The notes under the pieces were generated by a model. It was given only the letters and a program-made list of their open reading frames with translations, was not told the DNA's origin and ran no database searches. Both the position numbers and the translations under genes were made by a program. 64,000 bases of DNA from Lachnospiraceae bacterium (lineage in GTDB: Bacteria; Bacillota; Clostridia; Lachnospirales; Lachnospiraceae): assembly GCA_017626325.1 (NCBI GenBank), contig JAGAIZ010000059.1, forward strand, positions 1 through 64,000, written 5' to 3'. This document shows, in pieces, positions 1-64,000 of this stretch (positions within the stretch are counted from its first letter, which is position 1; every line of letters starts with the position of its first letter).

Positions 1-1
1 A

Positions 2-82
2 AATGTATACCAGAAGATTTCTGAAATATATGAACGGAAGCGTCCGCCAAGAGCAAACGAGGAAGCCGGTGCTAAAGCCTAA
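2..82 (+). CDS. 3' end of an unidentified gene (partial)
   Basis: An open frame enters from the left edge and stops at TAA (80-82). It gives about 26 residues rich in Lys, Arg and Glu, ending in Ala-Lys-Ala. GCCGGTG (65-71) and a matching CACCGGC about 20 bases later could form a weak hairpin just past the stop. Too little is present to name a family, and the frame may be fortuitous. Confidence 0.3.
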   Translation, partial: NVYQKISEIYERKRPPRANEEAGAKA

Positions 83-177
83 TGCCATAACACCGGCAGA
101 TTATTATGCCTAAATCTGGCGTGGGTGTGAAAAGTAACTATTAATAAAACAAAATCATAACAAAATGTAAATTATAC

Positions 178-206
178 TTGACAAAAAGACACATAAAGAA
201 TATTAT
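178..206 (+). promoter_or_regulatory. Sigma-A promoter for the membrane protein/Xre pair
   Basis: TTGACA at 178-183 and TATTAT at 201-206 are separated by exactly 17 bases. An inverted repeat, ATGTAA...TTACAT (211-230), lies at the expected transcription start. This suggests an operator, perhaps for the Xre protein encoded at 855. Confidence 0.7.
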
Positions 207-299
207 AAACATGTAAGATATATTTTACATTATGTAATCAATATCAAGAGAATAATGCACTGAGCTGCGGAAACGCAGCGTTTCGGAATGGAGGAAATT

Positions 300-839
300 A
301 TGACACAGGACACGATTTATGTATTGGCAATGTATGCGGCAATGTGCCTCGTAGTCGGAGGTATTTGCTGCGCGATCAGAAGGAAGTGCAGCAGGCTTCA
401 GGGGAAGTATGACGAACGGCAGAAGATGATACAGGGAACAGGTTACAAATACGGGTTCTTTACGACGATTATCAGTAGTATGCTGTATGCCATGGCAGTG
501 GACACTGTGGAAGTCCCGGTGCATCCTACGGTGGCGGTTACGGCGTGCGTTTTTCTGGGGATCGCCGTATTTATGATTTATTGTGTCTGGAAGGACGCGT
601 ACTTTGGATTGGCCGGCATCAGCAGACGGTACATGGTTCTGATGGCAGCAGTCGTGATTCTTAACGCAGCGTCTGTGGCCAGCCATATCGCTTCCGGCAC
701 GCTGGTGGAGAATGGCGTCGTGGGAATCGGCGGGGTGAATGTGCTGGTTGCGCTTTTGTTCCTTTCAATGCTTATTGCGGTTTGGCTGAAGAACAGCAGA
801 ACCGCAAGAGAAGCGTTTGATGATGAGGATGGCCGGTAG
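300..839 (+). CDS. Four-helix integral membrane protein, Xre partner
   Basis: A 179-residue protein with about four to five hydrophobic helices: near residues 5-25, 50-66, 78-98, 110-130 and 145-165. Between the first two is a cytoplasmic basic loop containing KYDERQKMI. The charge pattern and that loop resemble DUF2178/DUF3796-type membrane proteins, which are often co-transcribed with a short Xre regulator as here. The GGAGG at 290-294 favours the ATG at 300 over the one at 288. The stop is 15 bases from the downstream regulator, so the two form an operon. Function unknown. Family assignment is tentative. Confidence 0.75.
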   Translation: MTQDTIYVLAMYAAMCLVVGGICCAIRRKCSRLQGKYDERQKMIQGTGYKYGFFTTIISSMLYAMAVDTVEVPVHPTVAVTACVFLGIAVFMIYCVWKDAYFGLAGISRRYMVLMAAVVILNAASVASHIASGTLVENGVVGIGGVNVLVALLFLSMLIAVWLKNSRTAREAFDDEDGR

Positions 840-854
840 AGAAGGAGGAAAGCC

Positions 855-1079
855 GTGAAAAACTTAAGACTGAAATCTGCCAGAGCCGCCCTTGATATGT
901 CCCAGCAGCAGCTCGCGGACGCGGTGGGGGTGTCCAGGCAGACCATGAATGCCATAGAGAAGGGAGATTATAACCCTACGATTAAGCTGTGCCGCGCCAT
1001 TTGCCGGGTGCTCAATAAGACGCTGGATGAACTGTTCTGGGAGGATGAGGAACCCTCCGGGATGTCTGACGGAGAATAG
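855..1079 (+). CDS. Short Xre-family helix-turn-helix regulator (YozG-like)
   Basis: A 74-residue protein that is almost entirely one Cro/C1 helix-turn-helix. Residues 14-40 carry MSQQQLADAVGVSRQTMNAIE, the helix-turn-helix core, followed by the N-P-T-I segment typical of the minimal YozG/YgzD group. Translation appears to start at GTG, with AAGGAGG eight bases upstream. It sits directly behind a membrane protein gene, an arrangement in which such regulators usually control their own operon. The palindrome at 211-230 is a candidate target. Confidence 0.85.
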   Translation: MKNLRLKSARAALDMSQQQLADAVGVSRQTMNAIEKGDYNPTIKLCRAICRVLNKTLDELFWEDEEPSGMSDGE

Positions 1080-1111
1080 GCAGAAGCGGTATTTGAACAG
1101 AAATATGGCTG

Positions 1112-2461
1112 TTACGCGGCAGTCTCCGGGCAATGCTTTTTCGCCTTTTTCAGACAGAAAAGGCAGGTCGGCACGATGTAGAGACAGGCGGATACCCATG
1201 CAGCCTGATCCGCGAAGCAGATAGCGTTGTAGCCGTATACGGGAACGAAGCATACGCTGACGATGATTCGTGCGGCCATCTCGATAACGCCGCCGTAGAC
1301 GGCGCGGCCGGAATAGCCCAGACCCTGGGTGCTCATGCGGAACACATTCAGGATGCCGAGAGCCCAATAGAAATAGCCCATGCAGCGCAGGTACTGTGCG
1401 GAAGCGTCCAGAACCGCCGTTTCCGTACTGCTGATAAAGAGTAAGGACAGCGTCCTGCCGAAGAAAATCAACACCAGCCCGATGAAAATACCGTAGGAGA
1501 CACCCACAAGCGCTCCCTGGCGGATGCCCTGTTTGATACGGTCATATTTACCCGCGCCCAGATTCTGCCCGCAGAAGGTGGAGACGGCGGAGGCAATGGC
1601 ATCGAAAGGACACATCGCGAACTGTTTGATTCTCGCGCCTGCAGTGAAACCTGATACATAGACAGAACCTAAGCTGTTGTTGGCGGACTGCATCACCATG
1701 CTGCCGATGGCAGTAATAGAGAACTGCAGTCCCATAGGCAGTCCCATAGCGAATAAAGTGCCCGCCTTATGGCGGTCTAAGCGCATCTCCTCTCTGCGGG
1801 GATGCAGGAATTCATACTTCTTAATAATATAGAAGAGACAGCACACCCCGCTGACTGCCTGTGCGGTAATCGTAGCGATGGCGGCGCCGCGGCAGCCCCA
1901 TTGGAAGACTACGATGCACAGAAGATCCAGTATAATATTCAATACTGTTGAAAAGGCAAGGAAGAAGAACGGGGTCTTGCTGTTGCCTACGGCGCGCAGG
2001 ATGCTCGCCTGGAAATTATACAGGATGTTAAAAGGTATCCCTAAGAATAAAACGAACAGGTAGGCATACGCATCGTCATATATATTGTCCGGTGTGGACA
2101 AAAGGCGCAGGATATTGGGGCAGAGCAGGGCGCACAGTACGGTGCACACAAGGGCAATGCCCGCAGCGATTACCGCGCCCTGGAATATGTATTCCCGCAT
2201 GGAAGTATGGTCGTTTGCACCGAAGCGCTGCGCCACGGGGATGGCGAAGCCTAAGCAGATGCCGATGCAGAAGCCCATCACAAGGAACTGCACGCTGCTG
2301 GAAGCGCCTACGCTGGCCAGAGCGTCCGTTCCCAGGTAGCGTCCCACGATGGCGGCGTCCACCATATTGTAGGTCTGCTGCAGCAGATTGCCTAACAGCA
2401 GCGGTAATGCAAAGCTTAGAATTTGTTTGAGGGAATTGCCCTCGGTCATTGTCTCTGACAT
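1112..2461 (-). CDS. MATE family multidrug/Na+ antiporter
   Basis: A 449-residue polytopic protein with two homologous six-helix halves, the MATE layout. The N-terminus (MTEGNSLKQILSFALPLLLG, then QQTYNMVDAAIVGRYLG) is the usual MATE signature. The second half repeats it at GLPMGLQFSITAIGSMVMQ. Such exporters use Na+ or H+ gradients to expel cationic drugs or metabolites; the substrate here cannot be read. The ATG at 2461 has GAAGGG upstream; longer in-frame starts lie in the intergenic promoter and were rejected. It is divergent from a second MATE gene. Confidence 0.93.
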   Translation of the reverse strand: MSETMTEGNSLKQILSFALPLLLGNLLQQTYNMVDAAIVGRYLGTDALASVGASSSVQFLVMGFCIGICLGFAIPVAQRFGANDHTSMREYIFQGAVIAAGIALVCTVLCALLCPNILRLLSTPDNIYDDAYAYLFVLFLGIPFNILYNFQASILRAVGNSKTPFFFLAFSTVLNIILDLLCIVVFQWGCRGAAIATITAQAVSGVCCLFYIIKKYEFLHPRREEMRLDRHKAGTLFAMGLPMGLQFSITAIGSMVMQSANNSLGSVYVSGFTAGARIKQFAMCPFDAIASAVSTFCGQNLGAGKYDRIKQGIRQGALVGVSYGIFIGLVLIFFGRTLSLLFISSTETAVLDASAQYLRCMGYFYWALGILNVFRMSTQGLGYSGRAVYGGVIEMAARIIVSVCFVPVYGYNAICFADQAAWVSACLYIVPTCLFCLKKAKKHCPETAA

Positions 2462-2491
2462 GTTGAACCCTTCTTTTTCTGATAATATTTT

Positions 2492-2520
2492 ATTATAGTA
2501 ACTTTGTTGTGAGGTTGCAA
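2492..2520 (-). promoter_or_regulatory. Promoter of the minus-strand MATE gene
   Basis: On the minus strand, TTGCAA (2520-2515) is followed after 17 bases by TATAAT (2497-2492). The start codon is about 30 bases further on. Confidence 0.7.
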
Positions 2521-2529
2521 TAGTCCGTA

Positions 2530-2558
2530 TTGTACATTCCCAAATTCTGTGATACGAT
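2530..2558 (+). promoter_or_regulatory. Promoter of the plus-strand MATE gene
   Basis: TTGTAC (2530-2535) and TACGAT (2553-2558) are spaced by 17 bases. The resulting leader is about 95 bases and contains two copies of GTACCGG. Confidence 0.5.
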
Positions 2559-2657
2559 GGCAAAAGATTTACGCTGTGAGTCGGTATGCCCGGCAGGATG
2601 CGTACTATGTACCGGTATGTACCGGCTTGCGGACCGAGAGAAAGGAATGGCATTCAT

Positions 2658-4022
2658 ATGACGGCACAAGTTAAGGAAATGACAGAGGGCAAGCCTTCCA
2701 GACTGATTCTGACGTTTGCCCTGTCGCTGACGCTGGGCAATGTGTTCCAGCAGCTATATACGGTCGTGGACACGATGGTGGTCGGTAAATATCTGGGCGT
2801 AGACGCTCTGGCGGCGGTGGGCGCGGCAGAGTGGATGCACTGGCTGTTTTTGGGCGTGATTGAAGGCCTGGCGCAGGGCTTTGCCATTCTGATGGCACAG
2901 GAATTCGGCGCAAAGCAGCTTCCTAAACTTCGGAAGGTCATTGGAAATGCCGTTGTGCTGTCGGCAGGCTCTTCTGTGCTGCTTTTGGTTATCGGGCAGA
3001 GCCTTTGCAGGCCTGTGCTGCGTCTGCTGCATACGCCGGACACGATTCTTGGCGATACATTGTTATACCTGCGTATTATTTTCCTGGGGATTCCGGTAGT
3101 GCTGGCATATAATCTGCTGGCGGGTATTTTGCGCTCATTAGGGGACAGCAAGACGCCGCTTCATGCGATGATCGTAGCGGCGGTGACGAATATTGTGCTG
3201 GATCTTTTGTTTGTTATGGGCTTTGAGTGGGGCATTGCAGGCGCGGCGGCGGCGACTGTGATTGCCCAGACAATATCCAGTCTGTACTGCTATTTCCATA
3301 TCAGGAAGATTGATTTTATTCTTCTGCACAAAGATGACTTTGCGCCGGATATGCAGATTGTGGGGAAACTGCTTTATCTGGGACTGCCGATGGCGTTTCA
3401 GAACGCGATTATTTCCGTGGGCGGCATGATTGTGCAGTCGGTGGTCAACGGCTACGGCGTTATTTTTATAGCGGGCTTTACCGCTACCAACAAACTTTAC
3501 GGGCTTCTGGAAATCGCGGCCATTTCCTATGGCTATGCAATGGTTACTTATGTGGGACAGAATCTGGGCGCGGGCAAATACAGCCGTATCCGCAGCGGGA
3601 TGCGCGCCGGTATTGGAATCGCACTGGCGACTTCCGTCGTCATTGCGGCGGTGATGCTCCTGTTTGGCAGAAATATCTTAAGCCTTTTCATATCCGGTAC
3701 GCCGGAGGTGGTGGAAGAGACGATGGGTATCGCCTATTTCTATCTGGCGGTTATGAGTGTTTGTCTTCCTATATTATATATTCTTCATGTAACCCGTTCC
3801 GCGATACAGGGTACGGGAAATACGGTGCTTCCCATGGTGTCCGGCATCGTGGAATTTCTTATGCGGACGCTGACGGCGCTGCTTCTGCCGCTGGCGGTAG
3901 GAGAAATCGGAATCTTTTTTGCGGAGATTGCCGCATGGGCGGGTGCGGATGTGGTGCTTGTGATCAGCTATTTCGTAACCATTCGCAGACTGCCCGGGAG
4001 GGATGGAGCGGCGGAGACTTAA
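2658..4022 (+). CDS. Second MATE family efflux transporter
   Basis: A 454-residue MATE protein with the N-terminal signature EMTEGKPSRLILTFALSLTLG and a second half beginning near LGLPMAFQNAIISVGGMIVQ. It is clearly diverged from the minus-strand MATE next door, so this is not a recent duplication. The ATG at 2658 follows AAAGGAA at good spacing; the ATG at 2586 has no ribosome binding site. Its 3' end overlaps the convergent SDR gene by four bases. Predicted role is export of small organic cations; substrate unknown. Confidence 0.93.
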   Translation: MTAQVKEMTEGKPSRLILTFALSLTLGNVFQQLYTVVDTMVVGKYLGVDALAAVGAAEWMHWLFLGVIEGLAQGFAILMAQEFGAKQLPKLRKVIGNAVVLSAGSSVLLLVIGQSLCRPVLRLLHTPDTILGDTLLYLRIIFLGIPVVLAYNLLAGILRSLGDSKTPLHAMIVAAVTNIVLDLLFVMGFEWGIAGAAAATVIAQTISSLYCYFHIRKIDFILLHKDDFAPDMQIVGKLLYLGLPMAFQNAIISVGGMIVQSVVNGYGVIFIAGFTATNKLYGLLEIAAISYGYAMVTYVGQNLGAGKYSRIRSGMRAGIGIALATSVVIAAVMLLFGRNILSLFISGTPEVVEETMGIAYFYLAVMSVCLPILYILHVTRSAIQGTGNTVLPMVSGIVEFLMRTLTALLLPLAVGEIGIFFAEIAAWAGADVVLVISYFVTIRRLPGRDGAAET

Positions 4023-4753
4023 GTCCAACCGCCGTCCAGCGTGATGACCTGTCCGGTCATGTACTCCGGTGCGTGAAGGATGGAAAGAGCCATCTGTGCG
4101 GCTTCTTCTGGTTGACCTATTCGGTCAGCGGGAATTTCCGCCCGAAGCATCTCCATATCCTCCGGGGAGAAGCATTTGTTCATGTCGGTATCGATGACGC
4201 CGCAGGCGATGGCGTTTACCCGGATATGGCTGGGCGCTAGCTCCTTGGCCAGTGCTTTCGTGAAGCTGTTGACACCGCCTTTGGAGGCAGAGTAAGCCAC
4301 TTCCATGGAAGCCCCGACATTGCCCCAGACGGAAGAAATGTTGAGGATGCTGCCGTTTTGCTCGCGCAGCATAAGAGGGACGGCAAGCCTGCTTGTGTAG
4401 AACAGGGCGTATAAATTGGTCTGTATCACGTGATTCCAGTCTTCATAAGACATTTCATGCAAGAGCCCCACATAGGAGATTCCCGCGTTGTTGACCAGCA
4501 CGTCCAATCGGTCTATATGTGTAAAAAGCCGCTCCACGTCGGCGGGATTTCCCATATCTGCAAGTACAGGCGTGCAGGAGACGCCAAAGGTTCCGGCGAG
4601 TCTTTCTGACAGAGACGTCAATTGATCTTCGGAGTGCCTGCATGTGATAAAAAGGTTGTATCCTTCCTTGGCCAGCGCCTCTGCAATGGCGGCGCCGATG
4701 CCGCGTGACGCGCCTGTCACAAGGGCGCATTTTCTTTTGACTATATCGGTCAT
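4019..4753 (-). CDS. Short-chain dehydrogenase/reductase (FabG-like)
   Basis: A 244-residue classical SDR. The nucleotide-binding motif TGASRGIG lies near residue 14, NNAG near residue 87, and the catalytic Ser...Tyr-x-x-x-Lys appears as NISS...YSASK. The C-terminal GQVITLDGGWT is typical of 3-oxoacyl-ACP reductase-like enzymes. It would reduce a 3-keto group with NAD(P)H. No fatty-acid synthesis genes are adjacent, so a dedicated FabG role is not supported and another keto substrate is possible. The start has AGGAG nine bases upstream. It is divergent from trxB. Confidence 0.9.
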   Translation of the reverse strand: MTDIVKRKCALVTGASRGIGAAIAEALAKEGYNLFITCRHSEDQLTSLSERLAGTFGVSCTPVLADMGNPADVERLFTHIDRLDVLVNNAGISYVGLLHEMSYEDWNHVIQTNLYALFYTSRLAVPLMLREQNGSILNISSVWGNVGASMEVAYSASKGGVNSFTKALAKELAPSHIRVNAIACGVIDTDMNKCFSPEDMEMLRAEIPADRIGQPEEAAQMALSILHAPEYMTGQVITLDGGWT

Positions 4754-4858
4754 TGTTTATTCTCCTTTTCCGGCGACGGTAACGGTCCGGGTATTGGGTA
4801 TTCTTTCTTGATTATATACCATAATAACTATAAAATAGAAGAACGGAGGAAAATAATT

Positions 4859-5794
4859 ATGAACAACAGCAACGATTCCAATAATACGTATGACTTGATC
4901 ATCATCGGCTCCGGTCCGGCCGGACTGTCTGCGGCAGTCTACGGGATGCGCGCCGGCCTGAATCTGCTGGTGCTCGAGCAGAATCCTATGAGCGGCGGAC
5001 AAGTCCTCAATACTTATGAAGTGGATAATTATCTGGGAATGCCGGGCAGCAACGGCTTTGATCTGGGTATGAAATTCAAGGAGCATGCGCAGGCAATGGG
5101 CGTACCGTTCCGGAAGGGCGCGGCGACAGCGTTTGCTGAGCGGGACGGGATCAAGCAGGTGGAGACGGCGGACGGCGCTGTCTATGAAGCCAGAGCATTG
5201 ATTCTTGCCATGGGTGCGGAGCATGCCCTCTTAAATGTGCCGGGGGAGCAGGAATATAAGGGCAAGGGCGTATCCTACTGCGCTACCTGCGACGGGGCTT
5301 TCTTCAAAGGCATGGACGTGGCGGTAGTAGGCGGCGGGGATGTAGCGGTGGAGGATGCGATCTATCTGTCGCGCATGTGCCGCAAGGTACATCTGATTCA
5401 CAGACGGGACAGTCTGCGGGCGGCTAAGAGCTTACAGGATAAGCTGTTTGCCTGTGAGAATGTGGAAGTGCACTGGAATCAGACCGTGTCCGCTATCTAT
5501 GGAAAAGATCTGGCAGAGGGCGTGACGCTGCGTTCCGCGGCGGATGACGGAGAAAGCCGTCTTGCGGTGGAGGGTGTCTTTATCGCCGTAGGTATGCGCC
5601 CCAATACCGGTGCTTTCTGCGGGAGCTTTGAGCAGGATGAGGGCGGTTATCTGGTTGCGGGGGAGGACTGCGCCGCCAGCGTGCCGGGCGTCTTTGCAGC
5701 GGGCGACATCCGTACCAAACAGGTGCGCCAGATTGTGACGGCCGTAGCGGACGGCGCAAACGCTGTGTACAGCGCAGAGCGGTATCTGAGATAG
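4859..5794 (+). CDS. trxB: Thioredoxin reductase
   Basis: A 311-residue flavoenzyme matching bacterial low-molecular-weight thioredoxin reductase in length and motif order. FAD is bound at GSGPAG (residues 17-22), the redox-active pair is CATC (141-144), NAD(P)H is bound at GGGDVAVE, and the C-terminal FAD motif reads GVFAAGD. It reduces thioredoxin and so supports disulfide reduction in the cytoplasm. GGAGGA precedes the ATG at 4859. TTGATT-17-TAAAAT (4808-4836) is a possible promoter. The gene is monocistronic, with a small CTGTTC/GAACAG hairpin just past the stop. Confidence 0.95.
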   Translation: MNNSNDSNNTYDLIIIGSGPAGLSAAVYGMRAGLNLLVLEQNPMSGGQVLNTYEVDNYLGMPGSNGFDLGMKFKEHAQAMGVPFRKGAATAFAERDGIKQVETADGAVYEARALILAMGAEHALLNVPGEQEYKGKGVSYCATCDGAFFKGMDVAVVGGGDVAVEDAIYLSRMCRKVHLIHRRDSLRAAKSLQDKLFACENVEVHWNQTVSAIYGKDLAEGVTLRSAADDGESRLAVEGVFIAVGMRPNTGAFCGSFEQDEGGYLVAGEDCAASVPGVFAAGDIRTKQVRQIVTAVADGANAVYSAERYLR

Positions 5795-5796
5795 CG

Positions 5797-5819
5797 CTGT
5801 TCGTAGAACAGATTTTAAT
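5797..5819 (+). terminator. Weak terminator-like hairpin after trxB
   Basis: CTGTTC-GTA-GAACAG is followed by ATTTTAAT. The stem is only six base pairs and the T-run is short. Beyond it, 5820-6021 is AT-rich and shows no gene. Confidence 0.4.
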
Positions 5820-6021
5820 AACAGGTACAAACAGCCTCGTTAAATATTGCGAAAATGTTACAAATAATTTCATAACAGAAACCACAGGAACGGGCATTTT
5901 GAATAAATAATTTTTCAGTTTGTAATATTTCAGTACTTTTTTTCTGTGAAAATACTGTGAATTTCTGGCAAAACCACAATAATTAGCGTAAACATGCGGT
6001 TTTTGGTAGTAGATGCTGTGG

Positions 6022-6050
6022 TTGACAAAATCCATAGGCAATGCTATATT
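6022..6050 (+). promoter_or_regulatory. Strong sigma-A promoter of the NlpC/P60 gene
   Basis: A perfect TTGACA (6022-6027), 17-base spacer, then TATATT (6045-6050). The start codon is at 6091, preceded by GAGGTAA. Confidence 0.85.
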
Positions 6051-6090
6051 ATACCCAGATGTAACAATTTCGTAACAAATGAGGTAACAT

Positions 6091-7434
6091 ATGAAGAGAA
6101 AAAACGTAACAAACGTGAAAATAGCAGCCTGCCTTGTGGCGGCGGCACTTACGGTATCAGGTACGGGATTAGAGGCGCAGGCCTCCGGCAATATCGGTTC
6201 GGTCCTTCCTTCGGCGGGTATTGATTATTCCATGCAGGATACGAAGAAATCAACTTCCCTTTCTTCCCTGAAAGAAGAGTCTGACGCGGATAAGGCACAG
6301 GCCCTGAGCGAAGAAATCGCATCCTCGGAGGGTACCAGCATCGGCAGCGTACAGGTAGGCGGGTTCTCCGACTTGGCCAGTGCGGCGGGCGGTATCAGCA
6401 CGGCGTCTTCCAAGAAAATTGAAGATACCATCGTAGTCAGCGAAGGCTATACGAAGGATCTGAAAGAAGCGGCGGGCAGCGATTTAAGCGAAGAGGAAGA
6501 GAGCTTCAAGAATCTGGTTATTGCAAGAGTCAACGATTATGTGAACGTCAGAGACAGTGCCAGCGAGGAAGGTTCCATCGTCGGCAAGCTGTACAATAAA
6601 TCCGTAGGTACTTTCATAGAGGAAGAGGACGGCTGGTATAAGATCAGCTCCGGCTCTGTGGAAGGTTATGTGAAAGCGGAATACTGTGTGACAGGCGACG
6701 ATGCCGTAGAGTACGCGAAGGAAGTCGGTACCCGAATCGCTACGGTTACGACGACGACCCTTAAGGTTCGCGAGCAGCCCGGTATGGATGAGACCGTGCT
6801 TGGTCTGGTTCCTATCGAGGATGAGCTGATTGTCACCGAGGAGTTAGACGGTTGGGTGAAGGTTAATATCGAGGAAGGCGACGGTTACGTATCCACCGAT
6901 TACGTCACCCTGTCTACTGAGTTTGTCAAAGCGGAATCTATAGCGGAAGAGGAAGCAAGACTTGCGAAGGAAGAGGCGGCCAGAAAAGCAGCCAAAGAAG
7001 CGGCGGCGAAAAAGGTGGCAGAGAATACCTCATCGTCTTCTTCCGGCAAAGCAACAGACGGCGGCAAGACTTATGCCAGCCCCACAGGAAGTACCGGAGC
7101 CGATGTGGCGCAGTTCGCGTTACAGTTTGTGGGCAATCCTTACGTGTACGGCGGCAGTAGCTTAACCAACGGTACGGACTGTTCCGGTTTCGTTATGAGT
7201 GTATATAATAATTTTGGCGTCAGCCTGCCTCATTCTTCTGCGGCAGACAGAAGCGTGGGCGCTACCGTAAACGGTCTGGAGAACGCACAGGCGGGTGATA
7301 TTATCTGTTACTCCGGTCATGTGGGAATCTATATTGGCAATGGTCAGATCGTACACGCATCTACCGAGAGAACAGGTATTATTGTATCCAATGCAAGCTA
7401 CCGTTCCATTTTGTCAATCAGACGTATTTTCTAA
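6091..7434 (+). CDS. Secreted SH3-domain NlpC/P60 peptidoglycan endopeptidase
   Basis: A 447-residue exported cell-wall hydrolase. Residues 1-32 form a signal peptide with likely Ala-x-Ala cleavage near AQAS. An acidic Ser/Glu-rich region follows. Two bacterial SH3 domains lie at about 145-200 (YVNVRDSASEEG) and 213-272 (LKVREQPG). An Ala/Lys/Glu-rich linker then leads to the NlpC/P60 domain (about 340-447), whose catalytic triad appears as Cys364 (TDCSGF), His410 (SGHVGIY) and His422 (VHAS). Such enzymes cleave D-Glu-gamma-diamino acid bonds in stem peptides during growth or daughter-cell separation. Single gene with its own strong promoter and terminator. Confidence 0.94.
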   Translation: MKRKNVTNVKIAACLVAAALTVSGTGLEAQASGNIGSVLPSAGIDYSMQDTKKSTSLSSLKEESDADKAQALSEEIASSEGTSIGSVQVGGFSDLASAAGGISTASSKKIEDTIVVSEGYTKDLKEAAGSDLSEEEESFKNLVIARVNDYVNVRDSASEEGSIVGKLYNKSVGTFIEEEDGWYKISSGSVEGYVKAEYCVTGDDAVEYAKEVGTRIATVTTTTLKVREQPGMDETVLGLVPIEDELIVTEELDGWVKVNIEEGDGYVSTDYVTLSTEFVKAESIAEEEARLAKEEAARKAAKEAAAKKVAENTSSSSSGKATDGGKTYASPTGSTGADVAQFALQFVGNPYVYGGSSLTNGTDCSGFVMSVYNNFGVSLPHSSAADRSVGATVNGLENAQAGDIICYSGHVGIYIGNGQIVHASTERTGIIVSNASYRSILSIRRIF

Positions 7435-7474
7435 CAAAAGAACAAACAGAAGCATAAATATCAATAAGCAGTAT

Positions 7475-7512
7475 AAGAGGTGAGCGCTTTGATCCGGTTC
7501 ACCTCTTTTTCT
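7475..7512 (+). terminator. Intrinsic terminator of the NlpC/P60 gene
   Basis: AAGAGGTGA pairs with TCACCTCTT (7475-7508) and runs directly into a T tract. Confidence 0.9.
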
Positions 7513-7623
7513 ATATATATGTCAAGTGTGATTTTTATAAAAATGCCTGCACATGTAATTTTTGTATATCTTGTACAAAAGCAGCCTGTGGGGCGGCGAC
7601 CTGACTTTAAAATGCACTGGAAA

Positions 7624-7694
7624 TTATCCACATGCTGAATATACGATTTTATCGTAAAATCGATTTATACACTGACTTATCCACATTATCCACA
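7624..7694 (+). promoter_or_regulatory. Cluster of DnaA boxes
   Basis: Three exact TTATCCACA boxes lie at 7624-7632, 7677-7685 and 7686-7694. A one-mismatch box, TTATACACT, is at 7665-7673, all in the same orientation; the last two abut. Between the first and second is an almost perfect hairpin, CGATTTTA-TCG-TAAAATCG (7644-7662). TTATCCACA is the classical high-affinity DnaA site. The rest of the interval 7513-7846 holds no gene. Confidence 0.75.
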
Positions 7695-7846
7695 TTTTTT
7701 GCACGGATAAGTCAACCCGATTTATGGAAACTGAAAGAACGGATGTTTTGTGAAGTTGTAATGAAAAAGTAAATTGTGCGTTATATTTCCGTAAAAACAC
7801 TTGACTTTTGAGGTGTCAAAAAAGGGGAAACAAAATTTCCAAATTG

Positions 7847-7876
7847 TTGCAAAAAGCGGTGAAAATATGATATAAT
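7847..7876 (+). promoter_or_regulatory. Promoter of hpf
   Basis: TTGCAA (7847-7852), 18-base spacer, TATAAT (7871-7876). The leader to the start codon is about 30 bases. Confidence 0.75.
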
Positions 7877-7911
7877 GACTGCACAATAATCCAATGGAAG
7901 GGATGAGTGAC

Positions 7912-8439
7912 ATGAAATTTATAATTATTGGGAAAAATATTGAGGTAACAGAAGGATTAAGATCGGCAGTAGAGGATAAGATCGGTAAGTTGGAGAAATA
8001 TTTTGCCGAGGAGACAGAAGTACATGTTACTTTGAGCGTCGAAAAGGACAGACAGAAGATAGAAGTGACGATTCCGGTGAAAGGTAATATCATTCGTTCT
8101 GAACAGGTAAGCAGCGACATGTATGTGTCCATTGATTTGGTAGAAGAGATTATCGAGAGGCAGCTTAAGAAATACAAGAATAAACTGGTGGACAAGAAGC
8201 AGTCGGCGGGATTCTTCAAACAGGAATTTGTGGAAAAGGATTATATGGAGGATGAAGAGGTTCAGATTATCCGTACGAAGAAATTCGACATCAAGCCCAT
8301 GTATCCGGAAGACGCCTGTGTACAGATGGAACTGTTAGGACACAACTTCTATGTATTCTGCAATGCAGAGACAGATCAGGTAAACGTAGTGTATAAGAGG
8401 AAGGGCAATACGTACGGTTTAATTGAACCTGAAAATTAG
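7912..8439 (+). CDS. hpf: Long-form ribosome hibernation promoting factor
   Basis: A 175-residue protein of the long HPF type. The N-terminal S30AE fold (about 1-100) begins MKFIIIGKNIEVTEGLRSAV, and a separate C-terminal dimerisation domain (about 118-175) contains FDIKPMYPEDACVQMELLGH. In Firmicutes this form dimerises 70S ribosomes into inactive 100S particles in stationary phase. Of three in-frame ATGs (7894, 7903, 7912), the last has GGAAGG at proper spacing and matches the family N-terminus. It lies just downstream of the DnaA-box cluster and is closed by a strong terminator. Confidence 0.95.
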   Translation: MKFIIIGKNIEVTEGLRSAVEDKIGKLEKYFAEETEVHVTLSVEKDRQKIEVTIPVKGNIIRSEQVSSDMYVSIDLVEEIIERQLKKYKNKLVDKKQSAGFFKQEFVEKDYMEDEEVQIIRTKKFDIKPMYPEDACVQMELLGHNFYVFCNAETDQVNVVYKRKGNTYGLIEPEN

Positions 8440-8469
8440 AAGATATTACAATCGCATAGGAAGACAGGA

Positions 8470-8503
8470 CAGGCATTCGCGGATGGCGGATGCCTGTTTT
8501 TTT
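8470..8503 (+). terminator. Intrinsic terminator of hpf
   Basis: CAGGCATTCGC and GCGGATGCCTG form an 11-bp stem around a short loop, followed by seven T. Confidence 0.92.
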
Positions 8504-8567
8504 GGCTTTTCGCAGCGCATATCGCCGGATTTTTTTTCATATATTGATTACGATAAAGCAGCTTTTG

Positions 8568-8660
8568 CCGGAAACATAGGCATTTCTTCGGAAAGCTTAT
8601 AAATTTCCGGCGCGCATGAAGGCGTATGCTTGTCAGAAGGCGCAGCAATAAATCGCTCTG
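8568..8660 (+). other. Two stem-loops in the leader of the M23 gene
   Basis: GCCGGAAA...TTTCCGGC (about 8568-8611) and GTCAGA...TCTGAC (about 8632-8661) are both perfect short stems ahead of the ribosome binding site of the peptidase gene. They do not resemble the ydaO (c-di-AMP) motif. Possible leader regulation, otherwise unexplained. Confidence 0.4.
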
Positions 8661-8675
8661 ACATGGAGGATTAGT

Positions 8676-9800
8676 ATGAGGACATGGAATGATAAGAAAC
8701 GCGGCGGGAGTCACAAGCTGTGGCTGGCCATCAAGCTGGAACTGCTGTTGATAGCGGCGGCGGGCTGTATCTGTATCATGAGAGAAATAAAGAGCAGGCT
8801 TTGGGAGTCGGCGTGGGAAAGCGGCGGGCAGGCGTGGACGTCGGAGGACGGAGAAGCCATCGAGGTGACTGCTGACGGCGGCTATATTAAATGGGTGGAA
8901 TTCCATGTCACATGCGAAGCGCTGAAGGCAGCGTATGAGCAGGATGTGGATACCTATAAAGATGAGAAGCATCTCAACTGGATTGAACTGATCGCCTATG
9001 TGGGGGCGAAGCATGGCGGCCAATTCGACAAAAACAGTGTGAGGGAGATTCAGAAAGCGGCCGAAGCGCAGCGCAGCGGGGAATCCACGATGAAGGAACT
9101 GACAGAAGGAATGGAGTATTACGATTATTATCTGGAGGCATATACCGCGGTGCTGGGCGGCATGGTGGGGGAATTTTCCATAGAGACGGAGGACGGCAGC
9201 GTGGCTTCCTTTTATGGGCTTAAGGCTTTTTCCCCTATTGCGAAAGGGTTTGATTACAGCCATTATGATGACTTCGGTTCCTCACGCAGCTATGGTTATG
9301 CCAGACCCCATCTGGGGCATGATATGATGGGCCAGATCGGTACCCCCGTGATATGTGTGGAGTCCGGTTACGTGGAAGCCCTGGGCTGGAACCAATACGG
9401 AGGCTGGCGCATCGGTATCCGCAGCTTCGATGGCAAGCGGTATTATTATTACGCCCACCTGCGGCAGAATTATCCATACGCGGAGGGGCTGGCGGAAGGC
9501 AGCATAGTGACGGCGGGAGATGTCATTGGATACATGGGGCATACCGGCTACAGTGTCAAGGAGAACGTAAATAATATCGAGGTAGTGCACCTGCACTGGG
9601 GGCTGCAGCTTATTTTTGACGAGTCCCAGAAGGAGAGCGACAACGAAATTTGGATCGACTGTTACGAACTGACCAAATTCCTGTATCAGAACCGTAGCGC
9701 GGTAGCCAAAGTGGGAGACAGCAGGGAATGGAAAAGGGTCTATGAGATGAAGGATCCTGCCGTGGAAGCCTACCAAAGCGGCAAAGCGCCGGCCCCATAA
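8676..9800 (+). CDS. Membrane-anchored M23 (LytM) family metallopeptidase
   Basis: A 374-residue protein with a basic N-terminus and one membrane-spanning signal anchor (about 15-36). A helical region follows, then an M23 domain (about 205-320). Zinc ligands are visible as His and Asp in RPHLGHDMMG and as the HxH of VHLHWG. M23 enzymes cut peptide cross-bridges in peptidoglycan; some degenerate ones act as regulators, but the metal site here is intact. The middle region, with WIELIAYVGAKHGG, resembles spore- or cell-wall-associated clostridial M23 proteins. GGAGGA precedes the ATG. Confidence 0.88.
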   Translation: MRTWNDKKRGGSHKLWLAIKLELLLIAAAGCICIMREIKSRLWESAWESGGQAWTSEDGEAIEVTADGGYIKWVEFHVTCEALKAAYEQDVDTYKDEKHLNWIELIAYVGAKHGGQFDKNSVREIQKAAEAQRSGESTMKELTEGMEYYDYYLEAYTAVLGGMVGEFSIETEDGSVASFYGLKAFSPIAKGFDYSHYDDFGSSRSYGYARPHLGHDMMGQIGTPVICVESGYVEALGWNQYGGWRIGIRSFDGKRYYYYAHLRQNYPYAEGLAEGSIVTAGDVIGYMGHTGYSVKENVNNIEVVHLHWGLQLIFDESQKESDNEIWIDCYELTKFLYQNRSAVAKVGDSREWKRVYEMKDPAVEAYQSGKAPAP

Positions 9801-9837
9801 GCCATCGGTTGTTCCGCAAAAGATGCATGAGAAATCA

Positions 9838-9866
9838 TTGCAAAAAAGATATCCCTATGATACAAT
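9838..9866 (+). promoter_or_regulatory. Promoter of the butyrate operon
   Basis: TTGCAA (9838-9843), 17-base spacer, TACAAT (9861-9866). This predicts a leader of about 90 bases before the thl start. Confidence 0.75.
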
Positions 9867-9927
9867 AGGAGCAGCGGACAATGACAAAAAAATAACAATC
9901 GTTGTCAAGCCTTTAGAACAGGGCATT

Positions 9928-9945
9928 TTGTAAAAAACAATACAA
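9928..9945 (+). promoter_or_regulatory. Candidate Rex (redox repressor) operator
   Basis: An 18-bp imperfect palindrome with ends TTGTA and TACAA lies between the predicted transcription start and the thl ribosome binding site. It matches the Rex consensus TTGTTAA-N4-TTAACAA at 10 of 14 defined positions. A second small palindrome, ACAATCGTTGT (9895-9905), lies just upstream. Rex controls butyrate and alcohol genes in clostridia; binding here is inferred. Confidence 0.45.
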
Positions 9946-9963
9946 AGTATGGAGGAAAAAAAG

Positions 9964-11145
9964 ATGGCAAAAAAAGTTGTTTTGGCAGGCGCTTGCCGTA
10001 CAGCGATCGGTACCATGGGCGGTTCCTTAAGCACCACACCGGCTCCGGAGCTTGGCGCAATCGTAATCAAGGAAGCATTGAACAGAGCGGGCGTAGCGCC
10101 TGAGCAGGTTGATCAGGTATATATGGGCTGCGTAATTCAGGCTGGTCTGGGACAGAATGTAGCCCGTCAGGCTTCTATCAAAGCAGGCCTTCCGAACGAA
10201 GTACCTGCGGTCACGATCAATGTTGTATGCGGTTCCGGTTTGAATTGTGTAAACATGGCGGCTCAGATGATTCAGGCAGGCGATGCGGACATCGTAGTAG
10301 CAGGCGGTATGGAGAATATGTCCATGGCTCCCTACGCAATTCCTCAGGCACGTTACGGTTATAGAATGAACAATGGTACTTTGGTGGATACCATGATTAA
10401 GGATGCTCTCTGGGATGCATTCAACGATTACCATATGATTACAACTGCGGACAATATCTGCAGAGAGTGGGGACTTACCCGCGAAGAACTGGATGAGTTT
10501 GCTTTAAAGAGCCAGTTGAAGGCAGAAGCAGCTCAGAAGAGCGGCGCTTTTGAGAAAGAAATCGTTCCTGTAATGGTTAAGAAGAAAAAAGAAATGGTTG
10601 AGTTCAAGGTAGATGAAGGACCGAGAGCAGGCTCCACCATCGAAGGCTTACAGAAGCTTCGCACCATCAATCCTGACGGCTTCGTAACGGCAGGCAACGC
10701 TTCCGGTATCAACGACGGCGCGGCAGCTATCGTTGTTATGAGCGAGGAGAAAGCAAAAGAATTAGGCGTTAAGCCTATGGCAACCTTCGTAGCAGGCGCG
10801 CTGGCAGGCTGCAGACCTGAGGTTATGGGTATCGGACCGGTTCCGGCTACTAAGAAGGCTATGGCTAAGGCTGGTTACAAGATCGAAGACTTCGATATCA
10901 TCGAGGCTAACGAGGCATTTGCGGCACAGTCCGTAGCAGTTGGTAAAGAGCTTGGTATCGATGTAGACAAACAGCTTAATCCGAACGGCGGCGCAATCGC
11001 ACTCGGACATCCTGTAGGAGCTTCCGGCTGCTGTATCTTAGTTACCCTGCTTCACGAGATGCAGGCGAAGGGCGCTAAGAAAGGTCTTGCCACCCTGTGT
11101 ATCGGCGGCGGTATGGGCTGCGCTACTATTGTTGAGATGGACTAA
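9964..11145 (+). CDS. thlA: Acetyl-CoA acetyltransferase (thiolase)
   Basis: A 393-residue biosynthetic thiolase that condenses two acetyl-CoA to acetoacetyl-CoA, the first step of butyrate formation. The nucleophile is Cys89 ([11 protein letters not shown]), the active-site His is in [10 protein letters not shown] and the acid/base Cys379 is in CIGGGMGC. Length and motifs match the clostridial ThlA family. GGAGG at 9951-9955 selects the ATG at 9964 rather than the in-frame ATG at 9949, which would lie inside the Shine-Dalgarno sequence. First gene of the operon. Codon choice is that of a highly expressed gene. Confidence 0.97.
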
Positions 11146-11150
11146 GAGTA

Positions 11151-11225
11151 ATTCTGAGACAGTAACATACACTGTCTGAGAATCGCCAGGGCTTCGTGCG
11201 GGAGGATGACACCCGTGTCATTCTC
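11151..11225 (+). other. Paired stem-loops in the thl-crt gap
   Basis: Stem 1: ATTCTGAGACAGT with ACTGTCTGAGAAT (11151-11183, one mismatch, 7-base loop). Stem 2: GAGGATGACAC with GTGTCATTCTC (11202-11225, tight CC loop, one G-T pair). Neither is followed by a T-run, so these are not ordinary terminators. Confidence 0.75.
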
Positions 11226-11260
11226 TGAAATGGCTAATGCTTTTAAAAGGAGACAAAACC

Positions 11261-12046
11261 ATGGAATTTGTATTATATGAAGTAAAAGGACAGGTTGGTA
11301 TCATCACAATCAACCGTGAGAAAGCGTTGAACGCTTTAAACTCTGCCGTACTGGACGAGCTTGACAAGACGCTGGACGGCGTAGACCTTGATACCGTAAG
11401 ATGTCTGATCTTAACAGGCGCAGGCTCAAAATCCTTCGTGGCAGGCGCGGACATCGGTGAGATGAGCACATTGACCAAGGCTGAGGGCGAAGCTTTCGGC
11501 AAGAAGGGCAACGATGTATTCCGTAAATTAGAGACATTCCCGATTCCTGTGATTGCGGCAGTGAACGGCTTTGCATTAGGCGGCGGATGTGAGATTTCCA
11601 TGAGCTGCGATATCAGAATCTGCTCTGATAACGCGGTATTCGGCCAGCCTGAGGTAGGCCTTGGCATTACGCCTGGTTTCGGCGGTACGCAGAGACTTGC
11701 CAGAATCGTCGGACCGGGTATGGCGAAACAGATGATCTATACAGCAAGAAACATCAAGGCTGACGAAGCGTTAAGAATCGGTCTTGTAAATGCCGTTTAC
11801 CCGCAGGAAGAGCTGATGGCGGCGGCAGAGAAGATGGCGAACGGCATCGCGAAGAACGCACCCATTGCTGTCCGCAACTGCAAGAAAGCGATCAACGACG
11901 GCTTAGAGGCCGGCATGGACGAAGCCATCGTGATCGAAGAGAAATTATTCGGCGACTGCTTCGAGACAGAAGACCAGAAGTACGGTATGGCATTCTTCTT
12001 GGATAAGAATAAGGAGAAGGTAAAAGAACCGTTCCAGAACAAATAA
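11261..12046 (+). CDS. crt: 3-hydroxybutyryl-CoA dehydratase (crotonase)
   Basis: A 261-residue enoyl-CoA hydratase/crotonase that dehydrates 3-hydroxybutyryl-CoA to crotonyl-CoA. The oxyanion-hole segments are SFVAGADIGEM (about 57-67) and NGFALGGGCE (about 103-112). The catalytic Glu is in FGQPEVGLGITPGFGGTQRL. The ATG at 11261 follows AAAAGGAGA and gives the standard crotonase N-terminus; the upstream ATG at 11237 has no ribosome binding site. Second gene of the operon, between two gaps that each carry stem-loops. Confidence 0.96.
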   Translation: MEFVLYEVKGQVGIITINREKALNALNSAVLDELDKTLDGVDLDTVRCLILTGAGSKSFVAGADIGEMSTLTKAEGEAFGKKGNDVFRKLETFPIPVIAAVNGFALGGGCEISMSCDIRICSDNAVFGQPEVGLGITPGFGGTQRLARIVGPGMAKQMIYTARNIKADEALRIGLVNAVYPQEELMAAAEKMANGIAKNAPIAVRNCKKAINDGLEAGMDEAIVIEEKLFGDCFETEDQKYGMAFFLDKNKEKVKEPFQNK

Positions 12047-12048
12047 CA

Positions 12049-12134
12049 TGACATATAGAAACTCTAAGGCTATGAAACATATAGCCTGAGAGTTTCTAAG
12101 TTATGTCAGGAAGAATGGATGAATCCATGCTTCC
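12049..12134 (+). other. Paired stem-loops in the crt-hbd gap
   Basis: A long hairpin (12049-12108) pairs TGACATA with TATGTCA, AGAAACTCT with AGAGTTTCT and AGGCTAT with ATAGCCT. A second hairpin pairs GGAAGAATGGAT with ATCCATGCTTCC (12109-12134, one mismatch). Neither ends in a T-run. Confidence 0.8.
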
Positions 12135-12192
12135 GAAGACCGGTAAGTTATAGTTAACATAATAAATATAAAATATAATAGGAGGAACTACC

Positions 12193-13032
12193 ATGAAAGT
12201 AGGTATTATTGGTGCAGGAACTATGGGTTCCGGTATCGCGCAGGCTTTTGCCCAGACAGAAGGATATGAAGTATTCCTTTGCGATATCAACGAGGAATTT
12301 GCCGCAAACGGCAAGAATAAGATTGCAAAGGGCTTCGAGAAGCGTATTGCAAAAGGCAAAATGACACAGGAAGATGCTGATAAGATCTTAGCGAAGATTA
12401 CGACAGGCGTTAAGACAATCTGTACAGACTGTGACCTTATCGTTGAGGCAGCTCTTGAGGTTATGGATATTAAGAAACAGACCTTCAAGGAGTTACAGGA
12501 CATTTGCAAGGCTGACTGTATATTTGCGACCAATACATCTTCACTTTCCATCACAGAGATTGGCGCGGGTATTGACAGACCGGTTATCGGTATGCACTTC
12601 TTCAACCCTGCTCCGGTTATGAAGCTGGTTGAGATTATTCGTGGAGAGAACACGACCGACGAAGTATTTAATAAGGTAAAAGCGATCGCGGAAGAAATCG
12701 GCAAGACTCCTGTTGAAGTAAATGAGGCGGCAGGCTTCGTTGTAAACAGAATCTTAATCCCGATGATTAACGAAGGTATCTGCGTATTAGAGGCAGGCGT
12801 TGCCAGTGTAGAGGATATCGATGCCGCTATGAGACTGGGCGCTAACCATCCGATGGGACCGCTGCAGTTAGGCGATTATGTAGGTCTTGATATTGTACTT
12901 GCGATTATGGAAGTTATCTACTCCGAGACAGGCGATCCGAAGTACCGTCCCGCTCCGCTTCTCCGCAAGATGGTTCGCGCAGGCAAATTAGGCTGCAAGA
13001 CAGGCAAAGGATTCTACGACTACAGCAAATAA
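12193..13032 (+). CDS. hbd: 3-hydroxybutyryl-CoA dehydrogenase
   Basis: A 279-residue short 3-hydroxyacyl-CoA dehydrogenase that reduces acetoacetyl-CoA to 3-hydroxybutyryl-CoA. The N-terminal Rossmann motif [10 protein letters not shown] is at residues 7-16. The catalytic His is in [15 protein letters not shown]. The C-terminal domain contains [15 protein letters not shown] and [12 protein letters not shown], typical of the clostridial Hbd/PaaH group. AGGAGG lies seven bases upstream of the ATG. Third gene of the operon. Confidence 0.96.
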
Positions 13033-13034
13033 CA

Positions 13035-13124
13035 GGGAATGAAGTTACACTAAGGCAGCAAAGTACGCAGCCTAAGTATAACTAAATCATTCCCGGAAGA
13101 ATGTCTCTCCAGAGACATTCTTCC
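13035..13124 (+). other. Paired stem-loops in the hbd-bcd gap
   Basis: A long interrupted hairpin (13035-13094) has outer arms GGGAATGA and TCATTCCC and inner arms AGTTA/TAACT and AGGC/GCCT. It is followed at once by a perfect 14-bp hairpin, GGAAGAATGTCTCT-CC-AGAGACATTCTTCC (13095-13124). No T-run follows. 13125-13256 contains only the bcd leader. Confidence 0.85.
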
Positions 13125-13256
13125 CGGTCGGCATATACGTTTGTAATATGAGAGGATGGGAAGAACGCGTTTTTTAAGGGCATTCTTACAGATAGATTAA
13201 GCTGAGATAAATAAAAGTAGAAGTGATAACAAATAAACATGGAGGAATAAAAAATC

Positions 13257-14408
13257 ATGGATTTTACTTTAAGCAAAGAGCATGAAATGGCGAGATCTCT
13301 TTTCAAAGAGTTCGCTGAAAAAGAAGTAAAACCTCTTGCGCAAGAGGTAGACGAGACAGAAACTTTCCCAAGAGCGACTGTTGAGAAAATGGCTAAATTA
13401 GGTTTCCTTGGAATTCCGGTTCCGAAGGAGTACGGCGGACAGGGCTGTGATCCTTTAACATACGCTATGTGTGTTGAGGAACTTTCCAAAGTATGCGGTA
13501 CGACAGGCGTTATCGTATCCGCACATACATCCCTTTGCTGCGACCCTATCTTAACATATGGTACGGAAGAGCAGAAGCAGAAATACTTAATTCCCCTTGC
13601 AAAAGGTGAGAAGTTAGGTGCATTCGGCTTAACAGAGCCCGGCGCAGGTACAGACGCGCAGGGACAGCAGACCAAGGCTGTATTAGACGGCGACGAGTGG
13701 GTATTAAACGGTTCCAAGTGCTTCATCACAAACGGTAAGGAAGCTGACGTATACGTAATCTTCGCTATCACTGGCACTGTTGAGAAGCGCGGCAGAATGA
13801 CCAAGGAAATCTCCGCGTTCATCGTTGAGAAAGGCACACCCGGCTTTACCTTCGGTACGAAGGAGAAGAAGATGGGTATCCGCGGTTCTTCCACATACGA
13901 GCTGATCTTCACAGACTGCCGTATCCCGAAGGAGAATTTATTAGGACAGAAGGGTAAAGGCTTCAACATCGCTATGCATACTCTTGACGGCGGACGTATC
14001 GGTATCGCTTCTCAGGCACTTGGTCTTGCTGAGGGCGCATTAGAGACAACCATCGAGTATGTAAAAGAGAGAAAGCAGTTCGGCAGAGCGATCGGCGCTT
14101 TCCAGAACACACAGTTCCAGCTTGCTGATATGGCTACAAAGGTAGAGGCTGCACAGCTTCTCGTATACAAGGCTGCTATGGCTAAGGCAACACAGAAGGT
14201 TTATTCCGTAGAGGCTGCTAAGGCTAAATTATATGCGGCAGAGGTTGCTATGGAAGTTACAACCAAGGCAGTTCAGTTACACGGCGGTTACGGTTACATC
14301 AGAGAGTACGAGGTAGAGCGTATGATGCGTGATGCTAAGATCACGGAGATCTACGAAGGAACAAGCGAAGTTCAGCGTATGGTAATCTCCGGTGCACTGC
14401 TTAAATAG
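13257..14408 (+). CDS. bcd: Butyryl-CoA dehydrogenase
   Basis: A 383-residue acyl-CoA dehydrogenase that reduces crotonyl-CoA to butyryl-CoA with the adjacent EtfAB. The catalytic base is Glu367 in IYEGTSEVQR, at the position known for butyryl-CoA dehydrogenases. FAD-binding signatures are GAFGLTEPGAGTDAQG and the ITNGKEADVY strand; the C-terminal helices contain QLHGGYGYIREYEVER. In anaerobic clostridia the Bcd-EtfAB complex couples this step to ferredoxin reduction by electron bifurcation; the gene order thl-crt-hbd-bcd-etfB-etfA supports that role here. GGAGGA precedes the ATG. Confidence 0.97.
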   Translation: MDFTLSKEHEMARSLFKEFAEKEVKPLAQEVDETETFPRATVEKMAKLGFLGIPVPKEYGGQGCDPLTYAMCVEELSKVCGTTGVIVSAHTSLCCDPILTYGTEEQKQKYLIPLAKGEKLGAFGLTEPGAGTDAQGQQTKAVLDGDEWVLNGSKCFITNGKEADVYVIFAITGTVEKRGRMTKEISAFIVEKGTPGFTFGTKEKKMGIRGSSTYELIFTDCRIPKENLLGQKGKGFNIAMHTLDGGRIGIASQALGLAEGALETTIEYVKERKQFGRAIGAFQNTQFQLADMATKVEAAQLLVYKAAMAKATQKVYSVEAAKAKLYAAEVAMEVTTKAVQLHGGYGYIREYEVERMMRDAKITEIYEGTSEVQRMVISGALLK

Positions 14409-14500
14409 CCGCGAATAAGCAAAAGACGATTGAGCAAAGGCAGTCGTTGTGCTTGCACATAAGAATGCATTTGTGAAAATCGGAAGCGCAACGCGCACGA

Positions 14501-14543
14501 AAAACACGAAGTGTTTTGAGTTTTTGCTTATAAACAAGCAAAA
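14501..14543 (+). other. Two stem-loops in the bcd-etfB gap
   Basis: AAAACAC-GAA-GTGTTTT (14501-14517) and TTTTGCTT...AAGCAAAA (14522-14543) are perfect stems. AATAAGCAAAA near 14412 could alternatively pair with the TTTTTGCTTAT of the second stem. The 188-base gap holds no gene. Confidence 0.65.
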
Positions 14544-14596
14544 TTCACGGTTATAAAGAAAACAAAGAAAAACAAAAATATAAGGAGAGAAATACA

Positions 14597-15379
14597 ATGA
14601 AAATTGTTGTTTGTGTGAAACAGGTTCCTGATACAAAGGGCGGCGTTAAGTTTAATCCTGACGGAACACTTGACAGAGGCGCTATGCTGACGATCATGAA
14701 CCCTGATGATAAAGCCGGTCTGGAAGCAGCGCTTAGATTAAAAGACCAGTACGGCGCAGAAGTAACGGTTGTAACAATGGGTCTTCCCAAGGCAGAAGAA
14801 GTTCTGCGTGAGGCTATGGCAATGGGCGCAGACAAGGGCGTTCTCGTAACAGACAGAGTTCTGGGCGGCGCTGATACATGGGCTACCTCCACAACGCTGG
14901 CTGGTGCGATCAGAAACTTAGACTATGATCTGATTATCACAGGACGTCAGGCTATCGACGGTGATACGGCTCAGGTAGGTCCTCAGATTTCCGAGCACCT
15001 GAACATTCCTGTTATCTCTTACGCACAGGATATCAAGATCGAAGGCGACAGCGTAATCGTTGAGCGTCAGTATGAGGACAGATATCATGTTGTTAAGGCT
15101 AAAATGCCTTGTCTGATTACAGCGCTTTCTGAATTAAACGAGCCTCGTTACATGACGCCGGGCGGTATCTTCGACGCTTACAAGGCTGACATCACCGTAT
15201 GGGGCAGAGCAGACTTAAAAGACGTAGATGATGCAAACTTAGGTCTGAAGGGTTCACCGACCAAGATCGCTAAAGCATCTGATAAAGTAAGAAAAGGTGC
15301 CGGTGAGAAGGTTACGCTTGATCCTGATGAAGCAGTAAGCTACATTGTTGACAAGCTGAAAGTAAAGCATGTAATCTAA
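14597..15379 (+). CDS. etfB: Electron transfer flavoprotein beta subunit
   Basis: A 260-residue EtfB that starts MKIVVCVKQVPDTKGGVKFN, the family hallmark, and carries the beta-subunit signature near GRQAIDGDTAQVGPQISEHL. With EtfA it forms the flavoprotein that serves butyryl-CoA dehydrogenase; in clostridial complexes the EtfB subunit holds the NADH-interacting bifurcating flavin. AAGGAGAG precedes the ATG. Confidence 0.96.
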   Translation: MKIVVCVKQVPDTKGGVKFNPDGTLDRGAMLTIMNPDDKAGLEAALRLKDQYGAEVTVVTMGLPKAEEVLREAMAMGADKGVLVTDRVLGGADTWATSTTLAGAIRNLDYDLIITGRQAIDGDTAQVGPQISEHLNIPVISYAQDIKIEGDSVIVERQYEDRYHVVKAKMPCLITALSELNEPRYMTPGGIFDAYKADITVWGRADLKDVDDANLGLKGSPTKIAKASDKVRKGAGEKVTLDPDEAVSYIVDKLKVKHVI

Positions 15380-15398
15380 TCTGAATCCGTAAGGACAG

Positions 15399-15456
15399 GC
15401 GGCGCATGGCCGCGTGAGAGAAAGAGATTCAATAATAAGGCTATGCTTCGGCATAG
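15399..15456 (+). other. Two stem-loops in the etfB-etfA gap
   Basis: GCGGC...GCCGC (15399-15413) and CTATGC-TTCG-GCATAG (15441-15456). The latter is a C(UUCG)G tetraloop, the most stable small RNA loop class. It ends 16 bases before the etfA start codon, just ahead of its ribosome binding site. No T-run follows. Confidence 0.8.
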
Positions 15457-15471
15457 AGAAAGGAATGTAAA

Positions 15472-16518
15472 ATGAATTTAGAAGAATACAAGGGAGTATA
15501 TGTCTTTGCGCAGCAGGTAGACAATGAAATCAGCAGTATTGCATTCGAATTACTTGGCAAAGCGAAAGACCTCGCTAAAGATTTAAATACAGAAGTAACA
15601 GCTATGTTATTAGGTTCCGGTATCAAAGGGCTGGCAGACCAGCTTGCTGAGTACGGCGCTGACAAGGTTATCGTAGTAGATGACCCTGAATTAAAGGATT
15701 ACAGAACAGAGCCTTATGCACATGCTCTGGCTTCTATCATCAATCAGTATAAACCGGAAATCGTACTGGTTGGCGCAACAGCCATCGGTAGAGATTTAGG
15801 CCCCAGAGTATCCGCAAGAGTTGCGACAGGTCTGACAGCAGACTGTACCGTACTTGAGATCGGTGATTTCCCGTTACAGGCTATGCCTGGTCAGGAGCAG
15901 TTACACAATCAGCTCCTTATGACACGTCCTGCATTCGGCGGCAACACGATCGCTACAATCGCATGTCCTTATAACCGTCCTCAGATGGCTACAGTACGTG
16001 CGGGCGTTATGCAGAAGATCGACCCGATCAAGGGTGCTAAGGCAGTTGTAGAAGAGTTCAATCCCGGATTCACACCGGACAACAAGTATGTTGAGATTCT
16101 CGACATCGTGAAGTCCGTAGTAGATACTGTAGATATCATGGACGCTAAGATTCTTGTATCCGGCGGCCGTGGCGTTGGCAGCCCGGAGAACTTCAAGCTG
16201 TTGGAAGACCTTGCAGAAGTACTTGGCGGTACTGTAAGCTGCTCCCGTGCCGTTGTAGATTCCGGTTGGAAGCCGAAGGATTTACAGGTTGGACAGACAG
16301 GTAAGACCGTTCGTCCTAACGTATACTTCGCAATCGGTATTTCCGGCGCTATCCAGCACGTAGCAGGTATGGAGGAGTCCGACATCATCATCGCAATCAA
16401 CAAAGATGCAGATGCGCCGATCTTCGACGTAGCTGACTACGGTATCGTAGGCGACTTAAATAAGATTGTTCCGAAGCTGACAGAAGCTTTAAAGGCTGAG
16501 ATTGCCGCTTCCAAATAA
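15472..16518 (+). CDS. etfA: Electron transfer flavoprotein alpha subunit
   Basis: A 348-residue EtfA. The N-terminal domain (about 1-200) contains the VGATAIGRDLGPRVSARVATGL segment conserved in this family. The C-terminal FAD domain has GGRGVGSPENF and SRAVVDSGW, and the signature VGQTGKTVRPNVYFAIGISG. It completes the electron-bifurcating Bcd-EtfAB complex and is the last gene of the operon. AAAGGAATG precedes the ATG, directly after the UUCG hairpin. Confidence 0.96.
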   Translation: MNLEEYKGVYVFAQQVDNEISSIAFELLGKAKDLAKDLNTEVTAMLLGSGIKGLADQLAEYGADKVIVVDDPELKDYRTEPYAHALASIINQYKPEIVLVGATAIGRDLGPRVSARVATGLTADCTVLEIGDFPLQAMPGQEQLHNQLLMTRPAFGGNTIATIACPYNRPQMATVRAGVMQKIDPIKGAKAVVEEFNPGFTPDNKYVEILDIVKSVVDTVDIMDAKILVSGGRGVGSPENFKLLEDLAEVLGGTVSCSRAVVDSGWKPKDLQVGQTGKTVRPNVYFAIGISGAIQHVAGMEESDIIIAINKDADAPIFDVADYGIVGDLNKIVPKLTEALKAEIAASK

Positions 16519-16556
16519 TCTGGAGAAATCAACAGTCAGGTAACAGGACAAATTGT

Positions 16557-16592
16557 CCCGGCATGTGGAAATTCCATGTGCCGGGATTTTTA
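16557..16592 (+). terminator. Terminator of the butyrate operon
   Basis: CCCGGCA...TGCCGGG with an inner TGGAA/TTCCA (16557-16585), followed by ATTTTTATT. Confidence 0.9.
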
Positions 16593-16660
16593 TTGCTTCT
16601 GGAAAAAACAGGCGTGCCGGAACGCTTTTGTTTTGTGGGAATCTATGATACTATGAACAT

Positions 16661-17467
16661 ATGGATAATCAGATAAATGACGAGATGATTCGCGTAACAG
16701 ATATTACAAGTGCATATGGCGGGCCGCTTCGCAGAAAGTGGGTGTTAAAGGGCGCATCTTTGACGGCGGCCAGAGGAGAGTGCGTGGGAATCGTTGGCGC
16801 CAATGGCTGCGGCAAATCCACGCTGCTGTCCATTCTGGCGGGAACGCTCAAACCGGAGTCCGGCGAGGTGATTTATTATGGCTATCCGGCATGGTCTGAC
16901 AGAAGAGCGCATGTTGTTCGGGCGCAAGACAAGCAAAACGAATATTCGACCACAGCAGCCGGAGGAGGGGAGCAGACAGGTAAGGGCAGAGTTTGGTGTC
17001 ACAAAGATATTTTCCGCATGATGACGGGCTACGTGCCGCAGGAGAATCCGCTGATTCCGGAGCTTACAGTGTATGATAATCTGCGGCTCTGGTATCCGGA
17101 TGCTAAACAGTTGAAACAGGAATTGGAGCAGGGGTTTCTGTCCCTGCTGGGGATTCAGAATTATGTGAAGGAACAGGTCGGCAAGTTGTCCGGCGGCATG
17201 AAGAAGCGTGTCAGCATTGGAATCGCTATGGCGGGGACGCCGCCTGTACTTCTTCTGGATGAACCGAGCGCGGCAATCGATCTCGTCTGCAAGGAAGATA
17301 TTCGATGCTACTTGCAAGCATATATCAGACGTAAGGGGACAGTGGTCATTACTACCCATGAAGAAAGCGAACTTGTGTTGTGTGATAAGCTGTATGTTAT
17401 GAAGGGTGGAAAGCTTACGCCGATTGACAGGGATTTGCGGGGAGCTGATCTGGTGAAATTGTTTTAG
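16661..17467 (+). CDS. ABC transporter ATP-binding protein
   Basis: A 268-residue ATPase with Walker A GANGCGKST (about 45-53), signature LSGGM, Walker B PVLLLDEPSAAID and the switch His in TTHEESE. It shows the drug/ABC-2 exporter type, without substrate domain fusions. It heads a run of five plus-strand genes ending with two ABC-2 membrane proteins and probably energises them. No good ribosome binding site is visible before the ATG, and TATGAT at 16644-16649 could be a -10, so the mRNA may have a very short leader. Its last seven codons plus stop are repeated twice more downstream. Confidence 0.9.
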   Translation: MDNQINDEMIRVTDITSAYGGPLRRKWVLKGASLTAARGECVGIVGANGCGKSTLLSILAGTLKPESGEVIYYGYPAWSDRRAHVVRAQDKQNEYSTTAAGGGEQTGKGRVWCHKDIFRMMTGYVPQENPLIPELTVYDNLRLWYPDAKQLKQELEQGFLSLLGIQNYVKEQVGKLSGGMKKRVSIGIAMAGTPPVLLLDEPSAAIDLVCKEDIRCYLQAYIRRKGTVVITTHEESELVLCDKLYVMKGGKLTPIDRDLRGADLVKLF

Positions 17468-17527
17468 GAAAGCTGATCTGGTGAAGTTGCGTTAGGGAAG
17501 CCGATCTGGTGAAGCTGTTTTAGGAAA
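17444..17527 (+). repeat. Three tandem 28-bp copies of the ABC gene's 3' end
   Basis: Copies start at 17444, 17472 and 17500 and differ at a few bases. Each contains GCTGATCTGGTGAA and ends in a TAG stop followed by purines. The first copy encodes the true C-terminus (ADLVKLF). The other two lie in the intergenic gap, so the array looks like a local tandem duplication across the stop codon. Confidence 0.9.
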
Positions 17528-17550
17528 AGCAACGAAAAGGGGAGAGGGGA

Positions 17551-19221
17551 ATGGAAGAAAGAAACCGGGAGTACATGAATGAGATATTGCCGCAGGAGAT
17601 TCCGATACCGGATATGACAGGGAAGAAGGAGCGATCATCTGTCCAATCTGAACAGCCGGCATCTGAGCAGCAGCCATACGGTCAGCAGGGACAGCCGGCA
17701 TCTGAGCAGCAGCCATACGGTCAGCAGGGAGAGCCGGCATCTGAGCAGCAATCATACGGTCAGCAGGCGCAGCCTGTAGTGCGTCCATATCAGCCGCGCG
17801 GCAGGAAGACAGGGAAGATAATCGGTATCGTAGCATGTGTGCTTGCGGCAATGATTATCATGGGTATTTTGGCGGCGGCATTTTATACCAGCAGACCTAT
17901 GTACAAGATTGCGAAAGGACTTCATAACCTGAGCGCAGAATTGAGTGAGATACATAATCCGCTGGCAGATAAACTCGGCTTGGAGGATATTATCACAATG
18001 CTGGAAGAGGATGGAAGCCACGTTGCAACCAGATTGAACTTTACGGCAGAAACGCTGTTGGGCAGTACGACGCTCGGAGTTGATACGCAGCTCTATAAGG
18101 ACGTGCAGGCCAAAGAGCTGGATTCTTCTACAACCGTCAGTATCATGAACTATGAGATAGCGCATCTGAATCTCTACGGGAATGAAGATGTGATCTGCTT
18201 TGGCATCCCGGAATTATTTCTGGAAAATATGTACATTGATACGGAAAATGTGGTAAGCCAGTATAATGCTTCTGTCTGGGTGGATGAAAATATGTTTGGC
18301 AGACTGGATATGGAAGATTTCTCTGTCGAATTATTCCCGGAGGATCAGGGCAGATTTTCTATCGGCAATCACAGGAGCATCGTCGGGTTTATGGAGAAAT
18401 ACGGCAGTGATCTGGAGGCGTGCCGTGAGAATATGACTGTCTACAAGGCGGAGAACGGCGTCTATGGGGCAGAATTTACCCAGCAGGATATGGATCGTCT
18501 GTTTAAGGATTTGCTGCATTATTATAATGATCTCTATGGAAAGGATGAGATAGACCTGGAAGAAGGCATGGAGGATTATGAACAGTTTATTGCCTCCGAT
18601 GTGAATCTTCTGTTTGTCATTGATCATAAGAACAGAATTGAAAGTATTACACTGGAGAAGCCGGTGGAAATGCTGGACGGTGAGGCGTCTGTCGACTGGG
18701 AACTCTTTTTCCTGGGAGAGAAGAGAAGCGTCGATACAATGCAGGGCAAGGTAACCGTAACCAATGCTTCGGGTGAAGAGACAGAGATGATCGGTCAGCT
18801 TGTTCAAACGCTGGAAGATGATGATTATCAGATTAATATGGATATAAAATATTCGGAAGAAGCGGGGCAGGGCAAGATGAGATTGGCGATGGACTGCGAC
18901 GCCTCTGACGATACTTTTGATATATCGTTTTCTATGAAGACAGATGACGGAGCTGTGGAGCTTGCGGTAGAAGGCACACTGGACGATATCGTGCAGGGCG
19001 AAAGCTTCGCCTTAGATCTGGATGCGCTTACGATCGATATGGATGGAGAGGAAATCTGCAAGCTTACCGGGGATATTGCGGTAGAACCCCTGCAGGAGAG
19101 TATAACGCCCGGGGCGGAAGCTGAGACGGCGATTTTCGAGATGTCATATGCTGAAATTGGCGATCTGTTTTATAAGCTTGTGATGGAGTATGGAAACCTT
19201 ATGGATTTATTGGAGTATTAG
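17551..19221 (+). CDS. Membrane-anchored protein with Gln/Pro-rich N-terminal repeats
   Basis: A 556-residue protein of no family I recognise. A cytoplasmic N-terminus carries three 13-residue repeats (QPASEQQPYGQQG) at about residues 35-73. A single membrane helix (about 92-116: IIGIVACVLAAMIIMGILAA) follows, then a long acidic extracellular region with regular beta-like spacing. This layout (low-complexity tail, one helix, large outside domain) occurs in many clostridial proteins encoded beside ABC exporters. It lies between the ATPase and the permeases, so a role as accessory or sensor of that transporter is likely but unproven. GGGGAGAGGGG lies just upstream of the start. Confidence 0.8.
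   Translation: MEERNREYMNEILPQEIPIPDMTGKKERSSVQSEQPASEQQPYGQQGQPASEQQPYGQQGEPASEQQSYGQQAQPVVRPYQPRGRKTGKIIGIVACVLAAMIIMGILAAAFYTSRPMYKIAKGLHNLSAELSEIHNPLADKLGLEDIITMLEEDGSHVATRLNFTAETLLGSTTLGVDTQLYKDVQAKELDSSTTVSIMNYEIAHLNLYGNEDVICFGIPELFLENMYIDTENVVSQYNASVWVDENMFGRLDMEDFSVELFPEDQGRFSIGNHRSIVGFMEKYGSDLEACRENMTVYKAENGVYGAEFTQQDMDRLFKDLLHYYNDLYGKDEIDLEEGMEDYEQFIASDVNLLFVIDHKNRIESITLEKPVEMLDGEASVDWELFFLGEKRSVDTMQGKVTVTNASGEETEMIGQLVQTLEDDDYQINMDIKYSEEAGQGKMRLAMDCDASDDTFDISFSMKTDDGAVELAVEGTLDDIVQGESFALDLDALTIDMDGEEICKLTGDIAVEPLQESITPGAEAETAIFEMSYAEIGDLFYKLVMEYGNLMDLLEY
17653..17769 (+). repeat. Three in-frame 39-bp coding repeats
   Basis: Units at 17653-17691, 17692-17730 and 17731-17769 encode QPASEQQPYGQQG, the same again, then EPASEQQSYGQQA. 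Near identity at the DNA level points to recent expansion, and copy number may vary between strains. Confidence 0.95.
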
Positions 19222-19241
19222 ATGACAGGAGTGGCAGAGAC

Positions 19242-19469
19242 ATGGATAGAAATGAAGAGGCATTGATAGCGGAAATTATGAATCATTTGGACAACGAATC
19301 CAGACAGGGTGTGTACCGGATGAGTGTTACCTTCGATGAGAATGAAGAACAGAACAAGAATGTATCTCATAAATGCTGCAATATGTATGGCAGACCTGCT
19401 TCGGAAACGGTAGGGCTGTTAGACATGTATACGGATATGAATGCCGGAGAGCCGGACAGAAAAGAATAG
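19242..19469 (+). CDS. Small acidic protein in the ABC locus, unknown
   Basis: A 75-residue acidic soluble protein with no membrane segment and a CC pair near residue 47 (HKCCNMYGRP). It starts 20 bases after the preceding gene with AGGAG upstream and ends 46 bases before the first permease, so it is probably translated within the operon. I do not recognise the family. The position suggests a cytoplasmic accessory to the transporter. Confidence 0.6.
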   Translation: MDRNEEALIAEIMNHLDNESRQGVYRMSVTFDENEEQNKNVSHKCCNMYGRPASETVGLLDMYTDMNAGEPDRKE

Positions 19470-19515
19470 GAAATTATGAATGACGGGGAATCCCGAAGGG
19501 AAAGCGTGACATGCT

Positions 19516-20838
19516 ATGAAGCGTCGGATGTTATATCTGTGTATGGAATTGAATAAGACGCTGCGGCTGCTGCCGCGTATGCTTATGCAGGCAGTGCTGC
19601 TTATGGTACTTATGGGTCTAATTGCTTTTGGCGGCGTAAGGAGTATGGACCGGGAGCCATTGGCGGTCAGTGTGGATATTGCTGTGGCGGTACAGGACGA
19701 CGATGCGCTGACGCAGATGGCTTTGGGATTTGTCGAAAGTATGGAGAGCGTATCAGAATTCTGCAGATTCCGGCAGGTTTCGGAAGAAGAAGGGCTGGCG
19801 CTTTTGGCACAGGAAGAAGTGACGGCGTTGATTGTGCTGCCGGAACGGCTGGTAGATGGTATTGTGAACGGGCAGAATCCATCTGTGGAGATTTATTTTG
19901 CGGAGCATGCGGGAATAGAAGCTGTGCTTTTTAAGGAATTGACGGACGCGGGCGCATCGCTTCTGAATGTGGCGCAGGCGGAGATATATGGTGCGAATGA
20001 TACGGCTGCAGAGTACGGATTTACGGACCGGCTTCGCATGATGGAAATGGAGATCGACGGCTATAATCTGGCATTTGCATTGGACAGACTGGCACTGTAT
20101 GAGACCAGACAGTTATCGGTTACCGGACAGATGAATGTTATACAGTATTTTGCAGCTTCGGCGGCGGTATTATTCCTGTTGTTGTCCGGTATGGCGCTTT
20201 ATCCGCTGATGCAGCCTGAAGCTGCAGTATTCCGCAGACAATTGGCAAGACAGGGTGTTGGCTTCGGATGGCAGGATTTTTGTCAATGGCTGTGCGGCTT
20301 CGTGAGCATGGGGCTGATTGCTGCCTTGCTGCCGGCAGCAGCCAGGTTCCTGCCGGCAGCAGCCAGGTTCCTGTCGGCAATAGCCAAGATTCTTCCGGCG
20401 GGGATGGAGACTGTGGGAGAGGAGCCAGAGGTCTGGACGCAGGCGGCGGAGCTGTTGCAGCGCCGGCAGAATGCGGGGCATATGGGGATGTCAGTGTTTC
20501 TGATAGTGTGCAGCCTTATGTTGATCAGTACCTGTGTCTATTGTATCTATAGTCTGACTGGCAGCAGAATCAGCGGAATTCTGCTCTTGTTTGTGGTAAG
20601 CCTTATGATGATATATCTTTCGGGTGGATTGGCGCCATCCATATTTCTGCCGGAAACGATGCAGAAGCTTGGAGGCAGGCTTCCGACCGCATGGCTGATT
20701 CGGGCTTTCGGAGGCGTTTTCACCGGATATGAAGGGGAAGCGGCGGCAGAATGCGCGGCAGGCATATGCGGATATACGATTCTGCTTGGCGGATGCGCCT
20801 GGCTGTGCAGAAGAAGATATGACCGTTTGAGGGTATGA
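19516..20838 (+). CDS. ABC-2 type permease-like membrane protein (first)
   Basis: A 440-residue protein with the ABC2_membrane_3 layout: one N-terminal helix (about 20-42), an extracellular domain (about 45-215), and about five C-terminal helices. Residues 271-291 are a short tandem expansion (LPAAARF twice, then LSAIAKI) encoded by 21-bp repeats in the loop after the second helix. It likely forms the channel with the following permease and is powered by the ATPase at 16661. Its stop overlaps the next start (ATGA), so the two are translationally coupled. Confidence 0.82.
   Translation: MKRRMLYLCMELNKTLRLLPRMLMQAVLLMVLMGLIAFGGVRSMDREPLAVSVDIAVAVQDDDALTQMALGFVESMESVSEFCRFRQVSEEEGLALLAQEEVTALIVLPERLVDGIVNGQNPSVEIYFAEHAGIEAVLFKELTDAGASLLNVAQAEIYGANDTAAEYGFTDRLRMMEMEIDGYNLAFALDRLALYETRQLSVTGQMNVIQYFAASAAVLFLLLSGMALYPLMQPEAAVFRRQLARQGVGFGWQDFCQWLCGFVSMGLIAALLPAAARFLPAAARFLSAIAKILPAGMETVGEEPEVWTQAAELLQRRQNAGHMGMSVFLIVCSLMLISTCVYCIYSLTGSRISGILLLFVVSLMMIYLSGGLAPSIFLPETMQKLGGRLPTAWLIRAFGGVFTGYEGEAAAECAAGICGYTILLGGCAWLCRRRYDRLRV
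20329..20391 (+). repeat. 21-bp in-frame repeat inside the permease gene
   Basis: Two identical 21-bp units (20329-20349 and 20350-20370) encode LPAAARF. A third diverged unit (20371-20391) encodes LSAIAKI. Confidence 0.9.
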
Positions 20839-22037
20839 CATGGATGATTAATATGAGAGAAAGTAAAAGAGTATTCAGGATAAAGCAATACGGCATATGG
20901 ATTTGGATGATAACGAAAAGGCTGCTGAGACAGCCCATGTTTGTTGTCCTGCTTGTTCTGATGCCTGCCGCGGGATATATGGTAAATGTATTGGAGCAGG
21001 AGGAAGGACATGGAGCCGTCGTGGCAGTATGCGTGGAAGAAGGCGAATGGAGTAAACAGATCCTGTCAAAGCTTCGGATGCTTTCTGCGCGGAACAGATC
21101 AGACGGCGGCGCGCTGCAGTATGAATTCTATGACAGCGCCATAGAGACAGAGCGCGTTGTGCTGAAATCCGAGGCAGACTGCGGTTTTGTGATCCCGGAA
21201 GATATCGCGCGGCGCGTGGAAGAAGAGGACTGGCATAACAGCATTCTGGTCTATGAGACGGCGTCCAGCAGTATTACCGGTATGGCGAAGGAGCGGATTG
21301 CCGGTGTGATTTTTCAATTGTATTCGGAAGAATGCTATTTGGAATATATGGAAGAGACAGCACGAGACGAAGCGGCACAAGCAGAGTATGTGCCGGAAGA
21401 AGTGGCACAATTTGCATGGCAGGCCTATGAGACGCATCTGACGGACGGCAGCACCTTTTCTTTCTCTTATGAGGGAAATGACCCCAATAGTCAATATAAT
21501 AATGACACCAGTGTAGGAAATGACACATCTGTCTTCCCGATAAAAGGCGTATTTGCGGTATTTATTTTCATAAGCGGCATGTGCGGCATGTTGGAATATG
21601 AGAAGGATAAGAAAGAAAAGCGGTTTGAGAGACTCGTGCCAAATTGGGTGACTTATATAGTCAATGTATGGATTCCTACTGTATGGACGGCTCTTGCAGC
21701 GTTTATCTGTCTCTGGGCAGCGGATGCGCTGCAGTATCGTGCAAGTTATGGGGCAGGCGGTGTGTCCGGTGTAGGAGAAGCGCTGCTTCAGGTATGGAGT
21801 CCCGGAAGATGGATGCGGGAAGGTCTGAGTCTGGTGTTCTATCAGTGCGTGATCGTGCTGTACTGCGTTGTACTCAGACTGATGCTGCGCAGGCGTGAAA
21901 CGATAGCGGCGGCAATACCGCTCCTGACGCTGGGAAGCCTGATATGCGCACCGGTATTCGTTCGGCTGGCGATGTATATACCGCTGTTTAGAGTGTTAGA
22001 GAAATTATTTCCGGTAACGTATTATTTGATGTTATAA
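20835..22037 (+). CDS. ABC-2 type permease-like membrane protein (second)
   Basis: A 400-residue partner of the preceding gene with the same layout: an N-terminal helix (about 35-54), an extracellular domain, and a C-terminal block of helices from about residue 235. The extracellular domain contains DCGFVIPEDIARRVEEEDW, the usual ABC-2 substitution region. The overlap ATGA with the upstream gene supports a start at 20835; the in-frame ATG at 20844, ten bases after GAGGG, is equally possible. Export substrate unknown. Confidence 0.82.
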   Translation: MTWMINMRESKRVFRIKQYGIWIWMITKRLLRQPMFVVLLVLMPAAGYMVNVLEQEEGHGAVVAVCVEEGEWSKQILSKLRMLSARNRSDGGALQYEFYDSAIETERVVLKSEADCGFVIPEDIARRVEEEDWHNSILVYETASSSITGMAKERIAGVIFQLYSEECYLEYMEETARDEAAQAEYVPEEVAQFAWQAYETHLTDGSTFSFSYEGNDPNSQYNNDTSVGNDTSVFPIKGVFAVFIFISGMCGMLEYEKDKKEKRFERLVPNWVTYIVNVWIPTVWTALAAFICLWAADALQYRASYGAGGVSGVGEALLQVWSPGRWMREGLSLVFYQCVIVLYCVVLRLMLRRRETIAAAIPLLTLGSLICAPVFVRLAMYIPLFRVLEKLFPVTYYLML

Positions 22038-22068
22038 TTTGAACAGGATAGAGGAAAAGGGAGAAACT

Positions 22069-22551
22069 ATGGCGAAGAATAAAGAAATCAAAACCAACGC
22101 TATGCGGATTCTGGACAGAGAGAAGATTCCGTATGAGCATTATACTTATGAATGTGAAGAATTCGTGGACGGTATTCAGGTGGCGGATATGCTGGGACTA
22201 CCCCATGAGAAAGTATATAAGACGCTTGTGACGGTGGGAAACAGCAGGAATTATTTCGTATTCGTCCTGCCGATTGAGGCGGAGCTTGATTTGAAGAAGG
22301 CGGCGAAAGCGGTGGGAGAGAAAGCCCTTTCCATGATTCACGTCAGGGAAATCAATGCAGTCACCGGATATATCCGGGGCGGCTGTACTGCGATTGGCAT
22401 GAAGAAGCAGTACGTGACTCGGATTGACGCTTCCGCCAAAGCGTTGGAAACCATGATTGTCAGCGGCGGCAGAATCGGATCGCAGATCGAGTTAAAGCCG
22501 GAAGACCTGTGCCGGGCGGCCAGAGCCGAATTTGCGGAAGTGATTTTTTAG
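22069..22551 (+). CDS. ybaK: Cys-tRNA(Pro)/Cys-tRNA(Cys) deacylase
   Basis: A 160-residue YbaK/ProX-type editing protein that hydrolyses Cys mischarged on tRNA(Pro). Family landmarks are the N-terminal MRILDREKIPYEHYTYE, the HEKVYKTLVT strand, and GYIRGGCTAIGMKK, where the conserved GG.{2}.P/I.G loop lies. The ATG at 22069 follows GGGAGAA; a TTG at 22039 is in frame but has no ribosome binding site. It begins 31 bases after the ABC permease with no terminator between, so it may be co-transcribed, though no functional link is evident. Confidence 0.92.
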   Translation: MAKNKEIKTNAMRILDREKIPYEHYTYECEEFVDGIQVADMLGLPHEKVYKTLVTVGNSRNYFVFVLPIEAELDLKKAAKAVGEKALSMIHVREINAVTGYIRGGCTAIGMKKQYVTRIDASAKALETMIVSGGRIGSQIELKPEDLCRAARAEFAEVIF

Positions 22552-22585
22552 AATTTTACAAGCTGTCAGGATGAGGGAGGAACCT

Positions 22586-23689
22586 ATGAACGAGAAGAAT
22601 ATTATGGATTACGAGACAGTAGCCCTGGATGATGAGAGAGACGCGCTGGTGATTATAGACCAGACGCTTCTGCCGGGACGGACAGAATTAATCAGCCTGC
22701 ATACGGCGCAGGAGATCTGGGACGCTATCTATCTGTTGAAGGTGCGCGGCGCGCCTGCAATCGGCGTGGCGGCGGCTTTTGGCATCTATCTGTTAGCTAA
22801 GCAGACAGACACGCAGGAATATGAGGTCTTCTATGAGGCATTCCGTAAGCAAAAGGAATATCTGAATTCCGCAAGACCCACGGCGGTGAATCTGTCCTGG
22901 GCGCTGAACCGGATGGAGCAGGTGTGCGTGCGCAGCAGAGAGCTTCCGGTGGAGCAGATCAAAGAGAAGCTCAGGGCGGAAGCAGTACATATGAAAGAAG
23001 AGGATATTCAGGTCTGTAAGGCGATCGGCGAACATGGTCTGACGCTGGTGAAGCCGGGGGACGGTATCCTGACCCATTGCAACGCGGGACAGCTTGCGAC
23101 CTGTAAGTACGGAACGGCGACCGCGCCGATCTATCTCGGACAGGAGCGGGGATATCGGTTCAGTGTATTTGCGGATGAGACCAGACCGCTTCTGCAGGGG
23201 GCGAGACTGACAGCATATGAACTGCAGGCTTCCGGGGTGGATGTGACCCTGATCTGCGACAATATGTCGGCGACGGTGATGCGCAACGGCTGGATTAACG
23301 CGGTCTTCGTAGGCTGCGACAGAGTGGCGGCCAATGGGGATACCGCCAATAAGATCGGCACCTCTGTAGTGGCTGCGGTAGCGAAGCGTTACCACGTGCC
23401 GGTTTATATTTGCGCGCCTACATCAACCATCGACATGGACACGCCTGCCGGAGCGGATATTACGATCGAACAGCGGCCTGCTCATGAGGTAACGGATATG
23501 TGGTACGAGAAGCCTACGGCCCCGGAGGGCGTTAAGGTCTTTAATCCGGCGTTCGATGTAACAGATCACGACCTTATTGCGGGAATCGTGACAGAGTACG
23601 GAATCGCCAGAGAGCCATATACGGAGTCGCTGAGGGAGATTTTTCGGATAAAAGAGTCGAAACAGGCCGCGTTAAAGACGCGGGCTTAG
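22586..23689 (+). CDS. mtnA: S-methyl-5-thioribose-1-phosphate isomerase (or 5-deoxyribose-1-P isomerase)
   Basis: A 367-residue aldose-ketose isomerase of the MtnA/eIF2B-like family. Signatures are VRGAPAIGVAAAFG (about 54-67), the catalytic Cys in THCNAGQLAT, and GCDRVAANGDTANKIGT with the catalytic Asp. It converts 5-methylthioribose-1-phosphate to the ribulose form. GGGAGGA selects the ATG at 22586. The next gene is a class II aldolase rather than the dehydratase MtnB of the aerobic methionine salvage pathway. That favours the DHAP shunt, where MTR-1-P and 5-deoxyribose-1-P are split to DHAP plus an aldehyde. Confidence 0.93.
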   Translation: MNEKNIMDYETVALDDERDALVIIDQTLLPGRTELISLHTAQEIWDAIYLLKVRGAPAIGVAAAFGIYLLAKQTDTQEYEVFYEAFRKQKEYLNSARPTAVNLSWALNRMEQVCVRSRELPVEQIKEKLRAEAVHMKEEDIQVCKAIGEHGLTLVKPGDGILTHCNAGQLATCKYGTATAPIYLGQERGYRFSVFADETRPLLQGARLTAYELQASGVDVTLICDNMSATVMRNGWINAVFVGCDRVAANGDTANKIGTSVVAAVAKRYHVPVYICAPTSTIDMDTPAGADITIEQRPAHEVTDMWYEKPTAPEGVKVFNPAFDVTDHDLIAGIVTEYGIAREPYTESLREIFRIKESKQAALKTRA

Positions 23690-23718
23690 CAACATCTATC
23701 AAAGGACGGGCAAATCAA

Positions 23719-24393
23719 ATGGATTATATGACAGAGAAAAAGGCAAAAAAAGCTATTATTGATATCGGACAGCGCATGTACGTGCGAAATTTCGTGGCGG
23801 CAAACGACGGCAATATCTCCATCAGAACGGGAGACAATGAAGTCTGGGCGACGCCCACAGGAGTGTCCAAGGGATATATGAAGAAAAAGATGCTGGTGAA
23901 GGTAGATCTGGACGGCAGGGTACTGGAAGGAAGCTATAAGCCATCCTCGGAGCTGAAAATGCATCTGCGTGCATACCAGGAGAATTCCAGCCTGAGGTCG
24001 GTATGCCATGCGCACCCGCCGGTCTGCACCTGCTTCGCCATTGCGGGCATTCCCCTGGATACGCCGGTGCTGGCGGAAGCGATTATCACGCTGGGAGATG
24101 TACCCATTGCACCCTATGCCGAGCTTGGGAGCAAAGAAGTGCCGGAGGTTATTGCGCCCTACTGCCACACTCATAATGGCGTTCTGCTTGCCAATCATGG
24201 GGCGGTCACATGGGCACAAGATGCTTATGCGGCTTATTACAGGCTGGAATCTATGGAATATTACGCGAAGATTCTGCTTATTACAGATAAAATTCTGGGA
24301 AAACAGAACCTTCTGACGAATGACCAGATCGACGCGCTGCTTGCGATGCGGGATAAGTTCGGCGTCAAACAGGGCGGCGTCCCCCGAAAATAG
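23719..24393 (+). CDS. Class II aldolase (FucA/DrdA-like)
   Basis: A 224-residue zinc-dependent class II aldolase. The active-site Glu is in KPSSELKMH (about residue 79), metal-binding histidines are in CHAHPP, and a further His lies in LLANHGAVTW. It resembles L-fuculose-phosphate aldolase, but the neighbour is mtnA and no fucose genes are present. The likely substrate is 5-methylthioribulose-1-P or 5-deoxyribulose-1-P, giving DHAP plus (methylthio)acetaldehyde. This is inferred from context; a plain fuculose aldolase remains possible. The gap to mtnA is 29 bases. Confidence 0.88.
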   Translation: MDYMTEKKAKKAIIDIGQRMYVRNFVAANDGNISIRTGDNEVWATPTGVSKGYMKKKMLVKVDLDGRVLEGSYKPSSELKMHLRAYQENSSLRSVCHAHPPVCTCFAIAGIPLDTPVLAEAIITLGDVPIAPYAELGSKEVPEVIAPYCHTHNGVLLANHGAVTWAQDAYAAYYRLESMEYYAKILLITDKILGKQNLLTNDQIDALLAMRDKFGVKQGGVPRK

Positions 24394-25000
24394 TCTTTTC
24401 ATTGACCGGAAAAGTGATCAGATGCTTTTTTATACTACATTTCAACATAGTTCGTGCAATAAATATGGTAAATGATGTATTTTATTTTATAATAATATAG
24501 AAATTGTACCGACTTCATTGATCCCGAATCAGGATACTTTTCTAAAACACAACAAAATATGAAACAGCAGGCACAAAGAAGGCATGATAGAAATGGCGGA
24601 AAATGGCAGGCTGGCATAAATAGCAATCAGAGGAGGTGTGATTATTACAGAGATTGGCATTTGTGCGGGTGGGGTGGTACGAAAAGAAAGGAGGTTCAGA
24701 TCGGGACAAAATATAGACTTATGAGTGTGTAAATAGGGGAAAAATATAGAGATCAGTCTGGATTCCGGCATATACGATGGCATGGCGGACGTTTGGAAGA
24801 ATTCTGATAAATACGCCTGTGAACGGACCGTTATTAAGAGGGCAGTATTCAGGAATTCTTCGGACGTATGCATAATATGCTTGTGAGCAGAATTACATTA
24901 TTTGCATTTTATCAAAAGCTCTTCTTGGGAACGGATTATAATCATATGTGTATGCCCGGTTCGTCTAAGGCTGCATCAAAAATCACTAAGGAGAAAAAAG
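24394..25000 (+). other. 607-base intergenic region upstream of the Agr-like locus
   Basis: No convincing gene. It holds the 15-bp LytTR-like element at 24446-24460, an AT-rich tract with TATAAT at 24488-24493, and a long imperfect inverted repeat (about 24796-24863, arms GAAGAATTC...GAATTCTTC). That repeat encloses a small AACGG-A-CCGTT hairpin. A second TATAAT is near 24934. Two AGGAGG sequences (about 24632 and 24690) have no suitable start codon after them, suggesting decayed coding sequence. Confidence 0.55.
24446..24460 (+). promoter_or_regulatory. LytTR-like element, left copy
   Basis: CATAGTTCGTGCAAT, identical to the copy at 29248-29262 on the opposite strand. Its core ATAGTTCGT matches the LytTR half-site pattern [TA][AC][CA]GTTN[AG][TG] at 8 of 9 positions. 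A TATAAT begins 28 bases after it. Confidence 0.6.
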
Positions 25001-25735
25001 ATGAAAAGAATATTGATATTAGAGGATAATGCTGATTCAAGAGAGTACATGGTAAATCTTGTTCGTGAAGTATGTCAGGAGAGGGACATTATATTCGCAT
25101 GTGAAAACGTTCAAGATGCTTATCGGTATGCCGCTAACAGTAACATTGATTTGTTTATCATTGACATAATGATGAAGACCGGAGCGGTAAACGACGTGTC
25201 CGGTCTTACTTTTGTGGAGCATATGAGAGAACGGGAATGCTATATGTTCACGCCGGTAATCTTTGTAACGGCTTTGCAGGATCTGAACCGTTATACGATA
25301 GAACGTCTGCACTGTCATACGTATATCGAGAAGCCTTATGATAACCGGAGAGTCAAGGATGTGATAGCGGAAACATTGCTTTTTCCGGGCAAAAGGCCGG
25401 ACAGGAAATACTATACTTTCAAACAGGATGGCGTGATTGTACAGATAGCGTGTAAAGAATTTGTATATGCGGAAGTCATGAAGCATCACATCTTTCTGCA
25501 TAAGAGCAATGGCGAAGTGAATATGATCAGTTATATGAGTCTGCACAAACTGTTAGAAGAGATCGGAAACGACGATATCTTCCAGTGCAGCAGGCATATG
25601 ATCGTAAATCGTGCGTACATAGATAAAGCGGATATTGTCAATCGGGTCATCAATCTTAAGGATGATCTTGGAAGCGTTGAGATTGGCGTTACCTATAAGA
25701 ATGACGTTCGGCAAATCTTAGAAGTAATAGAATAA
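25001..25735 (+). CDS. LytTR-family response regulator (AgrA-like), first copy
   Basis: A 244-residue regulator. The receiver domain (about 1-125) begins MKRILILEDN, has the phospho-acceptor Asp55 in LFIIDIMM and the conserved Lys in IEKPYD. The C-terminal LytTR DNA-binding domain (about 140-240) contains CSRHMIVNRAYI. AAGGAG seven bases before 25001 sets the start; the longer in-frame start at 24902 has none. It is a paralogue of the regulator at 26399. It is probably phosphorylated by the AgrC-like kinase and would bind the element repeated at 24446 and 29248; both points are inferred. Confidence 0.92.
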   Translation: MKRILILEDNADSREYMVNLVREVCQERDIIFACENVQDAYRYAANSNIDLFIIDIMMKTGAVNDVSGLTFVEHMRERECYMFTPVIFVTALQDLNRYTIERLHCHTYIEKPYDNRRVKDVIAETLLFPGKRPDRKYYTFKQDGVIVQIACKEFVYAEVMKHHIFLHKSNGEVNMISYMSLHKLLEEIGNDDIFQCSRHMIVNRAYIDKADIVNRVINLKDDLGSVEIGVTYKNDVRQILEVIE

Positions 25736-25761
25736 AAGGCTCGTTAGAGACATTGCTCTGC

Positions 25762-25818
25762 AAAGGGCTGTTGTGTAAGCGGATGAATCATCACTGCTGT
25801 AAACAACAGCCCTTTTCT
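25762..25818 (+). terminator. Terminator after the first response regulator
   Basis: A perfect 13-bp stem, AAAGGGCTGTTGT/ACAACAGCCCTTT, encloses a loop of about 28 bases and is followed by a short TTTTCT tail. Confidence 0.7.
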
Positions 25819-25974
25819 GAGTACAATGATTTGAAGAATCAGACTATGTCAGGGAGATGATATCATATAATATGGATAAACTAATGGCATTGATATCAGA
25901 TTGTAATGATAATACCGTGTTAAAGCGAATTCCCATCAAGGATATAATAGAAGAAAAAATTGGGGAGATATCAG

Positions 25975-26376
25975 ATGGCTGTGGATTATTCGTTTGATAG
26001 TGGTAGTCTGGGGAAAAGAATAAAAGAACTGCGTGAAGCAAAGGGGATTACGCAGGAGCAGTTAGCGGAAATACTTTCGATCGGCACGAATATGGTAAGC
26101 TGTTATGAACGGGGCGTTCATGTGCCTTCCAACAAGATCATAGCGCTGATGTGTGAGTATTTCAGTGTGTCATCCGATTATCTCCTATACGGAGTCAGCG
26201 AGAGTGCGGAAGATATTCTCGAACTGATCAGAAGAACGTCCGATATTGAAAAACTGAAAGTTTTAGTTAGGTTGTTGTTTTATTTTACAGAAGGAAAAAG
26301 CAGCAGCCTGTCTGTAGATGCCGGCCTGGATGATATTAAAAAGGCATTGGACAGGCTGTTTGAGGACAAGGAATAG
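25975..26376 (+). CDS. Xre-family transcriptional regulator
   Basis: A 133-residue protein with an N-terminal Cro/C1 helix-turn-helix (about 14-68: LGKRIKELREAKGITQEQLA, then MVSCYERGVHVPS). The C-terminal half is helical and probably dimerises. GGGGAG seven bases before 25975 fixes the start. It stands between the two LytTR regulators and ends 22 bases before the second, so it belongs to the regulator-kinase operon. Direct target unknown. Confidence 0.88.
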   Translation: MAVDYSFDSGSLGKRIKELREAKGITQEQLAEILSIGTNMVSCYERGVHVPSNKIIALMCEYFSVSSDYLLYGVSESAEDILELIRRTSDIEKLKVLVRLLFYFTEGKSSSLSVDAGLDDIKKALDRLFEDKE

Positions 26377-26398
26377 GAGACGAAATGGGTGGCTGGTA

Positions 26399-27124
26399 AT
26401 GAAGACAATTTTGATATTGGAAGATAACCAGAACAGCCTTGATATGCTTGTCAGAATCGTCGGAGAACTTGAATTTGAGATCGAAGTGAGAAGTGCGACT
26501 AATCTGGAGCAGGCTTATTTACATATGATAAGAGGCAGCATTGACTTGTTTCTCATAGATATTATCTTAGATCCCCATTATGCCGGGGACGTCTCAGGAA
26601 TTAAATTCGCCGAATTTATCAGACAACAAAGAAAATATGAATATACGCCGGTAATTTTCGTAACCTCTCTGGATGATCCGAGGCTGTATTCCAGCAGGGA
26701 TTTTCATTGCTACAGTTATATTGAAAAGCCATATAATCCTGTCTATGTCAAGAAGACCATTCGGGAGGCGCTTCTTATGCCGCTTAAGCCGGAGCGCAGC
26801 GGAAGTATTTATTTTCGCAATGATGGTCTTCTTTATAAGAAGGAAAAAGATCGGATCGTCTATATTGAAAACAGCAGGCGGGGGCGGATTATCCATGCCA
26901 CGGATGGAGATATCAGACTGGCATATCTGCCCTGTAAGGATATTCTGCAGGAACTGGATTCGGAGAATTTCATCCAGTGCAGCCGTTATGCCATCGTCAA
27001 TAAGAAATACATCGAGCATATCGACATTGCGAATCGGTATATTAAGCTGAGAGGCTACAGGGAACCAGTAGAAATTGGAATAATGTACAAGAAAGTTTTT
27101 GTGAGGATTGTTGTGAATGGTTAG
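26399..27124 (+). CDS. LytTR-family response regulator (AgrA-like), second copy
   Basis: A 241-residue paralogue of the regulator at 25001. The receiver domain starts MKTILILEDN with phospho-acceptor Asp54 (FLIDIIL) and the Lys of IEKPYN. The LytTR domain contains CSRYAIVNKKYIEHIDIANR. The 3' end overlaps the kinase gene by eight bases, so this copy is the one translationally coupled to the kinase. Two paralogous regulators with one kinase may allow branched output. The ribosome binding site is weak (GGGTGG), consistent with coupling to the upstream Xre gene. Confidence 0.9.
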   Translation: MKTILILEDNQNSLDMLVRIVGELEFEIEVRSATNLEQAYLHMIRGSIDLFLIDIILDPHYAGDVSGIKFAEFIRQQRKYEYTPVIFVTSLDDPRLYSSRDFHCYSYIEKPYNPVYVKKTIREALLMPLKPERSGSIYFRNDGLLYKKEKDRIVYIENSRRGRIIHATDGDIRLAYLPCKDILQELDSENFIQCSRYAIVNKKYIEHIDIANRYIKLRGYREPVEIGIMYKKVFVRIVVNG

Positions 27125-28388
27125 GAATTTAGGATTATTAATGGAAATGCTTGCTATTGTATATGGGACAGCGACATTCTTTGGGAAGAAAGTAAAGTAT
27201 GATATTAAAACGGTATTGTTTATCATATCAGTAATTCTGTTGAGTACTTTGATAAATGAATATCAGTTGCCGGTTTATTTATCGTCGCTGTCTTATATTA
27301 TAATTTTTATATATAGTTTGCTGGAATATGATGAGGGAATAAAAGGAACTGTCTTAAATTTTTTATTGACGTCAGGAATGATGATTGCTTTGCAGCAGAT
27401 TTTCTATATTGTTGTTTTCTTTCTATTGCCTGATAATAATGAGATCTGCAATGTTCTGTTGATTCATGTAGGATGCCTTGGAGTATTATGGATACTGATG
27501 CATTATGAAATAATGAATAAATGTTATAAGGCAATTCTGAAAAATAGAAAAATTTACATAAGTCTGATGTTCTTTGTATGTATTTGTTTGCTCGGTGACT
27601 TAATAGAAGCTAAAAATCAAAATTATTTGTCTGGTAAGGATTATTTGCAGTTATTATATTTTATTGGCTTGATGTTTGTTGTTATAAACGAATGGCAAAG
27701 ATCTAAGGTTGAAACAGAAAAGAAAAAGGCAGAGCTAGAGATGAATCGGCTGTATTATTCGGCATATGAGGAACTGGTTGCGCTGATCAGAGACCGACAG
27801 CATGATATTAAGAACCACATTAATACCATCTACAGCATTATCTATACAACGAACAGTTACGAAGAACTGGTAGAGAGGCAGAAACAATACTGTAATTTTG
27901 TACTGGAATCCAGCAAAGAGACACAGATACTACTGGCGGCAGGCAATCCATTGATTTCAGGTTTCCTGTATCAGAAGAATCAGGAGATCAAAAGCCGTGG
28001 GATGCAGGTAGATTATAAGCTGGAAAAGATCAGTTTTCCCCTGGCGGCTACAGAATATGAGATCATAGAAATGCTGGGAATTCTCGTGGACAATGCGATA
28101 GAAGAGCTTGCGGAAGCTGATCATGAGAGCAAGAAAATCGTCATTGGATATACGTGGGATGAACAATGGGATATTTTCTATGTAGCCAATACGAGCAGGA
28201 ATTATTCGACGGCGGAAATAGCACGATTCTTTGAGAGAAATTACAGCAGTAAGGGAAATGGAAGAGGCATCGGATTGGATAAAATGAGAAGAAAGTTACA
28301 GCAGTTGGACGGCGGCATCAAAGCGGAGATGGAACCATATGGAGAAGCGCAGTATCTGAAATTCAGTATTATGCTGCCAAAACAATGA
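27117..28388 (+). CDS. AgrC-like sensor histidine kinase (GHKL type)
   Basis: A 423-residue kinase. An N-terminal membrane sensor with about six helices spans residues 1-195. A coiled linker (RSKVETEKKKAELEMNRLYY) leads to a dimerisation/phospho-acceptor region with His229 in RDRQHDIKNHINTI. The ATP domain has the N box ILVDNAIEE and the G box KGNGRGIGL. The arrangement is that of AgrC/ComD kinases, which sense cyclic peptides at the membrane. Codon use is more AT-rich over the sensor half than over the kinase half, suggesting fast divergence of the ligand-binding part. It converges with agrBD. Confidence 0.92.
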   Translation: MVRNLGLLMEMLAIVYGTATFFGKKVKYDIKTVLFIISVILLSTLINEYQLPVYLSSLSYIIIFIYSLLEYDEGIKGTVLNFLLTSGMMIALQQIFYIVVFFLLPDNNEICNVLLIHVGCLGVLWILMHYEIMNKCYKAILKNRKIYISLMFFVCICLLGDLIEAKNQNYLSGKDYLQLLYFIGLMFVVINEWQRSKVETEKKKAELEMNRLYYSAYEELVALIRDRQHDIKNHINTIYSIIYTTNSYEELVERQKQYCNFVLESSKETQILLAAGNPLISGFLYQKNQEIKSRGMQVDYKLEKISFPLAATEYEIIEMLGILVDNAIEELAEADHESKKIVIGYTWDEQWDIFYVANTSRNYSTAEIARFFERNYSSKGNGRGIGLDKMRRKLQQLDGGIKAEMEPYGEAQYLKFSIMLPKQ

Positions 28389-28458
28389 TTACCATACACC
28401 GACGAAGGATATTGATACCTTCATATTCTATTGACTGGATATATGCTGGCATAATGAT

Positions 28459-28507
28459 AGCTGTCACATAAAGCAAAGCGGATGTGTCTCGCTTTATGCG
28501 GCAGCTA
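28459..28507. terminator. Hairpin between the kinase gene and agrD
   Basis: AGCTG...CAGCT encloses CATAAAGC/GCTTTATG in a 49-base stem-loop between convergent genes. No clear T-run on either strand, so its terminator role is tentative. Confidence 0.45.
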
Positions 28508-28512
28508 ATGCG

Positions 28513-28638
28513 TTACTCTTCTGTAGGGAATTCCGGTTCTCCAAAAAGATATACGCTGACATAAGGAATATGTACTGGGAACAGACTAAGGCACAATAAG
28601 CTTCCGGCCAGAAGAATTTTATCCAAATACTTTCTCAT
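28513..28638 (-). CDS. agrD: AgrD-like cyclic lactone autoinducer precursor
   Basis: A 41-residue peptide. The N-terminus is a basic amphipathic/hydrophobic helix (MRKYLDKILLAGSLLCLSLF). The core, PYVSVYLF, is followed by the acidic tail GEPEFPTEE. The tail aligns with the AgrD C-terminal pattern x-E-x-E-x-P-x-E (S. aureus DEVEVPKE). This places Ser28 exactly five residues before the cleavage point, where AgrD normally has Cys. The predicted product is therefore a five-residue Ser-Val-Tyr-Leu-Phe lactone with a short N-terminal tail. The start overlaps the agrB 3' end by 20 bases, with GAGGTGAG upstream. The only Cys (residue 16) lies in the helix, outside the core. Confidence 0.85.
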   Translation of the reverse strand: MRKYLDKILLAGSLLCLSLFPVHIPYVSVYLFGEPEFPTEE

Positions 28639-29194
28639 TTTTCTCACCTCTTTTCTTTATTTTGGTTATGATCAATTGGACGCTGTGCAGGACAACCGTC
28701 CAAAAGCTTACGGTAAGATACGGTGTATCATGGAACAGAAACAATAGGATGGAGACAACCAGCACGATTTGGAAACTCTGGATATGTACTTTGTGCAATT
28801 GCTCCTGATTCATATTGATCTCTCTGTTAGAGGAGATAGGCCCGATATCATAAATCACCCATGCACAGATCAGCAGGACTAACTGCATCCACGTCATGTT
28901 AAGCGCGATGGCAGCAGGCAGGACGATGACTGCCAGCACAAAATAAGCAAAGGACGCCAGAAAGCATGTCCAGTATGTTTTCAAATGATATCCACCTGTC
29001 CTTTTCCTGAGGAACAGGAGAGGAACCAGTGCAGACAGGAATTCCGGGAATTTACCAATCCAGCAGAAGAAAACGCCGATCATAATCGTCTTACTGATAT
29101 CATATAGTAATCCTGTGATACAGAACCGAATAACTTTTAATTCGTAATCCGTAAAATCATGCAGTTGTGCAATTCGATTCATCAGCAGATTCAT
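28619..29194 (-). CDS. agrB: AgrB-like peptide-processing membrane protease
   Basis: A 191-residue polytopic protein of the accessory gene regulator B family. It keeps the catalytic pair His70 and Cys77 in RKRTGGYHLKTYWTC, equivalent to His77/Cys84 of S. aureus AgrB, followed by four to five membrane helices. It removes the AgrD C-terminal tail and closes the (thio)lactone ring. GGGGTGG supports the ATG at 29194 over that at 29218, which would begin only about ten bases after the predicted transcription start. It is co-transcribed with agrD and convergent with the regulator-kinase operon. Confidence 0.93.
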   Translation of the reverse strand: MNLLMNRIAQLHDFTDYELKVIRFCITGLLYDISKTIMIGVFFCWIGKFPEFLSALVPLLFLRKRTGGYHLKTYWTCFLASFAYFVLAVIVLPAAIALNMTWMQLVLLICAWVIYDIGPISSNREINMNQEQLHKVHIQSFQIVLVVSILLFLFHDTPYLTVSFWTVVLHSVQLIITKIKKRGEKNEKVFG

Positions 29195-29235
29195 ATTGAT
29201 TCCCACCCCGATACGCATGTTTAAGATTCGGCATT

Positions 29236-29262
29236 ATTATAGTGTCGATTGCACGAACTATG
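29236..29262 (-). promoter_or_regulatory. agrBD promoter with LytTR-like element
   Basis: On the minus strand, CATAGTTCGTGCAAT (29262-29248) is followed after six bases by TATAAT (29241-29236). No consensus -35 is present; the element sits where a -35 would be. This is typical of an activator-dependent promoter and fits autoinduction by the LytTR regulators. Confidence 0.65.
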
Positions 29263-29505
29263 GAAAATGAAGCTCTAATTTGCAAAATGTATAACTGGAT
29301 GATGATAAAAATAAAGATTAAGTTTGAATTCTGCGCAAATAAATGTGGTTTGTAGAACAAATGGTATAATTGAAGATATTTATGTAAGAAATCTTGAATT
29401 AGTGTAAAATAATAAAAGTTTTGATACATTAAAAATCTTGTGTGTATTATAAAATAGCATAAAATACGTAAATCCTGGCAATACGTAAATCCTGATAAAA
29501 AAGCA

Positions 29506-29534
29506 TTGACATTTCGTTACCAAATTGATACAAT
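29506..29534 (+). promoter_or_regulatory. Strong promoter of the Rpn-type nuclease gene
   Basis: Perfect TTGACA (29506-29511), 17-base spacer, TACAAT (29529-29534). It predicts a leader of about 165 bases. Confidence 0.85.
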
Positions 29535-29540
29535 ACAATC

Positions 29541-29700
29541 ACATATCAGGGAAACGAAAAATTCTGAATCAATTTTCGATAATGGCAATTCGCCTGACGA
29601 TCCCCGAATGATAAAACTAAAGAGGGCGGGAAGTCAGGAATACAGCAATGCGCTGAATACTTGGGGTCTGTATATCTGACTTTCGCGACATGAAAGGAGA
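29541..29700 (+). ncRNA. Structured 5' leader of the Rpn-type gene
   Basis: Two stems are visible: CGAAAAATT...AATTTTCG (about 29555-29580) and AAGTCAG...CTGACTT with inner ATACAG/CTGTAT (about 29631-29684). The latter ends just before the ribosome binding site. It matches no riboswitch class I can recognise. The rest of 29263-29505 is AT-rich without a gene. Confidence 0.45.
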
Positions 29701-29707
29701 TATGCAG

Positions 29708-30601
29708 ATGCATAAGACAAAACTGGAAGACATGAACTTGCTGGAGAACTTTTTATTTGAGTCGGTATTGAGTTATCCGGAGATTGGAGAACAATTTGGA
29801 AGAAAACTGCTGCAGATCATATTTGGCAGGCAGTTTGGCAGACTCAGAGTATTTCCGCAGAAGGTATATCCCGGAAGTGATTCGGGACTGCACGGCGCCC
29901 GTTTGGATGTATATATCGAAGAGGAAGATTTTGACGCTTTAACAGCAAACGGTATTTTACAGACTGTCTACAATCTGGAGCCGGAGCGGAACAGTAAGAA
30001 GGAAGTTGTCAGGGCATTGCCCAAAAGGATGCGCTTTTATCATGCGAAAATAGATGCGAAGAGTTTGCGGGCGGGCAAAAGCTATGATCAATTGAAGAAT
30101 GTAATTATAGTCATGATTATGCCGTTTGACCCGTTCGGACGCAACCGTATGGTCTACACGATCAGGAACAGGTGCGTGGAAGACCCCGATATGCCCTATG
30201 ACGACGGCGCGGTAACGATCTTCTTATATACGAAGGGAATATATGGTATCGTATCGGAAGAACTGCGGCAGCTGCTTAAGTACATGGAACATACAACAAA
30301 GGAGAATGCCAGCAGCACTGCGCTGCAGGAAATGCATCGGATGGTGGAACTGGTGAGACAGAGTGAGGAGGTAGAACTAAATTATATGAGTATGTATGAG
30401 GAATTCAGAATGGCCCGGCTGGAAGCGGAGACAGAGACAAGGCAGGAGAATATATTGGAACTTCTGCAGGAACTGGGAGAAATATCATCGGAACTGGATG
30501 CCAGGATTCGGGAAGAGGAATGTATTCCGATCCTGAAAAAGTGGCTTAAGATTGCGGCGAAGGTGACTTCTTTGCAGGAATTCGAATGCCAGATATCATA
30601 G
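29708..30601 (+). CDS. Rpn/PD-(D/E)XK nuclease family 'transposase'
   Basis: A 297-residue protein of the Rpn (recombination-promoting nuclease, TIGR01784-like) family common in Lachnospiraceae. The nuclease core shows the Asp of ARLDVYIEE (about residue 66) and an E-x-x, Tyr-His-Ala-Lys stretch (LEPERN...RFYHAKIDAK). It then has KNVIIVMIMPFDPFG and the long helical Gln/Glu-rich C-terminus. These proteins are DNA endonucleases related to transposase accessory proteins, not complete transposons. Of three in-frame ATGs, AAAGGAG favours 29708. No terminal repeats or target duplication were seen. Confidence 0.85.
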   Translation: MHKTKLEDMNLLENFLFESVLSYPEIGEQFGRKLLQIIFGRQFGRLRVFPQKVYPGSDSGLHGARLDVYIEEEDFDALTANGILQTVYNLEPERNSKKEVVRALPKRMRFYHAKIDAKSLRAGKSYDQLKNVIIVMIMPFDPFGRNRMVYTIRNRCVEDPDMPYDDGAVTIFLYTKGIYGIVSEELRQLLKYMEHTTKENASSTALQEMHRMVELVRQSEEVELNYMSMYEEFRMARLEAETETRQENILELLQELGEISSELDARIREEECIPILKKWLKIAAKVTSLQEFECQIS

Positions 30602-30727
30602 GAAGCAGAGTCGCAGACAGCAGAACTCAGCCCGAACTTAGCCAGCCGCCAAATTTTTCTTTCTATTTTATTCCGCCTATGGTAAGATATAGAAAGAGTG
30701 TAAGAGGGTAAAAGGAGAGCCTTATCT

Positions 30728-32440
30728 ATGAGTGAGAATGAGAAGAATATGACAGCGGAAGGTACAGAAAACAAGGAAGTGGTCTCCAGGAACTTTATTG
30801 AGCAGATCATTGATAAGGACCTGGCAGAAGGGGTTTATGATACCGTACACACCAGATTCCCGCCGGAGCCCAACGGCTACCTGCACATAGGACATGCCAA
30901 GAGTATCTTATTGAATTCAGGATTGGCAGTCCAGTACGGCGGCAAGTTTAATATGCGTTTTGATGATACCAACCCGACCAAAGAGAAAAGTGAGTTCGTA
31001 GAATCCATCAAGGCGGACGTACAGTGGCTTGGCGCGGACTATGAGGATAGATTGTTTTTCGCATCCGATTATTTTGATCAGATGTACGAAGGCGCAGTTA
31101 AGCTGATTCAGAAGGGCAAGGCGTATGTCTCTGATCTGTCGGCGGAGGAAATGCGGGAATATCGGGGCACGCTGACGGAGCCTGGCAGGAATGATCCTAA
31201 CAGGGACAGGAGCGTGGAAGAGAATCTGCGGCTTTTTCAGGAGATGAAGGATGGCAAATACGCGGATGGAGAGAAGACGCTTCGTGCCAAAATCGATATG
31301 GCGTCGCCAAATATTAATATGCGTGATCCGATCCTCTATCGTGTAGCGCATTTATCGCATCAGAACACAGGGGATAAATGGTGTATCTACCCGATGTATG
31401 ATTATGCGCACCCTATCGAGGATGCGATCGAGGGTATTACCCACTCGATCTGTACGCTGGAATTCGAGGATCACAGGCCGCTGTATAACTGGGTGGTGAC
31501 AGAGTTAGAGTATCCTCATCCGCCTAAGCAGATTGAGTTTGCCAAGATGTACTTGACCAATGTGGTCACTGGTAAGAGATATATTAAGAAGCTGGTGGAA
31601 GACGGTATTGTGGACGGATGGGACGACCCCAGGCTTGTTTCCATTGCCGCCCTTCGCAGACGCGGATTTACGCCGGAGTCTATCAGAATGTTCGTAGATC
31701 TGTGCGGTGTGTCCAAAGCCAATTCGTCTGCGGAATACTCTATGCTGGAGTATTGCATCAGAGAGGACCTGAAGATGAAGCGGTCCCGTGTGATGGCGGT
31801 ACTTGATCCGTTGAAACTGGTGATTGATAATTATCCGGAGGGGCAGACGGAAGAATTAGAGGTAGTGAATAATCCCGAGAATGAATCTCTTGGCAAAAGG
31901 ACAGTGCCGTTTGGCAGAGAGCTTTATATTGAAAGAGAAGACTTTATGGAAGAACCGCCGAAGAAATATTTCCGGCTCTTCCCGGGCAACGAGGTGCGTC
32001 TTATGAGCGCGTATTTCGTTAAATGCGTAAGCTATGAGAAAGACGCTGACGGCAATGTGACGGTGGTACATTGTACGTATGATCCGGCGTCCAAGGGCGG
32101 CAACAGCCCGGATGGCCGTAAGGTGAAGGGAACCATTCACTGGGTGTCCGCAGCCGATTCCGTTAAGGCAGAAGTCAGACTGTATGAGAACATTATCGAC
32201 GAAGCGAAGGGCGTCTATAACGAGGATGGAAGCCTGAATTTGAATCCGAATTCTCTGACAGTATTAAAGGAATGTTATATTGAGCCGTCTGTCAGGGACG
32301 CGAAGGCATATGACAGCTTCCAGTTCGTCAGACAGGGATTTTTCTGCGTGGACTATAAGGACAGCAAGCCGGGTGAGCTTGTATTTAATAGAATTGTTTC
32401 GCTTAAGAGTTCCTATGTATTGCCGAAAAAGGAGAATTAG
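30728..32440 (+). CDS. glnS: Glutaminyl-tRNA synthetase
   Basis: A 570-residue class I synthetase that charges tRNA(Gln). The HIGH motif is in [15 protein letters not shown] (about 43-57). It also has [18 protein letters not shown] and the two C-terminal anticodon-binding beta-barrels characteristic of GlnRS. The loop corresponding to KMSKS reads NVVTGKRYI instead of the usual VMSKR, an unusual substitution. Many clostridia make Gln-tRNA indirectly through GatCAB, so a dedicated GlnRS is informative about this lineage. AAAGGAG precedes the ATG. No T-box leader was seen. Confidence 0.95.
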
Positions 32441-32496
32441 GTTACAATAATTTATAAGGCTTTGAAAATAGCGATATATAATGGGAGGATAAAGCG

Positions 32497-33357
32497 ATGG
32501 CAGGACTATTGTCGGGGTTAGAGCAGTTCGGTCTGACTAATCTGGAGAACATGAATTTATATGAGGAAGAGAAGAAAGCAGAGCAGGGAGCGGAGCGCAA
32601 GGCGGCGCCTGTGATGCAGGAGCAGGATTTCCTGTTTGACAAATCTTTTACCTGCCCGATTTGTGATAGAGAGTTTAAAGCGAGAACCGTTAAGATCGGT
32701 AAGGCGAAGCTGGCCGGAAGTGATTTGGATTTAAGACCCAGATATGAGCAGATTGATCTGTTAAAATATGATGTTATCATGTGTCCGTCATGCGGATATG
32801 CGGCGCTTAGCAGGTTCTTTAAGTTCCTCACGTCTCCGCAGGCGAAGAATATTCAGAAGACCATTTCCGCCACTTTTAAACCGCAGAAAGAGACACAGGA
32901 GATTTATACTTATGACGAAGCGCTGGAGAGATATAAATTAACGCTTGCCAACGCCATTGTCAAACAGGCGAAAGCCAGCGAGAAAGCTTATATCTGTCTG
33001 AAGACGGCCTGGCTTCTTCGAGGAAAGGCAGAGCATCTGGATAAGAACCTGCCGGATTATGAGGCGCAGAAGAAACAGTGCGAGGAAGAAGAGAATGAAT
33101 TCCTGAGAAACGCGCTGGAAGGTTTCCTGGCGGCAAGGCAGACGGAAAGCTTCCCGATGTGCGGTATGGATGAGCCTACGGTTGATTATCTGATTGCGGT
33201 GACGGCAATGCGGTTCGAGCAGTACGATGTGTCGAGCCGTCTGATTGCGGGCATCCTTACATCTGCCAGCGCCAATCCTCGTATGAAGGATAAGGCAAGA
33301 GATGTGAAGGAAATGCTGATGAAGAAGATCAAAGAGAAGAATGCGGCGAGAAAGTAG
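32497..33357 (+). CDS. DUF2225 zinc-ribbon protein
   Basis: A 286-residue cytoplasmic protein. An N-terminal zinc ribbon uses CPICDREF and CPSCGYAA (about 52-97), followed by an all-helical TPR-like region with YDEALERYKLTLANAIVKQ. This is the DUF2225 architecture found across clostridia; its function is unknown. It lies 57 bases after glnS and 23 bases before the MocR gene. GGGAGG precedes the ATG. Confidence 0.88.
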   Translation: MAGLLSGLEQFGLTNLENMNLYEEEKKAEQGAERKAAPVMQEQDFLFDKSFTCPICDREFKARTVKIGKAKLAGSDLDLRPRYEQIDLLKYDVIMCPSCGYAALSRFFKFLTSPQAKNIQKTISATFKPQKETQEIYTYDEALERYKLTLANAIVKQAKASEKAYICLKTAWLLRGKAEHLDKNLPDYEAQKKQCEEEENEFLRNALEGFLAARQTESFPMCGMDEPTVDYLIAVTAMRFEQYDVSSRLIAGILTSASANPRMKDKARDVKEMLMKKIKEKNAARK

Positions 33358-33379
33358 GCTTCTCAGATATGAGGTTTAG

Positions 33380-34819
33380 ATGAAAGAGTTACCGATTCAT
33401 ATTCAGTTAGATCCGAAAAGCGGCAAAACGCTGTATGAGCAGATTTATGAGTATATTCGGGATGAGATTCGGGCGGGCAGTCTTCTTCAGAATGAGAAGC
33501 TGCCCTCTTCCAGATTTCTGGCGGAATATCTGCAGGTATCCAGAACAACAGTGGATATGGCATACGGACAATTGGTTGCGGAAGGTTATCTGGAAGCAAG
33601 ACCCAAGAGAGGGTATTATGTCTGTGCGCCGGATAATCTCTATGAGATAGCGGTGAAGCCGTCAGAGACGGAAATGAAGTATACGGCGGCAAAGGAGCAG
33701 ACGAGTTATTTATATGATTTCTCACCGAATGCTATTGATATGAGTTTTTTCCCATATGCGACATGGAAGAAAATCACGAAGAACATTCTCGTAGATGCCA
33801 AGAGCAGTATGTTTGCGCTTGGAGAACCGCAGGGAGATATAGAACTCAGGACGACGATCTGTCGTTATCTGCATGGATCCCGGGGCGTTAATTGTGAGCC
33901 GGAACAGATTATTATTGGAGCGGGGAATGATTTCCTGCTCCTTTTGTTAGAGAAAATATTGGGGAGACATACCCCGGTAGCGATGGAAAACCCTACTTAT
34001 GTAAGGGCTTATAAGATATTCCGGTCCTTTGCCTATCCGGTTTCGCTTATCCCCATGGATGAAAACGGTATTCGGGTGGATGTGCTGCGCCAGACAGATG
34101 CGCGGGTGGCATATGTTATGCCTTCCCATCAATATCCGACGGGTGTGTCTGTTCCTATCGGCAGGCGGCTGGAACTGCTCAAATGGGCTTCGGAAGAGGA
34201 AGGACGCTATCTGATCGAGGACGACTATGACAGTGAATTCCGGTATAAAGGTAAGCCGCTGCCGTCCCTGCAGGCATCGGACACCGATGGACGGGTTGTG
34301 TATATCGGAACGTTCTCGAAAGCGATCGCACCGGCCATCCGTATCAGTTATATGGTTCTTCCCTATCCGCTTCTGGAGAAGTATAGAGAACAGTGTGGGT
34401 TTTTCTCTTCCACAGTGTCGCGAATTGATCAGACGATCTTAAACGAGTTTATACGGGACGGCTATTTTGAGCGGTATTTGAACAAGATGCGTAAGCAGTA
34501 TCGTATCAAGCATGATATTTTAATGAATGAGTTGAAGCCCTTTGAGCAATTCTTCAAGATCAGCGGCGGCAATGCCGGCCTGCATATTCTGCTGACGGAC
34601 AGACAGGGCAGAAGCGAAGAAGAACTGGCGGCACTGGCAAAGGATGCGGGCATAAAGGTATACTGTATGGGGGCTTTTCGTATGGAAGAGGCGGAGAAGC
34701 AGACGCAGGAAGATGGGCAAAAAGAGTCGGAGCCTGCGACCATGATCCTTGGATATGGAGCGTTGTCCCCGGAGGAGATCCGGGAAGGAACAGCGATATT
34801 AAGAAAAGTCTGGTGTTAA
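33380..34819 (+). CDS. MocR/PdxR-type GntR-aminotransferase regulator
   Basis: A 479-residue fusion. A GntR winged helix (about 1-75: KLPSSRFLAEYLQVSRTTVD) is followed by a linker and a class I aminotransferase-like domain (about 110-479). The PLP Lys is in YIGTFSKAIAPAIRISY; SHQYPTG and DDYDSEFRY are the other landmarks. MocR proteins are PLP-binding transcription factors, often controlling vitamin B6 or amino-acid genes, usually encoded next to a divergent target. No PdxST gene is adjacent, so the target is unknown. The start at 33380 has TGAGGTTTAG, a weak ribosome binding site, just after the DUF2225 gene. Confidence 0.92.
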   Translation: MKELPIHIQLDPKSGKTLYEQIYEYIRDEIRAGSLLQNEKLPSSRFLAEYLQVSRTTVDMAYGQLVAEGYLEARPKRGYYVCAPDNLYEIAVKPSETEMKYTAAKEQTSYLYDFSPNAIDMSFFPYATWKKITKNILVDAKSSMFALGEPQGDIELRTTICRYLHGSRGVNCEPEQIIIGAGNDFLLLLLEKILGRHTPVAMENPTYVRAYKIFRSFAYPVSLIPMDENGIRVDVLRQTDARVAYVMPSHQYPTGVSVPIGRRLELLKWASEEEGRYLIEDDYDSEFRYKGKPLPSLQASDTDGRVVYIGTFSKAIAPAIRISYMVLPYPLLEKYREQCGFFSSTVSRIDQTILNEFIRDGYFERYLNKMRKQYRIKHDILMNELKPFEQFFKISGGNAGLHILLTDRQGRSEEELAALAKDAGIKVYCMGAFRMEEAEKQTQEDGQKESEPATMILGYGALSPEEIREGTAILRKVWC

Positions 34820-34850
34820 GTGCGTAACTGCGCTTAATATCAGACTTTTG
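34804..34850. terminator. Terminator after the MocR gene
   Basis: AAAGTCTG...CAGACTTT encloses TTAAGTGCG/TGCGCTTAA; the stem begins within the last codons and ends in TTTTGC. AAAA on the left arm could serve the convergent TetR gene as well. Confidence 0.75.
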
Positions 34851-34918
34851 CATGTTGATGCCGTATATGTTCTATTGCAAATCGTGTTATGTGCCTGCAT
34901 TGCTTTTATGTACCTGTA

Positions 34919-35521
34919 TTACTTGTAAGCAATCTTTTTCATCATATCGAGGTAGGATACGGTTTCCTCATATAACATTTCCGGATGGAAGGAAGCATCT
35001 TCAAAACGGGCATTCATAAGACCGCTGATCGTGTAGTCCAGCATGGCGTCCAGCTTCTCGAAGTCTACGGCGGCGACGAAAAGGGAGCGGTCAGACTGGT
35101 TTTTCAGAACGGCGTATACGTCCTGGATGACGCTGCGCTGTTTCTCGATGGCCATTAAGGCCTCGCTGACGTCCTCGGATTTACAGCGGTTCAAGAAACC
35201 CTGCATGTAAGGATAATTCTTGAGAACCTGCATTTTGGCATATTCCATCTGCTTTCTGATTTCGAAATAGTCGGTAGCGGTAGAAGAGACTCCGCTGGTC
35301 AATTCAAGCTTCATGAAGCGCACACTGTAGTCATAGAGAAAGGTATAGAGACCGAGCTTGCTGCCGAAATAATGAAATAAAAGCCCCTTACTGATGCCGG
35401 CCTCCGCCACGATATCGTCTGTACTGGCGTGTTTATAACCGCTTGCGGCAAAGATTTTGAGCGCGGCGTTAATCATCCGGTCCTGCTTTTCTTTTTTCAG
35501 ATCAAAAAATTTTTCGTTCAT
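34919..35521 (-). CDS. TetR/AcrR family transcriptional regulator
   Basis: A 200-residue repressor. The N-terminal helix-turn-helix (about 12-58: RMINAALKIFAASGYKHAST then ISKGLLFHYFGSK) is followed by a helical ligand-binding domain. The ATG at 35521 follows GGGGTAA; longer in-frame starts lie in the promoter. Upstream, GTTCGACT...AGTCAAC (about 35557-35576) is an imperfect palindrome that may be its operator. No target transporter is adjacent on the minus strand, so its regulon is unclear. Confidence 0.9.
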   Translation of the reverse strand: MNEKFFDLKKEKQDRMINAALKIFAASGYKHASTDDIVAEAGISKGLLFHYFGSKLGLYTFLYDYSVRFMKLELTSGVSSTATDYFEIRKQMEYAKMQVLKNYPYMQGFLNRCKSEDVSEALMAIEKQRSVIQDVYAVLKNQSDRSLFVAAVDFEKLDAMLDYTISGLMNARFEDASFHPEMLYEETVSYLDMMKKIAYK

Positions 35522-35813
35522 ATTTACCCCGATTTTTATTTTATCATTGTCATTTGTTGACTTTACGAGTCGAACTTTAATATAACATAAATTGGTTGGC
35601 GATTCAATGTCTGCGAGGAAACTAGTTTTCACAAAATTCTGAGATACAAGATGTTGTATCAAGGAAGGTTGGATGAAGTAAGGATTATATTTCAAAACAG
35701 CGCCGGATTATGCGGACGACTAATTTTTACTTATTTTTTATACATATTCTCTTTTCATTTTCGCAAAATAGTATTAATATAATGGTATAACAAACGGTGA
35801 AAGGAGAACACTG

Positions 35814-36206
35814 ATGGCGAAGAAATTTGGTAAGTTTTTAATGGTGACAGCGGCTCTTGGCGCCGTAGCAGCAGGAGCGTATTATTATCTGCAGAACAAG
35901 GATTCTTTTGTAGATGATGATTTTGAGGACGATGACGATTTCGACAATTTTGATGAGGACCTGGACGAGGAAGCTGACCGCAATTATGTCGATTTAGACT
36001 TGGAAAAAGCGGAAGAGTTCAAGGAAGGCTTAGATGCGGCTAAGGCGGATGCTTCAGAGAAAGTAGTCGGTGCGGCGAAGGAAGCCTCGGAGGCAGTAGG
36101 GCAGGCTGCGCAGGCAGCAGGCGACGCGGCGGCTAAGGCGGAGACGAAGGTAGAGGAATTCTTTGACGACGAAGATGACAGCGACGGTTCCATGGACGCT
36201 ATGTAA
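35814..36206 (+). CDS. Small acidic YtxH-like membrane-anchored protein
   Basis: A 130-residue protein with an N-terminal hydrophobic segment (about 8-26: FLMVTAALGAVAAGAYYYL). A run of Asp/Glu (about 33-55) follows, then an Ala/Glu/Lys helical region (about 65-115) and another acidic tail. Layout resembles YtxH-domain proteins, whose function is not known. TATAAT at 35778-35783 and AAAGGAGAA before the ATG support expression. It is flanked by a terminator and stands alone. Confidence 0.75.
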   Translation: MAKKFGKFLMVTAALGAVAAGAYYYLQNKDSFVDDDFEDDDDFDNFDEDLDEEADRNYVDLDLEKAEEFKEGLDAAKADASEKVVGAAKEASEAVGQAAQAAGDAAAKAETKVEEFFDDEDDSDGSMDAM

Positions 36207-36261
36207 TCGGTGTTTGACTTTTCGAAGAATTAATATGGGTGCGTTATACAATGCATGATAT

Positions 36262-36294
36262 ACCGCTCGGTTACTTTGAACCGGGCGGTTCTTT
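36262..36294. terminator. Terminator between convergent genes
   Basis: ACCGCTCGGTT pairs with AACCGGGCGGT around a short loop, followed by TCTTTG. Confidence 0.75.
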
Positions 36295-36297
36295 GTA

Positions 36298-37836
36298 TCA
36301 AAAAATCCGTCTGGCGGCTTTTTTCTTTAACTGCATAAGCCTATGGGAAAGCGCAAGCTGTTCATGGCAGGAGTCTATCTGCCGCAGCCTGTCACAGGCC
36401 GTAAGCCCGGTATTGGCATAGTGAGCTGCTCTGGCTTTATCTTTGTATTGTAGATAATATTCCGAAAGAATAGAACAGCTCATGATGGCAATAGCCCATG
36501 CGGCGGGAAGTCCGGTGCGCTCCGCCGCTTCGAGGGCGTTTTGTACAGCCTGTTCCCCATAGAATTGACATTCCTGACCGTTATCTTTCATCAGGGCGAT
36601 CAGGGCAAGGTACTGTAAGGCTTCGGCACGCATGACAGAAAGGTCTGTGCCTGCCAGTTTCTGTTGTTCATCCCTGAGCAACGCCAGGATTTTCAGAAAA
36701 GCATCCGCTGCTTCTTCCGGACGGCTTAAGGAGATGCATTGGACGCCCAGAAGATCCAGTGCGGCGGCATAGCCGTGATAGATTCGGATCAGCATACCGG
36801 AAAGAATGGTTCCCCGGAGATAGGAATCTGCTTCCCGTTCCTGTTCCAGCCCGCGAAGAGCCTGTACAAGAAGCCGGCATCCCTGATGAGAGAGCGCTGC
36901 GGCCTGCTCTGTCTGTCCGGAAGCCTGTAAGGGAATGCTTTTCTGGGATGCAGTCAATCCGCGAATAGCCTGAAGGATATTGTGCTCCAAAGCAGCGGTG
37001 ATAGTTTGGCTGACATTTTCTGCGGCTGCTTCACAGCGCAGCAGAAGTTCCGTCTGTCCGGTTGATGACAGAACCTGCAGACTGTAAAGACATTCTGTCC
37101 AGAGAGCGCGGACGAGATGGATATCAGCACCATGGGTATGGTACAACTCCCGGAACATAAGGGAGGCGTGTTGAAAGAGACGGCTTCCCTGAGTCTGTTC
37201 TCCATAGGAGAAGAGGACGCCTGCGGCGGCCAGATACAGTTCCGCCGTCTGGTCGCGGATAAGGATGTAGTCTTTCATCAGCGGTTCCAAATATTCCAGT
37301 ATAGGAATCAGCGCATGGTATCGATCCAGAGTCTCAGCGCTGTCGGCGGATGCGGCTTCCTGCATGGTTTCGGCACATGCCCACCCGATATACAGCAGTT
37401 GTTCTTCGGAAAGCCTGTTGTTATTGAGAATATTTGAGAAGCATTGCCCTGCAAGGGTGAACGCTTCCTGATAATAGGGACGAGCTTGCACAACGTCTTG
37501 GTCTGCCATGAATAACTGTGCGTTGATCCGGGCAAAATCCATTTCCAGCCAGGACAACCCGGCCCGGCTCTCTCCCGGGAGAACCCCGCAGGATCTGCAC
37601 TGCTCCAGGTATTCAGCCTGTGTGCGCATTACAGGCTCCAATGCGCCATAGTCGCCTGTATGGGCATAGTATCGCATTAATTCCTGCATGTCTTCCATCC
37701 GGTTCAGGAGGGTATGTATATCGGTATCTTTATTGCGCAAAGTCTCTTCATAGCTTTTCTGTAATGCTGCAAGCCGGGGCGTAAAATGTTCCCTGTCTGC
37801 GAAATTAGTATACTCTGTAGGAAAACATAATTTCAT
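36298..37836 (-). CDS. Large helical (TPR-like) protein, unknown
   Basis: A 512-residue all-helical, cytoplasmic protein with no signal peptide or membrane helix. Residues about 325-500 show degenerate tetratricopeptide spacing (ALDLLGVQCISLSRPEEAAD, ALQYLALIALMKDN). Tyr/Ala-rich helices earlier suggest a continuous helical-repeat solenoid. No enzyme motif is seen, and I do not recognise a family. GGGAGGG lies upstream of the ATG. It is third in the minus-strand series that starts behind the putative invertible promoter. A 144-base gap separates it from the second gene. Confidence 0.75.
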   Translation of the reverse strand: MKLCFPTEYTNFADREHFTPRLAALQKSYEETLRNKDTDIHTLLNRMEDMQELMRYYAHTGDYGALEPVMRTQAEYLEQCRSCGVLPGESRAGLSWLEMDFARINAQLFMADQDVVQARPYYQEAFTLAGQCFSNILNNNRLSEEQLLYIGWACAETMQEAASADSAETLDRYHALIPILEYLEPLMKDYILIRDQTAELYLAAAGVLFSYGEQTQGSRLFQHASLMFRELYHTHGADIHLVRALWTECLYSLQVLSSTGQTELLLRCEAAAENVSQTITAALEHNILQAIRGLTASQKSIPLQASGQTEQAAALSHQGCRLLVQALRGLEQEREADSYLRGTILSGMLIRIYHGYAAALDLLGVQCISLSRPEEAADAFLKILALLRDEQQKLAGTDLSVMRAEALQYLALIALMKDNGQECQFYGEQAVQNALEAAERTGLPAAWAIAIMSCSILSEYYLQYKDKARAAHYANTGLTACDRLRQIDSCHEQLALSHRLMQLKKKAARRIF

Positions 37837-37887
37837 GTGGTTGGAAGCCCTCCCTTTTAAGTTTCTGTTTCAAGTCTCTGTATCCAT

Positions 37888-37937
37888 GCCGTACAAGCAT
37901 CCATTCCGGGCTGCCGTGCAAGCGTCCGCTTCGGGCT
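37888..37937. repeat. Two tandem 25-bp repeats in a gap
   Basis: Copies at 37888-37912 and 37913-37937 differ at four positions; a third partial copy (GTCGTATCAGG) follows. They lie in the leader of the 36298-37836 gene. Confidence 0.85.
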
Positions 37938-37980
37938 GTCGTATCAGGTTTCTGTTCAACTCATTGCTGATGTCTGTGCA

Positions 37981-38883
37981 TTACCGTTTGTCTGTGTCAA
38001 TTAGCAGATCCCCCAGAATACTGTACAAAGCAGCCTGTCTCAAGGCTTCTTCGTAATTTACGGCAGGCGCTGCAATATCCTGTCCTGTAACATCTGCAGC
38101 CACAGCGGTAACAGGCTTATGTCTGGCAATATAGTCTGCGCACAGCAGAAGGGAATCTGCATCGATCTTGCTGTCGGGACAGAGGGAGGCATTGACACCA
38201 TGCTGATCAAGTGCTTTGAACTCCTGTGGAACCAGAGTGGTCAATATGTGATCCCTGGTATAAAAGATGCCGGCCGCATAGGTTTGGAAGCTGTGCCTGT
38301 TTGCGCTTGTCACGGAGAGATTGTGTGCCAGGTGGGGCGTATACAGGCTCCGTTCCTTACTGTCTTTGAGCCAGTCACGGACGAAGTAATATTTTAAAAC
38401 ATCATCGGGTGTTATTTCTTCATCGGCGGTCAGGGCATAGGTAATGGCAGCGGCATCAAGCCCCCGGACATACTTCCTGACGATCTCGTTACGCTCCGAT
38501 GGGTTGTATAAGGACTCTTCCCAGTAGGTATCTTCATCCACATCGGCATAGACGCTGTAGTACCGGATATGTTCCCGCAGAAGAAGCAGATGATTTCTGC
38601 CGTAATCCTGACAGATCAGTTCGTATTCCAGATCCTTGTCTTTCTCTGTCGAGTTTGGAGGAAGCATACTTTGGGTGCGGATTGTGCGGCAGACAGCTTC
38701 CCAGGGAACCGCCCACCAGTAGATGTCGTCTGTGGGCGGTTTGATGTTTTCTTTAAGCAGCATGGCTCTTGAAGTATCCTGTTCCATATGGGTATCCAGC
38801 ATTTGTCTGCGGTATTTTGCCAGAGCAAAAAGGTTTTCCCGCAGTCTGTCCGGCTTCAGGATTTTCCTGTTATCAAAATACAT
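37981..38883 (-). CDS. Unknown 300-residue cytoplasmic protein
   Basis: A soluble protein rich in Tyr, Asp and Arg. Segments such as DIYWWAVPWEAVCRTIRTQS and EESLYNPSERNEIVRKYVRG suggest a helical fold without signal peptide or membrane segment. No catalytic motif is evident and I do not recognise the family. GGAG lies about twelve bases before the ATG. It begins 24 bases after the upstream gene, so the two are one operon downstream of the invertible segment. Confidence 0.7.
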   Translation of the reverse strand: MYFDNRKILKPDRLRENLFALAKYRRQMLDTHMEQDTSRAMLLKENIKPPTDDIYWWAVPWEAVCRTIRTQSMLPPNSTEKDKDLEYELICQDYGRNHLLLLREHIRYYSVYADVDEDTYWEESLYNPSERNEIVRKYVRGLDAAAITYALTADEEITPDDVLKYYFVRDWLKDSKERSLYTPHLAHNLSVTSANRHSFQTYAAGIFYTRDHILTTLVPQEFKALDQHGVNASLCPDSKIDADSLLLCADYIARHKPVTAVAADVTGQDIAAPAVNYEEALRQAALYSILGDLLIDTDKR

Positions 38884-38907
38884 GATATATATTTCTCCAA
38901 AGAGTTT

Positions 38908-39366
38908 CTAGTGATCCAAATCAACGCTTACGGTGCCGTTTGCTTTGGCTTTACATGTTAATCTGATGATGTCGCCTTCCTTGATGTTTACTTCCAGATT
39001 GCCGTTTTCGCCTACGAAAAAAGCGTCGGATACAGAACCGAATGCTTTGCCCATGGCCATGCCGCCGATTAATCCGCCGCTCACGCCCCCGGCAGCAAGC
39101 CCGATTGCACTAAAGGTTGCTTTGGAGACATTCTTCTCGAATTTTTTCCACTTACGCTGGGGATCGATAAAATCAATAGTATGAGTACCGGGAACAATAT
39201 CGATCATATGAGGTTCTTTTTTGGGAAGTAATTTCTGTTCATGACCGTCAATGGATAGAATAACAGGACGTTTCCCAAAGAGAGCAAATGGCCCGAGATA
39301 AGGTTTTCCGTAACCTTTAGATATAAGTCCTTCTTTTCTTACGCGGATTGCTAGTTGTGTTTTCAT
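38908..39366 (-). CDS. Unknown 152-residue protein with a glycine-zipper segment
   Basis: A small protein with a beta-rich N-terminal half (PVILSIDGHEQKLLPKKE, IDIVPGTHTIDF). A glycine-zipper-like hydrophobic stretch (about 88-108: IGLAAGGVSGGLIGGMAMG) and a C-terminal beta segment follow. The zipper may insert in a membrane or pack against one. No family is recognised. GGAGGT lies close upstream of the ATG. It is the first gene behind the putative invertible promoter, so its expression would switch with segment orientation. Confidence 0.75.
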   Translation of the reverse strand: MKTQLAIRVRKEGLISKGYGKPYLGPFALFGKRPVILSIDGHEQKLLPKKEPHMIDIVPGTHTIDFIDPQRKWKKFEKNVSKATFSAIGLAAGGVSGGLIGGMAMGKAFGSVSDAFFVGENGNLEVNIKEGDIIRLTCKAKANGTVSVDLDH

Positions 39367-39405
39367 AAAGTTACCTCCAGGAATTTTATGTTATTGTTTT
39401 AAATA

Positions 39406-39547
39406 GTGTACCTTTGCAAAAAATAATAATAGGCACTATAAAACAAATTTTAGGGGGTAAGTTTCGTGAAAAGCATTGCTTTAAGAAGCGGTTGATGATA
39501 GAATTTGTGAAAATAGCTGTATCTATGTAAAATTTGCAAAGGTACAC
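39406..39547. promoter_or_regulatory. Putative invertible promoter segment with 15-bp inverted repeats
   Basis: GTGTACCTTTGCAAA (39406-39420) and its exact reverse complement (39533-39547) bound 112 bases. The segment lies between the start of a three-gene minus-strand operon and the end of a serine recombinase gene. Inside, a promoter (39476-39504) points rightward, away from the operon. Inversion would point it at the operon and give a leader of about 77 bases. This is the architecture of a recombinase-controlled phase switch, here apparently OFF. Confidence 0.75.
39476..39504 (+). promoter_or_regulatory. Promoter inside the invertible segment
   Basis: TTGCTT (39476-39481), 17-base spacer, TAGAAT (39499-39504). 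In the orientation given it reads into the 3' end of the recombinase gene, antisense to it. No comparable promoter faces the operon. Confidence 0.7.
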
Positions 39548-39573
39548 ATTTCAAAATCAGGGCGCAGAGCAGG

Positions 39574-40206
39574 TTATACGGTATTCTCATATTTGACGGC
39601 TTTGCCGTAGAAAGTCCCTGCAGGCAGATTGCAGGCCTGGGCGGCCTGTTTCAGCGTCAGTTTTCTGGCGCGCCATGCTTCGTGTACATCGTAGAAGTTC
39701 TCCGGAAGGGGAAGCGGCGGCCTGCCGAATCTTACGCCTTTGGCTTTGGCGGCAGCAATGCCCTCGGCCTGCCGCTGCCGGATGTTGGCTCGTTCATTCT
39801 CTGCCACGAAAGACAGTACCTGCAGTACGATGTCGCTTAAGAATGTCCCCATCAGGTCTTTGCCCCGGCGGGTGTCCAGAAGCGGCATATCCAGTACGAC
39901 AATATCGATTCCCTTTTCTTTGGTGAGAATGCGCCATTGTTCCAGAATTTCCTCATAGTTGCGTCCCAGACGGTCTATGCTCTTGATGTAGAGCACATCG
40001 TCTTTTCTTATTTTTCGTAACAGTTTTCTGTATTGGGGACGGTTGAAATCTTTGCCTGACTGCTTGTCTGTCAGAATGTTTGGCTCCGGAATACCAATTT
40101 CCCGAAGTGCAATCAGTTGTCTGTCTTCGTTCTGTTCCCGGGTGCTGACACGGATATAACCATAGACTGTTTTTCCGATAGTGGATTCGCCTCCTTTCTG
40201 TATCAT
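39574..40206 (-). CDS. Serine site-specific recombinase (invertase/resolvase family)
   Basis: A 210-residue small serine recombinase. The catalytic Ser is in YGYIRVSTREQNEDRQ, and the family Arg cluster in IKSIDRLGRNYEEI. Helix E contains ANIRQRQAEGIAAAKAKG, then GRPP, and a C-terminal helix-turn-helix ends with AAQACNLPAGTFYGKAV. It is the size and shape of Hin/Gin/Mpi-type invertases. Its stop codon lies 26 bases from the right inverted repeat, making it the obvious candidate to flip that segment. Start uncertain: the ATG at 40206 has no good ribosome binding site, while AAAGGAGG lies just downstream of it. Confidence 0.9.
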   Translation of the reverse strand: MIQKGGESTIGKTVYGYIRVSTREQNEDRQLIALREIGIPEPNILTDKQSGKDFNRPQYRKLLRKIRKDDVLYIKSIDRLGRNYEEILEQWRILTKEKGIDIVVLDMPLLDTRRGKDLMGTFLSDIVLQVLSFVAENERANIRQRQAEGIAAAKAKGVRFGRPPLPLPENFYDVHEAWRARKLTLKQAAQACNLPAGTFYGKAVKYENTV

Positions 40207-40243
40207 AATACGCAAAACTTTCCTGACACCCTCATCCTAATTA

Positions 40244-40290
40244 CAAAAAATCACCCAAATACAGCCCCGTAAGAACTGCACTTGAGTGAT
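40244..40290 (-). terminator. Terminator of the 40336-41097 gene
   Basis: On the minus strand, ATCACTCAAGTGCAG pairs with CTGTATTTGGGTGAT and is followed by six T. Confidence 0.8.
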
Positions 40291-40335
40291 AATATGGAAA
40301 ACAAAGCTGCTTCTGCAGAAACAGCATTAAAAATG

Positions 40336-41097
40336 CTATTTCTGTTGCTTATACGGCGGGTCTGCGGGATAACCGCCCTTTAATTTCTGCATGCCGCGCT
40401 GGATAGCGTCCCTGGAATTCTTCCAGTCGGCGTCTTTATTGCGGTAATCGAATTTCTCTACCAGCCAGGAGACGTCTTCGGAAAGCCTGGCCATATTGGT
40501 TTCCATAAGAGGAAATACCATAGCGTAGAATTCTTCTTTTTCTTTATCGTTCAGACGATTGTCCGCCGCTTCGCATAAGTCGCCGAAGTGGTGCAGGCAG
40601 AATCCCTTGCTGTTCTTTATCTTATCCCGGAATTCCTGATCTTTTTTATACATAACGAAGAAAGTATCCAGATATCTTTCGTAGGTGTCCGCATAGCGTT
40701 TGCAGATATAGCAGGATTTCTCTTTCTCTGCCACCCAGACGCCGATGGGATTTTGCTTTTCCGTTTGTTTCCTGAATTTGTCCTTGAGGGAAGTCTTACC
40801 GGGCTTGAAATTCTTGAATTGGCTCTGCATTTCCCGGTTGATCTGCATATAGTGGGTTTTGAGGATCCAGGCATTGCCCAGTGTATTGCCATAGTCAAAC
40901 ATTTTCTTGAAATGGTCGCGGCAAAATCCTGCCTGATCCGTCTGCTCGCGCACATCGCTCTCCATATAGGAAGAACCGGAACCTAAGACGAAGTCTAATA
41001 AATCCTGTTCTACATTGCGTTCAATAAAGCAGAATGGACATTCGTCGTTGGCATTGATGGCATCATTTAACGGGATCGTGTACAGTTGTTCTTTCAT
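40336..41097 (-). CDS. DUF6062-like cysteine-rich protein
   Basis: A 253-residue cytoplasmic protein with repeated Cys/His motifs: CPFCFIERN (about 20-28), GFCRDHFKKMF, CYICKRY and GFCLHHFGDLCEA. The Cys-x-x-Cys plus Cys-x-x-His pairs suggest two metal (probably zinc) sites. The pattern is that of DUF6062 proteins of clostridia, function unknown. The ATG at 41097 follows AGAAGG; the longer in-frame extension crosses the upstream promoter region and is rejected. Confidence 0.8.
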   Translation of the reverse strand: MKEQLYTIPLNDAINANDECPFCFIERNVEQDLLDFVLGSGSSYMESDVREQTDQAGFCRDHFKKMFDYGNTLGNAWILKTHYMQINREMQSQFKNFKPGKTSLKDKFRKQTEKQNPIGVWVAEKEKSCYICKRYADTYERYLDTFFVMYKKDQEFRDKIKNSKGFCLHHFGDLCEAADNRLNDKEKEEFYAMVFPLMETNMARLSEDVSWLVEKFDYRNKDADWKNSRDAIQRGMQKLKGGYPADPPYKQQK

Positions 41098-41188
41098 TGG
41101 GTGGCCTTCTTTCTGCAAGATACTATGCTTGGATTGATCGATCAATATAAATTCAGTATAACACAGGGAAAAAGGCGGGGCAAGAAAG

Positions 41189-41217
41189 TTGTCGTCGGAG
41201 CAGCGTTTTGCTATAAT
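41189..41217 (+). promoter_or_regulatory. Promoter of the HAD phosphatase gene
   Basis: TTGTCG (41189-41194), 17-base spacer, TATAAT (41212-41217), giving a 155-base leader. Confidence 0.7.
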
Positions 41218-41223
41218 AGGATA

Positions 41224-41372
41224 TGAAAGCTGCGAAAGCGGGTGCATGTGTGCGTTTCGCCTGAAGCTATCTAGGCATTTGCGAAACTCCTTCTTTGCTG
41301 TTGAAATTGCACAATTCAGGTTACACTGTAGCGAGTTTCGCAATTACCTGAAAACTGTCGGGAGAAAGGCAC
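41224..41372 (+). other. Highly structured leader of the HAD gene
   Basis: A perfect 11-bp inverted repeat, TTGCGAAACTC...GAGTTTCGCAA (about 41278-41345), lies inside a longer-range pairing of TGCATGTG near 41243 with CACATGCA at the start codon. If folded, the outer stem would cover the ATG. It could be a regulatory leader or a small palindromic repeat element; no known riboswitch class was recognised. Confidence 0.5.
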
Positions 41373-42239
41373 ATGCATGAGAGGAACAGAGAGGTACGTG
41401 TAGAAATGAACAGGAATATTCCGCCGGTGAACCGGGATGAAAAGCATATCTTAGAGGATATCCGATGCTTTGCGCTGGATATGGACGGCACGATCTATCT
41501 GGGGGAACAGTGGATAGAGGGTGCGAAGGAATTCCTTGCCAAAATTGAGGAATCGGGCAGAAGTTATTTCTTCCTGACCAACAATTCTTCCAAGAATGCG
41601 TCGGTCTATGTGGAGAAGCTGCACCGGATGGGACTTGACGTAGGGGAAGAGAAGCTGATTACGTCGGGACAGGCCACCATCTATTATCTGCAGCGGCATT
41701 TTCCGGGCAAAAAGGTATTCCTGCTGGGAAATCCGCTTCTGCAGGAGGAATTCAGACAGGCGGGAATCGTATTGGAGGAGAAGCGTCCTGATGTGGTGGT
41801 GACGGCATTTGATACGTCGCTGGATTATGCGAAGATGTGTCAGGTGTGCGACCACGTGCGTGCGGGGCTTCCCTATATCGCCACCCACCCGGATTATAAC
41901 TGTCCCACGGAGACGGGATTTATCCCTGATGCGGGGGCGATTCATGCGTTTATCCATGCTTCGGCGTTCCGGTATCCCGACAGGATCATCGGGAAGCCCA
42001 ATGAGGATATTGTAGAATATTTGACTATGAGAGTCAACCAAAGCCAGCAGGGTATTACAAGAGAGCAGATTGCCATGGTGGGCGACCGTTTGTATACGGA
42101 CATCGCGGCGGGACGAAACAACGGGCTTAAGAGCGTGCTGGTATTAAGCGGCGAGGCTTCGATGGAGGACGTGGAGGGCTCTGAGGTGCTGCCGCATCTG
42201 ATTTTCGGATCGGTAAAGGATATGATCCCGCTGTTGTGA
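41373..42239 (+). CDS. HAD-superfamily subfamily IIA phosphatase (NagD-like)
   Basis: A 288-residue phosphatase. Motif I is FALDMDGTIYLG (nucleophile and acid Asp, about 33-44), motif II is FLTNNSSKN, a C2-type cap lies between, and motif III/IV is KPNEDI...MVGDRLYTDIAAG. These are the marks of NagD/p-nitrophenylphosphatase-like enzymes acting on sugar or nucleotide phosphates. The neighbouring glycoside phosphorylase gene, 33 bases downstream, suggests a sugar-phosphate substrate, but this is inference. GGGAG precedes the ATG at good spacing. Confidence 0.92.
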   Translation: MHERNREVRVEMNRNIPPVNRDEKHILEDIRCFALDMDGTIYLGEQWIEGAKEFLAKIEESGRSYFFLTNNSSKNASVYVEKLHRMGLDVGEEKLITSGQATIYYLQRHFPGKKVFLLGNPLLQEEFRQAGIVLEEKRPDVVVTAFDTSLDYAKMCQVCDHVRAGLPYIATHPDYNCPTETGFIPDAGAIHAFIHASAFRYPDRIIGKPNEDIVEYLTMRVNQSQQGITREQIAMVGDRLYTDIAAGRNNGLKSVLVLSGEASMEDVEGSEVLPHLIFGSVKDMIPLL

Positions 42240-42272
42240 AGGAAAGAAAAAAGAAAAGGAAGGGGTACGAAA

Positions 42273-45200
42273 ATGAGTCAGAAACACGAAGAGAAAGCGT
42301 TTATTATCAAAAATTACGGAAAGAAATCGACGTTTGCGAGCTTTCTGCCGGGTATCAGCGGCATCCATGGGATTCCGATTTGGTGCTATTATGTAAACCG
42401 TGGACAATGCGTTGCGACTTTTGGCGCGGAGAATAAGGATCATGCGATCATGGAATTTTCACCGGCGCATCAATGCTGCCAGAATGTCAAGCGAACGGGT
42501 TTCCGCACGTTTATGAAGGTGGAAGGAAAATATTTTGAGGCGTTCGCCAAAGAAAAAGAGCCTCATTATATGGCGATTTACCAGAACGGACTGGAAATAG
42601 AAGAAACCAATGAGAAGCATGAAATCAAGACTCATGTGACGTATTATACGCTGCCGGAAGAAAATGTGGGGGCATTAGTCAGAAAGGTAGAAATTACGAA
42701 TCTTTCCGGCGAAGCCAGAGAGGTGGAAGTCCTGGACGGTATGCCTGCTTTGATTCCCTATGGCGTCAGCAATGAGGATTTGAAGACTATGGGGAATCTG
42801 GTCAAAGCGTGGATGCAGGTGGAGCATGTGGAGACGAAGGCGCCTTTCTATCGTACCCGGGCGAGTATTGTGGATACGGCGGCGGTGACGGAGGTCATCG
42901 AGGGAAATTTCGCTTTCGGTTGTCTGGCGGATGGAACGAAGCTTGCCGCAGTGGTGGACCCGGATGTGGCGTTTGATTATGATTCTTCTCTGACTATTCC
43001 GGTCAAGTTCAAAAAGGGCGGATTACAGGGTGTTCTGGAAGCGGAGCAGGTGACACAGAATCAATTCCCCTGCAGCTTCTACGGCACACATAAGCTTCTG
43101 GAACCGTCAGAGTCAATGGTACTGTATGAGGTATTCGGGCAGGTCAGCAGTTATGAGACCTTGCAGAAGTTCATGGAAAAGCAGATGGACGGCGCTTTCT
43201 TTGAGCAGAAGCTGCTCCGGTCAAGAGAACTGACGGAAGAATTGTGTGACAGAATCGACACCGAAACGGCATGTCCCGATTTCGACGCTTACTGCCGTTA
43301 TACCTATATGGATAATGTGCTGCGCGGCGGTTACCCCATTGTGCTGGGCGGCAATAAGATTTTCTATGTATATTCCAGAAAGCACGGCGATCTGGAGAGA
43401 GAGTACAATTATTTTGCCATGCTGCCGGAGTTCTATACCCAGGGAAACGGCAGCTACCGTGATGTGAACCAGAACAGACGGTGCGATACTTTCTTTACGC
43501 CCTATGTGGGGACGGAGAATATCAAGACCTTCTATAACCTGCTGCAGTTAGACGGCTATAATCCGCTCTCTATTGAGAAGGTGACTTATGTGCTGCCCGG
43601 AGAAGCGGGGGAGAAGATTTTCGCGTCTCTGAACCCGGAAGACGGGGAAATGCTGACCCGCGCATTGCAGAAGCCGTTTACGCCGGGACACTTTTTCCGG
43701 CTGCTGGAGGCTTGCGGCACGGCGGTGGACGCCGGAGAGGCGGATCGACTGTTTGATCAGGTGATGACCCAGGCGGTCAGCCAGATGAACGGCAATTTCG
43801 GAGAGGGCTACTGGTCTGACCACTGGACCTACAATCTGGATCTGGTGGAAAGCTATCTGGCGATTTATCCTGAGAAGGAGAAGGAACTGCTGACAGAGGA
43901 GGGTTATACATGGTTTCTCTCCCAGGTGGCGGTCAATAAACGTTCGAAGCGTTATGAGAAGACGAAGAACGGTGTTCGCCAGTATCATGCGCTGAATGAA
44001 GAGACCAGAAGGAATACGGACTGTAAGCTGGTAAAAAGCGGTAAAGGCACGGGAGAGGTGATAGTCTCCTCTCTGCTGGAGAAGCTGGTGATTCTGTGCA
44101 CAACGAAATTCACCGCGCTGGATGCTTACGGTATGGGTATCGAGATGGAAGGCGGCAAGCCCGGCTGGTACGACGCGCTGAACGGCCTGCCCGGTCTGCT
44201 GGGCTCTTCTATGGCGGAGACCTACGAACTGGGCCGCACGCTGGCGTATGCGATACAGGTATTGCAGAAATATGATGAGGGCATCCATATGATTGCCGAG
44301 GCAGCCTGGCTTCTGGACGAAGTAACTGCATTGGTCAATAAGGAAAAAGAGACCTTGACGACCAGACAGGAAGTGATTTCCTATTGGAATCAGGTCAACG
44401 ATATCAAAGAGGCATATTGGGAGAAGGTCTACGACGGCGTGGAGGGAACCCGTGTGGAGAAGAGCGCGGCGCAGCTTCTTGCGTCCCTGCAATTGTTCTA
44501 TGAAATCGTGCAGATCGGCATCCGCAAGGCGTGCGCTCTGGAGGACGGCATCTGCCCGACTTATTTCGCCTATGATGTAACCGAATACACAGAGGATGCG
44601 GAGGGGATTCATCCGACGCATTTTGCGGTAAAGAGGATTCCTTTATTCTTAGAGGGGCCGGTTCGCTATCTGAAACTGAACAGCTCCATGGCTGAGAAGG
44701 AGAAGCTCTATGCCGCCGTGAAAAACAGCGATCTCTATGATGAGAAGCTCAAGATGTATAAGGTCAATGCATCTCTTGCGGACGCTTCCTTCGAAGTGGG
44801 GCGGTGCAAGGCATTCAACCCGGGCTGGCTGGAAAACGAGTCTATCTGGCTTCATATGGAATATAAATATCTGCTGGAACTGCTCAAGTCCGGCATGTAC
44901 AGAGAGTTCGCGCAGGATTTCCACAAGGCGGCGGTTCCGTTCCTTGACCCCAAGGTGTACGGTAGGAGCATTTATGAAAATTCCTCCTTTATCGCCAGCA
45001 GCAGGAATCCGAACCGGAATATTCACGGCAAGGGCTTTGTGGCGCGCTTAAGCGGTTCCACGGTGGAGTTTATTCATATGTGGTCGCTGATGATGTTCGG
45101 CTTGCAGCCCTTTACCGTAGAAGACGGCGAATTGACGCTGACCTTCGCACCCTTGCTGCCCGCGTATCTGGTGGGAGATAAGAAGCAGGTGCGGGCCGCG

Positions 45201-45398
45201 TTCTTAGGAAGCACGCCGGTTACGTATGTGCTGCCGGAAAATAAAGATTATATTCCGGGCGAATATACGGTGCGCAGGATTACCGTTACCTGGCAGGACG
45301 GCAGCAGCGAGACGACAGACGGCGGCTGCCTGAAGGGCGAGGCGGCGCAGGCTGTCCGCGATGGCAGGGCGGTTTCTGTCGTTGTGGAGATTGGGTAA
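42273..45398 (+). CDS. Large GH94-like glycoside phosphorylase
   Basis: A 1041-residue cytoplasmic enzyme related to glycosyltransferase-36/GH94 phosphorylases. An N-terminal beta-sandwich (about 1-290) leads to an (alpha/alpha)6 barrel (about 330-900). The candidate general-acid Asp lies in GKPGWYDALNGLPGLLG, aligning with the DWND segment of GH94. Another conserved patch is FGEGYWSDHWTYNLDLVESY. It is 200 residues longer than cellobiose phosphorylase, and GH149 or GH161 relatives are possible. Phosphorolysis would give a sugar 1-phosphate plus a shorter glycan. It has no signal peptide. It is followed by a convergent AraC regulator. Linkage specificity cannot be read. Confidence 0.8.
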   Translation: MSQKHEEKAFIIKNYGKKSTFASFLPGISGIHGIPIWCYYVNRGQCVATFGAENKDHAIMEFSPAHQCCQNVKRTGFRTFMKVEGKYFEAFAKEKEPHYMAIYQNGLEIEETNEKHEIKTHVTYYTLPEENVGALVRKVEITNLSGEAREVEVLDGMPALIPYGVSNEDLKTMGNLVKAWMQVEHVETKAPFYRTRASIVDTAAVTEVIEGNFAFGCLADGTKLAAVVDPDVAFDYDSSLTIPVKFKKGGLQGVLEAEQVTQNQFPCSFYGTHKLLEPSESMVLYEVFGQVSSYETLQKFMEKQMDGAFFEQKLLRSRELTEELCDRIDTETACPDFDAYCRYTYMDNVLRGGYPIVLGGNKIFYVYSRKHGDLEREYNYFAMLPEFYTQGNGSYRDVNQNRRCDTFFTPYVGTENIKTFYNLLQLDGYNPLSIEKVTYVLPGEAGEKIFASLNPEDGEMLTRALQKPFTPGHFFRLLEACGTAVDAGEADRLFDQVMTQAVSQMNGNFGEGYWSDHWTYNLDLVESYLAIYPEKEKELLTEEGYTWFLSQVAVNKRSKRYEKTKNGVRQYHALNEETRRNTDCKLVKSGKGTGEVIVSSLLEKLVILCTTKFTALDAYGMGIEMEGGKPGWYDALNGLPGLLGSSMAETYELGRTLAYAIQVLQKYDEGIHMIAEAAWLLDEVTALVNKEKETLTTRQEVISYWNQVNDIKEAYWEKVYDGVEGTRVEKSAAQLLASLQLFYEIVQIGIRKACALEDGICPTYFAYDVTEYTEDAEGIHPTHFAVKRIPLFLEGPVRYLKLNSSMAEKEKLYAAVKNSDLYDEKLKMYKVNASLADASFEVGRCKAFNPGWLENESIWLHMEYKYLLELLKSGMYREFAQDFHKAAVPFLDPKVYGRSIYENSSFIASSRNPNRNIHGKGFVARLSGSTVEFIHMWSLMMFGLQPFTVEDGELTLTFAPLLPAYLVGDKKQVRAAFLGSTPVTYVLPENKDYIPGEYTVRRITVTWQDGSSETTDGGCLKGEAAQAVRDGRAVSVVVEIG

Positions 45399-45409
45399 GG
45401 ATGGAAGCA

Positions 45410-46291
45410 TCAGTCAAGCTGTCTGATAAACCCAAGCGGCGTCATATGATACTTCTTCTTAAACGCCCGATGAAAATAAGACAGATTTCGAAAACCAACG
45501 GACAGGGAAACATCCAGAATAGAGACGTTTCCCTGTTCGAACTGTTCTACGGCTTTCTCCAGGCGCAGGTTGTTGATATACTCTACGCAGGTCATATTCA
45601 TGTGTTTTTTGAAAAAGCGCATGAAATGATAGTCGCTGAAATAGCAGACTGCGGCAAGCTCCGAGACCGTGACAGGCTCCGCGTAATGTCCTTCGATATA
45701 GTCGAGCACCTGCTTGAGCTTGTCGGAGGATATTCTTGTATCGGAAGCAGTAGTCTTCTCACTGTATTGCAGCAGCAGGAAGACAGCCTGCAGGAACAGG
45801 GCTTTCAGGGCCAGTTCATAGCCCGCTGCCGCCTCGTCGTAAAGAGAAGTGATCTGGTTGAAAATCTTATGCAGAGAGACGTAGGCGGGATGCGTCCGGG
45901 TAATCAGAAAGGGCATGGTGATCTCCTGATTCATCATAGGCGTCAGGTAGCGCGTGGAGCAGATGTCCGTGGAATTCCCGCCCAGGAAATTCAAATGAAA
46001 TACATAGGTTTCCGAACAGATTTCCCCGGCGCCTCCTAACGAGATGGAGTGGAGGAATAGCGGTGGGATGAACAGAATATCTCCTTCCTTCACTTCGTAT
46101 TCTGTCAGGTCGATCTGATAAAGACAATTCCCCTTCGTAATCAAAGTAAACTCCGCCTCCTCGTGCCAGTGGGTCGTGACCACCGGATAGTCGGGCGCAA
46201 GCCTCGTAAGATATTTTTGTACGGGGAAAAAGGCGTCTCCGTGCTTAGCGTTTTCCTTCTGTTCTAAAGCGAGTGAATGCAGCTTTCTCAT
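45410..46291 (-). CDS. AraC family transcriptional regulator
   Basis: A 293-residue regulator. A cupin-like sensing domain (about 25-140: HWHEEAEFTLITKGNCLYQ, PPLFLHSIS) is joined to a C-terminal double helix-turn-helix (about 195-293: VSELAAVCYFSDYHFMRFFKK, VSLSVGFRNLSYFHRAFKKK). Sugar-utilisation regulators commonly have this form. It is convergent with the phosphorylase and divergent from the GH13 gene, so either could be its target. AAAGGGA supports the ATG at 46291. Confidence 0.93.
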   Translation of the reverse strand: MRKLHSLALEQKENAKHGDAFFPVQKYLTRLAPDYPVVTTHWHEEAEFTLITKGNCLYQIDLTEYEVKEGDILFIPPLFLHSISLGGAGEICSETYVFHLNFLGGNSTDICSTRYLTPMMNQEITMPFLITRTHPAYVSLHKIFNQITSLYDEAAAGYELALKALFLQAVFLLLQYSEKTTASDTRISSDKLKQVLDYIEGHYAEPVTVSELAAVCYFSDYHFMRFFKKHMNMTCVEYINNLRLEKAVEQFEQGNVSILDVSLSVGFRNLSYFHRAFKKKYHMTPLGFIRQLD

Positions 46292-46558
46292 GGTGATATT
46301 CCCTTTCACGTTCCGCAAATCATACAAGAGCAGGATTGTGTTATAATATGATAAAATATTGCAAGATATAATTGAATTTAATATTTACAATAGCAGTATA
46401 ATACATCTGCGGAGAAGTGCAAGACGCAATTTGCGGATAAGCGATACGGCAATTGCCGGAGTAAGGAAGCGAAGGCATAAATTGCCTTTCATATGCGGAA
46501 TGTTGTTTTTGCGCGGCATATGCAGGCTTCGCAGTCTGAGTGAGAATGGAGGAGCATC

Positions 46559-48364
46559 ATGAACAGGGAAGCAGGCAAAACAGGAAACAACCTGACAGAC
46601 GCAATGACAAGAAAATGGTGGCACGGCAAGGTGGCGTACCAGATTTATCCGAAGAGCTTTTTGGACACCAACGGCGACGGTATCGGCGATCTTCGGGGAA
46701 TCCTTTCTAAGCTGGATTATCTGAAGGAGCTGGGAATCGATATCATCTGGCTGTCTCCGATCTACAAGTCCCCATTTGTAGATCAGGGCTATGATATCGC
46801 GGACTACTACGCGATTGCGGAAGAATTTGGCACCATGGAAGAGTTCGACGAACTGCTGGCGGAGACGAAGAAGCGGGATATGCACATTATCATGGATCTG
46901 GTAATTAATCACTGCTCCGATCAGCATGAGTGGTTCCGGAAAGCGCTGGCTGACCCGGAGGGCGAATATGCGGATTATTTCTATTTCCGGAAAGGCAAAG
47001 ACGGCAATCCGCCCAGCAATTACCGTTCTTATTTCGGAGGAAGCTGCTGGGAGCCGGTGCCGGGAACAGACAAATATTATCTGCACATGTTTGCCAGGGA
47101 GCAGCCGGATCTGAATTGGGAGAATCCCGGACTGCGGCAGGAGCTTTACGATATGGTGAACTGGTGGCTGGAGAAGGGGCTTGCAGGCTTCCGTATCGAC
47201 GCCATCATCAATATCAAGAAGAATCTGGCGTTTCCGGATCTGGAGCCGGACGGCAGAGACGGGCTGGCAAGCTGCTGGAGGATGATAGAGAGCGCCCGGG
47301 GCATCGGAGAGCTGCTGGAGGATTTGAAGCATCACACTTTCAGTCAATACGACGCTTTTACGGTGGCGGAGGTTTTCAACATGAAAGAGGGAGAACTGGA
47401 GGAATTCATCGGACCGGAAGGGCATTTCTCCACCATCTTTGATTTCAGCGCCCACAGCTTAAGCGACGGGGAGCACGGCTGGTACGACGCGCCGGAGGTG
47501 GAATTTGAGAAATGGCGAAAGACGGTCATAGACGCGCAGCTTGAAATCCAGAAGTACGGCATGGAAGCCAATATTATCGAGAATCATGATGAACCAAGAG
47601 GCGTATCCCGTTTCCTGCCTGCATATGCCAGAAATGCTGCCGGAGCCAAGATGCTTGGAACGGTCAGCGTATTGCTGCGCGGCATTCCTTTTATCTATCA
47701 GGGACAGGAGATCGGCATGTGCAACGCCGAGTGGAACAGCATTCAGGAGTTTGACGATATCAGCACCAAAGATCAGTATCAGGTGGCCATAGAGGCGGGA
47801 CTCTCCGAGAAGGAGGCGCTTACAGCCTGCGGCAGGATGAGCCGTGACAACGCCAGAACCCCGGTACAGTGGAGCAGCCAGAAGAACGCGGGCTTTACGA
47901 CGGGTACGCCCTGGCTGAAGGTGAATGACAATTATAAGGAAATCAATGTGGAAAGCCAGGAGGAGGACCCTGACTCCGTCCTGCACTATTACCGGAAGCT
48001 TCTGGCTCTTCGCAAATCGCCGGAATATAAGGAAGTATTTACTTATGGCGAATTTGTTCCGGTATATGAAGATACGGAGAGCATTATGGCATATTACCGT
48101 GTGGGCTGCGGGGAAGGCACGGCAGACGCCGGTTCGGGAGCCGGAGCAGCAGGACGCATGGGCTGCGCGGGAACTCGTGTCTTAGTGGCTGCCAATTTCG
48201 GCAGGGAAGCCGTCAGCTTACAGTTGGAATATCCGGTGAAAAAAGTGCTTCTCTCAAACCGGACTAAGCTGTCCGCCAGAGCGGAGGAACTGACATTACA
48301 AGCGCAGACTCTTATACTGGAAAGCTGTGAAGCGGTCGTTTTAGAGGTTGTGGGAGATAAATGA
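46559..48364 (+). CDS. malL: GH13 alpha-glucosidase (oligo-1,6-glucosidase type)
   Basis: A 601-residue cytoplasmic GH13 enzyme. It starts WWHGKVAYQIYPKSFLDTNGDGIGDLRG; the nucleophile Asp is in GFRIDAI, the acid Glu in VAEVFN and the transition-state Asp in ENHDEPR. Sequence landmarks fit oligo-1,6-glucosidase/sucrase-isomaltase-type enzymes that release glucose from maltodextrins or isomaltose; trehalose-6-phosphate hydrolase is less likely because no PTS gene is near. A Gly/Ala-rich insert (about residues 518-538) sits before the C-terminal beta domain. It begins 268 bases from the divergent AraC gene and has GGAGGAG before the ATG. Confidence 0.88.
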   Translation: MNREAGKTGNNLTDAMTRKWWHGKVAYQIYPKSFLDTNGDGIGDLRGILSKLDYLKELGIDIIWLSPIYKSPFVDQGYDIADYYAIAEEFGTMEEFDELLAETKKRDMHIIMDLVINHCSDQHEWFRKALADPEGEYADYFYFRKGKDGNPPSNYRSYFGGSCWEPVPGTDKYYLHMFAREQPDLNWENPGLRQELYDMVNWWLEKGLAGFRIDAIINIKKNLAFPDLEPDGRDGLASCWRMIESARGIGELLEDLKHHTFSQYDAFTVAEVFNMKEGELEEFIGPEGHFSTIFDFSAHSLSDGEHGWYDAPEVEFEKWRKTVIDAQLEIQKYGMEANIIENHDEPRGVSRFLPAYARNAAGAKMLGTVSVLLRGIPFIYQGQEIGMCNAEWNSIQEFDDISTKDQYQVAIEAGLSEKEALTACGRMSRDNARTPVQWSSQKNAGFTTGTPWLKVNDNYKEINVESQEEDPDSVLHYYRKLLALRKSPEYKEVFTYGEFVPVYEDTESIMAYYRVGCGEGTADAGSGAGAAGRMGCAGTRVLVAANFGREAVSLQLEYPVKKVLLSNRTKLSARAEELTLQAQTLILESCEAVVLEVVGDK

Positions 48365-48417
48365 GCAGAGCACAATCAGGTTCGTACTGACAACTGAACG
48401 GCAGTAAAGATTTCCCT

Positions 48418-48447
48418 TAATAATAGATAAGGTAATAATAGATAAGG
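48418..48447. repeat. Perfect 15-bp tandem repeat
   Basis: TAATAATAGATAAGG at 48418-48432 and again at 48433-48447, immediately before and into the following terminator stem. Confidence 0.9.
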
Positions 48448-48487
48448 CAGTGTGGCAGAAGCAGTCGGAAGCTACGCTGCCTTTTAT
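48444..48487 (+). terminator. Terminator of the GH13 gene
   Basis: AAGGCAG (48444-48450) pairs with CTGCCTT (48477-48483) around a loop of about 26 bases that contains further pairing; TTTATAAT follows. Confidence 0.7.
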
Positions 48488-48580
48488 AATTCTGTTGTTC
48501 AGTTTGCACAAATCTGCATTCCCGTTTTCGTGTAAAACAGCAAACCTGACGTAAATAATGAAAAAAGTGTGAAAAAACTC

Positions 48581-48609
48581 TTGCATAAATTGTGCAAGGG
48601 TGTTATGCT
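48581..48609 (+). promoter_or_regulatory. Promoter of the maltodextrin transport operon
   Basis: TTGCAT (48581-48586), 17-base spacer, TATGCT (48604-48609). A small palindrome, TTGCA...TGCAA, overlaps the -35. Confidence 0.7.
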
Positions 48610-48622
48610 TAACCCAACTTAA

Positions 48623-48636
48623 CGGAAACGTTACCG
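48623..48636. promoter_or_regulatory. LacI-family operator
   Basis: CGGAAACGTTACCG is a 14-bp palindrome (one symmetric mismatch) centred on CG, the usual LacI/MalR/GalR operator form. It lies just past the predicted transcription start. The LacI regulator at 53971 is the natural candidate to bind it. Confidence 0.7.
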
Positions 48637-48690
48637 GCAACAATACCGAGAGCGATACCGGAAACATTACCGGAATTATGTTTCCAACAA
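48632..48690 (+). repeat. Four 12-bp direct repeats and hairpin in the malE leader
   Basis: TACCGG(C/A)AACA-type units recur every 12-13 bases from 48632 to 48680. The last units can form a perfect 8-bp stem, GGAAACAT...ATGTTTCC (about 48660-48686). Confidence 0.7.
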
Positions 48691-48739
48691 GAACAAATCA
48701 CACAACAAACCATTTTTTGAAAGGGAGAGGAACATTAAC

Positions 48740-50182
48740 ATGAAAAAGAAAATCGTAAGTGTTTTACTTTGCGCAACCATGATTTCTTCCATGCTTGCAG
48801 GCTGCGGCTCTGACAGCGCGGCTACCACAGAGGGAACAGACGACGCAGCAGCGACAGAAGAGAGCGCAGACGCACCGGCAGAGGAAAGCGCTGACGCATC
48901 TGCAGGCGCTGGAACAGGCTCTGTATACTTATTAAACTTCAAGCCTGAGTCTGACGGCGCATGGCAGGACCTGGCGGCAACTTATACAGATCAGACAGGC
49001 GTAGAGGTAACAGTTGTTACAGCGGCAGACGGACAGTACAAGACCACATTGCAGTCCGAGCTTGCCAAGTCCGAAGCACCGACCATCTTCAACATCGGCA
49101 GCACGGCTGACTGCGCAGAGTACGCAAACTACATATATGATTTAAAAGACAGCTACATTTATGATCATCTGACAGATAAGTCCTTAGCGCTTGAGTATGA
49201 CGGCAAGGTTGCAGCGGTTGCAAACTGCTATGAGTGCTACGGTATCATCTACAACAAGACTATTCTGGAAGGCTACTGCGGTATGGAAGGCGCTGTTGTT
49301 TCTTCCGTAGACGACATCAAGGATTTTGAGACATTAAACGCAGTTGCTACAGATATTAACAACCGTGTTGACGAGATTAACGAAGCTCTGGGAACTAACC
49401 TGACAGGCGCTTTCGCTTCCGCAGGCTTAGACAGCGGATCTAACTGGAGATTCTCCGGCCACCTTGCAGGCCTTGCTCTGTACTATGAGTTCAAAGACGC
49501 AGGCTGCGATCTGATTGCTGGTCAGGGAACCGTAACAGGCAAGTATCTTGACAACTTCAAGAACGTATGGGATATGTACGTTAATACATCTTCCGCAGAC
49601 AAGGCGACACTTGACTCCGGCGCATACAATGCAGAGCAGGAGCTTGGTCTTGGCGAGGCAGTCTTCTATCAGAATGGTGACTGGGAGTACTCCGCATTCG
49701 CAGTTGACAATGAGAACGGTTACACAGTAACGACAGACGATCTTTCCATGATGCCTATCTACTTCGGCGTAGACGACGCAAATGAAGGTCTTGCGGTTGG
49801 TACAGAGAACCACTGGGCAGTAAACGCACAGGCTTCTCAGGAAGATATTGATTCTACTTTAGCATTCTTAGAGTGGGTGATCAGCTCCGACGAAGGTCGT
49901 GACGCCATCACAAACCAGATGGGTCTGTCCGCTCCTTTCGATACCTTCACAGATGAGTACGCATCCAAGAACGGTTTCGCCGCTATGGCAAACGAGTATG
50001 CGGCACAGGGTAAGACATCCGTAGCATGGAGCTTTAACGCAACACCTGCTGTAGACGACTGGAGAGCAGATTTCATCGCGCCTCTTACAGAGTACACAGA
50101 GAGAGACGGTTCCTGGGACGACGTGAAGACGGCATTCGTTGACCAGTGGGCATATTATTGGGAGCTTTCCAACGAGCAGTAA
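48740..50182 (+). CDS. malE: Maltodextrin ABC transporter substrate-binding lipoprotein
   Basis: A 480-residue extracellular solute-binding protein, family 1. The lipoprotein signal peptide ends at the lipobox LAGC (Cys22), followed by an acidic Ala/Glu/Ser linker (about 25-55) that lifts the domain off the membrane. The mature part has the usual two-lobe layout (VYLLNFKPESDGAWQDLA...). Neighbouring permeases, glucanotransferase and glucosidase point to maltose or maltodextrin as ligand. Promoter and LacI operator lie upstream. Codon use is strongly biased, indicating high expression. AAAGGGAGAGG precedes the ATG. Confidence 0.9.
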   Translation: MKKKIVSVLLCATMISSMLAGCGSDSAATTEGTDDAAATEESADAPAEESADASAGAGTGSVYLLNFKPESDGAWQDLAATYTDQTGVEVTVVTAADGQYKTTLQSELAKSEAPTIFNIGSTADCAEYANYIYDLKDSYIYDHLTDKSLALEYDGKVAAVANCYECYGIIYNKTILEGYCGMEGAVVSSVDDIKDFETLNAVATDINNRVDEINEALGTNLTGAFASAGLDSGSNWRFSGHLAGLALYYEFKDAGCDLIAGQGTVTGKYLDNFKNVWDMYVNTSSADKATLDSGAYNAEQELGLGEAVFYQNGDWEYSAFAVDNENGYTVTTDDLSMMPIYFGVDDANEGLAVGTENHWAVNAQASQEDIDSTLAFLEWVISSDEGRDAITNQMGLSAPFDTFTDEYASKNGFAAMANEYAAQGKTSVAWSFNATPAVDDWRADFIAPLTEYTERDGSWDDVKTAFVDQWAYYWELSNEQ

Positions 50183-50233
50183 GCATTGGCAAAAAGGGTC
50201 TTAGGTAAAAGATTCCCGCATATGAGACAGTAA

Positions 50234-50266
50234 GGGGTGAGTGAGCATTCGCTCGCCCCCTTTTCT
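50234..50266 (+). terminator. Hairpin between malE and malF
   Basis: GGGGTGAGTGAGC...GCTCGCCCCC is followed by TTTTCT. Placed after malE inside the operon, it probably acts as a partial terminator that lowers permease expression relative to the binding protein. Confidence 0.8.
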
Positions 50267-50361
50267 GAAAAAGGACATCTGTAGATTTGGTAAAAGGGTT
50301 TAAAAAGTAAATTTTCACATCGAGGCAACGTTTTTATAGTAGAAAGAGAAAGGTTAGAATT

Positions 50362-51219
50362 ATGGAGAAAGCAATTAAACGGTATTTCCCTTTATTTGTA
50401 CTGCCGACTTTAGCGGCATTTGTCATTGGGTTTATTGCTCCGTTTGTATACGGTATTTTCTTATCCTTCTGTAAATTTACAACAGTTGTGGATTGGGAAT
50501 GGGTAGGTTTGCAGAACTATACCAGAATTTTTGTGGTAAACGGCAAGGTTGATACAACCTTTTTGCATTCCCTGTGGTACACGGCATTGTTTACGGTTGT
50601 TTCCGTATTGATTATCAATGTGGTTGCTTTTGCGATCGGTATGGTGCTGACCAAGGGAATCAAAGGCACGAATTTATTCCGTACCGCATTTTTCCTGCCG
50701 AACTTAATCGGCGGTATCGTACTCAGCTACATATGGCTGATGATTTTTAACGCAGTATTACAGAACTTCTCCAAAACTATTGTATCTTCACAGTGGTACG
50801 CATTCTGGGGCATGATTATCGTCGTGTGCTGGCAGCAGATCGGTTACATGATGATTATTTACATCGCCGGCATTCAGAACATTCCGGGAGACTTGATTGA
50901 GGCGGCTAAGATCGACGGCGCCAATTCCTGGCAGATGCTTCGCAATGTAACGCTGCCGATGCTGATGCCGACCATCACCATTTGTTCGTTCCTGACATTG
51001 ACTAACGGGTTCAAGCTGTTCGACCAGAACCTGGCATTGACAGGCGGTAATCCGGGCAAGATGTCACAGTTACTGGCGCTGAATATTTACGACACCATGT
51101 ACGGAACGACAGGATGGCAGGGCGTAGGTCAGGCGAAAGCGGTTATTTTCTTTATTCTGGTTGCTGTGATCGCGGTAGCGCAGAATAAACTTACAACAAG
51201 TAAGGAGGTACAGGGCTAA
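50362..51219 (+). CDS. malF: Sugar ABC transporter permease (MalF type)
   Basis: A 285-residue membrane protein with six helices and the EAA coupling loop (DLIEAAKIDGANSWQMLRNV, about 185-204), as in carbohydrate uptake permeases. Forms the channel with the next gene product. The stop overlaps the malG start by one base. No MalK-type ATPase gene lies nearby, so a shared ATPase (MsmK-like) encoded elsewhere is likely. Confidence 0.93.
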   Translation: MEKAIKRYFPLFVLPTLAAFVIGFIAPFVYGIFLSFCKFTTVVDWEWVGLQNYTRIFVVNGKVDTTFLHSLWYTALFTVVSVLIINVVAFAIGMVLTKGIKGTNLFRTAFFLPNLIGGIVLSYIWLMIFNAVLQNFSKTIVSSQWYAFWGMIIVVCWQQIGYMMIIYIAGIQNIPGDLIEAAKIDGANSWQMLRNVTLPMLMPTITICSFLTLTNGFKLFDQNLALTGGNPGKMSQLLALNIYDTMYGTTGWQGVGQAKAVIFFILVAVIAVAQNKLTTSKEVQG

Positions 51220-52124
51220 TGGCTAAGAATAAAGAACAGGTAAGCAGCGTCAGACGCGCAAGACATGGCGGTATTCTTACAGCGGTATTTGCCGTTATCA
51301 GCATTCTGTGGATCTCCCCGATGCTGGTTGTGTTATTGAACTCCTTTAAGAGAAAAGCATTTATTTTCCGTTATCCCTTCGGGTTCAGCGCGAATTCCCT
51401 GTCCGATGGCTGGGACAAATACGTGCAGGGCGCGAAACAGATTTTCTGCGGTACGCTCAATTACAAAAACGGTCTGAAAGCGACGAACTTCTGGGATTGT
51501 TTCGGCAACTCTCTGTTTATCACGGTATGCTCTGTGGCAGTTATCATTTTGTGCTGCTCCATGTGCGCGTGGTATCTGGTGAGAGTCAATACGAAATTTA
51601 CGAGAATCATGTACCTTCTGTGCCTGTTTTCCATGATTGTACCGTTCCAGATGGTTATGTTTACCTTATCCAAATTCGCAAACATGCTTCATCTGTCTAA
51701 CCCCGTCGGTATTATCGTGGTGTATCTGGGCTTCGGCGCGGGACTTGCGGTCTTCATGTTCACGGGCTTTGTGAAGGGGATTGCGCTTGAGATAGAGGAA
51801 GCGGCCATGATTGACGGCTGCAATCCGATTCAGACCTTCTTCCTGATCGTATTCCCGATTTTAAAGCCTACGACGGTTACAGTAGCGATTTTGCAGGCTA
51901 TGTGGATCTGGAACGACTACCTGCTTCCCAGTCTGGTACTCAATGTCAACAAGTATAAGACGATCCCGATCGCGGTACAGTATCTGAAACAGAGCCACGG
52001 ACAGGTTGACTGGGGCGCTATGATGGCGATACTGGTACTCGCCATTGCACCGATTGTCATATTCTATATCGCATGTCAGAAATATATTATTGAAGGTGTT
52101 CTTGCCGGAGCTGTCAAAGGCTAG
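51219..52124 (+). CDS. malG: Sugar ABC transporter permease (MalG type)
   Basis: A 301-residue permease with six helices and the EAA loop (EIEEAAMIDGCNPIQTFFLI, about 190-209). It is the second half of the maltodextrin channel. Its start overlaps the malF stop (TAATG), giving translational coupling. A large hairpin without a T-run follows the stop. Confidence 0.93.
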   Translation: MAKNKEQVSSVRRARHGGILTAVFAVISILWISPMLVVLLNSFKRKAFIFRYPFGFSANSLSDGWDKYVQGAKQIFCGTLNYKNGLKATNFWDCFGNSLFITVCSVAVIILCCSMCAWYLVRVNTKFTRIMYLLCLFSMIVPFQMVMFTLSKFANMLHLSNPVGIIVVYLGFGAGLAVFMFTGFVKGIALEIEEAAMIDGCNPIQTFFLIVFPILKPTTVTVAILQAMWIWNDYLLPSLVLNVNKYKTIPIAVQYLKQSHGQVDWGAMMAILVLAIAPIVIFYIACQKYIIEGVLAGAVKG

Positions 52125-52131
52125 ATTGAAA

Positions 52132-52183
52132 AGTCACACTGATGTAAGAAGAATGCCTGAAAAGAAGGCATTCTTCTGTGACT
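52132..52183 (+). other. Intercistronic hairpin between malG and malQ
   Basis: Outer AGTCACA/TGTGACT and inner AGAAGAATGCCT/AGGCATTCTTCT pair strongly. There is no T-run, as with the hairpins of the butyrate operon. It is followed by two copies of a 15-bp repeat (52184-52198 and 52199-52213; GTCAGGAAGGCTTAA with one change). Confidence 0.75.
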
Positions 52184-52285
52184 GTCAGGAAGGCTTAAGT
52201 CAGGAAAGCTTAAGTTAAGAATATCTTGAAAGTTACGAAAAATGATAGTAGAATGGTAACAGACTTTGAAAGGATATATGAGAAT

Positions 52286-53791
52286 ATGAGAAGAAGCGGG
52301 GTTTTGCTGCCTGTATCCAGTATTCCATCCAGATATGGAATCGGTACTTTTTCCAAACAGGCATATGAGTTTATTGATTTGTTAGAAAAAGCGGGACAGT
52401 CTTATTGGCAGATATTACCGCTTGGACCGACCGGATATGGAGATTCTCCTTATCAGTCCTTTTCCACTTTTGCAGGCAATCCGTACTACATCGACCTGGA
52501 GCGGTTAATCGAAGACGGATTTCTGACGGAGGAAGAGTGCGGTCAGTATGATTTCGGAGACAACGAAGAATATATTGATTACGAAAAGATTTATTTATCC
52601 CGGTTTAAGGTATTGAAGAAGGCTTATGACAACAGCCATATCGAAGAGAATGAAGACTATCAGAGCTTCGTGAAAAAGAACGATTACTGGCTGGCGGACT
52701 ATGCGCTCTATATGGCGGTGAAGAATTCCTTCGACGGCGTAAGCTGGAGCGAATGGGACGAGGATATTAAGCTGCGTAAGCCGGAGGCAATGAAGAAATA
52801 CCGCGAACAGTATGCGGAGGAAGTGTCTTTCTACCAGTTCCAGCAGTATCTGTTTGCGAAACAGTGGTTTGCTCTGAAAGAGTACGCCAATGGAAAAGGA
52901 ATAGAGATTATCGGAGATATTCCGATTTATGTGGCTTTCGACAGCGCTGATACTTGGGCGAATCCGGAGCTGTTTCAGTTAGACGAGACGCTGACGCCGG
53001 TTGCCGTTGCCGGATGCCCGCCGGACGCTTTCTCCGCAACCGGACAGTTGTGGGGCAATCCGCTCTATCGTTGGGAATACCATAAGGAGACGGATTACGC
53101 ATGGTGGATGAAGCGTATCGCGTACTGCTATGAGTTGTATGATGTGGTGCGGATCGATCATTTCAGAGGCTTTGACGAGTATTATTCCATTCCCTACGGC
53201 GATGAGACCGCAGAGTTCGGACATTGGGAGCAGGGACCGGGTTACGATATCTTTAAGACCATGAAGGCGAAGCTCGGCAATAAAGCGGTGATTGCGGAGG
53301 ATTTGGGATTCTTGACCGATTCAGTTATTAAATTGGTGAAAAAGACCGGCTATCCGGGCATGAAGATTCTGCAGTTTGCTTTCGATTCCAGGGAAGAGAG
53401 CGATTATCTGCCGCATAATTATGTGGCAAACAGCATTGTATATACAGGAACCCATGACAATGACACTACCATCGGCTGGTATGAGAAGCTGAACCGTAAG
53501 GATAAGGCATTCGCGAAGCACTACCTGAATATCCGTTCCAATAAGGATATCCAGTGGGAGTTTATCAGAGCCGCGATGGCAAGCGTGTCCGATACCTGTG
53601 TGATTCCCATGCAGGATTATCTGGGATTGGGAGAAGAGGCGAGAATCAATATCCCCTCTACGCTCGGTACGAACTGGAAGTGGCGGATGCTTCCCGGACA
53701 GTTTACGGAAGAACTGGCGGAGCGTATCTATGCGATGACGAAGATGTATGGCAGAGCAGTGCCCGTAAAGAAGACGAAGAAGAGAAAATAG
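52286..53791 (+). CDS. malQ: 4-alpha-glucanotransferase (amylomaltase)
   Basis: A 501-residue GH77 enzyme that transfers glucan chains between maltodextrins. It begins RRSGVLLPVSSIPSRYGIG and contains WQILPLGPTGYGDSPYQSFS, the nucleophile Asp in VVRIDHFRGFD, the acid Glu in VIAEDLGF and the Asp in GTHDNDTT. Length matches bacterial MalQ. The ATG at 52286 gives the family N-terminus; a TTG 60 bases upstream is in frame but unnecessary. The enzyme works with the GH13 glucosidase on imported maltodextrins. Confidence 0.95.
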   Translation: MRRSGVLLPVSSIPSRYGIGTFSKQAYEFIDLLEKAGQSYWQILPLGPTGYGDSPYQSFSTFAGNPYYIDLERLIEDGFLTEEECGQYDFGDNEEYIDYEKIYLSRFKVLKKAYDNSHIEENEDYQSFVKKNDYWLADYALYMAVKNSFDGVSWSEWDEDIKLRKPEAMKKYREQYAEEVSFYQFQQYLFAKQWFALKEYANGKGIEIIGDIPIYVAFDSADTWANPELFQLDETLTPVAVAGCPPDAFSATGQLWGNPLYRWEYHKETDYAWWMKRIAYCYELYDVVRIDHFRGFDEYYSIPYGDETAEFGHWEQGPGYDIFKTMKAKLGNKAVIAEDLGFLTDSVIKLVKKTGYPGMKILQFAFDSREESDYLPHNYVANSIVYTGTHDNDTTIGWYEKLNRKDKAFAKHYLNIRSNKDIQWEFIRAAMASVSDTCVIPMQDYLGLGEEARINIPSTLGTNWKWRMLPGQFTEELAERIYAMTKMYGRAVPVKKTKKRK

Positions 53792-53885
53792 AAGAAGCCG
53801 GGAAGACCCCGTATGAGAATCCGGCGTAGGACAGAATACAGCCGGGAATCAGCGGAAAGTACACGGCATGAGGAAATGAACAGAA

Positions 53886-53924
53886 TGCTGACAGGTAAGT
53901 AATTATCTGTCAGCAAATTTTTGT
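53886..53924 (+). terminator. Terminator of the malEFG-malQ unit
   Basis: TGCTGACAG...CTGTCAGCA (53886-53915) with a 12-base loop, then AATTTTTTG and another T-run. Confidence 0.85.
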
Positions 53925-53970
53925 ATTTTTGTATTTAATTCGAATTATATATAGAAAAAGAGGCGGCAGA

Positions 53971-55029
53971 ATGGCTGAAATTACGATCAAAGACATAGCG
54001 AAGCAATGCGGCGTGGGCGTCAGTACGGTGTCAAGGGCACTCAATAACCATCCGGACATCAATCAAGAAACGCGCAGGAAAATCATGGAGGTTATTGAAG
54101 AGACAGGCTTTATTCCCAACAACAGCGCCAGAAATCTGAAGCGCACCGACGCCAAGTGCATTGCGGTTCTGATCAAAGGTATCACCAACCCCTTTTTCAG
54201 CAATATGATTCAGATTATAGAAGAGGAAACCCAGCGGAACAAATACGCGCTGGTGCTCCGGCACGTGGAATCCCACGAGGACGAGGTGGATGTGGCGCTG
54301 GAGTTGGAGAAAGAGAAGCGCCTGCGGGGCATCGTATTCTTGGGCGGGCGGTTCAACCATTCTGAGGAAAAGCTTGCCAAGCTGAATGTACCGTTTATTT
54401 TCAGTACGATCGGAGTAGCCGGTCTGGATCATGCCGCTAAGGCGGAATTTTCCAATATTGCGGTGGACGACAGGCTGGAAAGCCGTAAGATGACGGAATA
54501 TCTGATATCTCTGGGACACCGGAATATCGCCATTATCGCAGAGCGGCCGGAAAATCCCATCGGACGGCTGCGTGTGGAGGGCTATCGGGAAGCCTATCAG
54601 CGGCAGCATATGACTGTCCCGGAAGAGATGATCTGCTATGTGCAGGAGGAAATGAACCATTATTCCATGGAAAACGGTTATGTGACTGTCAGGAAGCTCT
54701 TGGAATCAGAGGCCGGAGAGAAGATGACCGCCATCTATGCGTCGTCGGACGCACTGGCAATCGGCGCCTGCCGGGCAGTGCTGGAGGCTGGCAAGCGGAT
54801 ACCGGAGGATATCTCTGTGGCAGGTTACGACGGCATTGAAATAGGCGAGTATTACAATCCCAAGCTTACGACCATCAAGCAGCCGGTGGAAATGATGGCA
54901 AAGAAGACGATCGGTCTTCTGCTGGACGTGATCGCCGGGCGGGAAGAACATCAGCAGATTATCTTCCCCGCCGAGCTGGTGGTACGGGAGTCTACGGGGC
55001 CGGTTACAAAGCTTTGCGGCTCAGATTAG
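53971..55029 (+). CDS. LacI-family regulator of maltodextrin use
   Basis: A 352-residue repressor. The N-terminal helix-turn-helix and hinge (about 3-55: TIKDIAKQCGVGVSTVSRAL, then NNSARNLKR) are followed by a periplasmic-binding-protein-like sugar domain (about 60-345). Position after malQ and the CGGAAACGTTACCG operator before malE make it the likely local repressor, released by maltose or maltodextrin. AGAGGCGG precedes the ATG. Its 3' end overlaps the convergent CYTH gene by 26 bases. Confidence 0.93.
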   Translation: MAEITIKDIAKQCGVGVSTVSRALNNHPDINQETRRKIMEVIEETGFIPNNSARNLKRTDAKCIAVLIKGITNPFFSNMIQIIEEETQRNKYALVLRHVESHEDEVDVALELEKEKRLRGIVFLGGRFNHSEEKLAKLNVPFIFSTIGVAGLDHAAKAEFSNIAVDDRLESRKMTEYLISLGHRNIAIIAERPENPIGRLRVEGYREAYQRQHMTVPEEMICYVQEEMNHYSMENGYVTVRKLLESEAGEKMTAIYASSDALAIGACRAVLEAGKRIPEDISVAGYDGIEIGEYYNPKLTTIKQPVEMMAKKTIGLLLDVIAGREEHQQIIFPAELVVRESTGPVTKLCGSD

Positions 55030-55519
55030 AATTATGATAGGCGGGATCATTTGTGACGTCTTGACTAAACCAGTCAAGCATAACAAATGCTTCCGCCATT
55101 TCTTTGTCCGGGAACTCTACTTCCGCGATGATTAACGGCGCAAAGGGAGCGTCGAAAATGTCAAGCTCCACATATAAACTCAGAGAGTCAACAGATTTAT
55201 CGGAATCTGACAGATGTTCTGACATATATGTCGGCGTAAACTGCGGATGTTTGACAGGGATGACATACCGTTTCTTGGAGATGATGCTGCCGTCTGCTTT
55301 CTCTCTTAAATGATAGTAAGCCTGCTCATTTAACGGAAGATTGTATTCTTCTCTGGCAAGCAGGCCCTTTCCCTTATAGGTCAGATAATATTTGTCGTCC
55401 TGCCTGCGGATGCGGATGACCGGGTCGGTATTCAGATATGCCTGTTCGATGATGTGGCAGGGATAGGCTGTCAGGTTTTCCGGTAACTCTTTGACAGTAA
55501 ATTTGCGTTCGATTTCCAT
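55004..55519 (-). CDS. CYTH-domain phosphohydrolase
   Basis: A 171-residue CYTH/triphosphate tunnel protein. The N-terminal signature is MEIERKF (ExExK), followed by alternating charged beta strands (VIRIRRQDDKYYLTYKGKG, LYVELDIFD, IIAEVEFPD), whose Arg/Lys/Glu side chains line the tunnel. Bacterial members hydrolyse inorganic or nucleoside triphosphates. AGGAGGT precedes the ATG. It overlaps the lacI 3' end in antisense by 26 bases. Confidence 0.92.
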   Translation of the reverse strand: MEIERKFTVKELPENLTAYPCHIIEQAYLNTDPVIRIRRQDDKYYLTYKGKGLLAREEYNLPLNEQAYYHLREKADGSIISKKRYVIPVKHPQFTPTYMSEHLSDSDKSVDSLSLYVELDIFDAPFAPLIIAEVEFPDKEMAEAFVMLDWFSQDVTNDPAYHNSNLSRKAL

Positions 55520-55694
55520 GTCAGACCTCCTTCGCTGTCAACTGTTGTTGCAGTTTTATAAAAATTCGAAAATCTGTAGAATAAATCCGAAAATTTCTTT
55601 ATAATGTAAGAATACAAATAACGCATTGAAAAAGCAAGAAGAATATTCGCATGATCAAACGGTTATACAAATTTCAGAAAGGAAACAGAATCAT

Positions 55695-56255
55695 ATGAGT
55701 AAAGTAGCAGTATTTTTCGGAACCGGATATGAAGAAATCGAGGCGCTTGCAGTCGTGGATATTCTGCGGAGAGCTGAGATCGAGACGGATATGGTATCCA
55801 TTATGGGAGAAAGAAGCGTGACAGGCTCCCACAAAATTGTGGTGGAGATGGACAAGCTGCTTGAGGAAGTGGATTTCAACAGTGTGGATATGATCGTTCT
55901 GCCGGGCGGACTGGCAGGAACCCATAATTTAGAGGCATGTGAACCGTTAATGGAACAGGTAGACCGTTTTGCGGCAGACGGCAAACTGGTGGCTGCGATC
56001 TGCGCGGCACCCAGCATCTTAGGACACCGCGGTCATTTGCAAGGCAAAAAGGCTTGTTCTTATCCTTCCTTTGAGAGTCATCTGGAAGGCGCTGAGGTAC
56101 AGCATCAGCCTGCAGTGATCGACGGTAATATTATTACCGGGCGCGGCATGGGCGCGGCAGTTCCTTTCGGACTTGCCATTTTGGAGAAGCTGCAGGGCAA
56201 AGGCGCAGCGGATCGGATGGCAGAGAAGATTGTATATCTGCAAGAGTCTTATTAA
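55695..56255 (+). CDS. DJ-1/PfpI family protein (YajL/ThiJ type)
   Basis: A 186-residue DJ-1 superfamily protein. The conserved Glu is in TGYEEIEAL and the nucleophilic Cys in AAICAAPSILG (about residue 105). A later SYPSFESHLEGAEV segment is typical of the DJ-1 subgroup. Proposed roles of the family include glyoxalase/deglycase and oxidative-stress protection, still debated. AAAGGAAA selects the ATG at 55695. The earlier in-frame start at 55626 lacks a ribosome binding site. Confidence 0.92.
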   Translation: MSKVAVFFGTGYEEIEALAVVDILRRAEIETDMVSIMGERSVTGSHKIVVEMDKLLEEVDFNSVDMIVLPGGLAGTHNLEACEPLMEQVDRFAADGKLVAAICAAPSILGHRGHLQGKKACSYPSFESHLEGAEVQHQPAVIDGNIITGRGMGAAVPFGLAILEKLQGKGAADRMAEKIVYLQESY

Positions 56256-56459
56256 TATAATAATATAATATATAACTTGTTTGCATGGCAAAACTTACCA
56301 TAATAATTTATTTGCTTCCGAACATACTAACATCAAGATAAGCGATACGGTTCGCGCTTAAACGGCAGTTAGTTGTCGGGATAAGCGCAGAACATGGCGC
56401 TTATCTCAATATAGATAGAAGAATGCAAAACATTCAAATGTATTTCGGAGGTGAAAGAA

Positions 56460-56660
56460 ATGGCAAGTAACAAGACTAATAGAGTAGAAGTTCCTGAAGC
56501 AAAGGCAGCTATGGACCGTTTCAAGACAGAGGTTGCGTCTGAGTTAGGCGTAAATCTGAAAGAGGGTTACAACGGTGACCTCACATCTAAGGAAGCAGGT
56601 TCTATCGGCGGCGAGATGGTTCGTAGAATGATCAAGAATCAGGAAGAGCAGATGAAATAA
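56460..56660 (+). CDS. Alpha/beta-type small acid-soluble spore protein
   Basis: A 66-residue SASP that coats and protects spore DNA. It carries the GPR protease site (TEVASELGV) and the DNA-binding block GYNGDLTSKEAGSIGGEMVRRMI. GGAGGTGA lies just before the ATG. TCAATA and CATTCA at 56406-56436 resemble a sigma-G promoter, although the 19-base spacer is long. Its presence implies a spore-forming organism. Confidence 0.96.
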   Translation: MASNKTNRVEVPEAKAAMDRFKTEVASELGVNLKEGYNGDLTSKEAGSIGGEMVRRMIKNQEEQMK

Positions 56661-56689
56661 GCGAGCTTGAAGCGAATCTGTATAGAGAG

Positions 56690-56724
56690 GCGGCCCGTCT
56701 GGATTTCCAGGCGGGCCGCTTTTG
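56690..56724 (+). terminator. Terminator of the SASP gene
   Basis: GCGGCCCGTCTGG...CCAGGCGGGCCGC with a 4-base loop, followed by TTTT. Confidence 0.93.
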
Positions 56725-56877
56725 ACGTGGTGCGCCTGGCGGCGCATGTTTTTTTCGTTTTTCAGCGCATAAAACTGGCTATATAATTCTGAACTGTTAT
56801 TTGATATAATAAGGATAATATAGCATTACGAAAGCGGAGAAAAGGAATCTGAAAGCCAGAAACGGAGGTGAAACGCA

Positions 56878-58563
56878 ATGAAAAAGGCAATGCCGATCGG
56901 TGTGGACAATTTTGAGAAACTGATTGCAAATGATTATTATTATGTAGATAAAACCATGCTTATCAAAGAACTGCTTGATTTGAAAGGGGAAGTGAACCTG
57001 TTTACCCGTCCACGGCGTTTTGGAAAAACACTGAATCTGAGTATGCTCCGTTATTTCTTTGAAGATACCGGGAACGATGAGAAGAATGCTCAAAACAGGG
57101 AACTGTTTCAGGGACTGCGGATTATGTCGGCGGGTAAAGAATATGTAAGCCAGATGGGGAGGTATCCCGTCATTAATCTGACACTGAAATCAGCAAAACA
57201 GAGTACTTTTGAGTCCGCATATTACAAGATAAAGGAAGAAATTGCAGCAGAATTTGGCAGGCATCACGCTCTGTGCCAGGGATGCTTTCTGACAGATAAA
57301 GAGAAAGAACGGTATATCAGAATCGAAGACGGGACGGCTGAGAATGATGACTATTCCGGTTCTTTGAAGTTTTTAAGCAAATGTCTTTATAAAGCGACAG
57401 GAGAAAAGGTGATCCTCTTATTGGATGAGTACGATGTACCGTTAGAAAACGCATATTTCTGCGGCTTTTATGAAGAAATGACAGATTTTGTGCGGTCGCT
57501 TTTTGAGTCCGTTTTAAAAACAAACGATTTCCTGAAATTTGCGGTGATTACCGGGTGCCTGCGCATATCGAAAGAAAGCATCTTTACGGGCTTAAACCAC
57601 TTGAATATTATATCTGTGCTGGATAAAAGGTACAGCGAACACTTCGGATTCACGGAGTCGGAAGTGCGGCAGGCTATGGCATATTATGAAGCACAAGATC
57701 GCTTCCCGGATATGAAAAAATGGTATGATGGATATACATTCGGTGATACGGAAGTGTATAATCCGTGGAGTGTGATCAAATTTTTGTATGATCTGGATGC
57801 AAGCATCCATGCGTTTCCGCGTCCATACTGGATTAACACCAGTTCAAATGAAATAATTAAAGATATGGTTGGGCGAGCTGACCGCGAAATGAGAGGGCAG
57901 CTTGAATTGCTTTTGGACGGGAAAACACTGGATATGCCTGTGCATGAAGAGATCACATACGCGGATATGTATGAAAATGGAGAGAATCTATGGAATTTTC
58001 TGTATTTTACCGGATATTTGACGAAGACAGAAGAGTATTTTAAAGAGTCTGCTATTTATTTGAAAGTGCGGATTCCCAATATAGAGGTAAAGACCATTTA
58101 TCAGAATACGATTCTGAATTGGTTTCGTGAAAACATAAAGAAGCAGGATTTCCGGGATCTGTATCAGGCTATGGAAAATAAAGATGCCGGCAAAATGAGG
58201 GATATCCTGAATGAACAGTTGATGTCTACAATCAGTTTTTATGACAGCGCCGAGAATTTTTATCATGGATTTCTTGCGGGAATCCTGAGCCAGAGTGAGA
58301 GGTATCTGGTGAAATCGAACAGGGAGTCGGGAAACGGACGTTCTGATTTGATGATAAGAAGCCCGTCCCTGCGAGGGAAAGCATTTATTATCGAAGTAAA
58401 AGTATCAAAGGGGATAAATCATCTGGAAGAAGATGCGGAAGCTGCGGCGCAGCAGATTCAGGACAAAGGATATATAGCGGAACTTCAGACAGAAGGATAC
58501 CGTGATATTATCTGTTATGGAATTGCTTTTTACCAGAAGGACTGCGAAGTTTTGGCCCTGTAG
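56878..58563 (+). CDS. AAA-ATPase-like/PD-(D/E)XK nuclease fusion protein
   Basis: A 561-residue protein of the family pairing an AAA-ATPase-like N-terminus (PF09820 type) with a C-terminal PD-(D/E)XK domain (PF08011 type). It starts [11 protein letters not shown]...[14 protein letters not shown] with Walker A-like [13 protein letters not shown] and Walker [14 protein letters not shown]. Near the C-terminus, [12 protein letters not shown] and [10 protein letters not shown] give the Asp and Glu-x-Lys of the nuclease core. These genes occur in many copies in gut anaerobes, often mobile; function unknown. GGAGGTGAA precedes the ATG. It sits between the SASP gene and the housekeeping tig-clp-lon block, consistent with insertion there. 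Confidence 0.9.
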
Positions 58564-58703
58564 GAAAACCAGAAAAACCAGCGGAAGAAAAATCTCTGGT
58601 ATTTTCTTGCGTTATGTGCTATAATGCATAAATGACTGTGACTAGGATTGAGTTACGATGCACGGATGAAATCATAGAGGTAATTGAAGGAGGAACCCAT
58701 ACA

Positions 58704-60014
58704 ATGAGTTTACAGGTGGAGAAGTTGGAGAAAAATATGGCGAAGCTTACGATCGAAGCCAGCGCCGAGGATTTGGAGAAAGCGATCGAGCAGGCTTATC
58801 AGAAGCAGAAGAAGCAGATCAGCATTCCGGGCTTTCGTAAGGGCAAGGTACCGCGCCAGATGGTAGAGAAGATGTACGGCAAGGAAGTATTCTATGAAGA
58901 CGCCGCCAACGCGCTGATTCCCGACGCTTACGACAAGGCGCTTGAGGAGTGTGAGGAGGATATCGTATCTTCCCCGAAGATCGAGGTGACGCAGATTGAG
59001 GCGGGCAAGCCTTTTATTTTCACAGCGACCGTAGCGCTGAAGCCGGAAGTAAAGCTTGGCAAGTACAAGGGCGTTAAGGTTGACAAGATTGATACGGAAG
59101 TAACGGAAGAAGAGATTAACGCTGAGGTTGACAGAGAGCGTGAGAATAATGCGAGAAACATTACTGTAGAGGACAGACCGGTGAAGGACGGCGACATCAC
59201 AACGCTGGATTTCGAGGGCTTTGTAGACGGCGTCGCTTTTGAAGGCGGCAAGGGCGAGAACTACCCGCTGACGATCGGTTCCGGCGCGTTTATCCCCGGC
59301 TTCGAAGAGCAGCTTGTAGGCGCTGAGATCGGCAAGGAAGTGGAAGTAAAGGTTACTTTCCCGGAGGACTACCAGGCTGAGAACTTAAAGGGCAAGGACG
59401 CGGTCTTCAAATGTACGGTCAAGGAAATCAAGGAAAAGCAGCTTCCCGAGGCGGACGATGAGTTTGCGGGCGAAGTATCCGAGTTCGAGACTCTGGCAGA
59501 GTACAAGGAAGATATTAGAAAGAACTTAGAAGAGAAGAAAGCAAAGGATGCGAAGAACGCGAAGGAAGACGCCGCAGTAAAAGCGGCGGTAGAAGCTTCC
59601 GAGATGGAGATTCCCGAGGCGATGCTTGAGACGCAGCAGAGACAGATGGTGGACGAGTTCGCACAGAGAATCACCATGCAGGGTCTTTCTATGGAGCAGT
59701 ACTTCCAGTTCACAGGAACCAGCTACCAGCAGATGGTGGAGCAGGTGAAGCCGCAGGCCGAGGAGCGTATCAAATCCAGACTGGTGCTGGAGGCAATCGC
59801 TAAGGCTGAGAATATCGAAGTGTCAGAGGAAGACTACGAGAAAGAGCTTGAGACCATGGCTGAGGTATATCAGATGGAGCTTGCTAAGGTCAAAGAACTG
59901 ATGGGAGAGAGAGAGAAGAAGAATATCATGCAGGATCTGGCAGTCAGAAAAGCGGCTGAGTTCGTAGCTGACAATGCCAAGGAGAGCAAGGCGAAAGAGA
60001 GCAAAGAAGACTAA
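58704..60014 (+). CDS. tig: Trigger factor (ribosome-associated chaperone)
   Basis: A 436-residue chaperone and peptidyl-prolyl isomerase. The N-terminal ribosome-binding domain has the signature GFRKGKVP (about 42-49). The FKBP-like domain (about 150-245) contains GDITTLDFEGFVDGVAFEGG, and a long helical C-terminal cradle follows. GAAGGAGG selects the ATG at 58704; an in-frame start at 58632 would add 24 residues not seen in the family. First of the tig-clpP-clpX-lon series. Confidence 0.96.
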   Translation: MSLQVEKLEKNMAKLTIEASAEDLEKAIEQAYQKQKKQISIPGFRKGKVPRQMVEKMYGKEVFYEDAANALIPDAYDKALEECEEDIVSSPKIEVTQIEAGKPFIFTATVALKPEVKLGKYKGVKVDKIDTEVTEEEINAEVDRERENNARNITVEDRPVKDGDITTLDFEGFVDGVAFEGGKGENYPLTIGSGAFIPGFEEQLVGAEIGKEVEVKVTFPEDYQAENLKGKDAVFKCTVKEIKEKQLPEADDEFAGEVSEFETLAEYKEDIRKNLEEKKAKDAKNAKEDAAVKAAVEASEMEIPEAMLETQQRQMVDEFAQRITMQGLSMEQYFQFTGTSYQQMVEQVKPQAEERIKSRLVLEAIAKAENIEVSEEDYEKELETMAEVYQMELAKVKELMGEREKKNIMQDLAVRKAAEFVADNAKESKAKESKED

Positions 60015-60062
60015 AATCTAAAGTTTTTCTTAAATGTGAGGCAATCACATGCAGAAATCCCG

Positions 60063-60102
60063 TAAGGTGGTATAATCTACAAGAGAAAGATATACCACCT
60101 TA
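60063..60102. promoter_or_regulatory. 12-bp inverted repeat over a TATAAT upstream of clpP
   Basis: TAAGGTGGTATA (60063-60074) and TATACCACCTTA (60091-60102) are perfect reverse complements, spaced 16 bases. A TATAAT -10 (60071-60076) straddles the end of the left arm. No good -35 is seen. It does not match the CtsR repeat. A second hairpin (CCACGTGCTTT...AAAGCGTGTGG, about 60140-60171) lies in the leader. Confidence 0.6.
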
Positions 60103-60196
60103 TCGTGAATAGGGAAGAAATCGAAAGAATTTCATTGTACCACGTGCTTTAGACGACTGAAAGCGTGTGGTCTGAGAAAGGAGCAGGAAGATCAGT

Positions 60197-60790
60197 ATGG
60201 CTTTGATACCTTATGTCATTGAGCAGACATCCAAGGGGGAGCGCTCTTACGACATTTATTCAAGACTTTTAAAAGAGAGAATTATTTTTCTGGGAGAGGA
60301 AGTAAATGACGCGTCCGCAAGCGTGATCGTGGCGCAGCTTCTTTTTCTGGAGTCGGAGGATCCTGAGAAGGATATCCATCTGTATATTAACAGCCCGGGC
60401 GGCGTTATTACGGCAGGCATGGCAATCTATGACACGATGCAGTTTATCAAGTGCGACGTGTCTACGGTCTGTATCGGTATGGCGGCAAGCATGGGCGCAT
60501 TCCTGTTAGCAGGCGGCGCAAAGGGCAAGAGAATGGCGCTTCCCAACGCGGAGATCATGATTCATCAGCCGGCAGGCGGCGCGCAGGGACAGGCGACCGA
60601 GATCGAGATTACAGCGAAGCATATTCTGGCGACCAAGCAGAAAATGGCAAGAATCATGGCGGAGAATACCGGGCAGGATATAGATGTGATCATGGCGGAT
60701 ACGGAGAGAGATAACTGGAAGACCGCTGAAGAAGCGCTTCAGTATGGTCTGATCGACCGGATTATCACCAATCATGCCAGCGCTGTTTAG
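60197..60790 (+). CDS. clpP: ATP-dependent Clp protease proteolytic subunit
   Basis: A 197-residue serine protease with catalytic triad Ser98 (GMAASMGAF), His123 (MIHQPAGG) and Asp172 (ADTERDNW), the standard ClpP positions. It forms tetradecamers that degrade substrates unfolded by ClpX, encoded 87 bases downstream. GAAAGGAGCAGG precedes the ATG. Confidence 0.97.
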
Positions 60791-60877
60791 AAGCCGTCAG
60801 GCGGCATGTGCCTTGCGGAAAGGCGGCCTTTTGTGCAGGACGGAAAGTTATTTTAGGAAAGGCATGGAAATGTTGAG

Positions 60878-62134
60878 ATGGTAGGAAAGAATTCTGACGA
60901 CAGAGTGAGATGTTCTTTTTGCAATAAGACGCAGGAACAGGTCAGGAAACTGATCGCGGGTCCGTCGGGCGTCTATATTTGCGATGAGTGCGTCGATATC
61001 TGCGCAGACATTATTGAAGAGGAATACGAGGAAGAACCGGAAACAGAAGAGATGGAGATTAATCTCTTAAAACCGGCGGAAATTAAGAAATTTCTGGATG
61101 ATTATGTGATCGGACAGGAGGACGCCAAGAAAGTGCTGGCCGTCTCTGTCTATAATCACTATAAAAGAGTGATGGCGCCGCAGGATGATGACGGTGTGGA
61201 ACTGCAGAAGAGCAATATTATCATGGTGGGTCCTACCGGTTCCGGCAAGACTTATCTGGCGCAGACTTTGGCGAAAATTATCAATGTGCCTTTTGCGATC
61301 GCCGATGCGACGACGTTGACGGAAGCAGGTTATGTCGGCGAGGACGTGGAGAATATCCTGTTAAAGCTGATTCAGGCGGCGGATTATGACATCGACAGAG
61401 CACAGTACGGTATTATCTATATTGATGAGATCGATAAGATTACGAAGAAGAGCGAGAACGTGTCGATTACCAGAGATGTATCCGGTGAGGGCGTGCAGCA
61501 GGCGCTTCTTAAGATTATCGAAGGCACCGTGGCAAGCGTTCCGCCCCAGGGCGGCAGGAAGCATCCTCATCAGGAACTGATTCAGATTGATACGTCTAAT
61601 ATACTCTTTATCTGCGGCGGCGCGTTTGACGGTCTGGAGAAAATCGTGGAGGAGAGGCTTGACCGTAATTCCATCGGTTTTAACGCCCAGATATTGGAGA
61701 AGAGCAGCAAGGATATCGGCGCGGTACTCAAGGAAGTGTCGCCTCAGGATCTGATGAAATTCGGTCTGATACCGGAGTTCATCGGACGTGTGCCGATTAC
61801 GGTAACGTTGGACGGACTGGATCAGGATGCGCTGATCAGGATTCTCAAAGAGCCGAAGAACGCTATTATTAAACAGTATAAGAAGCTTTTCGAGTTCGAT
61901 GAAGTGAAATTGGAAGTGGAAGAGGACGCTGTGGAAGAGATCGCCAGACTGGCGTATGAACGCAAGACCGGAGCAAGAGGACTTCGTTCCATTATGGAGA
62001 AGGTCATGATGGATGTTATGTATGAGATTCCGTCTGACGACAATATTGCGGAATGCGTGTTGACGAAAGAAGCGGTAGACGGTACTTCCAAGCCCCTCGT
62101 CACATACCGTAACAGAATGATGAAGGCAAATTAG
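60878..62134 (+). CDS. clpX: ClpX unfoldase subunit of ClpXP
   Basis: A 418-residue AAA+ unfoldase. The N-terminal zinc-binding domain uses CSFCNK and CDECVDIC. Walker A is GPTGSGKT (about 112-119), Walker [11 protein letters not shown], and the pore loop GYVGEDVE; the ClpP-docking loop IGF lies in RNSIGFNAQ. Length and motifs are those of ClpX. No strong ribosome binding site is visible (GGAAATG), consistent with coupling to clpP. Confidence 0.97.
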
Positions 62135-62153
62135 GTTGAGAAAGAAAAGTGAA

Positions 62154-62182
62154 AACGTCGCCATAATCTGGCGGCGTTTATC
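62154..62182 (+). terminator. Hairpin between clpX and lon
   Basis: AACGTCGCC...GGCGGCGTT with a 7-base loop, followed by TATCTTTC. The T-run is imperfect, so some readthrough into lon is likely. Confidence 0.55.
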
Positions 62183-62207
62183 TTTCATATGATCGTTGGA
62201 AAATGCT

Positions 62208-64000
62208 ATGGAAAATAAAAATAACAGAGATGATATAGAAATGGACAGAGGAATCTATATAGAAGCCTTACAGCTACTGGGCTGTGAGGAATTGCCGACA
62301 GTGGCGCTCAGAGGACTTACCATTATTCCCGGTATGGTAATTCATTTCGATATAAGCAGAGACAAGTCTGTCGAATCTGTGGAGCAGGCGATGCTGGCTG
62401 ATCAGAGACTGCTTGTGGTGACGCAGAAGGATCCGGAAGAGGAAGATCCGGATTTTGACGGAGTATATGAAATAGGAACCGTTACGGTTATTAAGCAGGT
62501 CAGCAAGCTGCCGAACCATGTTGTGCGTGTTTTGGTGGAGGGCGTTGCGCGAGCGCGTTTATTTGACTTCGTGAAGGAAGACGGCTGTCTTGTGACACGA
62601 ATATCTTATGAAAAAGACGATATGTCAGATATTAATGCGTCAGAAGAAGAGGCCATGACCCGCACAGTTAAAGAGATTCTTGCACAGTATTGCGCTTGTT
62701 TTCCCAAGGTTGGCAAGGCGATAGAAGATCAGATAGAGGATGCGATGTCATTAGGAGAACTGCTGGACTGCATTACGATCAATATGCCGTTGTCTGTTCA
62801 GCGTAAACAGAGAATTCTGAGCGCCGTATCGGTCAGAGAACGTTTTGAGACATTGTCGGAGATTCTGGCGCAGGAGATAGAAGTAGTTCGGATCAAGAAT
62901 GAACTTGCAAGGGATATTAAGCAGAAAATTGATCAAAACCAGAGAGAGTACATTCTGCGGGAACAGCTTCATTATATCAAAGAGGAGCTGGGCGAGAATA
63001 ATACGGACTCCGATGTGGAGCAGTTTGAGGCCGCGGTTGAGAAGCTGAAGGCGAAGAAGGAAGTGAAGGAGAAGATACGCAAAGAGATCGCCCGCTATAG
63101 AAACGTGGCAGGCAGCAGTTCCGAGAGCGCGGTGGAACGCGCATACATAGAGACATTGCTGGAGCTTCCATGGGAGAAAGCCTCCAAAGACAGCAATGAT
63201 CTGCAGAAAGCGGAAGACATTCTGAATGCGGAGCATTACGGGCTTGATAAAGTTAAAGAAAGGATGCTGGAATATCTGGCAGTCCGCGCTTTGACAGGGA
63301 AAGGTTCAAGCCCGATCATCTGTCTGGTGGGGCCGCCCGGAACGGGCAAAACCTCTATTGCCAGAAGTGTGGCGGAGGCGCTGCATAAGAAGTACGTGCG
63401 GATCTGTCTGGGCGGTGTGCGTGATGAGGCGGAGATCCGGGGGCATCGCAAGACCTATGTGGGAGCGATGCCGGGGCGTATCACCAACGCAATACGCCAG
63501 GCCGGGGTGAAAAATCCGCTTTTACTCCTGGATGAGATTGACAAGGTAAGCGGCGATTACAAGGGGGATCCGGCGTCAGCGCTTCTGGAGGTGCTGGATG
63601 GTGAACAGAACGGCGCGTTCTGCGATCATTATGTGGAGATACCCATTGATTTATCGGAGGTATTGTTTATTGCAACAGCCAACAGTACGGACGGGATTCC
63701 CAGACCGCTGCTGGACCGTATGGAATTGATAGAGGTGAACAGCTACACCGCCAACGAGAAGTTTCACATTGCCAAAGAGCATCTGGTGGAGAAGCAGCTT
63801 AAGAAGAATGGCATCAAGCCGGAAGAACTGGAATTCACGGACGACGCCTTACGGGATATGATCAGCTTCTACACGAGAGAAGCGGGCGTCCGCGGACTGG
63901 AACGCCAGATCGGGGCGGTCTGCCGTAAGGAGGCAAGGAGAATTCTCTTAAGAAGGCAGAGCCAGACAGCGGGCGGCCCGGAGTGCGATACGCCAGCGGA
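62208..64000 (+). CDS. lon: ATP-dependent protease Lon (3' end beyond the window)
   Basis: At least 597 residues of LonA. The N-terminal substrate-binding domain begins ELPTVALRGLTIIPGMVIHF. A coiled-coil region contains NQREYILREQLHYIKEELGE. The AAA+ module has Walker A GPPGTGKTSIA and Walker B LLLLDEIDKVSGDYKGDP, with sensor segments through GVRGLERQIGAVCRKEARR. The Ser-Lys protease domain lies past the window end. It degrades misfolded and regulatory proteins in the cytoplasm. The ATG at 62208 gives an N-terminus of normal length; its ribosome binding site is weak. Confidence 0.96.
   Translation, partial: MENKNNRDDIEMDRGIYIEALQLLGCEELPTVALRGLTIIPGMVIHFDISRDKSVESVEQAMLADQRLLVVTQKDPEEEDPDFDGVYEIGTVTVIKQVSKLPNHVVRVLVEGVARARLFDFVKEDGCLVTRISYEKDDMSDINASEEEAMTRTVKEILAQYCACFPKVGKAIEDQIEDAMSLGELLDCITINMPLSVQRKQRILSAVSVRERFETLSEILAQEIEVVRIKNELARDIKQKIDQNQREYILREQLHYIKEELGENNTDSDVEQFEAAVEKLKAKKEVKEKIRKEIARYRNVAGSSSESAVERAYIETLLELPWEKASKDSNDLQKAEDILNAEHYGLDKVKERMLEYLAVRALTGKGSSPIICLVGPPGTGKTSIARSVAEALHKKYVRICLGGVRDEAEIRGHRKTYVGAMPGRITNAIRQAGVKNPLLLLDEIDKVSGDYKGDPASALLEVLDGEQNGAFCDHYVEIPIDLSEVLFIATANSTDGIPRPLLDRMELIEVNSYTANEKFHIAKEHLVEKQLKKNGIKPEELEFTDDALRDMISFYTREAGVRGLERQIGAVCRKEARRILLRRQSQTAGGPECDTPA

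Follow-up and report, generated by a model that had tools for sequence, protein, structure and literature searches.

Between the 3' end of a small serine recombinase gene and three minus-strand genes in the window (here, the whole 64,000-nt stretch of DNA that was analysed) lies a short segment bounded by inverted repeats, and the question raised by this locus is whether the segment carries a promoter that the neighbouring enzyme turns round. A sequence-only reading had inferred such an invertible promoter from the geometry of the locus, and the proposal is now supported by relatives with the opposite orientation, by covariation of the recombinase C-terminal part with the sites, and by a bias in the positions of contig ends. 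We hold with high confidence that the window contains a self-contained phase-variation cassette, in which the recombinase would invert a 136-bp promoter segment and so turn the operon ON or OFF; judged from its sequence and that of its relatives, it is very probably a real and working invertible-promoter cassette. The features on which the argument draws, as predicted, are the following.

36298..37836, minus strand: third of the target genes, P0004, of 512 aa, for which no family passes the cut-off
37981..38883, minus strand: second of the target genes, P0003, of 300 aa, assigned to no family
38908..39366, minus strand: first of the target genes, P0002, of 152 aa, unmatched in Pfam, with GGAGG at 39374-39378
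39395..39422, no strand: distal crossover site on the operon side, dyad centre GT at 39408-39409, containing the repeat 39406-39420; its core dinucleotide is that of the other site
39476..39504, plus strand: promoter TTGCTT-17-TAGAAT (-35 at 39476-39481, -10 at 39499-39504), predicted from sequence and family position, now facing the recombinase (OFF)
39531..39558, no strand: proximal crossover site on the recombinase side, dyad centre at 39544-39545, containing the repeat 39533-39547
39574..40215, minus strand: small serine recombinase P0001 (Pfam Resolvase, E 3.9e-31)
40190..40197, minus strand: Shine-Dalgarno sequence AAAGGAGG, 10 nt ahead of the AUC codon at 40179-40177
40250..40290, minus strand: hairpin resembling a terminator, lying between the recombinase gene and the gene upstream of it, from a consensus scan that gave 8 sites against 5.8 expected from shuffling

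Repeats in the window and across the family

The repeats are as first described, with perfect 15-nt arms at 39406-39420 and 39533-39547 around an interval of 112 nt; widened with outer bases the arms reach 24 nt at 88% match, and the pair has an inverted-repeat score of 16.5 on our own scoring. The 14-mer TGTACCTTTGCAAA has two perfect matches in the 3.1-Mb genome, both in this repeat pair, and two single-mismatch matches elsewhere, which is about the chance number by our own estimate. The 15-bp repeats form the inner portions of two ~28-bp dyad sites with GT centres 136 bp apart, the proximal centre lying 29 nt past the recombinase stop codon.

A scan of species genomes gave at least 578 confirmed relatives of P0001, and the best 80 of these, which were kept (69-80% identical), come from Lachnospiraceae, Oscillospiraceae, other Clostridia and one Selenomonas. 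A recombinase match at E <= 0.001 is present in 45 of 61 genomes, the window's own included, and an order-wide search found matches at E <= 1e-60 in 126 of 393 genomes. The replicate set combines the order search with 80 regions hand-picked from the upper part of the match lists, some regions with in-frame stops or close to contig ends being skipped, and includes 9 regions left over from the 61-genome search. Loci with too little downstream DNA were dropped (7 of 110 in the first set, 6 of 108 in the replicate), leaving 103 and 102.

Directly past the recombinase stop, 60 of the 103 first-set loci reach an inverted-repeat score of at least 12. When each locus was shuffled 20 times and its best shuffle kept, 22 of 103 did so, and the DNA upstream of the gene did so in 10 of 103; a refined score of at least 10 together with a GTGTAC-like core in both arms is found in 64 of 103, the ten highest shuffle scores among 103 being 9 to 12. 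In the replicate set 53 of 102 loci score at least 12, against 3 of 102 single shuffles. Pooled, 114 of 205 loci reach this score and 113 of them have a definable centre, L102 being the one pair without a good one. These 113 cassettes include the window locus and some duplicates, and number 93 when similar interiors are merged; at least L019/L087, L026/L089, L080/L097 and L044/L119 are duplicates within the counts, identical over the tested stretches. As for whether related recombinases have kept the repeats, which the sequence-only reading had treated as decisive, they are present in 113 of 205 loci, not in all, and 91 of the 205 have no repeat pair scoring 12 within 330 nt.

Two groups of loci below the threshold may be mentioned here. 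L026/L089, L019/L087, L088 and L091 have close recombinases and downstream repeats scoring only 6.5-8.5; the enzyme could work at another place, or the segment could be situated beyond the searched 330 nt. The repeats of L158, L175, L210 and L121 have GTATAC or GTGT cores and scores of 8-9.5, short of the threshold; they suggest degenerate cassettes and stand outside the counts.

The same survey bears on the simplest alternative, that the repeat is a transcription terminator, or a chance repeat near a recombinase of some other function. Short AT-rich repeats do arise randomly, as the 3 of 102 shuffles reaching score 12 illustrate, and the pair is missing in the 91 loci just mentioned; against this stand the 112-nt loop, the similar sequence and position in 113 loci, the common core and the helical phasing set out below, which together make such an origin improbable in the extreme.

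Site anatomy and helical phasing

In 57 cassettes each arm is a dyad of ~28 bp, whose paired positions are complementary at the centre in 79% for the recombinase-side site and 63% for the far site, and in 15-38% when the centre is moved by 1-2 bases. The 2-bp staggered cut of a serine recombinase would require a common core, and the central dinucleotide is identical between arms in 112 of the 113 cassettes (GT 83, AT 12, AA 7, AC 6, GC 2, AG 1 and CT 1, the exception being AA/CA). The two methods of finding the centre, by dyad and by core, disagree in 6 of 90 loci, namely both GC loci, the AA/CA exception, AG, CT and one AA; because the rare cores fall among these discordant loci, the true spread of core dinucleotides is probably narrower than counted. 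Arm-to-arm mismatches are least frequent at the centre, which is suggestive only, given that the arms were chosen as repeats.

Across the 113 cassettes, the more alike two recombinases are in their C-terminal part, the more alike their half-sites tend to be (r 0.30; maximum of 1000 permutations 0.16), also when the catalytic domain is taken into account (partial r 0.27; maximum of 1000 permutations 0.15), the partial r for the catalytic domain itself being -0.015. This covariation of the C-terminal domain with the sites over 113 loci supports the adjacent recombinase as the cognate of the repeats.

The distances between site centres cluster at ~115, 127, 136, 147, 156, 166, 177 and 187 bp. In the first set (57 cassettes) the Rayleigh R is 0.74 at a period of 10.35 bp, which none of 2000 jittered nulls reached, and in the replicate (37 cassettes) the projection on the first-set phase is 0.50, the maximum of 5000 nulls being 0.39; the best single period of the replicate set is 10.6, not 10.35. 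Pooling gives R 0.58 for the 113 cassettes (null maximum 0.35) and 0.60 for the 93 with similar interiors merged (null maximum 0.37), and placing the centres by the core method wherever it gives one raises the pooled R to 0.64 at 10.4 bp. When cassettes are thinned by recombinase identity, the mean exceeds the 99.9% null at 85, 80 and 75% and not at 70% or below: below 75% identity (~43 cassettes) the mean R is 0.49, with a lowest draw of 0.43 and a 99.9% null of 0.47, and below 70% (~25 cassettes) an R of 0.49 against a 99.9% null of 0.54 leaves the phasing non-significant. We infer that the phasing would reflect a need for both nearby sites to lie on one face of the helix for synapsis.

Inversion among relatives and kinship of the recombinase

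Inverted copies in related assemblies, for which the sequence-only reading had advised a search, were found in the form of five cassette pairs with opposite interiors, where the interior aligns better inverted (72-98%) than direct (42-49%) between similar flanks. These are L086/L093 (98% inverted vs 49% direct; flanks 77 and 81%), L044/L030 (84 vs 49%; flanks 92 and 94%; the L030 repeat scores 10.5 and is outside the 113), L037/L039 (85 vs 48%; flanks 76 and 89%), L025/L029 (82 vs 42%; flanks 87 and 85%) and L120/L033 (72 vs 49%; flanks 79 and 79%). With interiors inverted between similar flanks, the segment has flipped in these pairs while recombinase and target stayed in place. Many further related pairs carry the interior in the same sense; two weaker inverted pairs, L135/L138 (51 vs 44%) and L137/L100 (64 vs 50%), were excluded as evidence. 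The assembly of the window's own genome holds a single orientation, OFF, and opposite orientations are known here from relatives. It is thus by comparing relatives that inversion can be recognized in the family, as can the site anatomy and the position of the promoter.

Contig ends are consistent with this picture: at 14 of 138 loci the contig stops within 250 nt downstream of the recombinase, and at 1 of 138 within 250 nt upstream. Such an excess is expected if assemblers stop at mixed orientations, and other causes are possible. At L174, L181, L186, L122, L136 and L140 the contigs end 34-132 nt past the recombinase stop, possibly from the presence of both orientations in the sample.

Among solved structures P0001 is nearest to Sin/Tn552 Bin3 (E 4e-31, 111 bits), followed by gamma-delta resolvase (E 2.5e-19, 73 bits) and by the 'DNA-invertase' entries 4m6f/3uj3, which we take to be Gin (E 3.4e-16 and 4.7e-16, 63 bits); with 50.3 bits against a cut-off of 272, it fails the Mpi model (NCBIfam equivalog). 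The earlier description of the enzyme as of Hin/Mpi type therefore stands for the mechanism and not for close kinship. This kinship is also what would favour a resolution (deletion) system, or repeats that are insertion-sequence ends, in place of a promoter switch, but the sites are inverted, not direct, and relatives have interiors inverted between conserved flanks; we judge this alternative very unlikely. Recombinase relatives occur in 226 phage records, 2 of them at 60-80% identity, and a 29-mer from the window segment had no match in the viral contigs searched.

The predicted promoter inside the segment

TTGCTT-17-TAGAAT does face the recombinase 3' end, away from the minus-strand genes starting at 39366, as had been read from the sequence. 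The further statement that the segment holds one good promoter survives in part: this promoter is present, but TTGTGA-17-TAAAAT, on the same plus strand at 39505-39533, is also a candidate from a generic scan and scores 9.4 vs 8.1, TTGCTT being a mediocre -35. Preferred by the first generic promoter score, TTGTGA-17-TAAAAT was set aside because it is TTGCTT-17-TAGAAT whose end, 40 nt short of the crossover centre, falls where the promoter-like pairs of the family tend to end. The window promoter looks to be of the sigma-70 type, and after a flip its leader to the ATG at 39366 would measure ~76 nt if transcription starts 7 nt past the -10, in line with the ~77 bases originally proposed.

Over the 113 cassettes, promoter-like pairs favour two zones for their ends, 38-42 and 29-30 nt ahead of the exit-side centre, with 16 loci at 39 nt, 18 at 40 nt and 11 at 29 nt, and shuffles giving at most 3 at any position. 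The best promoter score is 8.5 or more in 64 of the 113 segments; shuffled sequences attain this in 190 of 1130 cases, and control stretches lying farther downstream in 12 of 113. FliA-like promoter matches occur in 12 of 113 segments and 12 of 2260 shuffles; ten of the 12 belong to tldR-like cassettes, eight ending 41-42 nt from the exit centre, while those of L025 and L029 end at 35 nt, measured from a centre probably misplaced by 8 nt. One tldR-like cassette, L009, has no FliA-like match in its segment. From these positions, the place of the promoter seems to be kept even with another sigma factor.

Called by position, promoters point toward the recombinase (OFF) in 61 of the 113 cassettes and toward the target (ON) in 13, with 39 uncalled. 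Adding FliA-like matches gives 68 OFF, 16 ON and 29 uncalled; among the changes, those at L149 and L184 are weak and L005 passes from ON to OFF. The OFF excess (binomial 1.4e-8 for 13 of 74, uncorrected for kinship) is retained in thinned sets. In the window, the consensus scan predicted no minus-strand terminator between recombinase and operon, so that the OFF state may be leaky by read-through from the recombinase gene.

The start of the recombinase gene

P0001 likely starts at the AUC codon at 40179-40177, placed by its Shine-Dalgarno sequence, which would give a protein of 201 aa. Other in-frame starts are an ATG at 40206-40204, which sits upstream of AAAGGAGG, and a TTG at 40215; a start at the ATG is possible. 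The survey of starts covered 202 genes (218 recombinases, minus 8 below 55% identity and 8 without a start motif), 27 of which have a Shine-Dalgarno sequence, mostly strong, followed by an in-frame AUC, AUU or AUA, this AUN class being defined by having no ATG, GTG or TTG 3-13 nt past the Shine-Dalgarno sequence. The AUN codon lies 8-10 nt past it in 24 of the 27. The class is permissive, as 17 of 27, P0001 among them, also have an in-frame ATG, GTG or TTG upstream. Eleven of the 202 genes have none of these codons from the upstream in-frame stop to the catalytic domain, and ten of the eleven are in the AUN class (L005, L006, L017, L034, L049, L054, L071, L078, L084 and L125). Starts of the AUN kind are known from infC and some insertion sequences. 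A minority of the family's recombinases, probably including P0001, seem to start at AUC, AUU or AUA.

The unusual start is one ground for supposing that the repeats are recombination sites in a frozen copy, its recombinase unmade through a weak or lost start and the relic locked OFF: a strong Shine-Dalgarno sequence stands without ATG, GTG or TTG at the usual distance, the codon there being ATC, and the sequenced state is OFF. Yet the 27 of 202 genes with an AUN codon at the same place include L078, called ON, as well as L009 and L020, which have an inverted-interior relative in L037; P0001 has the in-frame ATG at 40206; and the arms are still perfect across 15 bp. A frozen relic is thus unlikely, if less so than the alternatives considered above, and we infer instead that the window copy inverts, with an active promoter and an enzyme that cuts at the core.

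Target genes in the window and in the family

The three genes behind the window segment are unfamiliar. Relatives of P0002 were found only in the window's own genome (1 of 61 and 1 of 295 genomes searched), as were those of P0003 (1 of 295) and of P0004 (1 of 61), and a family search gave P0002-P0004 no tldR, csrA or flagellin match. Predicted structures of P0002 (mean pLDDT 49) and P0003 (34) are too poor for a fold search. Membership of P0004 in the operon is less sure because of the 144-nt gap between P0003 and P0004. The stretch 36298-39366 appears as an orphan operon, homologue-less in the genomes searched, behind a probable phase-variable promoter.

Targets were scanned for 111 cassettes, one of the 113 being without a target call and one omitted for masked letters. 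Among the 25 listed of 73 families of first downstream genes are TnpB-type proteins (10), GT2 glycosyltransferases (7), ResIII (6), zinc ribbons (6), BspA-type leucine-rich-repeat proteins (5) and PqqD (3), with EcoRI-type methylase, GGDEF, MBOAT and TIR at 2 each; flagellin-like targets were seen by eye at L159 and at L102, the latter outside the 111. A homologous target is common to only 19 of 489 cassette pairs with recombinases 75-80% identical, which argues against one fixed transposon and implies that the module has been re-used before unrelated genes.

TnpB homologues stand behind the cassettes of L005, L007-L009, L016, L020, L025, L029, L037, L039 and L070, and the recombinases of L005 and L008 are 79-80% identical to P0001. 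In all nine sequences readable to the end (L005, L007, L008, L009, L016, L020, L037, L039 and L070; L029 was read partly), the RuvC motif-I Asp and motif-II Glu are missing and the motif-III Asp is replaced by Glu, as read by eye. Also by eye, three of the 11 loci (L005, L025 and L029) have a CsrA-like gene, and nine have a flagellin-like one. Sites of the tldR-like cassettes are 113-115 bp apart by core-method centres.

Relation to known systems

The segment inverted by Hin measures ~1 kb, and the reaction draws on an enhancer bound by Fis, whereas the window gene lies outside a 136-bp segment and is nearer in sequence to Sin than to the solved invertases; the window sites share with those of Hin and Gin two half-sites flanking a 2-bp core that is equal in both. 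Mpi has at least thirteen target regions in scattered places, in contrast to the window recombinase, which has one pair of perfect sites in its genome and also scores below the Mpi model cut-off. The fimE-fimS system of E. coli has in FimE a tyrosine recombinase, with a 3' end that abuts the switch and an OFF promoter that faces the recombinase gene; both traits recur in the window, where antisense control may be a further likeness. Hin of Salmonella, with sites of 26 bp, and Mpi of Bacteroides fragilis are likewise serine recombinases that invert promoters, as partly described in PMC3798978 and PMC5903667, respectively. Small invertible segments, many of them intergenic, have been described in Clostridia and gut Firmicutes (PMC5903667; PMC11892184); in the portions of these papers available to us, tyrosine-type invertases are named (PMC11892184) or both types are mentioned (PMC5903667), with no cassette rule of the present kind.

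A recent paper (PMC13418256, 2026) describes 'hin' genes ahead of csrA-tldR loci and inversions of ~120 bp there, deduced by comparing Flavonifractor plautii loci. As excerpted, that work has the window's order of recombinase, short segment and target, and our own tldR-like loci have a homologous recombinase with a repeat pair just past its stop, as in the window; the TnpB-target loci look like the tldR loci of that paper. Likened by gene order and through our own tldR-like loci, the csrA-tldR 'hin' loci appear to be a branch of the present family. In the window, by contrast, the gene set behind the segment is an unrelated operon and the promoter looks sigma-70-like, not of the FliA type, and the excerpted text (PMC13418256) covers the csrA-tldR context without site anatomy, spacing rule or start codon. 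In the open-licence PMC literature searched, so far as its text was accessible, no earlier description of the spacing rule, the promoter position or the AUN start was found; the design rules thus appear to be the new part, the tldR branch being apparently in print already.

Mechanism and outlook

On the preferred reading, that of a promoter switch, the recombinase would bind two ~28-bp inverted sites directly behind its own gene, join them over a 136-bp loop, cut at the GT core and invert the segment. The segment promoter would drive the operon at 39366 in the ON state and run antisense into the recombinase gene in the OFF state, the one assembled here. More speculatively, the OFF antisense transcript would lower recombinase expression and bias the population to OFF; orientation control is known for fimE. 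A broader proposal, which we advance tentatively and consider somewhat less likely to be right than wrong, is that the family is a portable, enhancer-free switch, with sites on the same helical face (~11, 12, 13 ... turns apart), a fixed distance from promoter to exit whatever the sigma factor, a low recombinase dose through AUU, AUC or AUA starts in part of the family and OFF antisense transcription, and a mostly OFF population.

Taken as a family, these loci would amount to some ninety distinct promoter switches from gut Clostridia that follow common, testable design rules: a repeat pair directly behind the recombinase, helical phasing, a preferred place for the promoter and, for a minority of the recombinases, initiation at a codon other than AUG. 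The genes under such control would include glycosyltransferases, restriction and helicase genes, leucine-rich-repeat proteins, flagellins and nuclease-inactivated TnpB. The helical phasing offers a direct physical test of short-segment synapsis, and the cassette rules may allow phase-variable genes to be predicted from assemblies alone.
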